Shown piece by piece: positions 1 through 37,824 of a stretch of DNA of 37,824 bases (position 1 is its first letter; every line of letters starts with the position of its first letter). This stretch comes from Pseudorhodobacter antarcticus (lineage in GTDB: Bacteria; Pseudomonadota; Alphaproteobacteria; Rhodobacterales; Rhodobacteraceae). Under the pieces are notes generated by a model. The model had not been told where the DNA came from, ran no database searches, and worked only from the letters and a program-made list of their open reading frames with translations. The stretch lies in the NCBI GenBank assembly GCA_945862465.1, contig CAMAYO010000018.1, forward strand, positions 1-37,824. Direction: 5' to 3'. The translations under genes and the position numbers were made by a program.

Positions 1-84
1 CCTTTGGCCTAAGCGCCCTTGTGATTGCAACAGACGCGCCCTGCGTCTAGAAGGCGCAAACCCTTTCAGCCGCAGGAGAGACCC
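1..84. other. Leader region upstream of dapD
   Basis: No gene is supported here. The stretch contains a small hairpin, AGACGC/GCGTCT around a 5-base loop (about 31-48), followed by the dapD ribosome binding site AGGAGAG at 74-80. I could not identify a convincing -35/-10 pair, and the true promoter may lie before the window. Confidence 0.4.
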
Positions 85-909
85 ATGTCCTACGCCGCCC
101 TAGAAACCGCAATCAATTCCGCTTGGGAGGCGCGTGACGCCATCTCTCCCGCCACAAAGGGAGAAACGCGCGACGCCATCGAAGCCACGCTAGAAGCATT
201 GGACAAGGGCGCGCTGCGGGTGGCTGAAAAGCGCGGGGCGGATTGGCACGTGAACCAATGGGCCAAGAAGGCAGTGCTGCTGTCCTTCCGGCTGAACGAC
301 ATGGGCGTGATCGCTGGGGGCAATGGGGCTGCGACATGGTGGGACAAGGTGCCTTCGAAATTTGACGGCTGGGGCGAAAGCCAGTGGCGCACGGCGGGCT
401 TTCGCGCCGTGCCCGGATCAATCGTGCGGCGGTCGGCGTTTATCGGGCGCAATGTGGTGTTGATGCCGTCTTTCGTAAACGTCGGCGCCTTTGTGGATGA
501 AGGATCCATGGTCGACGGCTGGGCCACAGTGGGGTCTTGCGCGCAGATCGGCAAGAACGTGCACCTGTCGGGCGGCGTGGGCATTGGCGGCGTGCTGGAA
601 CCGATGCAGGCGGGGCCGACGATCATTGAAGATGATTGCTTTATCGGCGCGCGGTCGGAAGTGGTCGAAGGCTGTATTGTGCGCCAAGGATCGGTTCTGG
701 GCATGGGCGTTTTCATCGGCCAATCCACCAAGATCGTTGACCGTGAAACCGGCGCTGTCATGTACGGCGAGGTTCCCGCAGGATCGGTTGTGGTCGCAGG
801 GTCGATGCCGTCTAAGGGCGGGATCAACCTGTACTGTGCGGTCATCGTGAAGAAGGTTGATGCGCAAACACGGTCCAAAACCTCGATCAACGAATTGCTG
901 CGCGACTGA
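85..909 (+). CDS. dapD: 2,3,4,5-tetrahydropyridine-2,6-dicarboxylate N-succinyltransferase
   Basis: DapD transfers a succinyl group from succinyl-CoA to tetrahydrodipicolinate in the succinylase branch of the diaminopimelate/lysine pathway, in the cytosol. The 274-residue product has the usual family length. It has a helical N-terminal region (about 1-100), then imperfect hexapeptide repeats of a left-handed beta-helix (about 110-240), including [16 protein letters not shown] and the glycine-rich VGIGGVLEP stretch. I chose the ATG at 85 because AGGAGAG lies 4 bases upstream and the product then begins MSYAALE, as family members do; the open frame to position 25 is only an upstream extension. 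It is the first gene of a same-strand cluster that includes dapE, so the two likely share a transcript. Confidence 0.96.
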
Positions 910-947
910 TAAACCCGCCACAGACCCTGTGGCCGAAAGGGGCCGGA

Positions 948-1310
948 ATGACCGAGAACGAAGACACGGGCAGCGATGAAAGCGGGGCCGCGAAATCCAA
1001 GCGACCGCAGCAAGTGTTCACCTTGTTGGTCGAGGTTGGCCGCAAAACCGGTGACGGCTTGCCCGACAAGGCCACAGGGGCGGGCCTTGTGATCTATGCC
1101 AGCGGCGTGGATGAGGCGGAAGCCGTGCGCGAAACCGTGGCGATCCTAAAACAGGCCGATTTGGCCCCGCTGGATGTATCCGGCTACGGCACGATGGACG
1201 AACGCAAGGCCGGCGGGGATGAGATTGATCCCGACGAACTGGCGCTGATGGAGCGGGCTTTGAAAGAAAACTCGGTCATCGTGGCGCAGATGACGCCGTT
1301 TTTCGACTGA
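948..1310 (+). CDS. Conserved protein of unknown function between dapD and dapE
   Basis: This encodes 120 residues with a charged, disordered N-terminus (about 1-18, rich in E, D, S and K), then a compact mixed alpha/beta region. No catalytic motif, signal peptide or membrane segment is visible. AAAGG lies just upstream of the ATG. It sits 38 bases after dapD and 21 bases before dapE, so it is probably co-transcribed with them. I have the impression that small proteins of this kind occur at this place in other Rhodobacteraceae, but I do not recognise a named family. A role linked to diaminopimelate synthesis is suggested only by position. Confidence 0.8.
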   Translation: MTENEDTGSDESGAAKSKRPQQVFTLLVEVGRKTGDGLPDKATGAGLVIYASGVDEAEAVRETVAILKQADLAPLDVSGYGTMDERKAGGDEIDPDELALMERALKENSVIVAQMTPFFD

Positions 1311-1331
1311 CGCTTTGAAAGGGATACCTCC

Positions 1332-2477
1332 ATGCCCAACACCGATCCAGTTGCCCTGACGGCTTCGTTGATCCGCTGCCCTTCGGTCACGCCAGAGGAT
1401 GGCGGGGCCATGGCAATTTTGGAAGAGCTTTTGGGCACTGCGGGGTTTGAATGCCACCGCGCTGATCGCGGTGGCGTGGCAAACCTATTTGCGCGCTGGG
1501 GCAAGAAGGGGGCCAACCGCAGCTTTGGCTTTAACGGCCATGTCGATGTGGTACCGGTGGGCGACTTGGCGGCATGGACGCAAGACCCGTTCGGGGCGGC
1601 CGTGGTGGACGGGTGGATGTTCGGGCGCGGGGCAACCGATATGAAATCAGGCGTTGCGGCCTTTGCGGCGGCGGCGGTGGATTTTGTGCAAGATACACCA
1701 CCCGATGGCGCGGTGATCTTGGCGATCACGGGCGATGAAGAAGGCCCCTCGGTGGATGGCACGGTGGCGCTGCTGGACTGGATGGCCAAGCAGGGCGAGC
1801 GGATGACGGCCTGTTTGGTGGGCGAACCCACCTGTCCCAAGACCTTGGGCGATATGATGAAAATCGGCCGGCGCGGGTCGCTGACCGCTTGGATCACGGC
1901 TTACGGCGTGCAGGGCCATTCGGCCTATCCGCACCGCGCGCGCAACCCGATGAGCGCCTTGGTGCGCCTGCTTGGCACGCTTGAGGCGGAACCGTTGGAC
2001 CATGGGACAGCGCATTTTGATGCGTCAACCCTTGCGATCACCACGGTTGATTGCGGCAACCCTGCGACCAACGTGATCCCTGCCAAGGGCAATGCCACGG
2101 TGAACATCCGCTTTAACGATAGCCATTCTGGCGCAAGCCTGACGGCGTGGTTGCAAGAAAAGGCCGATGCGGTAGCGGCAGAAACCGGCGTGCGTTTTGA
2201 TCTGCGGGTGTCGATTTCGGGGGAAAGTTTCCTGACCCCCCCCGGTGCTTTCACTAACCTTGTGGCAAAAGCGGTGCAGGCTGAGACGGGGGTTGTGCCC
2301 GAAGCCTCCACTTCGGGCGGCACGTCAGATGCGCGGTTTGTAAAGGATCATTGTCCGGTGGTGGAGTTTGGGCTGGTGGGCCAAACCATGCATCAGGTGG
2401 ATGAGCGCGTCGAAGTGGCGCAGATTGTGCGGCTGAAGGCGATCTACACTCGCATCTTGCAGGACTATTTCGCTTGA
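1332..2477 (+). CDS. dapE: Succinyl-diaminopimelate desuccinylase
   Basis: DapE is an M20-family metallohydrolase that removes succinate from N-succinyl-LL-diaminopimelate to give LL-diaminopimelate. The 381-residue length is typical. Metal-site motifs are visible: NGHVDVVP (H70, D72), [10 protein letters not shown] (D103) and TGDEEGPS (catalytic E136 and metal ligand E137). A C-terminal histidine lies in [10 protein letters not shown]. The central dimerisation domain (about 180-290) includes [15 protein letters not shown]. The gene is downstream of dapD and its TGA stop overlaps the TTG start of the next gene (TTGA), implying translational coupling. Confidence 0.96.
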
Positions 2478-2896
2478 CAGTCACAATCGCCGAAACCCGC
2501 GACATAGCCCTGTGCCGCGCACTGCGCCGGACCGTTTTTATTGACGAACAAGGCGTGTCAGAGGCCGACGAGTTGGACGATCTCGATGAGGGTGCGATTC
2601 ACCTGCTGGCCCAGGAAGGCCGCCAAGCCATAGGATCAGCCCGCCTGTTGGTGCAGGGCGATCTGGGCAAGATTGGGCGTGTCTGCGTGCTGGCCCCCGC
2701 GCGCGGGCGCGGCATTGGCGCAGCCTTGATCCGCCACGCCGTGCAACGATTTCGGGCCGAGGCGGGTGTGACCTATGTAAAGCTGGGCGCGCAGACCCAT
2801 GCGCTGGGATTTTACGAAGCGCTTGGGTTTCACGCTGTGGGCGATGTTTACGACGATGCCGGCATTGCGCACCGCGATATGATCTTGGACCTGTAA
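2474..2896 (+). CDS. GNAT family N-acetyltransferase
   Basis: This is a 140-residue single-domain acyl-CoA N-acyltransferase of the ElaA/YjcF-like type. The acetyl-CoA pyrophosphate-binding loop is visible as RGRGIGAAL (about 76-84), preceded by a strand IGRVCVLA, and a C-terminal FYEALGF motif is typical of the fold. The N-terminal [14 protein letters not shown] segment resembles YjcF proteins. The start is TTG at 2474, overlapping the dapE stop by 4 bases, with no other nearby start. The substrate cannot be told from sequence. Its stop lies only 7 bases from the stop of the convergent RND gene. Confidence 0.85.
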
Positions 2897-2903
2897 GCCA
2901 GCT

Positions 2904-5900
2904 TCACGGCCGTTTCACCTTGAACACCACGCAATACAGCGCAGGCACAAACAGCAAGGTTAGCAAGGTGCCTACAATAATGCCGCCGATCATCGCATAG
3001 GCCATAGGCCCCCAAAACACTTGGCGTGAGATGGGGATAAGTGCAAGGCTCGCGGCGGCGGCTGTCAGCAAGATCGGGCGGGCGCGGCTGTCTGTGGCGT
3101 CAAACACGGCGTTCCACACCGCCAGCCCTTTGGCGCGCAACTCTTCAATCTCATGCACCAAGATGATCGAATTGCGGATCAAAATGCCCACCAAGGCCAG
3201 CACGCCCAAAATGGCCACAAAGCCCAAGGGCGCGCCTGACAACAGCAAGGCGGCCACCACGCCAATCATCCCCAAGGGGGCCACCGCCAGCACAATAAAG
3301 CTGCGCCGGAAGCTTTGCATCTGGATCATCACCAGCGTCACCATGATCAACAGCATAATCGGCACCACCGCGATGATCGGCGCTTGGCTTTCAGCACTGC
3401 TTTCGGCCGAGCCTGCCGCCTCGATGGTATATCCAGGGGGCAAGGTGGCAGCGAAGGCCGCAATCGAGGGGCCTAGCTCTTTGGTGATGGTCGCTGGTTG
3501 ATCTTTGGTCACCACGGCGGCTTTGACCGTCACTGTGGGCACGCGGTTGCGTTGCTGGATCAGCGGTTGTTCCAGTGCCCACTCCAGACTTGCAAATGAT
3601 GTCAGCGGAATGGGTTGCCCCGCCGCATTGCCCAATTGCAGGTTTTGCAACGAAGTGATCGAGGACCGATCCCCCGCTGCCCCCCGTGCCACCACGTCGA
3701 TCAGGGTTTTGCCATCGCGCAGCTCGGTCACAGTGACGCCGTCAAACAGCGTATTCAGCGCCTGAGCGACGTCGGTTTGCGTGACGCCCAATTGGCGCAG
3801 CTTGTCTTGGTCCAGCACCACGCGGGCTACACGGGCGGGTTCGTTGTAATTCTGGGTGATCATGTCCAACCGCGCATCCGCCGCCAGCACGGCTGACAGA
3901 TCGCGCCCTAGATCGCTGACCTTGTTCACATCCGGGCCCGACAGGCGGTATTGCACCGGCTTGCCAACCGGCGGCCCAAGTTCCAAAAACTTGGCGTAAA
4001 GATCCACGCCGGGCAGGGTCTTGGCATGGTCGACGACCGCCGCCTTCAATGCGTCACGCGCGCCCAAGTCGGGGGTCATCACCACAATCTGGCCGAACGT
4101 GTCGGTCGGGGTGACCGAATCAAACGCCAAGATAAAGCGCGGAGCAGAGCGGCCGACATAGGTGCTCCAATAAGATGCCTCTTGGCGGGTGGCGAGCCAT
4201 GCATCCAAATCAGCCATCACGGCATCGGTGGCTTGAAAACTGGCATTCTTGCGCAGGGTGATGTCGATGATCAGTTCGGGCCTGTCCGAGGTGGGGAAGA
4301 ACTGGCTTTCGACATAGCGCATCCCATAGATCGACCCTGCAAACATCGCCAGTGCCACCGCCACGGTCAACCATTTCGCCCGCATCACGCCGCGCAACAG
4401 CCCGTGAAAGACACGGCGCACCCGGCCCGGTTCGGCGGCATGGTGCTTCATGGTTTTGGGCAGGAACGTATAACCCAAGATCGGCGCGAACAGCACCGCC
4501 ACAATCCAAGACAGCAAAAGCGAGATGACGATCACATAGAACAACGAGATCGTGTATTCACCCGCCGCAGAGGTGTTTAGCCCAATCGGAATGAACCCCG
4601 CCATCGTCACCAAAGTGCCCGTTAGCATGGGAAAGGCGATGGACGACCAAGCCGCACTCGCCGCCTTTTCCAAGCTTTCGCCAAGTTCCAACCGCGAGAT
4701 CATGGTTTCGATTGAGATCATCGCATCATCAACCAAAAGGCCCAGCGCAATGATCAGCGCGCCCAACGAAATGCGCTGGAGGGTTATGCCCATCATTTCA
4801 AGAACCACGAAGGTCAACGCCAAAACCAAAGGGATTGTCATGGTCACCACCAAGCCCGCTCGCACCCCCAAGGACACAAAACTCACGCCCAAAACGATCA
4901 CCACCGCCTCTACCAAGGCGCGCAGGAAATGGTTGACCGATTCCTCCACCACAGTGGGTTGGTCGGCGACCTTGTGCAGATCAATGCCAATCGGCAGGGT
5001 CGGGGCCATTTGGTCCATCACATGGTCCAAAGCCTCGCCAAAGCTCAAGATATTGGCCCCCGCCCGCATCCCCACGATCAAGGCGATGGCGGGTTTGCCG
5101 TTATAGCGATAGAGCGCCTTGGCCGGATCAACATAGCCTGCCGTGACAGTCGCCACATCGGACAAAACAAAGAACGTATCGCCCACGCGCAAGGTGGTGG
5201 CGGCCAGTTCTTGCGCCCCGGTAAAGCTGCCCGATACCCGCACCGTGACCTTTTCACCCGCCGTGCGGATCACACCTGAAGGCACGATGGCGTTCTGGCG
5301 GGACAAGGTGTTCAGCACAGCCGCCGCATCCAGCCCCAGCGCGGCCAGTTTGCGGGCAGAGAATTCCAGATAGATCACAGGGTCTTGCGTGCCAACCAAA
5401 TCGACCTTGCCCGTGTCACCCAGTTGCAAGACGGCACTTTGCACGGTCTCGGCCCAATGCTTCGCCTCTGACGGGGTAAAGCCGTCATAGGTGAAGGCAT
5501 AGATATTACCATAGACATCGCCGAAGCTGTCGTTATAGGCGAAGCCCTTGAATTCATTTGGGAAAGATTGGCCAATGTCACCCATCATGTTGCGCACGCG
5601 CTGCCATGTCGCCGCCACAGCGGGGGCCTTGGTTTCGGCGGTCAGCTCTACATAGACTGTGGCAAGGCCCGGTTTGGTTTCTGACCTTGTGTATTTGAGG
5701 TTCTCAAGCTCTTGCAGCTTCTTTTCGATGCGCTCGGTGACTTGGGTGACGGTCTCTTGCGCCGTGGCGCCGGGAAGAGCCGCTTGAATGATCATGGTTT
5801 TGACGGTGAAGGACGGGTCCTCTTCACGGCCCAACTGCATATAGGCGAATGCACCGGCAAGCGTCGAGACAAGCATTAGATACCAGATCATCGACGTGTG

Positions 5901-5933
5901 GCGCAGAGCCCAGTCTGAAAGGTTAAAGCGCAT
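2904..5933 (-). CDS. RND-family efflux transporter, inner-membrane pump subunit
   Basis: This is a 1009-residue AcrB/HAE1-like proton-driven pump. An N-terminal membrane helix (about 12-32) is followed by a large periplasmic region beginning REEDPSFTVKTM. A membrane bundle comes around 330-480, with LGLLVDDAMISIE in helix 4 carrying the paired aspartates of the proton relay. A second periplasmic domain and a second bundle (about 835-1000) follow. I prefer the ATG at 5933, which overlaps the upstream adaptor's stop as TGATG, over a TTG one codon earlier. It is the last gene of a three-gene operon with two adaptor genes. No outer-membrane channel gene is adjacent, so a shared TolC-like protein is presumably used. 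The substrate is unknown. Confidence 0.95.
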   Translation of the reverse strand: MRFNLSDWALRHTSMIWYLMLVSTLAGAFAYMQLGREEDPSFTVKTMIIQAALPGATAQETVTQVTERIEKKLQELENLKYTRSETKPGLATVYVELTAETKAPAVAATWQRVRNMMGDIGQSFPNEFKGFAYNDSFGDVYGNIYAFTYDGFTPSEAKHWAETVQSAVLQLGDTGKVDLVGTQDPVIYLEFSARKLAALGLDAAAVLNTLSRQNAIVPSGVIRTAGEKVTVRVSGSFTGAQELAATTLRVGDTFFVLSDVATVTAGYVDPAKALYRYNGKPAIALIVGMRAGANILSFGEALDHVMDQMAPTLPIGIDLHKVADQPTVVEESVNHFLRALVEAVVIVLGVSFVSLGVRAGLVVTMTIPLVLALTFVVLEMMGITLQRISLGALIIALGLLVDDAMISIETMISRLELGESLEKAASAAWSSIAFPMLTGTLVTMAGFIPIGLNTSAAGEYTISLFYVIVISLLLSWIVAVLFAPILGYTFLPKTMKHHAAEPGRVRRVFHGLLRGVMRAKWLTVAVALAMFAGSIYGMRYVESQFFPTSDRPELIIDITLRKNASFQATDAVMADLDAWLATRQEASYWSTYVGRSAPRFILAFDSVTPTDTFGQIVVMTPDLGARDALKAAVVDHAKTLPGVDLYAKFLELGPPVGKPVQYRLSGPDVNKVSDLGRDLSAVLAADARLDMITQNYNEPARVARVVLDQDKLRQLGVTQTDVAQALNTLFDGVTVTELRDGKTLIDVVARGAAGDRSSITSLQNLQLGNAAGQPIPLTSFASLEWALEQPLIQQRNRVPTVTVKAAVVTKDQPATITKELGPSIAAFAATLPPGYTIEAAGSAESSAESQAPIIAVVPIMLLIMVTLVMIQMQSFRRSFIVLAVAPLGMIGVVAALLLSGAPLGFVAILGVLALVGILIRNSIILVHEIEELRAKGLAVWNAVFDATDSRARPILLTAAAASLALIPISRQVFWGPMAYAMIGGIIVGTLLTLLFVPALYCVVFKVKRP

Positions 5934-7006
5934 CAATTTGCCCCCACGTCGCCAGTGCTGCCAATTGCGGCACCCACTGTTTGCCCCGCGATAAGCGAGG
6001 TCACCCCGCGCACCACAATTTCATCGCCCGCCGTCAGGCCGCTGGTCACGATCACATGATCGCCCAATGCGGCGCCCAGCGTCACGGCAACACGGTCAAC
6101 CTTGCGCCCTGCGCCCACACGCCAGACCTGCGGCGCATCTTGGGGGCCGATAAGTGCCTTTTGTGGGATTGTGATCACAGACTGGCTTTGCACGGCCAAT
6201 TGGGCCGAGATCAGGCTGCCCAACCGATAGGTTGGCGATGGGTCAATCAAGGTCAGATGGATGCGGCGGCTGCGTGTGCCCGTTCCAGCCGAAGGATCAA
6301 TACGCGCCAGTTGGCCACGGATGGGCGCGGTGCCACGGCTTGTGACAGTGAACTCATCGCCCAGTCGCATCAGCGACAGGGTTTCGGGCGGAACGTCCAG
6401 CACTGCTTCGCGACCGGTCAGGCTTGCCAGCGTCAAAATCGGGGTTCCGACTGACACAACCGTGCCCGGATCGACCAAGGTCGCCGTCACCACCCCATCC
6501 ATCGGTGCTGTAAGTGCGCTGTAGCTGGCGGCATCCTTGGCGCGGGCCAAATCGGCCTCGGCCGCAACAACACCGGCCTTGGCCGTATCCAGCGCCGCCT
6601 GCGCTTGTTCTTGCTGCGCCGTCGCTGCGACACCACGCTTCACAAGGGCCGCGATGCGCTCAAAACTTTGCGCGGCAAAAAGCCCCCGCGCCTGCGCGCC
6701 TTGCAGGGCGGCCTGGGCGGCGGACACATCTTCGTCCAAACTCACTTGGTCCAAAGTCGCCATCACCGTGCCCTGCGTGACGCGGTCGCCCGCGGCCACC
6801 GCCAAAGTGGCAACGCGACCCAGTGTCAGGAAGGCAAGGGTGGTGGTCATCTGTGCTTCGACAGTGCCAGTGAAAAGGCGCGATTGCGCTGAACCGGCGG
6901 TGACAATTTCCGAAACGACTGGGCGCGCAATCTTGGCGGCGGGCAGTTCGGTTTCAGCAAAGGCTGGATTGGCCAGCACGGAAAGGACCAAAATACAAAA
7001 ACGCAT
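5933..7006 (-). CDS. RND efflux periplasmic adaptor (membrane fusion protein), second of two
   Basis: This is a 357-residue HlyD/AcrA-type adaptor. The start at MRFCILVLS gives a clear signal peptide ending near PAFA-ET (about residue 17). The lipoyl-like half motif GRVATLAVAAGDRVTQGTVMA is followed by an alanine-rich alpha-hairpin (about 75-145), the second lipoyl half SALTAPMDGVVTATLVDPG, and the beta-barrel and membrane-proximal domains. The start codon overlaps the stop of the preceding adaptor gene by one base (TGATG), and its own stop overlaps the pump start the same way. All three proteins are therefore translationally coupled. The longer open frame upstream reads through the previous gene and is not used. 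Confidence 0.9.
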   Translation of the reverse strand: MRFCILVLSVLANPAFAETELPAAKIARPVVSEIVTAGSAQSRLFTGTVEAQMTTTLAFLTLGRVATLAVAAGDRVTQGTVMATLDQVSLDEDVSAAQAALQGAQARGLFAAQSFERIAALVKRGVAATAQQEQAQAALDTAKAGVVAAEADLARAKDAASYSALTAPMDGVVTATLVDPGTVVSVGTPILTLASLTGREAVLDVPPETLSLMRLGDEFTVTSRGTAPIRGQLARIDPSAGTGTRSRRIHLTLIDPSPTYRLGSLISAQLAVQSQSVITIPQKALIGPQDAPQVWRVGAGRKVDRVAVTLGAALGDHVIVTSGLTAGDEIVVRGVTSLIAGQTVGAAIGSTGDVGAN

Positions 7007-8058
7007 CACTGCCCCCCTGCAAGGATGGTCACGCTGCGGCCGGCAAACAAAAGCTGCGATCCTGCGGTGACAATCACATCGCCCGCTTGCACCCCATCCG
7101 ACAGGGTGACGCTGTCGCCGCCATAGGCGCTGACGGTGACGGGCACTTGGGCCACTGTCAGCACCGCAGGGTCCACTTTCCAAACCGCAGGGCGGCCCGC
7201 AAGCCAGCTTAGGGCTGACCAAGGCACCGTGATGGCTGCGGGATGCGGCACGTTCAGGCGGCCCACAACTGCCGTGCCAAAGACCACGCCCTCAGGGGCC
7301 TTGGTATCGAGCTTGACCTTGACCACGACAGCACCGGTGTGGGCATCAACCAAGGGGGACACCTCGGAGATCGTGCCGGTGAGCGTTCGGTCGGGCTGAT
7401 CCATCGGGGTCAGTGTGACGGGGCTGCCCAAAAAGGCCTCTAGCGCCACACCATCTGGCGCGTTGAACACACCCTCTAACCCGCCACTGGCCGCGATGGT
7501 CAGCACCTTTTGCCCCGGATTGGCGACATCGCCCGGATCGGCCCAGCGCGTGGTGATCGTGCCGTCGCTGGGCGCGCGAAGCACGGTGTTGTCTTGCATC
7601 AGACGCGCCTTGGCGACTTGTGCTGTGGCTTGGTCATGGCTGGCTTGGGCGGCGAACAACGACTTGGTGGTGACTTCGACATCGGCGCGCGTGCTGACCC
7701 CGCTTTTCAGCAAGCCTGCCGCGCGGTCGCTGGCTTGTTGCGCTTGCCGCAGGGCGGCATCTGCGCCGTCCAAATTGGCCAAAGCAGCGCGCAGGACGGC
7801 ATCGGCTTGGGTCGGATCGACCCGTGCAAGGTCTTGGCCCTTGGACACAGTGTCACCCTCTGCCACAGCCACCGAGATCACCCTTCCCCCTTGCGGGAAA
7901 GCCACAGGAAAGGAATTGACGGCCTGCAACGTGCCCGCAAGCGCCACTTCCACGGGCAGACGGGTCGGGCTGGCGGTCACCGTTTGAACCGGTAGGGGGT
8001 CTGCAAAAGCTGCAGGGGCACAAAGGGCTACGGCAGATAGGAATAGGATGCGATGCAT
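7006..8058 (-). CDS. RND efflux periplasmic adaptor (membrane fusion protein), first of two
   Basis: This 350-residue adaptor differs from the one encoded downstream. The signal peptide is MHRILFLSAVALCAPAAFA, with cleavage after FA. Lipoyl halves are visible at GGRVISVAVAEGDTVSKGQDLA and TVLRAPSDGTITTRWADPGD, flanking a coiled hairpin (about 75-140). I chose the ATG at 8058 because it gives a normal signal peptide; a TTG at 8085 is possible but adds nine residues before it. It is the first gene of the operon. Two adaptors with one RND pump resemble the Pseudomonas TriABC arrangement, in which both adaptors are needed. Whether that holds here is inference. Confidence 0.88.
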   Translation of the reverse strand: MHRILFLSAVALCAPAAFADPLPVQTVTASPTRLPVEVALAGTLQAVNSFPVAFPQGGRVISVAVAEGDTVSKGQDLARVDPTQADAVLRAALANLDGADAALRQAQQASDRAAGLLKSGVSTRADVEVTTKSLFAAQASHDQATAQVAKARLMQDNTVLRAPSDGTITTRWADPGDVANPGQKVLTIAASGGLEGVFNAPDGVALEAFLGSPVTLTPMDQPDRTLTGTISEVSPLVDAHTGAVVVKVKLDTKAPEGVVFGTAVVGRLNVPHPAAITVPWSALSWLAGRPAVWKVDPAVLTVAQVPVTVSAYGGDSVTLSDGVQAGDVIVTAGSQLLFAGRSVTILAGGQ

Positions 8059-8210
8059 TTTGAATATCTGTTTGAAAAAGGACAAAGAATTAGATTCGAT
8101 CAGAATATTCGTAACAAACTATAGAAACAACTTTCGCGCAAGGGGATAGGCTGAACCTTTATCAGGCCTTGATCACAAACGCGAAACCGCTGCGCCGCAT
8201 ATCAAACCGC
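8059..8210. other. Upstream region of the RND efflux operon
   Basis: This is AT-richer than the flanking genes. On the minus strand a TATAGT box lies about 70 bases before the first adaptor ATG, but I see no well-spaced -35. An 8-base palindrome GAATATTC lies about 40 bases upstream of the start and could be part of a repressor site. There is no regulator gene beside the operon. Confidence 0.35.
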
Positions 8211-8244
8211 AAATTTAAGGGCCTAGGCATTTCTGCCTAAGCCC
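8211..8244 (-). terminator. Terminator of the tRNA-Arg gene
   Basis: Read on the minus strand, an 11-base arm (GGGCTTAGGCA) pairs with TGCCTAGGCCC around a 4-base loop with one mismatch, followed by TTAAATTT. It starts about 10 bases after the encoded CCA end of the tRNA, as expected for a monocistronic tRNA unit. Confidence 0.7.
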
Positions 8245-8254
8245 CTGAATTTAA

Positions 8255-8331
8255 TGGTGGACCCGGAGCGATTCGAACGCCCGACCCTTAGATTCGTAGT
8301 CTAATGCTCTATCCAGCTGAGCTACGAGTCC
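8255..8331 (-). tRNA. tRNA-Arg (anticodon ACG)
   Basis: The 77-base gene includes an encoded CCA end. The acceptor arm GGACTCG pairs with CGGGTCC with one G-T wobble. The anticodon arm TTAGA/TCTAA encloses the loop CTACGAA with anticodon ACG, which reads CGN arginine codons after A34 deamination to inosine. The T-loop is TTCGAAT, closed by GGGCG/CGCTC. It lies between the kinase gene and the efflux operon, with its own promoter and terminator. Confidence 0.97.
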
Positions 8332-8342
8332 ACAGTGCGGCG

Positions 8343-8371
8343 GATTTAGACGCAGTGGCGCGCCATTGCAA
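8343..8371 (-). promoter_or_regulatory. Promoter of tRNA-Arg
   Basis: On the minus strand, TTGCAA and TAAATC are separated by exactly 17 bases. The -10 ends 11 bases before the tRNA 5' end, which would give a leader of about five bases. Both boxes match the sigma-70 consensus only partly, but the position fits a tRNA gene. Confidence 0.5.
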
Positions 8372-8384
8372 GGGCGAAAGCGCA

Positions 8385-9806
8385 TCAACCGATCGCTTCG
8401 GCTGCTCCAGGGGTTTTGGGCAGGCGGATGACAAAGTCTGTGCCGCCTGCATCGCTGCGCATCAGGTCCAACCGCCCGCCGTGACCGCGCACCAACTCTG
8501 CCGCGATGGCAAGGCCAAGGCCCGTGCCGCCTGCCCTTGTGCCGCCTTGAAAGGCCGCAAACAAATGTTCGCGGGCTTTGGGGGGCAGGCCCGGGCCGGT
8601 ATCGGCCACGCTGATCCACCAATCGGTGTCGGTCTCGCCACAACCCAGCGTGATTGTGCCGTCTTGGCCTGTTTGGTCTATCGCCTGACGGGCGTTGCGG
8701 ATCAGGTTGCCCAAAATGCGGTAAAGCTGTTCGCTATCCGCGCGGATCATCAGACCGGGGCTGGTCTGGATAAGGCAGGTGACACGGCCTGCGGTGGTCA
8801 GGCCCTCGCCATCCACCAAATCCTCTAGAAAGGGCAGCAGGGCAAAACGGGTCAGGCGCGGCGGGGCTTCTTCGGCCTTGCCAAAAGCCAGCGTGGCCTC
8901 GCACAGGTTCACGGCACGGCTGATGGAATTCACCAGCTTGGGCGCGGCGCGGGCCACGGCGGGATCAGCGCTTGATTCGATTCGGTCGGCGAAAAGTTGC
9001 GCCGTGGTCAGGATGTTGCGCAGGTCATGGGCGATCTTGGCCACGGCACTGCCCAACTGGGCCAAGCGCTCTTTTTGGCGCAAGGCCCCCGTCAGTTGGG
9101 TCTGCATGGCCCTTAGCGCCTCTTCCGCCACGCGCAGTTCGACCACAGTGGCGGTGGGATCAATCACGCGGCGGGCGTCTTCGGGGGCTTGGGCATAGGC
9201 CTGCATATGGCGCACCACGCGGTTGATGGGTTGGACCATCAACCGCTGCACCGCCGTGAACAGCAAAAGCGCCGTCACGGCCGAGATCAGCACCGAAAGG
9301 CTAAGAATCCGCAAGCCATAGTCGATCATCGCCACCTTCAGCGGCCCCGACAGCAGGGTGACTTCGATCAATATCCCGCCATCTTGCACCGGATAGCCGA
9401 TCACGCGGATCACATCGCTTTCGGGCTGCACAAAGGCCAAAGCGGCATCGCGGATCAGGGTCCAAGGCCCCGCCATGCGCAAATCATAGGTGGCGACAAT
9501 GGGCGAGGGGATGGGCGAGGACAGCACCAATTGCCTAATCTGGTCGCGCCGCAGCACCACGTTAAACACCTCGGCATTCTTAAGCAGTTCCGCCTCCAAC
9601 GCGGGGGAAACCATGTCAGGGGCTGCCAGTTGGGCAAGCGAGGCGATCTGCGCCTCTTTCAAGCGCACCAGCAGAAAATCGGCCCGAAACCGCGCCATGG
9701 ACGGGACAAAGATCATCACCTCGGCCAGCAGCACGAAGGCCACAGTCAGCAGAAAAAACCTGCCAGACAGGGTGTTGAGAAAACCGTCTTTACGCCAAAT
9801 GCGCAT
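8385..9806 (-). CDS. Sensor histidine kinase
   Basis: This is a 473-residue membrane-bound kinase. A first transmembrane helix (about 18-38) and a second (about 167-187) bracket a periplasmic sensor region. A HAMP-like linker leads to the dimerisation/phosphoacceptor segment AHDLRNIL with the phosphorylated His near residue 260. The ATPase domain shows the N box GNLIRNARQ (about 366-372), the G1 box DTGPGLP and the G2 box GGTGLGLAI. I prefer the ATG at 9806 (MRIWRKDG), with GGGA upstream, 17 bases after the preceding gene's stop; an earlier start at 9869 would overlap that gene by 46 bases. No response regulator is encoded beside it, so the partner and signal are unknown. Confidence 0.9.
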   Translation of the reverse strand: MRIWRKDGFLNTLSGRFFLLTVAFVLLAEVMIFVPSMARFRADFLLVRLKEAQIASLAQLAAPDMVSPALEAELLKNAEVFNVVLRRDQIRQLVLSSPIPSPIVATYDLRMAGPWTLIRDAALAFVQPESDVIRVIGYPVQDGGILIEVTLLSGPLKVAMIDYGLRILSLSVLISAVTALLLFTAVQRLMVQPINRVVRHMQAYAQAPEDARRVIDPTATVVELRVAEEALRAMQTQLTGALRQKERLAQLGSAVAKIAHDLRNILTTAQLFADRIESSADPAVARAAPKLVNSISRAVNLCEATLAFGKAEEAPPRLTRFALLPFLEDLVDGEGLTTAGRVTCLIQTSPGLMIRADSEQLYRILGNLIRNARQAIDQTGQDGTITLGCGETDTDWWISVADTGPGLPPKAREHLFAAFQGGTRAGGTGLGLAIAAELVRGHGGRLDLMRSDAGGTDFVIRLPKTPGAAEAIG

Positions 9807-9823
9807 GCGATCCCAAGCTTTGG

Positions 9824-11236
9824 TTAGGCCAGCAGCCTTTGCACGACCCTGACCAAGGTCTTGATCCAAGCGCTACCAAAAAGCCGCGGGGAAAAATAGG
9901 CTCCTGCAACGTGTTTGGAGATTTCGCTTAAGGTCGGATAGGGGGCCACCATGCCAGCCATCGTGGAAAGCTTCACACGGCCCGCCAGTGCCAAGGCCCA
10001 AAGGCTGATCTGCTCGCCCGCATGGGTGCCCACCAGTGTTGCGCCAATGGGCCTGCCTTTGACGATCATCAACTTGATAAAACCCTCGGTTGTCTGATCG
10101 GTGATGGCGCGGTCCATATGGCTAAAGTCTTGGCGCAGCACGGTCAGGGTTGGCCCGTGGGTGGCGCGGGCCTCAGCTTCGGTTGGGCCAATCTGGGCCA
10201 GTTCCGGCTCGGTATAGGTCACGCGCGGCAGAGCGGCTTTGGCGCGGGCAGGCAGGCCCAGAACCGCTTGGCGCAGCACGAGGCCCGCGTGATAGGCCGC
10301 AAGATGGGTAAACTGCGGCCCGCCTGCCACATCGCCAATGGCAAAGATTTTGCGATTGGTGGTGCGCAAAGACGCATCCACCACCACTCCGCCGCTTTTC
10401 ACGGCCACCCCCGCAGCCTCTAGGTTCAGCCGTTTGATCGCAGGCGCACGGCCCATGGCGATCAAAAGATGTGAGGCGGAAAGCTGCGATCCATCGGAAA
10501 GCGTCACGCCCACCCCATCCCCATCGCGGGCGACGGCGGTGGCAAGGCAACCTTCAAGGATCGTCACGCCTTCGGCGCGCAAGCGGTCGGTGACAACCGA
10601 CACTGCCTCGCGGTCATCCTGCCCCATCACACGGCTGCGCGCGACCATTGCCACCTTGGCCCCCAATCGCGCGAAGGCCTGTGCCATTTCCACCGCCACT
10701 GGCCCCGCGCCCAAGATGACCAAGGCCTGCGGCAGGGCGGTGAGTGTGAAGATCGTCTCGTTGGTATAAAATGGGACCTGATCCAGCCCCGCAAGATCAG
10801 GCACGATGGCATGGGCCCCTGTGGCGATGACAAAGCGGCGGGCGGTGATAACCTCAGCCTCCGCTTCAATGCTGTCAGGCCCCGTAAACCGCGCCCAAGC
10901 GCGGACCACGCGCACGCCCAAGGCTTCAAACCGCTCTTGGCTGTCATGGGGGGCGATGTCGGCTATGGCTTGATGCACCCGCGCCATGACGGTAGGAAAA
11001 TCAACGACAGGTTCGGTCCCCGCCACCCCCGGCCCGCCCTGCCGCACCGCTTGCACCCGCTTGGCAACCGCCAGCAGTGCCTTAGACGGCACGCAGCCAT
11101 AGTTCAGGCAATCGCCACCCATTAAAGCGCCTTCGATCAGCGTGACCCTTGCGCCCAATTGCACAGCGCCCGAGGCCAGCACCAACCCGCCCGACCCCGC
11201 GCCGATGATACAAAGATCAGTCGAATACCGTGCCAT
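9824..11236 (-). CDS. MerA-like pyridine nucleotide-disulfide oxidoreductase
   Basis: This is a 470-residue class I flavoprotein disulfide reductase. The N-terminal FAD dinucleotide motif is GAGSGG (about 12-17). The redox-active pair is CLNYGC (C43, C48). An NAD(P)H-binding GAGPVAVEMAQ follows at about 176-186, then the second FAD motif FAIGDVAGG. It has no HMA domain. Where dihydrolipoamide dehydrogenase has its catalytic His (HPT), this protein reads APYPTLSE, with Tyr in that place as in mercuric reductase. The C-terminal vicinal cysteines of mercuric reductase are missing (it ends VVQRLLA). It is therefore probably neither a true Lpd nor a Hg(II) reductase. It lies 1 base after the TVP38-type gene, a pairing I recall from other proteobacteria. 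Confidence 0.88.
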   Translation of the reverse strand: MARYSTDLCIIGAGSGGLVLASGAVQLGARVTLIEGALMGGDCLNYGCVPSKALLAVAKRVQAVRQGGPGVAGTEPVVDFPTVMARVHQAIADIAPHDSQERFEALGVRVVRAWARFTGPDSIEAEAEVITARRFVIATGAHAIVPDLAGLDQVPFYTNETIFTLTALPQALVILGAGPVAVEMAQAFARLGAKVAMVARSRVMGQDDREAVSVVTDRLRAEGVTILEGCLATAVARDGDGVGVTLSDGSQLSASHLLIAMGRAPAIKRLNLEAAGVAVKSGGVVVDASLRTTNRKIFAIGDVAGGPQFTHLAAYHAGLVLRQAVLGLPARAKAALPRVTYTEPELAQIGPTEAEARATHGPTLTVLRQDFSHMDRAITDQTTEGFIKLMIVKGRPIGATLVGTHAGEQISLWALALAGRVKLSTMAGMVAPYPTLSEISKHVAGAYFSPRLFGSAWIKTLVRVVQRLLA

Positions 11237-11237
11237 C

Positions 11238-11963
11238 TTAGCCCCGCCGCCTGGAAGTGACTTTGATCAACAAGGGCGCCAGCGACAGCGCCGCCAAGCC
11301 CAACAAGGGCAGGCCAAACTCTGGCGTGAAGAGAATGTGCAAGTTGGGATGCTCGCCGCGCGCAAACATATCCCCTAAGCCCGCGCCCAACTGAGTAAAG
11401 ATGATATCCGCTGGAATGATGCCCACAAAGGTGGTGATCGCAAAGGTCCAGAACCGCACGCCCACCAAGGCAGGAAGGACGTTAGACACCAGCAAAGGCA
11501 ACACCGGAATGAGCCGCATCGACAACAGCACCGTCACCTGATGCTCTTTCAGTGCCTGCTGCATCCGCGCCACAGCCCCCCCGCGCGTTTCGATCTGCTG
11601 GGCCAATTCATGCCCAAAGCCACTTCGTGCGGCCAAAAAGACAATCACAGCCCCCATTGTTGCTGCGATAACGTTGTAAAACACGCCGGGAAACAGTCCA
11701 AACAGAAACCCCCCCGCCATAGCCACCACGGCTGATCCCGGAATGGAAATCACCACAAGGCCCGTATAAATCACAATAAACCCCAAAGCCGTCGCCAGAT
11801 AATGCTGATCACGCAGCGCCAATAGGTCGTGGCTATGCCGCTCTAGCCCTTGCAGGCTGACCAAATGGCGAAAGAAGATAAAGGCCAGCACGGCGGCTGC
11901 GGCGATCAGCAAAATGGGCGCACGGCGCATCAGGCGGGCAAAAAGGGTAATCGTCGGGGTCAT
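11238..11963 (-). CDS. TVP38/TMEM64 family membrane protein
   Basis: This is a 241-residue integral membrane protein of the SNARE-associated/VTT (DedA-like) group. Hydrophobic segments lie at about 12-32, 60-110, 155-190 and 215-235. The family signature spans IPGSAVVAMAGGFLFG to the reentrant glycine-rich segment near RLIPVLPLLVSNVLPAL. I chose the ATG at 11963 (MTPTITLF), with AAGG upstream; the longer frame upstream has no membrane-protein character and overlaps rpmH. Family members are proposed lipid scramblases or small-solute transporters; nothing here fixes a substrate. It is probably co-transcribed with the flavoprotein that follows. Confidence 0.87.
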   Translation of the reverse strand: MTPTITLFARLMRRAPILLIAAAAVLAFIFFRHLVSLQGLERHSHDLLALRDQHYLATALGFIVIYTGLVVISIPGSAVVAMAGGFLFGLFPGVFYNVIAATMGAVIVFLAARSGFGHELAQQIETRGGAVARMQQALKEHQVTVLLSMRLIPVLPLLVSNVLPALVGVRFWTFAITTFVGIIPADIIFTQLGAGLGDMFARGEHPNLHILFTPEFGLPLLGLAALSLAPLLIKVTSRRRG

Positions 11964-12111
11964 GGGCCTTATCACTTGTTTCAAACGCAGTTTGGGGCGA
12001 AGCGCGCCCAATGGCCAGAGCCTTCGCAGTCTTAAGACCAGCGATGCGCCCTTGCTCGCTTGGCTATTGTGAATTGCCCATGCTTGATGACAGAAATATT
12101 GCGGCCTGTCG

Positions 12112-12140
12112 TTGACTTGTGCCCCAAGCCTTCGTAAAGG
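12112..12140 (+). promoter_or_regulatory. Candidate promoter of rpmH
   Basis: TTGACT and TAAAGG are separated by 17 bases, ending 67 bases before the rpmH start in the divergent region between the TVP38 gene and rpmH. The -35 is strong and the -10 is weak. Nothing else is recognised in 11964-12207. Confidence 0.4.
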
Positions 12141-12207
12141 ACGGCTCTGTTGTTTAATCGTCTGACGAATCCTTTGCGGTTCGGGGCGTAGTCTAAGGAA
12201 GATCGCG

Positions 12208-12342
12208 ATGAAGCGCACGTTCCAACCGTCGAACCTGGTTCGCGCCCGCCGCCACGGCTTCCGCGCCCGCATGGCCACCAAAGGTGGTCGTCTGGTGCTG
12301 AATGCCCGCCGTGCCCGTGGCCGCAAGAAGCTGTCGGCCTAA
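12208..12342 (+). CDS. rpmH: 50S ribosomal protein L34
   Basis: This is a 44-residue, very basic protein of the large subunit. It starts [19 protein letters not shown] and ends RGRKKLSA, matching L34 along its whole length. AAGGAA at 12195-12200 is the ribosome binding site. It heads the conserved rpmH-rnpA-yidD-yidC order. Confidence 0.98.
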
Positions 12343-12382
12343 GATCGCGCTGGCTCTTTGGGGCCAGTTGATGGAGGCTGCC

Positions 12383-12793
12383 ATGACACCGCCGAGGCCC
12401 TCGGAATTCAGGGATCTTCCTGACACCGAGCCGCCTGCGGCGGTTTTGTCATGTTTGGTGGTGCTGCGTGAGCGCGCTGACTATCTGCGCGCCGCCCAAG
12501 GGCGCAAGGCGGGCACTGGCGGGTTCTTGCTGCAAGCCCGTGCGCGTGAGGATGCAGACCCAAGTGCCCGCGTGGGCTTTACCGCCAGCAAGAAAATTGG
12601 CAATGCGGTCTTTCGCAACCGCGCCAAGCGTCGCCTGCGCGCCTTGGCGCGTGAGGTGCTGGCCCCCGATGCGCGTGCCGGTTGGGATTATGTGCTTGTG
12701 GCCAAACCCAATGCCACGGTCAGTCGCGCCTATGATTTGCTGCAAGCCGATCTGCGCAGCGCCATAGCCCTGGTCCATAAGGACCGCGCATGA
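12383..12793 (+). CDS. rnpA: Ribonuclease P protein component
   Basis: This is the 136-residue protein subunit of RNase P, which with M1 RNA removes 5' leaders from tRNA precursors. The family signature RNRAKRRLR lies in the middle, preceded by [13 protein letters not shown] chose the ATG at 12383 because GGAGG is 5 bases upstream; an in-frame ATG at 12371 overlaps that site. The N-terminal extension before the conserved LRERADYL is somewhat long, as is common in alphaproteobacteria. The stop overlaps the yidD start (ATGA). Confidence 0.95.
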
Positions 12794-13047
12794 CCCCCGC
12801 CGCCTACCTTTTATCGTTGCCCGTGCGCGCTTACCGCTTGGTGCTTAGCCCTTACGTCGGCCACGGCTGCCGCTATCAGCCCACCTGTTCGGCCTATGCG
12901 CTGGATGCGTTAAACCGCCACGGCGCGCTCAAAGGCGGCTGGCTGGCCGTCAAGCGCATAGGCCGCTGCCACCCCTTGGGCGGCAGCGGCTATGATCCGG
13001 TGCCGGGTTCTGACCCGGAGCATGACGTTAAAGCTTCTCGAAAGTGA
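12790..13047 (+). CDS. yidD: Membrane protein insertion efficiency factor YidD
   Basis: This 85-residue protein shows the family signature [19 protein letters not shown], then [15 protein letters not shown]. YidD is a small membrane-associated protein with an N-terminal amphipathic helix that assists YidC-dependent insertion. It overlaps rnpA by 4 bases, so the two are translationally coupled. Its last 20 bases overlap the 3' end of the convergent DUF3833 gene, which is unusual in this otherwise conserved cluster. Confidence 0.95.
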
Positions 13048-13597
13048 TGCTGACGTCGCCCAAGGTGATGCCATATTTCATCATATAAGCGCGGTTATAT
13101 GCGCGGGTGTCGGACAGCAGCCAAATCCAGTCGTCAAAACTGACACGCGTGGTGGTGGTTGGCCCGCCCGCCTGGGTGACCGGCAGGTCAATCGTATAGC
13201 GCCAATTGAACCGATCGCCGCGCACCTCGCCCTTGGCCACACCCACCACACCGGGGGCCGTGCCCTCCCATGTCGTCTCGCCCGTTTTGTGCAGTGTCCA
13301 AACCCGCTGCTCGGTCGAGCCATCCTCATATACGAAATCTTCCACCAGTTTCAGTTCTTTGCCATCCCACGTTCCGGCGATCTTCACCTCGAACTGGCGG
13401 CGCACCGTGCCAAAGCGGTCTTGAAACTGGCCATGGGCGATGAAATTGCCGTCAAAGAACTCCTCAAGCTGGAACTGACGATCTGACAGGCTGGCATCCT
13501 TGAACGAAGGATGACCCGTGCAAGAAGCTAAAAACACCAAGCTCAGCGACAAGGCGGTGGCCAGTCCAAGGCCAAGGGTCAAACGGGTGGCACGCAT
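13028..13597 (-). CDS. DUF3833 family lipoprotein
   Basis: This encodes 189 residues with a lipoprotein signal: a hydrophobic stretch (about 8-24) ending in the lipobox LASC, with Cys26 as the lipidated residue. The rest is a beta-rich domain of the DUF3833 type, with motifs [38 protein letters not shown] and VWTLHKTGE. Family function is unknown. AGGAG lies upstream of the ATG at 13597. It is transcribed against yidD and yidC and separates them; its tail overlaps yidD. Confidence 0.88.
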
Positions 13598-13897
13598 GGC
13601 AGTCTCCTTCTGTTTCTTTTGATACGCAGCAAGGCCCCTCTTGGATGCCTTTCATACGTGCCCAAATATCCCCGCCGGAGGCAGCACCCCAAGTCCCTAG
13701 GCGCGCCCCAAACTCTGTCAAGCGCGAGCGGGCTAGGCCACCCAGTTCATCTGTTTTGCGCACAGACAGGGCTTGATAGCCGCCAAGCACCCCCGACTTC
13801 TGCCACCATGGTCCCAAAAGCTGTGAAACCGCTTGACCTTTCATCCCCCCTGTCGTTGAAGGTCGCGTTAAACAGCTTAGAAATGGCGGAAGTCCCG
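13598..13897. other. Intergenic region upstream of yidC
   Basis: This 300-base divergent region lies between the DUF3833 gene and yidC. A TTGACC at about 13834 could be a -35 for yidC, but I see no good -10 at the right distance. The only other signal is the yidC ribosome binding site GGAAG shortly before 13898. No small gene is supported; frames that cross it on either strand lack coding character. Confidence 0.4.
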
Positions 13898-15781
13898 ATG
13901 GACGATCAGAACAAGAACCTTCTTCTCGCAACCGTGCTTTCAGCCGTGGTCATCCTGATCTGGTTTGTGGCTGGACCGATGCTGTTCCCCACATGGTTCC
14001 CCAGCGAACAACCGGCCCTGACAGCCCTTCCTTCGGAAACGGCGACCACGGCCGCCACGCCCACCGTGCTGGATGAGGCTGCCGCCGCGCCTGCGCTGAC
14101 AGCCACGGCGGAGCCTGAAGCCCCGCGGCTGACGGTGGACACGCCCAAATTGTCGGGCTCCATCTCGATGCTGGGCGGACGTATCGACGATCTGGCGCTG
14201 AAAACCTATCGGCAAACGGTCGACCCAGCGTCACCCACTGTGCAGCTGCTGTCACCGGTCGGCAAGGACAAGCCCTATTACGCCGTCTTCGGCTTTGCCC
14301 CCGGCAACGGTCTGACCGACGCTGATGTGCCCGGCGCAAAGACGCAGTGGACCTTGACCAAGGGCGGCACGCTGGCCCCTGACCAGCCCGTGACGCTGTC
14401 GTGGACCAACGGCAAGGGCCTAAACTTCACCCGCACAATTTCGGTGGACAAGGATTTTCTCTTCACCGTCGCCGACCAAGTCGCCAATACTGGCACGGTC
14501 GAGGCGCGTTTGGCCCCCTACGGCATCATCGCCCGCCACGGCCTGCCCAAGTTGGAAGGCGTTTACGTGGTGCATGAAGGCCCCGTTCGTCGGATCGACG
14601 GCGATTTGGCGGAATCGTCTTACGGCGATTTGCCAAAGCAAGCTGACTTTGAAGGCGCAAAAGGCGAGGCCATCGAATCAACGGGCGATGGATGGATCGG
14701 CTTTACCGACCATTATTGGATGACGACCCTGATCCCCGAACAGGGCAAGCCCTTTACCGCTGTAACTAAATACACCCCCACCGCCGACATCTATCAAACC
14801 GAGGTGCGCCAACCCCTGATGACGGTGGCACCGGGGGCCACTGCGCAATCCTCGATCCGCTTGTTTGCCGGTGCCAAAGAGTGGGAAGCGATTGCGGGTT
14901 ATGAAAACAACCCAGGCTGGCTGGCGCGCCTGTTCGGCGACAAGGTCAACCCAGATCAAATCGCTATCCCGGGCTTTATCGACTCGATTGATTGGGGCTG
15001 GTTCTTCTTCTTGACCAAACCCATCTTCTTCGTGCTGCACCTGATGCACCAAGCCTTGGGCAATATGGGGCTGGCGATTATTGGCCTGACCTTCATTTTG
15101 AAGCTGTTGGTTCTGCCTTTGGCCTATAAGAGCTATGTCTCGATGGCGCGGATGAAAGAACTTCAACCCGAGATCGAAGCCCTGAAGGAAAAAGCGGGCG
15201 AGGATAAGACCAAGCTGCAACGCGACATGATGGCGCTTTATAAGCAAAAAAAGGTCAATCCGGCGGCTGGCTGTTTGCCGATTTTCTTCCAGATCCCGAT
15301 CTTCTTCAGCCTGTATAAGGTGATCTATGTCACCATCGAACTGCGCCAGTCGCCGTTCTTTGGCTGGATCAAGGACTTGTCGATGCCCGACACTTCCTCG
15401 CTGTTCAACTTGTTTGGCGCTTTGCCTTGGGCAGCCCCACCGACGGGCAGCATGTTGCATACCGTGTTTATTGGCATGCTGCCGATCTTGCTAGGTGTGT
15501 CGATGTGGTTGCAGCAAAAGCTGAACCCCGCCCCCGCCGACAAAGCGCAGGCACAGATCATGGCCTGGATGCCGTGGATATTCATGTTCATGCTGGGAAG
15601 TTTTGCCTCGGGCTTGGTGGTGTACTGGATCACCAACAACACCATCACCTTCGCCCAACAATACATCATCATGTGGAGCCATGGGCACCGGCCAGACATT
15701 TTCGACAACATCAAGGCGACGCTGAAAAAAGCCAAAGCGCCGCCTAAGCCTGCCAACAGCCCCAAAGCGCCGAAAAAATGA
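13898..15781 (+). CDS. yidC: Membrane protein insertase YidC
   Basis: YidC is a 627-residue Oxa1-type insertase that folds and inserts inner-membrane proteins with or without SecYEG. The first transmembrane helix (about 7-27) follows MDDQNKNLL. A large periplasmic beta-supersandwich domain spans about 75-355. The conserved five-helix core begins near FFLTKPIFFVLHLMHQALG. A cytoplasmic hairpin contains MKELQPEIEALKEKAGEDK, and INPAAGCLP-like text reads VNPAAGCLPIFFQIPIF. The tail is basic and Pro/Lys-rich. I chose the ATG at 13898 because the family start MDDQNKN and GGAAG agree; the frame open upstream is spurious. Confidence 0.97.
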   Translation: MDDQNKNLLLATVLSAVVILIWFVAGPMLFPTWFPSEQPALTALPSETATTAATPTVLDEAAAAPALTATAEPEAPRLTVDTPKLSGSISMLGGRIDDLALKTYRQTVDPASPTVQLLSPVGKDKPYYAVFGFAPGNGLTDADVPGAKTQWTLTKGGTLAPDQPVTLSWTNGKGLNFTRTISVDKDFLFTVADQVANTGTVEARLAPYGIIARHGLPKLEGVYVVHEGPVRRIDGDLAESSYGDLPKQADFEGAKGEAIESTGDGWIGFTDHYWMTTLIPEQGKPFTAVTKYTPTADIYQTEVRQPLMTVAPGATAQSSIRLFAGAKEWEAIAGYENNPGWLARLFGDKVNPDQIAIPGFIDSIDWGWFFFLTKPIFFVLHLMHQALGNMGLAIIGLTFILKLLVLPLAYKSYVSMARMKELQPEIEALKEKAGEDKTKLQRDMMALYKQKKVNPAAGCLPIFFQIPIFFSLYKVIYVTIELRQSPFFGWIKDLSMPDTSSLFNLFGALPWAAPPTGSMLHTVFIGMLPILLGVSMWLQQKLNPAPADKAQAQIMAWMPWIFMFMLGSFASGLVVYWITNNTITFAQQYIIMWSHGHRPDIFDNIKATLKKAKAPPKPANSPKAPKK

Positions 15782-15822
15782 TAGGGCATATGGCCCAAAC
15801 CAAGCGGCCCCAGACCCAAGAC

Positions 15823-15856
15823 AACGGACGCGAGGTTCTCGCGTCCGTTGCGTTTT
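15823..15856 (+). terminator. Terminator after yidC
   Basis: A perfect 12-base stem (AACGGACGCGAG with CTCGCGTCCGTT) closes a 3-base loop and is followed by GCGTTTT. It lies about 40 bases past the yidC stop and before engB. Confidence 0.7.
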
Positions 15857-15890
15857 GCACCGGGCGCCACTTTGACAGATGGAACGCAAG

Positions 15891-16541
15891 ATGAGCCTGA
15901 CCTTCCCCTTGGCCGACGAGCCTGATTTTGAGCCAAAGGAAAAAGGCCGCCTGTTGTTTGCGGGGCCAGTCGATTTTCTTAAAGGCGTGGTCGCCATGGT
16001 GCATATGCCGCCCGCGGACCGCTTGGAAGTATGCTTTGCGGGCCGGTCGAACGTGGGGAAATCAAGCCTGATCAACGCATTGACCGGGCGCAAGAACTTG
16101 GCGCGTGCATCCAACACCCCGGGCCGGACGCAAGAGATCAACTTTTTCACCTTGGGCGAAGAGCGCTATCTGGTTGACCTGCCGGGCTATGGCTATGCTG
16201 AAGCCCCGGTGGCCGTGGTGGCCAAATGGCAAGCGCTGTTGAAGCAGTACCTTGCTGGCCGCCAAACTCTGCGCCGCGCCTTTGTGCTGATTGACACACG
16301 GCATGGGGTTAAGGATGTGGACGAGGAAATTCTAACACTTTTGGACAAATCCGCCGTGACCTTTCAGGTGGTGATGACCAAGGCCGATAAGGTCAATGCC
16401 GCCACGCGTGAGGCGAACATCGCCCAAGTGCAGGCTGCGCTGAAAAAGCATCCGGCGGCTTATCCAGAAATTGTCCTGACCTCTTCGGAAAAAGGCGAGG
16501 GGATTGAATCGCTGCGCGCGATCATCGCTGGGTTGGAATGA
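15891..16541 (+). CDS. engB: Ribosome biogenesis GTP-binding protein YsxC/EngB
   Basis: This is a 216-residue TRAFAC-class GTPase needed for large-subunit assembly. It shows the P-loop GRSNVGKSS, switch I with NTPGRTQEINFF, the G3 box DLPGYGYAEAP and the G4 box TKADK. I use the ATG at 15891 (MSLTFPLADEPD), which matches relatives; an ATG four codons earlier (15879) is possible. It follows the yidC terminator and probably has its own promoter or receives read-through. It faces the convergent SDR gene across a palindrome-rich spacer. Confidence 0.95.
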   Translation: MSLTFPLADEPDFEPKEKGRLLFAGPVDFLKGVVAMVHMPPADRLEVCFAGRSNVGKSSLINALTGRKNLARASNTPGRTQEINFFTLGEERYLVDLPGYGYAEAPVAVVAKWQALLKQYLAGRQTLRRAFVLIDTRHGVKDVDEEILTLLDKSAVTFQVVMTKADKVNAATREANIAQVQAALKKHPAAYPEIVLTSSEKGEGIESLRAIIAGLE

Positions 16542-16558
16542 GTTTCTTGGACTAACCT

Positions 16559-16630
16559 GATTTTTCTGCGAAAAATCACCGAAACGAATTTTCGGCGAAA
16601 ATTCGGATTTAGATTTTTCGCAGAAAAATC
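16559..16630. repeat. Nested palindromes between convergent engB and SDR genes
   Basis: Three hairpins lie in a row. Copy A (16559-16577) is an 8-base arm pair around TGC. The central hairpin B (16585-16605) pairs CGAATTTTC with GAAAATTCG around GGC. Copy C (16612-16630) is the exact reverse complement of A. A and C can therefore also pair with each other over 19 bases, with B at the tip. It probably acts as a two-way terminator, but the arms are AT-rich and the architecture looks more like a small mobile palindromic element. Confidence 0.75.
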
Positions 16631-16635
16631 GAGGC

Positions 16636-17367
16636 TCACACGTGTTGTGCGCCGTTCACCTGCAGTTCAGACCCAGAAATGTAGCTAGACTGGTCCGAGC
16701 ACAAAAACCAAATTGCATCCGCCACTTCACGCGGTTGACCCAACCGGTTCATCGGTAATTTTTCCACGATCTTATCTGTGCCCGGTGACAGAATGGCTGT
16801 TTCAATCTCTCCGGGGGCTATGGCATTGACGCGCACGCCCAAGGGGCCAAAATCATGGGCCATCTCGCGGGTCAAAGCCGCCAGCGCTGCTTTTGATGTG
16901 GCATAAGCAGCGCCCGCAAAAGGATGCACCCTGCTGCCCGCAATCGAGGTTACATTTACAACCGACCCTTTGGCTGCCGACAATTCATGCATCAAACCCC
17001 GCGCCAAGACGATCGAGGCGAAGAAATTCACATGGAACACCTGTCCCCAAGTGCGCAAATCGGTGGTCAACGTCGACAGACGCGCGCCATTTGGCCCTTT
17101 GGGGCTGATGCCCGCATTGTTCACAAGCGCGTCTAACCGGCCATTGACCTTCGCCTTAATCACCTCAAGTGCTGCGATGGTTTTGTCGGGGCTGGCAAGG
17201 TCGATCTGGATGTGATTCTCTTCGCCCCCCGGCCAAGGGCAGCGCGGGTCAAAGGGTTGGCGCGAACAGGTCAACACCCGCCAGCCTTCCGCCGAAAACC
17301 GCTTGACGGTGGCGTGCCCGATGCCTCGCGAGGCGCCGGTGAGAACGATGGTTTTTTGATATGTCAT
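16636..17367 (-). CDS. SDR family NAD(P)-dependent oxidoreductase
   Basis: This is a 243-residue classical short-chain dehydrogenase/reductase. It has the cofactor motif TGASRGIG (about 9-16), NNAG (about 86-89), the catalytic Ser in VTSIAGS, the YATSK active-site motif, and a C-terminal SGSELQVNGA. The substrate is not evident. I start at the ATG at 17367 (MTYQKTIV); an ATG three codons upstream is also possible. It is divergent from argB, 93 bases away, and convergent with engB. Confidence 0.9.
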   Translation of the reverse strand: MTYQKTIVLTGASRGIGHATVKRFSAEGWRVLTCSRQPFDPRCPWPGGEENHIQIDLASPDKTIAALEVIKAKVNGRLDALVNNAGISPKGPNGARLSTLTTDLRTWGQVFHVNFFASIVLARGLMHELSAAKGSVVNVTSIAGSRVHPFAGAAYATSKAALAALTREMAHDFGPLGVRVNAIAPGEIETAILSPGTDKIVEKLPMNRLGQPREVADAIWFLCSDQSSYISGSELQVNGAQHV

Positions 17368-17407
17368 GAGGCTCATACTAGCCACGCCGCACCAAAGGGC
17401 AAGATGC

Positions 17408-17436
17408 TTGGCAGGGGCGCAGTTCTGCCGTAATTG
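17408..17436 (+). promoter_or_regulatory. Candidate promoter of argB
   Basis: TTGGCA and TAATTG are separated by 17 bases and end 24 bases before the argB ATG. The -35 matches the consensus well and the -10 poorly. It lies in the divergent argB/SDR spacer, where a promoter is expected. Confidence 0.3.
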
Positions 17437-17460
17437 AAGGTTAAGAACCCGGAGATCGCC

Positions 17461-18360
17461 ATGAAAGCCCAAACCGTTAGCCGCGAAGAAGCCCTTACGA
17501 CAGCCCGCCTTTTGTCGGAAACTTTGCCCCACCTCTTACGCTTTTCGGGGGCAGTGGTGGTGGTGAAGTTTGGCGGCAATGCCATGGGCGATGATGCCGC
17601 GATGGCCGAGTTCGCCCGCGACATCGTTTTGATGCGGCAAGTCGGTGTGAACCCCGTGGTCGTGCATGGCGGCGGCCCGATGATCAACGAGATGCTGACC
17701 AAACTGGGCATCAAATCCGAATTCGTCCGCGGCAAGCGGGTGACCGATAAGGCCACGGTGCAGGTGGTGGAAATGATCCTGTCGGGCCTTGTCAACAAGC
17801 GCATCGTGCAAGCGATTATGGATGCGGGCGGGCGGGCTGTGGGCATTTCAGGCAAGGACGATGACCTGATGGTCTGCGTGGCCGATGACCCCGAACTGGG
17901 CTATGTGGGCCGCCCCGTAGAGATGAACGTGCAGGTGCTGCGCGATCTTTACAACGCAGGCATTATTCCCGTGGTGGCCCCTGTGGCGACGGGCATGGCC
18001 GATAATGAGACCTTCAACGTCAACGGCGACACAGCCGCAGGGGCTATCGCTGGCGCCTTGCAAGCCGACCGCTTGCTTCTTCTGACCGATGTGGCGGGCG
18101 TGAAGAACGCGGCCGGAGAGGTGATGACCAACATCACCCCAGATGAAATCCGCGCCATGATTGCCGATGGCACGATTGCGGGGGGCATGATTCCCAAAAC
18201 AGAAACGGCGCTGATGGCCTTGGAGCAAGGCGTGCGGGCCGTGACGATTTTGGATGGGCGCTTGCCCAATGCCGCGCTGTTGGAACTGTTCACTGATCAC
18301 GGGGCTGGTAGCCAGATCAGGTCAACCGAACCACGCGTCAAACCGCGCGTGCGGCGTTGA
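17461..18360 (+). CDS. argB: Acetylglutamate kinase
   Basis: ArgB phosphorylates N-acetyl-L-glutamate in the second step of arginine synthesis. The 299-residue protein has the amino-acid kinase motifs [12 protein letters not shown] (ATP site), VHGGGPMIN, the substrate-binding [12 protein letters not shown] and the C-terminal IPKTETAL segment. The N-terminal helix before the kinase core is typical of the arginine-sensitive hexameric form. I chose the ATG at 17461, which has GGAG upstream; the frame open from 17434 lacks a ribosome site. Its TGA overlaps the next ATG by one base. Confidence 0.96.
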
Positions 18361-19001
18361 TGGCAGAGCTGGTTCAAGCCGCGCTGGACCCGCATTATCT
18401 TGAGGTGTTGGGCGGCTTTGCGGTGGAGGAAGGCGAAGCTGGCTTTCCCGCTGGAACCCGCGCGCTTTTGATGATCGGGCCGAAAGAGCCGGGCTTCTGG
18501 CCGCATCTGCAAGCTCAGCCCGAATGGAACGGTCCTGATCCGGTCGATCGTTGGTCGCGCCGCGTGATCGGGCGCGTAGCCTGTGATCTGGGGGCTAAAG
18601 CGCTGTTTCCCTTTGGTGGGCCGCCCTATCAGCCGTTTTATTCTTGGGCCCTGCGCACTGGTCGGGTCTGGGATAGCCCGGTTAAGCTGTTGGTCCATGC
18701 CACACAGGGCCTGATGGTCAGCTTTCGCGGGGCCTTGGCGCTGGCGCAGACCATTCCCCTACCGGCCCCTGCCGTGCAACCCTGTGCGGCCTGTGCCAAG
18801 CCCTGCCTAACGGCCTGCCCCGCAGGGGCCCTTACAGGGGCTGGCTATGACGTGCCGCTTTGCCACGCCCATCTGAGCCAAGCCGCAGGGACCGACTGCA
18901 TGACAGGTGGATGCCTTGTGCGCAGCACTTGCCCCGCAGGGGCAGGCTATGCAAGGATGCCCTCTCAGTCCGCCTATCATATGAGGCAGTTCCACCCATG
19001 A
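18360..19001 (+). CDS. Cysteine-rich ferredoxin-like protein
   Basis: This encodes 213 residues. The first two thirds has no motif I recognise, and its PFGGPPYQPF region resembles parts of QueG-like proteins. The last third holds a 4Fe-4S type motif, CAACAKPCLTACP (CxxCxxxCxxxCP), then further cysteines in CHAHL, DCMTGGC and STCPAG. It probably binds at least one Fe-S cluster. The ATG at 18360 shares its first base with the argB stop (TGATG), and its own stop overlaps the phosphatase start (ATGA). The three genes are thus translationally chained. Function is unknown. Confidence 0.82.
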   Translation: MAELVQAALDPHYLEVLGGFAVEEGEAGFPAGTRALLMIGPKEPGFWPHLQAQPEWNGPDPVDRWSRRVIGRVACDLGAKALFPFGGPPYQPFYSWALRTGRVWDSPVKLLVHATQGLMVSFRGALALAQTIPLPAPAVQPCAACAKPCLTACPAGALTGAGYDVPLCHAHLSQAAGTDCMTGGCLVRSTCPAGAGYARMPSQSAYHMRQFHP

Positions 19002-19501
19002 AGCGTCTAATCCTGACACGCCATGCCAAGTCCAGCTGGGACGATCCAGCGACCCCCGACCATGACCGCCCTTTGAACGAACGTGGCAAAGCGGCTGCGG
19101 CAGAACTGGGCACCTGGCTGGCCTCGCGCGGCTATGTGCCCGCAGAGGTGCTGTGTTCCGACGCGCTGCGCACGCGCGGCACGTGGTCGGGCTTGGCCCC
19201 GGCCCTGCCCGGCACACCGATTTTGCATTTAAAGCCAGCACTCTACCACGCAGGCCCCGATGTGATGCTGGCCGTACTGCGCCATGCGACCCAAGAGTGC
19301 GTGATGATGATCGGCCACAATCCGGGCATTGCCGAATTCGCCGCCCGCTTGGTGGCCCATGCGCCCTTGCATGACGACTTCACCCGCTATCCCACGGGCG
19401 CCACGCTGGTCTGCGACTTTTTGGCAGATCGCTGGGAGGATGTGACCTTTGCCGGAGCGACCGCGGTCGATTTTGTCGTTCCAGCAGAAATCATCGTCTG
19501 A
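18998..19501 (+). CDS. SixA-like histidine phosphatase family protein
   Basis: This is a 167-residue phosphatase of the histidine (RHG) branch. The signature RHAKSSW at the N-terminus carries the phosphorylated His; the second conserved His is in MIGHNPG. The short form lacking extra domains resembles SixA, a phosphohistidine phosphatase acting on phosphorelay or PTS proteins, but the substrate here is not known. I start at the ATG at 18998 overlapping the preceding stop; the frame upstream of it reads through the Fe-S gene. It is last in the argB unit. Confidence 0.88.
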   Translation: MKRLILTRHAKSSWDDPATPDHDRPLNERGKAAAAELGTWLASRGYVPAEVLCSDALRTRGTWSGLAPALPGTPILHLKPALYHAGPDVMLAVLRHATQECVMMIGHNPGIAEFAARLVAHAPLHDDFTRYPTGATLVCDFLADRWEDVTFAGATAVDFVVPAEIIV

Positions 19502-19512
19502 GGCTAAAGGAA

Positions 19513-19527
19513 GGGCGCTCTGCGCCC
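19513..19527. terminator. Hairpin between convergent sixA-like and ABC transporter genes
   Basis: A perfect 6-base GGGCGC/GCGCCC stem closes a 3-base loop. On the minus strand it is followed by TTCCTTT, and on the plus strand by no T-run, so it more probably ends the ABC transporter transcript. Confidence 0.5.
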
Positions 19528-19534
19528 GTCCTGC

Positions 19535-20293
19535 CTAGTGGCCCAAGATCTGGCTGAGAAACAACTTGGTGCGCTCAGATTGCGGCTGGGTGAAGAAGGT
19601 CTTGGGATCGTTTTGTTCCACAATCTGGCCCTGATCCATAAAGATCACGCGATCGGCCACTGCTTGGGCAAAACCCATCTCGTGGGTGACACAAAGCATC
19701 GTCATCCCCTCTTTCGCCAGATCAATCATCGTATCGAGCACTTCTTTGATCATCTCAGGATCAAGGGCCGAGGTCGGCTCGTCAAACAGCATGATGCGCG
19801 GCTTCATGCACAAAGACCGCGCAATCGCCACTCGCTGCTGCTGGCCGCCTGACAATTGGCTTGGATATTTTTGCGCCTGTTCGGGGATTTTGACCTTGGT
19901 CAGGAAATACATCGCCGTCTCTTCGGCGTCTTTTTTGGGCACTTTGCGCACGGCCATGGGGGCGAGAGTTAGGTTTTCTAGAATCGTCAGATGCGGGAAG
20001 AGGTTGAACTGTTGAAAGACCATGCCCACTTCAGAACGCACTTTGTCGATGTTCTTGAGGTCAGAGGTCAACTCTGTGCCGTCCACGACGATTTGGCCTG
20101 TCTGATGCTCTTCCAAGCGGTTGATGCAGCGGATCAGGGTAGACTTGCCCGAGCCTGACGGCCCGCAGATCACGATCTTTTCCCCCTTTTGCACGCTGAG
20201 GTTAATGTCGCGCAGCACATGGAAGGTTCCGAACCATTTGTTCATGGACGTAATCTGAACGGCCGAACGGTCAAGGGGCATCAGGTCAAGCAT
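19535..20293 (-). CDS. Polar amino-acid ABC transporter ATP-binding protein
   Basis: This is a 252-residue ATPase of the GlnQ/AapP/BztD type. It shows Walker [10 protein letters not shown], the Q-loop [10 protein letters not shown], signature LSGGQQQR, Walker B IMLFDEP and the H-loop VTHEM. I chose the ATG at 20293, preceded by AAAGGAG at the correct spacing. It begins 17 bases after the binding-protein stop. In AapJQMP/BztABCD operons two permease genes lie between these two components; here none is present. The pair must use permeases encoded elsewhere, or the system is reduced. Confidence 0.94.
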
Positions 20294-20310
20294 CACAGCT
20301 CCTTTGTCGG

Positions 20311-21324
20311 TCAGCGGAAGGGTGGGGCATATTGCAGGCCCCCTTGGGTCCAAAGCGCATTCAGGCCACGGGCCAGTTTGATTTGTGTGTTGATGCCAAT
20401 ATTGGCCTCAAATATCTCGCCATAATTGCCCGAGGCGGCAATAGCGCGCTTGGCCCATTCAGGATCAAGACCCAGCATCAGACCCATGTCGCCCTGCAGG
20501 CCCAAAAGGCGGCGCACTTCGGGGTCTTTGGTGGCTATGGCAACCTCATCAATATTGGCTTTGGTGATACCCTTTTGTTCTGCCGCCAGCAGGGCATAAT
20601 AGGTCCAGCGCACAATATCGCCCCAAGCGTTATCGCCATGGCGCACCACAGGGCCCAAGGGCTCGCTTGAGATGATTTCCGGCAAGATGACATGGTCATC
20701 CGGCTTTGGCATCGTGGCCCGCAAAGCTGACAGCACCGACATATCCGCCGTCATCGTATCGCAGGCCCCCGCCAGAAACTGACCCTGCGCTTCGGCATCA
20801 TCGGCAATAAGAACGGCTACATATTTGATCGCATTGGCTTTGAAGTAATCGGTCAGGTTTGCCTCGGTCGCTGTGCCCGCTTGCAGGCATATCCGCGCGC
20901 CATCCAATTCGCGGGCAGAAGAGACGCCCAAGGTTTTCTTCACCAAAAAGCCTTGCCCATCGTAATAACTGACAGCGACAAAGTCGAATTTCAGGTCAGT
21001 GTCACGCGCAAAGGTCCAAGTGACATTTCGCGCCAAGAGGTCCACTTGGCCAGACGCCAAGGCGGCAAAGGCCTCCTCGGTCGTGGTGGGCACGTAGCGC
21101 ACCTTGGCGGCATCGCCCAGAACGGCGGCAGCCACGGCTTTGCACAGGGCGGCGTCGAAACCTTGGTAGACACCCTTGGCATCGGGGGCTGCAAAGCCCA
21201 TCAAGCCAGTGTTCACGCCGCAAGCCAGCACGCCGCGCGCTTTGACATCGTCGAGCGTGGACGATTGCGCCATGCCTGCCATCAAAACCATGGCGGCTGT
21301 AAGGGTACAGAGGGATTTTATCAT
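20311..21324 (-). CDS. Amino-acid ABC transporter substrate-binding protein (AapJ/BztA-like)
   Basis: This 337-residue periplasmic binding protein has a signal peptide (about 1-21, cleavage near AQS-ST). The mature start [23 protein letters not shown] is characteristic of the AapJ/BztA group of general L-amino-acid binding proteins. Further motifs are [16 protein letters not shown] and the C-terminal [13 protein letters not shown]. The length and ends look intact. It precedes the ATPase gene without intervening permeases. The upstream 116 bases should contain its promoter, but I see no convincing one. Confidence 0.92.
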
Positions 21325-21440
21325 GGGGTGTCTTTCTGATATCCCTTTGGCCTTGCGCGGTAAGCGCCATCTTCTGCGATGCGCGGCCCGATGGTCAAGG
21401 CATAGCGCTTTACCTTGGCCTTAGCAAAGCGGCCAATGGC

Positions 21441-22148
21441 CTAGGCGCATAGCGCGAAAAAGCGGGCGGCGAGGTGGAACGCCTCGCGCTTCAGGGCTGC
21501 TGCTGCGGCAGCATCTTCATCTTCGCCCCAAAGCGCTATCTGCCAGCTTTCATCAAGGCGCGACAGGTGCCACCCCTCTTCCGCCGTCAAGCGCCCCTGC
21601 CCCACGGCAAAGGCCAAGACCAGTGAGCCTGAAATCGACACCAGATCGTGGAACGCCGCGAGCTTAAAGTTGCCAAGGGCCAGCACCTGATCGTGCAGGC
21701 GCGCTAGCACGGCGGGGTCTTGCGCTATGGGCGCTATGCCTGCGGTGGCTTTCAGAGGGGCTTGCAAGGCCTCTGCGGCCCATTCCAGCAGCGGATCCCA
21801 AGCCAAGGCTTGCTGGGCGGCAAGGGCGGGCGGGTGGGTTGCGCGGTAGCACAGGTGATCGGTTTCGCCATAAGCGGTCAGCAGGGTTGCCACTTCGTGA
21901 TATTGCGGCACGACCTTGTCGATAGCGGAATTGGCCATGCGGGTGATGGGCATGGTTTCGGGGTTCACAAGACCGCTTTGCGCATCCCATTCCGCCGCCA
22001 CAAGCGTTGCCAGCGCATGAGTTGGCAATAGCAGCGGCTGTTTGGCGGGGGTTTTTACGGGGCGGCCATCTAAGTGCACCGCAAAGCCGCCCGCGTCGGC
22101 CACCACGCTGGCCGCTGTCCAGAACCGTTTGGGACGCCAATTTGACAT
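21441..22148 (-). CDS. ATP12 family F1-ATPase assembly chaperone
   Basis: This 235-residue homologue of mitochondrial Atp12 binds the F1 alpha subunit during ATP synthase assembly; the family is found in alphaproteobacteria and mitochondria. Motifs include RFWTAASV, VHLDGRPVKTPAKQPLLLPT, the AAEWDAQ segment and the helical C-terminal half with the DLVSISGSLVLAFAV helix. The ATG at 22148 has GGGGA upstream and shares a base with the rluC stop (TGATG). It is therefore coupled to rluC. Confidence 0.92.
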   Translation of the reverse strand: MSNWRPKRFWTAASVVADAGGFAVHLDGRPVKTPAKQPLLLPTHALATLVAAEWDAQSGLVNPETMPITRMANSAIDKVVPQYHEVATLLTAYGETDHLCYRATHPPALAAQQALAWDPLLEWAAEALQAPLKATAGIAPIAQDPAVLARLHDQVLALGNFKLAAFHDLVSISGSLVLAFAVGQGRLTAEEGWHLSRLDESWQIALWGEDEDAAAAAALKREAFHLAARFFALCA

Positions 22149-23185
22149 CAGTTCCCCGCGAAAGGATCGGCGGGAACGTCCTTTTCGTTCCAGTCCAGCA
22201 TTTTCCACGTCTTGGCCATGTGGTCGGGCAAGGGGGCGGTGAAGGTCATCATTTCACCCGTCACGGGATGCTCTACCGTCAAAGACCGCGCGTGCAGATG
22301 CAGCTTGCGCGACACATCGCCGCCGATAGATGCGCCCCAGCCATCGCCCATGTTATCGGCGGTGTTGCCGCCATATTTGCCATCGCCCACAATCGGGTGG
22401 CCCATTTCGGCCATATGGGCGCGCAACTGGTGGGTGCGGCCCGTGACAGGTTCCAGCGCCATCCAAGACATCCGCGCGCCCAAGAACCACAGCGTGAAGA
22501 AATCGGTCTGCGCCCGTTTGGCATCGGGATATTCGGCCATCTTGGCGGGATGGATGCACAGCATCTTTTCGCCCTCACCACGCCCCCCCGGTGCTTTCAT
22601 CAGCCCATATTTGATCGACCCTTGCTTGGGGTTAGGCACACCGGCAACCAAGGCCCAATAAATCTTGCGCGTGTTGCGGTGGCGCAAAGCTTCCGAAAGC
22701 CTACGCGCCACACGGTCGGTGCGCGCCAACATCAACAGGCCAGAGGTGTCTTTATCCAAGCGATGCACCAGTTTGGGCTTGTCTTTGTAGCCAAACTTCA
22801 AGGCTTCAGCCAAGAAATCAACATGGCGCTCGCCCATGCCAGACCCGCCTTGACTGGCAAGGCCTGCGGGCTTGTTCAGGATGATCATATGTTCATCCTT
22901 CCACAGCACGGCGTTCTGGATCATCTTGGTATCAGCCGCACTGATTTTGCCATCTGACACGGGCATGGGGGCGGGCGTATCGGGCAAGGGCGGTACGCGC
23001 ACGACTTGGCCGGGAAGAACGTGATCTGACGCTTTCACCCGCCCCGAATCCACCCGCAATTGCCCCGTGCGGCACATCTTTTCGATTGCACCCTGGGTGA
23101 TCAGGGGGAACTTGCGCTTAACCCAACGATCCAGGCGCTGCTCGCCCTCATCCTCGGTCACGGCAATCAGTTGAACGGCGCTCAT
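22148..23185 (-). CDS. rluC: RluA/RluC family pseudouridine synthase
   Basis: This 345-residue enzyme has an N-terminal S4 RNA-binding domain (about 12-75, with RLDRWVKRKFPLI). The catalytic domain carries HRLDKDTSG, with the nucleophilic Asp, and the C-terminal motif GRTHQLRAHM. It most resembles RluC, which modifies 23S rRNA uridines, but the exact sites cannot be read from sequence. The ATG at 23185 overlaps the crcB stop by 4 bases. The open frame upstream of it reads through crcB. Confidence 0.92.
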   Translation of the reverse strand: MSAVQLIAVTEDEGEQRLDRWVKRKFPLITQGAIEKMCRTGQLRVDSGRVKASDHVLPGQVVRVPPLPDTPAPMPVSDGKISAADTKMIQNAVLWKDEHMIILNKPAGLASQGGSGMGERHVDFLAEALKFGYKDKPKLVHRLDKDTSGLLMLARTDRVARRLSEALRHRNTRKIYWALVAGVPNPKQGSIKYGLMKAPGGRGEGEKMLCIHPAKMAEYPDAKRAQTDFFTLWFLGARMSWMALEPVTGRTHQLRAHMAEMGHPIVGDGKYGGNTADNMGDGWGASIGGDVSRKLHLHARSLTVEHPVTGEMMTFTAPLPDHMAKTWKMLDWNEKDVPADPFAGN

Positions 23186-23535
23186 GCGAGGACCCTTTCG
23201 GTGAGGGTAGCGCCTAAGGCTACAGCAAATAGGGAAAGACCAACCGAGGCCGCGATATAGGCCAGCGCGCCGCCCGTTTGACCCGCTTGCCACAGCTTCC
23301 ACGCATCCAGCGAAAAGGCGGAAAAAGTTGTGAAGCCGCCCAAGACGCCGGCCATCAAAAGCGGTGACAAGTGGGGGCGGGTCGTTAGGGCCACAAACAA
23401 AACACCCATGACAAAGCTGCCAAGCACATTCACCGCCAGAGTGGCCACAGGTGCGCCCACCCACGATAGCGTGAGATAGCGCAGCACAGAGCCGAGCGCG
23501 CCGCCAAGAGCGACTTGTGTCAAGGTCCAGATCAT
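23182..23535 (-). CDS. crcB: Fluoride efflux transporter CrcB
   Basis: This is a 117-residue Fluc-type fluoride channel with four predicted membrane helices. Conserved motifs are GGALGSVLRY, NVLGSFVMG and GGFTTFSAFS. AAGGAAC precedes the ATG. I see no fluoride riboswitch in the 53 bases upstream. It is coupled to rluC by a 4-base overlap, so the cluster crcB-rluC-ATP12 is probably one transcript. Confidence 0.95.
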   Translation of the reverse strand: MIWTLTQVALGGALGSVLRYLTLSWVGAPVATLAVNVLGSFVMGVLFVALTTRPHLSPLLMAGVLGGFTTFSAFSLDAWKLWQAGQTGGALAYIAASVGLSLFAVALGATLTERVLA

Positions 23536-23588
23536 TGCGGTTCCTTGGGCGTGTCTGAGGAAATTGTCAACCTTTCGCCAAGGGCCGC

Positions 23589-24896
23589 CTAGTCGGCTTG
23601 GCGTTTGGCCCGCAGTTTGGCGAAGTATTCGATGCGCTTGTTCAGATCACGTTCAAAGCCACGCTCGGGTGGGGCGTAGTAGACAGGGCGCTTCAGGGCA
23701 TCGGGGAAATAGTTCTGCCCCGAAAAAGCATCTTCGGCGTCGTGATCATAGGCATAGGTCGCACCGTAGCCCAATTCTTTCATCATCTTGGTTGGCGCGG
23801 GGCGTATGTGCAACGGCGGCGGCAGGGAACCCGTTTGCCGCGCCGCTTCGCGCGCCGCTTTATAGGCCGCATAAACCCCGTTCGATTTGGGGGCGAGGGC
23901 TAGGTAAACCACGGCTTGGGCCAACGCCAACTCGCCCTCGGGCGAGCCCAAGCGTTCATAGGTTTGCCAGGAGGCAAGGCAGACCTCTTGCGCCTGCGGG
24001 TCGGCAAGACCGATGTCTTCCACCGCCATGCGGGTGATGCGGCGGGCCAAAAAGCGCGGGTCTTCGCCACCTTCCAGCATACGGGCAAACCAATACAGCG
24101 CTGCATCAGGGTCAGACCCGCGCACCGATTTGTGCAGGGCCGAGATCAGGTTGTAATGCTCTTCCCCCGATTTGTCATACTTGCTGGCACGCCGCATCAG
24201 ACGGGTGGAAAGCTGGTCAGAGGTTAAGGGTTGGGTCAGCGCCCAAGCTGCCACTTGTTCGATCAGGTTCAACAAGGTGCGGCCATCGCCATCGGCCATC
24301 TCGATTAGGGTTTCGCGGGCAAAGCCATCCAGCGGCAGGGCACGGCCAAGGTCTTGTTCAGCGCGTTGCGCCAAACGCTCTAGGTCTGCGGGCGACAGGC
24401 GTTCCAGCACGATCACTTGCGCGCGCGACAAAAGGGCGGCGTTCAATTCAAAACTGGGGTTTTCGGTGGTGGCCCCCACCAAAAGGATCGTGCCATCTTC
24501 CATATAGGGCAAAAAGCCGTCTTGCTGGGCTTTGTTGAAACGGTGGATTTCGTCAACAAACAGCAGCGTGCCTTGGCCGTTCTGGCGGCGGATTTTGGCG
24601 GTTTCAAACACTTTGCGCAGATCGGGAACGCCGGTGAAAATCGCTGAGATTTGCACAAAGGCCAGGTCAGTTTGCTGCGCCAACAGCCGCGCTATGGTGG
24701 TTTTGCCCACCCCGGGCGGCCCCCACAAGATCAGCGACGACAGCGAATGTGCACCAATCATGGACCCCAGCGGGCCTTGGGCGGAAAGCACGTGGGATTG
24801 GCCGATCACCTCGGCCAAGGTCTGCGGGCGCAAACGATCGGCCAGCGGGCGGGGCGCTGGGATGGCGGATTTGGGCGTATCAAACAGATCAGACAT
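23589..24896 (-). CDS. rarA: Replication-associated recombination protein A (AAA+ ATPase)
   Basis: This 435-residue RarA/MgsA homologue acts at stalled replication forks. It shows Walker A GPPGVGKTT (about 58-66), Walker B LLFVDEIHRFNK, sensor VGATTENPSFELN, and the C-terminal tetramerisation part with MKELGYGATYAYDHD. I use the ATG at 24896 (MSDLFDTPK); a GTG two codons upstream is also possible. It follows the rplQ terminator and precedes crcB by 53 bases. Confidence 0.95.
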   Translation of the reverse strand: MSDLFDTPKSAIPAPRPLADRLRPQTLAEVIGQSHVLSAQGPLGSMIGAHSLSSLILWGPPGVGKTTIARLLAQQTDLAFVQISAIFTGVPDLRKVFETAKIRRQNGQGTLLFVDEIHRFNKAQQDGFLPYMEDGTILLVGATTENPSFELNAALLSRAQVIVLERLSPADLERLAQRAEQDLGRALPLDGFARETLIEMADGDGRTLLNLIEQVAAWALTQPLTSDQLSTRLMRRASKYDKSGEEHYNLISALHKSVRGSDPDAALYWFARMLEGGEDPRFLARRITRMAVEDIGLADPQAQEVCLASWQTYERLGSPEGELALAQAVVYLALAPKSNGVYAAYKAAREAARQTGSLPPPLHIRPAPTKMMKELGYGATYAYDHDAEDAFSGQNYFPDALKRPVYYAPPERGFERDLNKRIEYFAKLRAKRQAD

Positions 24897-24921
24897 GGGC
24901 ACAGGTTACGCCGGACGTGAC

Positions 24922-24958
24922 AATAAGCAAAGGGCCCACACCATTGGTGCGAGCCCTT
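24922..24958 (-). terminator. Terminator at the end of the alpha operon
   Basis: On the minus strand, just past rplQ, a hairpin of about 14 pairs with two mismatches (outer arms AAGGGC/GCCCTT) is followed by TTTGCTTATTG. It ends the S10-spc-alpha series before rarA. Confidence 0.75.
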
Positions 24959-24980
24959 GAAATCGCGCTGTTAGCGCAGA

Positions 24981-25400
24981 TTAGCTTTCGTAGTTGTCCT
25001 CAGCCGCAACGCGCGCCTTGTCGGCAGCGCCTTTTGCAGACGGGTCGCGGTCAACGAATTCGATGATCGCCATCGGGGCCATGTCGCCATAGCGGAAGCC
25101 CGCTTTCAGAACGCGCACATAGCCGCCCTGACGCTCTTTGTAGCGCGGGCCCAGAATTTCAAACAGCCGGGCCACATACTGCTCTTGCTTCAGTTGCGAC
25201 GAAGCCTGACGGCGGGCGTGCAGATCGCCGCGCTTGGCCAAAGTAACCAGCTTTTCGATGATCGGACGCAGTTCTTTTGCCTTGGGCAAGGTGGTCTTGA
25301 TCTGCTCATGCTCGATGAGCGAGCCGCACATATTGGCAAACATCGCTTTGCGGTGTTCGTGGGTGCGGTTTAGGCGGCGATAGCCAGAGCCGTGGTTCAT
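24981..25400 (-). CDS. rplQ: 50S ribosomal protein L17
   Basis: This 139-residue protein begins [20 protein letters not shown], the conserved N-terminal half of L17, and ends with an acidic alpha-proteobacterial tail. AGGAGAAC lies upstream of the ATG. It is the last gene of the alpha operon and is separated from rpoA by a 139-base spacer carrying a palindrome. Confidence 0.98.
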
Positions 25401-25507
25401 GATGTTCTCCTAGAACGTGTTTTGCTTTGTCTGGCGGGCCCTACGTGCGGTCCCACTCTCCTTGGGGTCTTGCGACCCATTCTTCCCCGCCTACACGGGC
25501 ATTTCGT

Positions 25508-25531
25508 AGGGTGCGTGCTAGCACGCACCCT
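25508..25531. repeat. GGTGCG palindrome, copy 1 (rpoA-rplQ spacer)
   Basis: This is a perfect 24-base palindrome centred on GCTAGC, with arms AGGGTGCGTGCT. The plus strand continues TTTTT. It is preceded by CGT and shares its core with copies at 31234, 35685 and 37300. It lies between the rpoA stop and rplQ. Confidence 0.85.
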
Positions 25532-25539
25532 TTTTCGTA

Positions 25540-26556
25540 TTAGAACTGGTCTTCGAAGCGCTTGGCCAGATCTTCGATATTCTCTGGTGGCCAATCTTCA
25601 ACTTCCATGCCCAAGTGCAGGCCCATGCCCGACAGCACTTCCTTGATTTCGTTCAAGGACTTGCGGCCAAAGTTGGGCGTGCGCAGCATTTCGGCTTCGG
25701 TTTTCTGGATCAGATCGCCGATATAGACGATATTGTCGTTCTTCAGGCAGTTGGCCGAACGAACCGACAGTTCCAGTTCATCGACCTTCTTCAACAGCAG
25801 CGGGTTGAATTCCAGCCCTGCGTCTTCGATGCCCTTGTTCGACGATTCAGGCTCGTCGAAGTTGACGAAGACAGCCAGTTGGTCTTGTAGGATGCGCGCG
25901 GCATAAGCCACCGCGTCATCGGGGGTCAACGAGCCGTCAGTTTCAACCTTGAGCGTCAGCTTGTCATAGTCCAACACCTGTCCTTCGCGGGTCGGCGTGA
26001 CTTCGTAAGACACTTTCTTGACCGAAGAGAAGATCGCATCAATCGGAATAAGACCGATCGGCGCATCTTCGGGGCGGTTCTTATCGGCCGAGACATAGCC
26101 CTTGCCGGTGTTGACCGTCAGTTCCATGAACACGTCAGCGCCGTCGTCCAGGTGGCAGATGACATGCTCGCGGTTCAAAATCTCGATCCCTGAGGATTCC
26201 GAAATGTCGCCAGCGGTCACAACGCCCGGGCCTTTGGCGGAAATCGAGAGGCGCTTTGGCCCTTCGACATCCATCTTCAGGCGCACGCCTTTCAGGTTCA
26301 GCACGATGTCAGTGACATCTTCGCGCACGCCAGCCACGCTGGAGAATTCGTGCAGCACATTGTCAATTTGCACCGAGGTGATGGCCGCCCCTTGCAAAGA
26401 GCCAAGCAGAACGCGGCGCAGCGCGTTGCCCAGCGTCAGGCCAAAGCCCCGCTCCAGCGGTTCGGCGACCAAAGTCGCGCTGCGCTGCGCATCCGCACCA
26501 GCTTTGACAGCCAGTTGTTGCGGTTTAATCAGTTCCAGCCAGTTCTTGTGGATCAT
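25540..26556 (-). CDS. rpoA: DNA-directed RNA polymerase subunit alpha
   Basis: This 338-residue alpha subunit has an N-terminal dimerisation domain (about 1-235), including [20 protein letters not shown]. The C-terminal DNA- and activator-binding domain (about 255-325) includes [15 protein letters not shown] and [12 protein letters not shown]. The GGAGG-like site before the ATG is typical. It follows rpsK in the alpha operon. Confidence 0.99.
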
Positions 26557-26641
26557 GCTATAGCCTCCATACTTGCCCGCTGCCTATGGTCCGAATGACA
26601 GCAGACGCCCGAGGATCTTCATTCAAGTTCAAACAACGACA

Positions 26642-26667
26642 TCGGGCCGCGCGAAAGCACGGCCCGA
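26642..26667 (-). other. Strong hairpin in the rpsK-rpoA spacer
   Basis: Eight-base arms (TCGGGCCG/CGGCCCGA) enclose a loop that can close further as GC-N4-GC. There is no clear T-run after it on the minus strand, so it is more likely an RNA-stabilising or processing structure than a full terminator. The 127-base spacer holds nothing else I recognise. Confidence 0.45.
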
Positions 26668-26683
26668 CGAGATAGAAAACCGA

Positions 26684-27085
<402 letters not shown>

Positions 27086-27100
27086 TTATCTGTGCCCCTC

Positions 27101-27469
27101 TTATTTCTTCTTGCCGGCAATGGCTTTGGCCGGGCCCTTGCGGGTGCGCGCATTGGTATGCGTGCGTTGGCCACGAACCGGCAGACCTTTGCGGTGACGC
27201 AAGCCGCGGTAGCAGCCAAGGTCCATCAGACGCTTGATGTTCATCGAGGTTTCGCGACGCAGGTCGCCTTCCACGGTGAAGTTCGCATCGATAAATTCGC
27301 GGATCGCCAACACTTCGGCGTCTGTCAGCTGGTTGACGCGACGTGCGCGGTCAATCTTCAGCGATTCGCAGATTTTCTCGGCGTTATGCGCGCCGATGCC
27401 GGTGATGTACTGAAGCGCAATCGGAACGCGCTTTGCGGTGGGGATGTTAACGCCAGCAATACGTGCCAA
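27101..27469 (-). CDS. rpsM: 30S ribosomal protein S13
   Basis: This 122-residue protein starts [15 protein letters not shown] and ends [13 protein letters not shown], the full length of S13. The start codon is TTG at 27469: the next codons upstream run into an in-frame TAA with no ATG or GTG, and AAAGGA lies about 8 bases before the TTG. The 159-base gap to adk, before it on this strand, could hold a promoter, but I see none I trust. Confidence 0.97.
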
Positions 27470-27628
27470 ACGTGTTTTCCTTTATGTTGCGGTTCCGTAG
27501 TGCCAGAACCTTTTTTCACAACCTAGCGGGCAAGCCCGCCAGAAACGACTACCCACCACGTGATTCCGCAGCAAGACGCCGTGCAATATGGGCTTTTCCG
27601 ACAGGCGTCAAGGGCCGGTAGGGCCTAA

Positions 27629-28282
27629 TCACTTGGCGTCAAGAACTTTCGCCAAAGCCACAGCCACAGCGTCCATCTCAGCCAAGCCATCCACCGTCGA
27701 AAGCTGGCCCTTGGCATAGTAATAGCCAATCAACGGCGAGGTGTCGCGGTAATAGGCCAGCATGCGGGTGCGCAACGCCTCTTCCGTGTCATCGGCACGG
27801 CGTTTCATCGTCGTCCCACCACAACTGTCGCAGGTGCCCGACACTTTGGGCGGGTGATTGGTGTCGTGATAGACAGCGCCACAGGTCCCGCAGGTATAGC
27901 GCCCCACGATGCGCTGCTTAAGCGCCTCGTCATCGACACGCAGTTCGATCACGGCGTCCAAAGGCTGGCCAATCCGCGCCATCAAAGCGCCCAAGGCATC
28001 GGCCTGTTTCAGCGTGCGGGGAAAGCCGTCGAAAATATAGCCACCAGCAGCGGCACCAGTGGTCAACTTTTCTTCAATCAGGCCGACCACGATGTCATCG
28101 GTCACCAAATGGCCTGCATCCATCACCGCCGCGACCTTGCGGCCCATATCCGTGCCAGAGGTGCGCGCCTCGCGCAGCATATCGCCGGTGGAAAGCTGCA
28201 CCATGCCCCGTTCATCCACCAGACGCTTGGCCTGCGTGCCTTTGCCAGCACCGGGCGGTCCAAGAAGGATGATGTTGGTCAT
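27629..28282 (-). CDS. adk: Adenylate kinase
   Basis: This 217-residue enzyme interconverts ATP + AMP and 2 ADP. It has the P-loop [12 protein letters not shown] (about 7-18), the AMP-binding STGDMLREA and [10 protein letters not shown] motifs, and a LID domain with a four-cysteine zinc site (CGTCG... and CDSCGG). Location directly after secY is the standard spc-operon position. Confidence 0.98.
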
Positions 28283-28315
28283 AGCTCTGCCTTTCTGCGC
28301 GGGTCTACCTGAAAC

Positions 28316-29677
28316 TTATCGGCGCGTCGGAGGCTTCGCCGCTGCAGGCCGCTTGCGGCCACGCAATTGCGAACGTTCGATCAGCCCCTCGTACTGGTGC
28401 GCCAGCATATGAGACTGCACTTGGTTGATCGTATCCATGGTCACAGAAACGACAATCAACACCGAAGTCCCGCCAAAGTAGAAGGGAATGGCGAATTGAT
28501 CACGCAATACCTCGGGCAAGAAACACACCGCGGCCAGATAAGCCGATCCGACCACCAAGATGCGATTGACGACATAGTCGAGGTAGTCTTGCGTCTTTTT
28601 GCCCGGACGAATGCCTGGAATGAACCCGTTCTGGTTCTTCAAGTTCTCAGCCACGTCTTCGGTTTTGAAGGCGACGTTGGCGGTGTAGAAATAGGTGAAG
28701 AACACAATCATGGCGCCTTGAAACAGCAGATAGAACGGTTGGCCTGGGCCCATGAAGGCCAAAATCGTCGCCATGATCGGATTGGTCTGCGAGCCCGAAA
28801 ACGTGCCCAGCGTTGAGGGCAAGAGCAACAGCGACGAGGCGAAGATCGCAGGAATAACGCCCGCGGGGTTCACCTTGATCGGCAGGTGGCTTGACCCGCC
28901 GTCATAAATCTTCATGCCAACTTGGCGGCGGGGGTATTGAATGTGGATCTTGCGCAAGGCGCGTTCCATGAACACGACAAAGCCTATCACAGCCACCACC
29001 AGCACAACGGCGCCAATCATGACCCAAACAGGTATCACACCGGCGCGGCCTTGGCTAAGGAACTGCGCCAAGGCGCCTGGAATTTCGGCCACGATGCCGG
29101 TGAAGATGATCAGCGAAACGCCATTTCCGATGCCGCGCGCCGTGATCTGCTCACCAAGCCACATCAGGAACATCGTGCCGCCAACCAGTGTGATCACGCA
29201 GGCGATTTTGAAGAATAGGTCAGGGTTATGCGCCAAGCCACCTGCGGCGATCGAAGCCGCAATGGCCCAGCCTTGAAAAATCGCCAGCGCCACGGTGGAA
29301 TAGCGGGTATATTGGTTGATCTTTTTGCGGCCTTGGTCGCCCTCTTTCTTCAACTGTTCAAGTTGCGGGATCATTGAAGCCAGCAATTGGACGATGATGG
29401 ACGCAGAGATATAGGGCATGACACCCAAGGCGAAGATACCCATGCGGGCAAGCGCGCCACCGGTAAACAGCGACAACATGCCACCCAAACCTTGGCCTTG
29501 CCCTTCCATGAAGGTCTTGAGCGCTGTCCCGTCAATGCCGGGCACCGGAATATAGGTGCCAAGGCGGTAGACAACCAGCACAAGGATCGTAAACAGAATG
29601 CGCTGGCGCAGGTCAGTCGACTTGCCCAACGCGCCCCAGCTTAGGTTTGCCGCCATTTGCTCTGCTGCTGATGCCAC
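28316..29677 (-). CDS. secY: Preprotein translocase subunit SecY
   Basis: This 453-residue channel subunit of the SecYEG translocon has ten predicted membrane helices. Characteristic motifs are YRLGTYIPVPGIDG, the plug-proximal GGMLSLFTGGALARMGIFALGV and the cytoplasmic RGIGNGVSLIIF. The start is GTG at 29677, giving MASAAEQMAANLSWG, with AAGG seven bases upstream; an ATG seven codons later is less likely because relatives share this N-terminus. Confidence 0.97.
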   Translation of the reverse strand: MASAAEQMAANLSWGALGKSTDLRQRILFTILVLVVYRLGTYIPVPGIDGTALKTFMEGQGQGLGGMLSLFTGGALARMGIFALGVMPYISASIIVQLLASMIPQLEQLKKEGDQGRKKINQYTRYSTVALAIFQGWAIAASIAAGGLAHNPDLFFKIACVITLVGGTMFLMWLGEQITARGIGNGVSLIIFTGIVAEIPGALAQFLSQGRAGVIPVWVMIGAVVLVVAVIGFVVFMERALRKIHIQYPRRQVGMKIYDGGSSHLPIKVNPAGVIPAIFASSLLLLPSTLGTFSGSQTNPIMATILAFMGPGQPFYLLFQGAMIVFFTYFYTANVAFKTEDVAENLKNQNGFIPGIRPGKKTQDYLDYVVNRILVVGSAYLAAVCFLPEVLRDQFAIPFYFGGTSVLIVVSVTMDTINQVQSHMLAHQYEGLIERSQLRGRKRPAAAKPPTRR

Positions 29678-29708
29678 GGTCGGACCTTCTCAGTTGGTTA
29701 TAGGTGTT

Positions 29709-29742
29709 GCGCCGCCGATCCGGTGTTTCCGGACGGCGGCGC
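29709..29742 (-). other. GC-rich hairpin between rplO and secY
   Basis: About 14 base pairs (outer arms GCGCCGCCG/CGGCGGCGC, inner CCGG/CCGG) with a single bulged base enclose a 5-base loop. It lies in the 112-base spacer, 31 bases before the secY GTG. There is no T-run directly after it, so it may be an mRNA structure that lowers secY expression rather than a terminator. Confidence 0.5.
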
Positions 29743-29789
29743 GGGAAATCAACGCAGATGTAAGCGGTCTTTGCGCCGCTCACAAGGCG

Positions 29790-30293
29790 TTATGCGAGCG
29801 GAACTTTACGAACCGACTTGCCGAACACCGGCAGCGGATCAGCCACTTTCAACGTGCCACCTGCGGCAGCGACAGCTTCGATGGCCGAGGCCGACGCACC
29901 CGTCACTTCCAGCGTCACTTTGGTGGTGATCACACCCTTGGCCAGCACGCGGATGCCGTCATGCTTGGCCTTGGTCAGGCCAGCCGCAACCAGCGCGTCT
30001 TCGGTGATGGTGACCGATGCGTCCAGCTTGCCCAAACCGATAAACTTCTCGATCAGGCCCAAGTTGACGACGGCGAATTCTTTTTGGTTCGGCTTGGTAA
30101 AGCCGCGCTTGGGCAAACGACGATACAGCGGCATCTGGCCGCCTTCATAGCCGCCCAATGCCACGCCCGAGCGGGACTTTTGGCCCTTAACGCCACGGCC
30201 AGCGGTCTTACCCTTGCCCGAACCCGGGCCACGCGCAACGCGCTTTTTCTTTTTGGTAGCACCGTCGTTGTCGTGCAGTTCATTCAGTTTCAT
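29790..30293 (-). CDS. rplO: 50S ribosomal protein L15
   Basis: This 167-residue protein starts [22 protein letters not shown], with the conserved [20 protein letters not shown] and [15 protein letters not shown]. The ATG at 30293 has AGGAG upstream. It is the first ribosomal gene after the toxin-antitoxin insertion, and a candidate promoter lies about 95 bases upstream. Confidence 0.98.
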
Positions 30294-30387
30294 GTCGCAT
30301 ACTCCTATGCCGGAACTGCCCTGGCTGCGACGGCGGGGGCAAACGCGGCGGATGGTTGATTCTGTGGCCATAGGGGGCCACCGGGGG

Positions 30388-30416
30388 CGTATAGAGGGGA
30401 TAGGGGGGCGGATCAA
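30388..30416 (-). promoter_or_regulatory. Candidate promoter restoring rplO-secY-adk transcription
   Basis: On the minus strand, TTGATC and TATACG are separated by exactly 17 C-rich bases. It lies between the vapC stop and rplO, where a new promoter would be needed given the terminator after rpmD. The rest of the 158-base spacer is G/C homopolymer-rich with no gene. Confidence 0.5.
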
Positions 30417-30451
30417 GGGGTTGGGCGCGCGGTGGGCCTCACCCCCCCGCC

Positions 30452-30871
30452 CTAGGCCAAATCGGTTTGGGAAAAATCGTTCCCCTTGTAAAGCAGGGGC
30501 ACATCCCGAGATTTGGCACAGGCATACGCAAAGCAGTCGCCAAAGTTCAGGTCTGCCGCATGGCCAACGGCACGGCCGTAGGTCTGTGCGGTCACAATCG
30601 CCGCGTCCCCGATGGCGGCGGTGATCGTGACAGTCTCAGCCCGCACCTCTGCCAGCAGCAAGTCAACGGCAGTCTTAGCCGTCTCGATCTGCGCGGGCGT
30701 CGCTGAGCGATGCGTCCCAGAACGAGAACGGGCAAGGCTGATAACAGCCTCGAACCGACTAAGGGGAGAGAAGAGAGCGGGCTTTGTGCTTGCCCCAAGC
30801 AATTGGATCAAAGCATCCGCCCCCGGTTCGCGGTTGAGAATGGCAAGGATGGCGCTGGCGTCAAGAAACAT
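30452..30871 (-). CDS. vapC: VapC-type PIN-domain toxin
   Basis: This 139-residue PIN-domain ribonuclease shows the acidic active-site residues in order: D4 in MFLDASA, E41 in SRFEAVI, D112 in NFGDCF, and D132/D137 in the final GNDFSQTDL. VapC toxins cleave tRNA or rRNA when not held by antitoxin. The start lies 3 bases after the antitoxin stop, the usual vapBC order. The pair sits between rpmD and rplO, where ribosomal genes are normally contiguous. Length and active site look intact, so it is probably functional. Confidence 0.9.
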
Positions 30872-30874
30872 AAC

Positions 30875-31117
30875 TTAGCGCTCCCAAAGATCATCCATGT
30901 CGCGCTTGTGATCATAGGCTTGCATCACGGGGCCGATGGTATCGGCCAAGGCGCGAACCGCTTCAATGCGGTGCAGCAGGGGGATACGGCCCTTGGCTGT
31001 GGCGATTGCGGATTGCAAAGCCTGGCGCACGGCCTCTGTCTTGTTGGCCGCCCCTAGGATTTTAACGGCATCTGCAGCCAAATGGGTGACGTCTTGGTCC
31101 TTGATATAGAGCGGCAT
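30875..31117 (-). CDS. vapB: VapB-type antitoxin (Rv0623-like transcription factor family)
   Basis: This 80-residue antitoxin starts MPLYIKDQDVTHLAADAVK, and NKTEAVRQAL is the ribbon-helix-helix-like DNA-binding segment. The C-terminal half would bind the toxin. I chose the ATG at 31117 with AAAGGA upstream; the longer frame to 31171 runs through the promoter/operator. It is directly upstream of vapC. Confidence 0.87.
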   Translation of the reverse strand: MPLYIKDQDVTHLAADAVKILGAANKTEAVRQALQSAIATAKGRIPLLHRIEAVRALADTIGPVMQAYDHKRDMDDLWER

Positions 31118-31130
31118 GGGAAATTCCTTT

Positions 31131-31179
31131 GGGATATTCGGATATTCACTAAGGTATATCCCGCGCATCAAAATATCAA
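31131..31179 (-). promoter_or_regulatory. Candidate vapBC promoter and operator
   Basis: On the minus strand TTGATA (31174-31179) and TATACC (31153-31158) are 15 bases apart, a short spacer. The inverted repeat GGATAT...ATATCC (31140-31161) spans the -10 box and a second GGGATAT lies at 31131. This fits autorepression by the VapBC complex. Confidence 0.4.
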
Positions 31180-31190
31180 GACCCGCAAAT

Positions 31191-31222
31191 CAAAACGCCC
31201 CACCTTGCGGCGGGGCGTTTTG
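31191..31222. terminator. Intrinsic terminator between rpmD and vapB
   Basis: An 11-base perfect stem (CAAAACGCCCC with GGGGCGTTTTG) encloses a 10-base loop. The stem itself supplies T-runs on both strands, so it can stop transcription in either direction. It lies about 40 bases past rpmD, within what is normally a continuous operon. Confidence 0.8.
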
Positions 31223-31233
31223 TTTGTGTGCGG

Positions 31234-31255
31234 CGGTGCGTGCTAGCACGCACCG
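31234..31255. repeat. GGTGCG palindrome, copy 2 (after rpmD)
   Basis: This is a perfect 22-base palindrome centred on GCTAGC with arms CGGTGCGTGCT, ending 3 bases from the rpmD stop codon. The 20-base core is identical to copy 1. Confidence 0.85.
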
Positions 31256-31258
31256 ATG

Positions 31259-31480
31259 TTAGCCGCGTTCTTCGATGATCTTCACCATGTGACGCACCGC
31301 GTGAACCATGCCGCGGATCGAGGGGGTATCCTCAAGCTCGCGGGTCCGGCGGATTTTGTTCAGGCCAAGACCTTTGAGGGTCGCGGTTTGAACAGCGGGG
31401 CGGCGGGCGGCAGACGAGGTCTGCTGCACGACGATGGTTTTCTTAACGGGGGCCACCACGGCCTCGGGCTTCTTTGCCAT
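31259..31480 (-). CDS. rpmD: 50S ribosomal protein L30
   Basis: This 73-residue protein has an unusual Ala/Val/Lys N-terminal extension (about 1-14) before the L30 core [23 protein letters not shown]-like segment, which includes [20 protein letters not shown]. It is 2 bases after rpsE. It is followed by a palindrome, a terminator and the vapBC pair rather than by rplO. Confidence 0.96.
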
Positions 31481-31482
31481 GA

Positions 31483-32082
31483 TCAGGCCTCCACAACTTC
31501 AGCGACGGCCACTTCAGTGGCGGGCTTGTTCAGGATCTCTGCCACCTTTTTGCCGCGACGTGCGGCAACTTGGCGGGGCGAGGTTTCTGATTTCAGACCA
31601 TCAATGGTGGCGCGGATCATGTTGTAGGGGTTCGACGTGCCGATCGACTTGGCAACGACGTCCTGCAGACCCAGCATTTCAAACACTGCGCGCATCGGGC
31701 CGCCGGCGATGATGCCGGTACCCGCCACGGCGGTGCGCATCACGACTTTTCCGGCGCCGTGGCGGCCTTCCATGTCGTGGTGCAAGGTGCGCGCGTCCTT
31801 CAAGGGCACACGGATCAGGCTGCGCTTAGCCTGTTCGGTTGCCTTGCGGATAGCCTCGGGCACTTCTTTCGCCTTGCCCTTGCCAAAGCCCACACGGCCG
31901 CGTTGATCGCCCACAACCACCAAAGCTGCAAAGCCAAAGCGCTTGCCGCCTTTTACGGTTTTGGACACGCGGTTAATCGCGACCAAACGGTCAGCGAACT
32001 CCGGGGTTTCTTCCGGGCGATTGTCGCGGCGGTCGCCGCCACGGTTGCCACGGTCGTCCCGGCGGTTTTCACGTTCTGCCAT
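31483..32082 (-). CDS. rpsE: 30S ribosomal protein S5
   Basis: This 199-residue protein has an Arg/Gly/Asp-rich disordered N-terminus (about 1-26), then the S5 domains with [18 protein letters not shown] and [15 protein letters not shown]. The long N-terminus is common among alphaproteobacterial S5 proteins. It is in canonical order between rplR and rpmD. Confidence 0.98.
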
Positions 32083-32092
32083 TTTTATCTCC

Positions 32093-32452
32093 TCAGAACT
32101 TCAGGCCGCCTTCACGGGCAGCATCGGCCAAAGCCTTGATCTTACCGTGAAAGAGGAAACCGCCGCGATCGAAGTAGCAAACTTCGACACCGGCCTTGAG
32201 TGCACGTTCCGCGATAGCCGCGCCAATTTTGGCAGCTGCTTCCACGTTGTTCTTGCCCACCACGCCCAAATCTTTCTCTAGCGAGGAAGCCGAAGCAACG
32301 GTGATGCCCTTCACATCGTCGATCAGCTGGACCGAGATGTTCTTGTTCGACCGGTGAACCGACAGGCGCAAGCGCCCAGCAGCGACCGATTTAATGCGGT
32401 TCCGAACGCGCAGACGGCGCTTGAGGAACAGCTCTCTTTTATTCAATGCCAT
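32093..32452 (-). CDS. rplR: 50S ribosomal protein L18
   Basis: This 119-residue 5S rRNA-binding protein starts [20 protein letters not shown], with the [18 protein letters not shown] core and a C-terminal [21 protein letters not shown] segment. Confidence 0.98.
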
Positions 32453-32464
32453 TTCTCTTGCCCC

Positions 32465-32998
32465 TTACTTCTTCTTGCCTTCCTTGCGGAAGACAAACTC
32501 GCCCTTGTAGCGGATGCCTTTGCCTTTATAGGGCTCTGGCTTCTTCCAAGCGCGGATGTTTGCTGCGACTTGGCCAACGAGTTGTTGGTCAATGCCTTCC
32601 ACAGAGATTTCAGTTTGCTTCGGTGACGCGACGACAACGCCTTCCGGAACCTCGAAGATCACTTCGTGGCTGAAGCCCAGTTGCAATTGCAGGTTCTTAC
32701 CCACCATAGCAGCGCGGTAACCCACGCCCTGGATTTCCATTTCTTTCTTGAAGCCGACGGTAACGCCTTCCACAAGATTCGCGATCATCGAGCGGCTCAT
32801 GCCCCACTGCGAGCGCGCCCGCTTGGACATGCCACGCGGGGTGACTTTGACAGTGTCATTTTCGATGGTCAGTTGCACATCATCACCAGCAGTGAAGCTG
32901 CGGGTGCCTTTCGGCCCCTTCACTTCAATCGTCTGGCCCGAGATGTTGGCCGACACGCCCTTAACCAAGGCGACGGGTTTTTTGCCGATACGAGACAT
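32465..32998 (-). CDS. rplF: 50S ribosomal protein L6
   Basis: This 177-residue protein starts [15 protein letters not shown] at the ATG at 32998. It contains two L6 repeats and the C-terminal [15 protein letters not shown] motif. The frame open upstream of the ATG overlaps rpsH and is not used. Confidence 0.98.
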
Positions 32999-33011
32999 TC
33001 TACCCCTCCCC

Positions 33012-33404
33012 TTAGAATACGGTGCAAAGCACTTCGCCGCCAACATTGGCCGCGCGTGCATTTGCATCCGTCATCACACCCTTGGGGGTGGATAGAATGG
33101 CAATCCCAAGACCGTTCCGCACAGACGGCACGTCCTTGATCGAGTTGTAAACGCGGCGGCCCGGCTTGGACACGCGCTTCAACTCACGGATGACCGGGGC
33201 GCCTTCGAAGTACTTCAGGCTGATGGTCAGTTCGCCTTGACCGTTGTCGGTCTTGGCAGATTCATAGCCGCGGATGTAGCCTTCTGCGACCAGCACATCC
33301 AACACCCAGGCCCGCAGCTTGGAAGCCGGGGTCTTAACTGTGGATTTGCCGCGCATTTGGCTGTTGCGGATACGTGTCAGCATATCACCGAGGGGATCGT
33401 TCAT
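33012..33404 (-). CDS. rpsH: 30S ribosomal protein S8
   Basis: This 130-residue protein starts [19 protein letters not shown]. Three ATG codons run in tandem (33410, 33407, 33404). I chose the third because GAAAG is then 6 bases upstream and relatives begin MNDP. The C-terminal [20 protein letters not shown] motif is conserved. Confidence 0.96.
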
Positions 33405-33425
33405 CATCATCTTTCAGCGCTCCCC

Positions 33426-33731
33426 TTACCAGCTCGACTTAACCATGCCGGGGATCTGGCCGAACGAGGCGAGATCACGCAGCATGATACGGCTGAGCTT
33501 GAGTTTGCGGTAATAGGCGTGCGGGCGGCCAGTCAACTGGCAGCGGTTGTGAATACGGGTCGCTGAAGAGTTGCGCGGCAGGGCTGCCAATTTGGCGGTT
33601 GCCTTGAAGCGCTCTTCGATCGACTTGGTTTGGTCGTAGATCACCGTCTTAAGTGCGGCGCGTTTGGCTGCGTGCTGTTGCACGAGCTTGGCGCGCTTCA
33701 CTTCGCGGTTCACCATGGATTTTTTGGCCAT
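33426..33731 (-). CDS. rpsN: 30S ribosomal protein S14
   Basis: This 101-residue long-form S14 lacks the CxxC zinc knuckles of the short form. It contains [24 protein letters not shown] and ends GMVKSSW. It is in canonical spc-operon order. Confidence 0.98.
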
Positions 33732-33748
33732 TGTTGGATTCCTCGCGA

Positions 33749-34309
33749 TTAGGACGTGAAGGGCATTTTGAAGTGCTTCAGCAGCGACTTCGCTTCCGCA
33801 TCAGACTTGGCGTTGGTGCAGATGATGATGTCCATGCCCAGAACGTCGTCGACTTTATCAAAGTCAATTTCCGGGAACACGATTTGCTCTTTCAAGCCCA
33901 TCGCGTAGTTGCCATGACCGTCAAACGAGCTGCCCTTCACGCCGCGAAAGTCGCGAACGCGGGGAAGTGCGATTGTGATCAGGCGATCAAGGAATTCATA
34001 CATCCGGTCGCCGCGCAGCGTAACTTTGCAGCCCAGCGGCATAAACTCACGAACGCGAAAGCCAGCGATGGACTTTTTGGCGTTGGTGATGACCGACTTT
34101 TGGCCAGCAATCAGCGTCAACTGCTCGGAAGCGAGCTTGACCTTCTTGGTGTCCTTCACCGCATCGCCAACACCCATGTTGAGAACGATTTTCTCAAGCT
34201 TGGGGATTTGCATATCGTTCTTATAGCCGTGTTCGGCTTTCAGAGCGGCGCGGATCTTTGTGGCGTATTCCGCCTTCAGACGCGGGGTATAGGTGGCTTG
34301 GTCCAACAT
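33749..34309 (-). CDS. rplE: 50S ribosomal protein L5
   Basis: This 186-residue 5S rRNA-binding protein includes [17 protein letters not shown] and [18 protein letters not shown]. Its ATG shares one base with the rplX stop (TGATG), so the two are translationally coupled. Confidence 0.98.
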
Positions 34310-34614
34310 CAGATGGCCTCCCCGGTTGTCTTGGCGAAGCGCACTTTCTTGCCGTCTTCCATGCGGAACCCGACGCGGGTGGCTTTGCCGTTGGCATCAA
34401 CGATGGCAAGGTTGGACAGGTCGATCGGCATCGCCTTGGGGATACGGCCCCCTTGCGAATTCGGCGATTGCTTGGTGTGACGCACAGAGACGTTTACGCC
34501 ATCAATCACGGCCTTGTTGTCCTTGGGCGAGACGGCAGAGATTTCGCCCTGCTTGCCCTTGTCCTTACCGGTGAGAACGACAACCTTGTCGCCTTTTTTC
34601 AGCTTAGCGGCCAT
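34309..34614 (-). CDS. rplX: 50S ribosomal protein L24
   Basis: This 101-residue protein has the KOW motif [19 protein letters not shown] at the N-terminus and the INGVN-like segment [13 protein letters not shown]. Both ends overlap neighbours by one base. Confidence 0.98.
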
Positions 34615-34982
34615 CAGAGCACCTCCGGAGCCAGCGAGATGATCTTCATAAAGTTCTTGGCGCGCAGTTCACGCACAACCGGCCCGAAGATACGCGTGCC
34701 GACCGGTTCACCCTGATTGTTCAGGATGACGGCTGCATTGCGGTCAAAGCGGATGGTGGTGCCGTCTTCGCGACGAACTTCTTTGGCGGTGCGAACGACA
34801 ACTGCTTTACGCACATCGCCCTTTTTGACACGGCCTTTCGGAATTGCCTCCTTGACCGACACCACGATGATGTCGCCCACGGATGCATAGCGGCGGTGTG
34901 AACCGCCCAGAACCTTGATGCACTGAACCCGGCGAGCGCCTGAGTTATCAGCAACATCCAGATTGGTCTGCATCTGGATCAT
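34614..34982 (-). CDS. rplN: 50S ribosomal protein L14
   Basis: This 122-residue protein starts [19 protein letters not shown] and ends with [16 protein letters not shown]-like text ([16 protein letters not shown]). The start is in the ordinary place; a second ATG three codons later is not preferred. A 67-base spacer separates it from rpsQ. Confidence 0.98.
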
Positions 34983-35049
34983 TTAGTACTCTCCGACCTT
35001 TGAGGGCATATACCCCCAGGGTTTCGTTTCATTTCAAGACAATCAGCAC

Positions 35050-35289
35050 TCACGCAGTCGCGTCAGTGACAACCGTCCAGCGTTTCGACTTAGAAATCGG
35101 GGCGCATTCCTCGATGCGGACCGTGTCGCCTTCCTTGAACTGGTTCAAGGCGTCATGGGCACGGTACTTCTTGGATTTGCGAATGGTTTTTTGCAGAACG
35201 GGGTGCTTAAAGCGGCGTTCGACAAGAACGGTGATCGTCTGCTCGTTCTTGTCCGAGGTCACGACACCTTGCAGGATACGTTTGGGCAT
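35050..35289 (-). CDS. rpsQ: 30S ribosomal protein S17
   Basis: This 79-residue protein starts [19 protein letters not shown], with [30 protein letters not shown] precedes the ATG at 35289; the longer frame overlaps rpmC. Confidence 0.98.
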
Positions 35290-35299
35290 CGGTCTCTCC

Positions 35300-35500
35300 T
35301 TACTTCGCGGCTTCGGCGGCTTTTTGGGCCAGCACGGTACGGACACGGGCAACATCCTTACGGACCTTGTTCATGCGCGAGGTGTTCGTCAGTTGGTTGG
35401 TTGCTGCCTGAAAGCGCAGATTGAACGCTTCTTTCTTCAGCGCGACAAGCTGATCACGCAGCTGGTCGGGGGTCTTCGCACGCAGTTCTTGGGCGTCCAT
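35300..35500 (-). CDS. rpmC: 50S ribosomal protein L29
   Basis: This 66-residue protein starts [21 protein letters not shown], with the conserved [16 protein letters not shown] and RVRTVLAQK. It is the first ribosomal gene after the insertion that separates it from rplP. Its leader holds a strong hairpin and a candidate promoter. Confidence 0.97.
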
Positions 35501-35561
35501 ACGCCTTTTCCTTCTCTCAAGCACCAGACGGCCCCGAGGGTTACCGTTGATCTGGTGGATC

Positions 35562-35600
35562 AATACAAACCAACGATTCTGGCTAGGCCGGAATCGTTGG
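35562..35600 (-). terminator. Hairpin/attenuator-like structure in the rpmC leader
   Basis: CCAACGATTC pairs with GAATCGTTGG, and the inner TGGC/GCCG extends the stem to about 14 pairs with a 3-base loop. On the minus strand it is followed by TTTGTATT. It could end transcription from brnTA or act as an attenuator for rpmC. It also lies right after the candidate promoter at 35608-35636, so it could be the 5' hairpin of that transcript. A weaker pairing, CACCAGA/TCTGGTG, lies closer to rpmC (35523-35557). Confidence 0.6.
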
Positions 35601-35607
35601 ATGCCGC

Positions 35608-35636
35608 GCAATACAGGATGGGGTGGGGTGTGGCAA
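35608..35636 (-). promoter_or_regulatory. Candidate promoter upstream of rpmC
   Basis: On the minus strand TTGCCA and TATTGC are separated by 17 bases. The -35 is close to consensus and the -10 weak. It would restart ribosomal transcription after the insertion. Confidence 0.35.
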
Positions 35637-35684
35637 GGGGGAAGATGGGGGTGAGAAACAGTGCATCATCATCTTGCAGGGGGC

Positions 35685-35704
35685 GGTGCGTGAAAACACG
35701 CACC
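35685..35704. repeat. GGTGCG palindrome, copy 3 (after brnA)
   Basis: An 8-base arm GGTGCGTG pairs with CACGCACC around AAAA. It directly abuts the brnA stop codon. The core arms match copies 1 and 2 but the centre differs. Confidence 0.8.
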
Positions 35705-35938
35705 CTACCGCAACCGCTCCGCGATCCACATCTTAATCACTGACTGGCGCGTTACGCCCAAATGGCGCGCCTCACGGTCAAGGCCTTCGACGACCCATGC
35801 CGGAAAATCCACATTCACGCGCCGCGCTTCTAGATTGGGGCGGCGGGCTTTGCTGAGGTCAAAATAGGCGCTGACATCTTCGCCGTTGTCGAACTTTTCG
35901 TCCAACTCTTGAGCCGTGATGATCTTAACTGCCGTCAT
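35705..35938 (-). CDS. brnA: BrnA-type antitoxin
   Basis: This 77-residue antitoxin has a C-terminal ribbon-helix-helix-like DNA-binding region (RRVNVDFPAWVVEGLDREA to QSVIKMWIAERLR) after an acidic N-terminal half. In this system the toxin gene comes first, as seen here. GGAGG lies eight bases before the ATG at 35938. The start overlaps brnT by 14 bases, so the antitoxin is translated in coupling with the toxin. Confidence 0.85.
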   Translation of the reverse strand: MTAVKIITAQELDEKFDNGEDVSAYFDLSKARRPNLEARRVNVDFPAWVVEGLDREARHLGVTRQSVIKMWIAERLR

Positions 35939-36194
35939 AATAGGCAACCTCCTCTTGCCGCGCCCTTCGAACCGATATGATCCGGACGGACGTACCCCGA
36001 AAGGTGCAGATCGCCGTCCAATGCTTGCCGTCGATCCTTCCAATAGCAAGAAAGCGCAACTCGCCGGCTAAGTTAACCTTCGACATAGACTCGGCTAAGC
36101 CCTCATCCTGCCAAAGCGCCTGCGCCTCAACAAAGTCTATGCCATGCTTGGCCTTGTTGCTGGCGCTTTTGATCGGATCAAACTCGAACCTCAT
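35925..36194 (-). CDS. brnT: BrnT family toxin
   Basis: This 89-residue toxin of the BrnT family (RelE-like fold ribonuclease) starts MRFEFDPIKSASNKAKHGIDF, then has the FLAIGRIDGKHWTAICTFRG core and the conserved RIISVRRARQEEVAYY. It is the first gene of the brnTA pair and has its own promoter/operator in the 37 bases upstream. It lies in the middle of the S10 ribosomal operon. Confidence 0.9.
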   Translation of the reverse strand: MRFEFDPIKSASNKAKHGIDFVEAQALWQDEGLAESMSKVNLAGELRFLAIGRIDGKHWTAICTFRGTSVRIISVRRARQEEVAYYDGS

Positions 36195-36199
36195 GGGCC

Positions 36200-36228
36200 A
36201 AAATAGGATAGAATCTATCCCCTTTCAA
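36200..36228 (-). promoter_or_regulatory. brnTA promoter with operator in the spacer
   Basis: On the minus strand TTGAAA (36223-36228) and TATTTT (36200-36205) are exactly 17 bases apart. A palindrome GGATAGA-N-TCTATCC fills the spacer (36206-36220), ideal for repression by BrnTA. The -10 ends only 5 bases before the brnT ATG, so transcription from it would give a leaderless or nearly leaderless mRNA. Confidence 0.6.
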
Positions 36229-36231
36229 CCC

Positions 36232-36855
36232 CTACTCCCATTCGTAGTTGAAGCTCACCGAGATGCGCTCTTCTTCGGCCATGTTCATCGGCACTTCGTG
36301 GCGCAGCCAGCTTTCCCACAGCAGCACTTCGCCCACATTGGGCTTCACATAGACAAAGCTTTGCAATTCCTGCGCGGCCTTTTTCAATCGCAAGGGGGCA
36401 TGCATCATCATGGGCAGGCGGGGATCTTCAAGCTTCAGGGCCGAGGTGCCCTTGGGCATCGAGACATAGGTTGTGCCAGAGATCACCGAATGCGGGTGGA
36501 TGTGGCTGGCGTGCATACCGCCTTGGGGCAGAATGTTGATCCAGAACGACCCACATTTCAGCTTTTTGTCGCCCAGATCAAAGCCTAAATCCTTGCAAAA
36601 GGCCGCAACGTGCTTGTCCAATGCCTTTTCCAGATCGGCAAAGATCGGAAAGCGCCACGGCAGGTCGTTGAGAGATGCATAGCTGGTGTAGCCCGGATAG
36701 CCATTGGCTTCGCACCATTCCTGCCCGGCCTCGTCATCGTCAGCGATGGCTTCGCAGGCGGCTTTCAGTTCCTCATAGTCGACCTTCTTCTTACCCAGTT
36801 CTTTCAACTCGGCGCGGTACAAGCGGGTGACGAACAGGGGGGCGATTTCGGCCAT
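36232..36855 (-). CDS. 2OG-Fe(II) oxygenase family protein
   Basis: This encodes 207 residues resembling the uncharacterised 2-oxoglutarate/Fe(II) oxygenases of the type often called 2OG-FeII_Oxy_5/TIGR02466. The double-stranded beta-helix core includes FWINILPQGG, then the histidine-rich HASHIHPHS (candidate metal ligands among H115, H118, H120), SGTTYVSMP, EDPR, a distal His in SWLRHEVPM (H186), and R197 in ERISVSF as the likely 2-oxoglutarate anchor. The start is one of two tandem ATGs (36858 or 36855), with AAAGGA overlapping the previous gene's stop. The gene lies between rplP and rpmC. Its substrate is unknown; modification of a ribosomal component is a hypothesis from location. Confidence 0.8.
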   Translation of the reverse strand: MAEIAPLFVTRLYRAELKELGKKKVDYEELKAACEAIADDDEAGQEWCEANGYPGYTSYASLNDLPWRFPIFADLEKALDKHVAAFCKDLGFDLGDKKLKCGSFWINILPQGGMHASHIHPHSVISGTTYVSMPKGTSALKLEDPRLPMMMHAPLRLKKAAQELQSFVYVKPNVGEVLLWESWLRHEVPMNMAEEERISVSFNYEWE

Positions 36856-36866
36856 CATTTGTCCTT

Positions 36867-37244
36867 TCAAGTCCGGCAGAATCCGGCTGAAGCCACATAA
36901 CCCGTCTCAACCTGGGCCTTCAATCCAGAACGGTCCAGCCAAGCGCGGATTTCCGGCGTTATAGGGCCGAGAAAGGTGACGTGCGACAGTGCCGCAACGC
37001 CGTGCAGCGCCGTCATCTCTGGCCAAGTCATTGAGATGTCGTGATGACCGATCCAAGCTTTGGGCGTGGCATAGTCGATCACTGCGCGGGCCAGACCCGC
37101 GTCGGCACTTACAAAGAACCAATAGGATAGCACCCCACGCTCGCCCTCAGCCTCGACCCTTGCAGCCAAAGCCGTGATGGCAGTTTTGAAATCAGCCACA
37201 GATCCGCGCAGAGTGTAGGTATTGAGAATGGTCAAACCAGCCAT
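36867..37244 (-). CDS. Small protein of unknown function, possibly dimeric alpha/beta-barrel-like
   Basis: This encodes 125 residues without signal peptide or membrane helix. The pattern of strand TILNTYTLRG, helix VADFKTAITALAARVEAEG and strand VLSYWFFVSADAG, then DYATPKAWIGHH, recalls antibiotic-biosynthesis-monooxygenase-like ferredoxin folds, but I cannot confirm the family. The ATG at 37244 follows the terminator after rplP and has GAGG upstream. Its stop TGA runs directly into the ribosome binding site of the oxygenase gene. The two are therefore probably co-translated and may work together. Confidence 0.65.
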   Translation of the reverse strand: MAGLTILNTYTLRGSVADFKTAITALAARVEAEGERGVLSYWFFVSADAGLARAVIDYATPKAWIGHHDISMTWPEMTALHGVAALSHVTFLGPITPEIRAWLDRSGLKAQVETGYVASAGFCRT

Positions 37245-37253
37245 CGAAGCCTC

Positions 37254-37288
37254 AAAAAGAAAAAGCCCCCACCGTTTCCGGCAGGGGC
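37254..37288 (-). terminator. Intrinsic terminator after rplP
   Basis: On the minus strand a GC-rich stem (outer GCCCC/GGGGC, inner CCG/CGG) encloses a short loop and is followed by TTTTTCTTTTT. It is a textbook rho-independent terminator, placed between rplP and the inserted genes, inside what is normally a continuous S10 operon. Confidence 0.8.
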
Positions 37289-37299
37289 AATTCTGTAGG

Positions 37300-37318
37300 G
37301 TGCGCATTCATTGCGCAC
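37300..37318. repeat. GGTGCG palindrome, diverged copy 4 (after rplP)
   Basis: GTGCGCA pairs with TGCGCAC around a 5-base loop, preceded by GTAGG as in copy 1. It ends 5 bases before the rplP stop codon. It is a diverged member of the palindrome family in this operon. Confidence 0.6.
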
Positions 37319-37323
37319 GACCA

Positions 37324-37737
37324 TTACCAGTCTTCGCGAACAACAACGCGGGTCAGGACCGGCAGTTTCATGGCGCCAAGACGCAGGGCTTCACGCGCGA
37401 TTTCGTCGGACACGCCGTCGATTTCGAACATGATCCGGCCCGGTTTCACCTTGGCCGCCCAATAGTCGATAGCCCCTTTACCTTTACCCATACGAACTTC
37501 GACGGGCTTGGCAGTGACCGGCACATCCGGGAAAATCCGGATCCAGACCCGGCCCTGACGCTTCATGTGGCGGGTGATCGCGCGGCGGGCCGCTTCGATC
37601 TGACGCGCCGTCACACGTTCCGGTTCGGTGGACTTCAGTCCATAGGACCCAAAGTTCAACATAGAGCCGCCTTTGGCTTCTCCATGAATGCGGCCTTTGA
37701 ACTGCTTGCGAAACTTAGTGCGCTTAGGTTGCAGCAT
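37324..37737 (-). CDS. rplP: 50S ribosomal protein L16
   Basis: This 137-residue protein starts [19 protein letters not shown], with [18 protein letters not shown] and [17 protein letters not shown]. Arg82 in VRMGKGKG corresponds to the E. coli L16 arginine hydroxylated by the oxygenase YcfD. It is followed by a palindrome and a terminator rather than by rpmC. Confidence 0.98.
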
Positions 37738-37749
37738 TTATCTTCTCCC

Positions 37750-37824
37750 TTACGCGCGTTCGCGGCGCGGTTGGCGCGGTGCAGCGCCTTCCTGCGATTC
37801 CGCCTGACGACGGTCATGGGCCTG
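37750..37824 (-). CDS. rpsC: 30S ribosomal protein S3, C-terminal end (partial)
   Basis: Only the last 24 codons are in the window (QAHDRRQAESQEGAAPRQPR, then RERA and TAA). The charged, disordered tail and the position 12 bases before rplP identify the C-terminus of S3. The gene continues beyond the window end. Confidence 0.85.
   Translation of the reverse strand, partial: QAHDRRQAESQEGAAPRQPRRERA

Follow-up and report, generated by a model that had tools for sequence, protein, structure and literature searches.

A TIGR02466 oxygenase gene held between rplP and rpmC in the Rhodobacterales

Does a 2-oxoglutarate (2OG)/Fe(II) oxygenase that is encoded directly behind the gene for ribosomal protein L16 act on the ribosome, or is its position the legacy of an old insertion? 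The question is raised by a window of 37,824 nucleotides of DNA from Pseudorhodobacter antarcticus, which belongs to contig 18 of a draft genome (2.92 Mb, 92% complete). The original prediction took the oxygenase, together with a small gene in front of it, for a candidate ribosomal oxygenase system. The nearest relatives by the oxygenase within the set of named relatives (the best 80 of 377) are Rhodobacteraceae MAGs, with 98% and 96% identity.

The features of the locus are listed in Table 1. The basic description of the original prediction is confirmed: the oxygenase and the small open reading frame are both present on the minus strand, just behind rplP, the HASHIHPHS cluster, the distal His and the Arg are all found in the oxygenase, and Arg82 of L16 is found within VRMGKGKG. 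The open reading frame of the oxygenase opens at a TTG at 36870 and ends at 36232 on the minus strand, although an ATG at 36858 or 36855 is the likely start. L206, the closest relative, has an ATG at 36855, where its DNA similarity to the window picks up again. The stop of the small gene (36867) is 8-11 nt from these ATGs, and a sequence read by eye as an AAAGGA-like ribosome site lies between. The single PF00831 (L29) match in the genome is that of the rpmC at this locus, and no RNA family reached its gathering threshold in positions 33000-37824 of the window.

Table 1. Features in and around the gap between rplP and rpmC in the window
Feature	Position	Strand	Evidence and remarks
rplP (L16)	37324-37737	-	TIGR01164 5.9e-58; upstream border of the gap
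Intrinsic transcription terminator after rplP	37265-37288	-	10-pair stem then TTTTTCTTTT; z -3.56
124-aa protein, predicted ABM-like (dimeric alpha/beta barrel) fold	36867-37241	-	AlphaFold and Foldseek
2OG-Fe(II) oxygenase, TIGR02466/PF13759	36232-36858	-	Profile matches, PDB matches, invariant residues
BrnT-type toxin gene, bystander within the gap	35925-36194	-	PF04365 2.6e-21
BrnA-type antitoxin gene, bystander within the gap	35705-35938	-	NF047399 8e-38; start picked by eye
rpmC (L29), downstream border of the gap	35300-35500	-	ORF and position; start picked by eye

A BrnT/BrnA toxin-antitoxin pair sits between the oxygenase and rpmC. Relatives of BrnT were seen in the fetched neighbourhoods of 10 of the 80 named relatives (best 80 of 377). 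A second toxin-antitoxin module, PIN/Rv0623-like and of VapBC type, is present at 30452-31171, and both modules are within the ribosomal superoperon region.

The oxygenase is an ordinary member of a known, functionally uncharacterised family, in an unusually stable place. It is a full-length member of TIGR02466 (5.4e-82; 274.5 bits against a curated cut-off of 62.5) and also matches PF13759 (2OG-FeII_Oxy_5; 1e-35, 122.6 bits against a cut-off of 27), and its sole other Pfam match, PF13640, is weak (0.025). No difference from other TIGR02466/PF13759 members was found. The PDB sequence matches are 3bvc (2.1e-97) and 2rg4 (9.3e-97), from Roseovarius nubinhibens (ISM_01780) and Oceanicola granulosus, which are both titled uncharacterized and are 71% and 67% identical to the window oxygenase in a comparison of the model. 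The available portions of PMC9964418 and PMC10598087 contain no function test for the TIGR02466/PF13759 family.

An alignment of 78 sequences was made, 58 from the same bacterial family (the window included) and 20 from outside it, and residues were numbered from the TTG. His123, His125, His191, Arg202 and D149 are invariant in all 78, and His120 is conserved in 74. On this pattern the metal site would be H123-x-H125...H191, with R202 for 2-oxoglutarate. The usual metal motif of 2OG oxygenases is H-x-D, and PHD2 has a His-x-Asp...His triad. His-x-His stands where the usual motif has a carboxylate in 78/78 sequences, which makes it a property of the family and not something special to the window gene.

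An AlphaFold model of the oxygenase (pLDDT 77.8) was ranked by Foldseek closest to 3bvc and 2rg4, then to PolD, PHD2 and the Pseudomonas prolyl-4-hydroxylase (P4H), and HygX and the halogenase WelO15 were also matched. PHD2 and the Pseudomonas enzyme (4iw3, 4j25) have the closest fold with known protein substrates, with a TM of about 0.4-0.6, and 4iw3 is the P4H of Pseudomonas putida in complex with EF-Tu. It is possible, if unlikely, that the oxygenase hydroxylates another protein such as EF-Tu, as the Pseudomonas prolyl hydroxylase does, and that its ribosomal location is incidental. However, the structural similarity is weak, with identity of about 12-17% overall and of 12-15% for the matches to PHD2 and 4iw3 at a TM of about 0.6, and biosynthetic PolD ranks just above PHD2. 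The all-His motif is also unlike the His-x-Asp of PHD2 and P4H, a contrast between motifs as generally known rather than between residues aligned one by one.

The known ribosomal oxygenases are 2OG enzymes, according to the portions available of PMC4295552 and PMC4396695. YcfD, MINA53 and NO66, of the JmjC type (PF08007), are like the oxygenase in being 2OG/Fe(II) oxygenases, and the gene for L16, the substrate of YcfD, is a neighbour of the oxygenase gene. Their Pfam family differs from PF13759, and the oxygenase has no JmjC match. At about 205 aa it has no room for the additional dimerisation and winged-helix domains of YcfD (PMC4295552, available portion).

The cyanophage 2OG-Fe(II) oxygenases of phrog_81 belong to the same broad family (match at 6.8e-33). 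Distant relatives of the oxygenase are present in 216 of 50,697 phage records, all with less than 60% identity (24-31% among the 12 matches listed), and 210 of the 216 records are named Synechococcus, Prochlorococcus or cyanophage. A peptide-pattern scan found no close relatives in viral contigs. The available portion of PMC9964418 describes the cyanophage genes as auxiliary genes, of which some phages carry several.

Within the order, 231 of 292 genomes have a TIGR02466 match (229 above the cut-off); these represent 86 of 113 genera, and 61 genomes are without the gene. The neighbourhoods sampled were 60, of 13-15 kb, one per genus and from among the stronger matches listed, so that 26 matching genera lie outside the sample. 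The oxygenase is between rplP and rpmC in 52 of these, beside one of them in seven, and beside neither in one, giving 59/60 genomes linked to the junction. In the genus of the single unlinked genome, another genome (G012) has the oxygenase beside rpmC, by coordinates. The named relatives (best 80 of 377) give 66 between the two genes, 13 beside one and one beside neither, thus 79/80 linked. The linkage of a non-JmjC oxygenase to rplP/rpmC that was to be expected from the original prediction is therefore family-wide, and the neighbourhood is conserved far beyond this strain. The oxygenase is the only gene family found in all 52 two-sided gaps; the next separate family is in five. Four other clusters in 21-47 loci are apparently overlapping reading frames, by the coordinates of the rows shown. 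In the open-access listings for rplP/rpmC, Rhodobacter and the S10 operon, as far as these go, nothing on the rplP-rpmC gap was found.

One record, L222 (CP059262.1), is titled an Exiguobacterium profundum MAG and has a Rhodobacteraceae-like oxygenase (82% identity) near L29. It is probably a mislabelled or misassigned genome.

The strength of such linkage can be judged against rarA, a gene for an MgsA-type AAA+ ATPase with, to our knowledge, no ribosomal role. Of the 84 genomes with both positions listed, 68 have it no more than 30 kb from rpmC or the oxygenase, 15 have it on another contig (some perhaps broken assemblies) and one has it far off on the same contig; the 84 are what is left of 108 rarA genomes after removal of 24 for which no partner was listed. 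Passive retention near the superoperon is therefore common. The higher retention of the oxygenase (59/60; 79/80) is weak evidence of something more than passive retention, although the two samples are not alike and a gene placed within the superoperon may be less easily split off.

The orientation of the gene is not conserved. Of the 52 two-sided loci, 27 have it reading with rplP and 25 against it, and in all 59 linked genomes the numbers are 28 and 31. Near the window the orientation is steady: each of L206-L260, the first 55 of the 80 named relatives, has the gene in the direction of rplP. Parsimony on a ribosomal tree of 78 rows, 3 of 81 having been dropped with too few residues, gives 17 changes of orientation and 9 of presence. 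On trees of the 58 carriers there are 15 changes of orientation on either gene's tree. Support is weak on many branches; if only the starred ones are taken, the orientation label must still change 9 times, as counted against every other row. By parsimony the oxygenase has thus turned some 15-17 times, yet it has been kept to one gap between operons. No flanking inverted repeats that would explain the flips were found in 53 loci, where the longest exact match was 13 nt and the mean 9.3, against 8.7 in shuffled sequence.

A terminator-like hairpin is found behind rplP in 126 of the 148 loci examined, against about 8 in simple base shuffles. Split by the strand of the oxygenase, the counts are 85 of 100 same-strand loci, 27 of 31 opposite-strand loci and 14 of 17 loci that lack the gene (about 5, 2 and 1 in the shuffles), although the loci are not independent because many close relatives are among them. 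The custom scan found no such hairpin in the other 15 same-strand loci. In the window the terminator is between rplP and the small gene, and the small gene and the oxygenase are therefore probably outside the main rplP transcript. The scan of the window was overall not above chance (2 promoters against 1.1 expected; 2 terminators against 3.4 expected), and directly in front of the two genes it found nothing resembling a promoter. The case for the terminator therefore rests on the strength of the rplP hairpin and its recurrence. Judging by these hairpins, most of the Rhodobacteraceae examined seem to have a terminator behind rplP as the end of the S10 operon.

The situation outside the family is different. 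A search of the class gave matches at E <= 0.001 in 90 of 240 genomes, 56 above the cut-off, and three of the 90 are from the window's own family. A total of 20 non-family neighbourhoods were studied, mostly of the strongest matches and up to 19.5 kb (one of 4.1 kb), with oxygenases of 41-68% identity in 15 and 29-36% in five. L16, L29 or S17 was near the oxygenase in none of the 20, although the same queries were positive in 28 other alphaproteobacteria. In these 28 loci, which were those returned out of 55 non-family genomes, L29 and S17 are right behind L16 in every case, so that rplP and rpmC are contiguous, and the spacing from the L16 hit to the L29 hit is 11-93 nt. The neighbours of the non-family oxygenases include no convincing conserved gene as a clue to the substrate. 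The commonest is HisC-like by our own reading of the sequence, in 5 of 15 loci, three of them from one family.

Within the family, 20 of the 61 genomes lacking the gene were viewed. Both flanks were found in 17, with gaps of 112-614 nt in 15 and longer in two. These gaps, longer than the 11-93 nt between hits outside the family, and the contiguous flanks there agree with a single insertion and later losses. Most simply, the gene was inserted once, or the operon was split, in an ancestor of the family, and what followed was inheritance with some losses. The agreement of the oxygenase tree with the ribosomal tree is weak (r 0.28, against 0.26 for the best of 999 permutations and 0.52 between the two ribosomal halves), which leaves room for a degree of horizontal exchange. 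Recombination in the conserved flanks that carried the gap segment across could explain the weak agreement. In the trees, which leave out the named relatives nearest by the oxygenase (these carry the gene at the same place and strand), the window oxygenase is nearest to that of L105, and its ribosomal neighbours there are mostly without the gene.

It is in this light that the ribosome as a target has to be weighed. The proposal is of a second, non-JmjC ribosomal oxygenase that hydroxylates L16 at Arg82, or a neighbouring ribosomal protein, and whose location has been selected for proximity. The linkage across the family, the prolyl-hydroxylase-like fold shared with the Pseudomonas enzyme solved with EF-Tu, and the 2OG chemistry of the known ribosomal oxygenases are all consistent with it, as is the rarity of the YcfD family: PF08007 is missing from 268 of the 292 genomes. 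It was found in the other 24, with five of the matches weak. The expected absence of YcfD does hold for the window genome, where no PF08007 match was found at 92% completeness, but elsewhere all 24 PF08007 genomes also have TIGR02466. Replacement of YcfD by the oxygenase is ruled out by this co-occurrence, and 61 of the 292 genomes have neither family.

L16 itself provides a further test. Arg82 is Arg in 53/53 genomes with the oxygenase gene and in 17/17 without it. No column of L16, L29, S17, L14, L24 or L5 cleanly tracks the presence of the oxygenase; there are frequency differences alone. The strongest is column 54 of L16, with Met in 48 of 53 carriers and 4 of 17 non-carriers, and here the window has Ile. 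Residues tracking the gene were thus rejected as a signal in the six proteins, the differences being partial and lineage-like, and relatedness alone could give them. A search of the open-access literature found no paper on ribosomal hydroxylation in Rhodobacter by mass spectrometry.

The idea of an independent solution to the modification of L16 therefore fares badly, with a terminator separating rplP from the oxygenase, an orientation that is about even, and an Arg82 that is invariant in genomes managing without the gene. The inference from position is undercut by the 0/20 neighbourhoods outside the family and by rarA, an unrelated gene that is likewise kept near the superoperon. An oxygenase acting on the ribosome is in our view improbable. 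The more specific form of the idea, that TIGR02466 is a Rhodobacterales ribosomal oxygenase of prolyl-hydroxylase fold with an unusual all-His iron site, whose action on L16 or a protein of the adjoining operon has kept its gene locked in the gap over some fifteen inversions, seems more doubtful still.

The small upstream gene was proposed as a co-translated specificity partner, and it is instead sporadic. Its protein has no match in Pfam (E <= 0.1), NCBIfam or PDB sequences. An AlphaFold model from a three-sequence alignment has a best pLDDT of 85.6, the other four models being at 55-71, and Foldseek places it with 6fxd MupZ (2e-6), then SnoaB and several proteins titled 'antibiotic biosynthesis monooxygenase', with 27 PDB structural matches at E <= 0.001. 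The predicted fold is thus that of the ABM superfamily (SnoaB, MupZ, YgiN-like), although the Pfam sequence profile of ABM has no match to the protein at E <= 0.1. The gene is in nine of the 292 genomes of the order, the window's included and two being marginal, and in two of the 80 named relatives (best 80 of 377), L207 and L235, in each directly upstream of the oxygenase. A peptide scan of genomes found no relatives of it. L206 is without it despite an oxygenase 98% identical, and its DNA similarity to the window ends at 37246 and restarts at 36855, the flanks of the small gene. A role as a conserved partner is ruled out by this distribution. The small gene is a passenger, at most a local associate.

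That the two genes form a pathway of the lineage for the oxidation of a small molecule is very hard to credit: the shared strand, the 8-11 nt spacing, the adjacency in L207 and L235, and the fold of cofactor-independent oxygenases such as SnoaB speak for it, but the small gene is missing in 78 of 80 relatives, the six convincing copies elsewhere in the order are all without this oxygenase in the roughly 3.3 kb viewed, and other relatives occur elsewhere, for example on Sinorhizobium plasmids (about 59% identity; neighbours of other kinds at the one locus viewed).

The reading we prefer, to which we give a probability of roughly two in three (0.68), is an ancestral insertion into the gap between two operons, inherited with inversions and losses, and not a new ribosome-modifying system. 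The oxygenase would be the Rhodobacterales copy of a widespread alphaproteobacterial TIGR02466 oxygenase, which probably entered at the boundary of the S10 operon, ending with rplP, and the next ribosomal operon, starting with rpmC. Insertion was most simply a single event in the ancestor of the family, and the gene would since have been kept in the gap by inheritance, have flipped in orientation many times and have been lost in several lineages. It would be an independent transcription unit behind the rplP terminator, presumably with its own promoter, although the scan found none. The enzyme most likely binds Fe(II) with its all-His site (H123-x-H125, H191) and 2-oxoglutarate with R202, and would use O2 to hydroxylate its substrate. 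Given the fold, which is like that of prolyl hydroxylases, this substrate is most likely either a side chain of a peptide or protein or a free amino acid. The small gene would be an accessory ABM-fold gene of the lineage rather than a fixed partner. An oddity is that the oxygenase has almost never left the gap though it has been reversed there many times.

The ribosomal reading, if true, would add a new fold class for hydroxylation of the bacterial ribosome. On the insertion reading, a non-ribosomal enzyme can stay linked to ribosomal genes very widely, throughout a family, without the usual signs of functional coupling, which are a shared strand, a shared transcript and linkage elsewhere. The rarA control provides a first yardstick for such claims of linkage.
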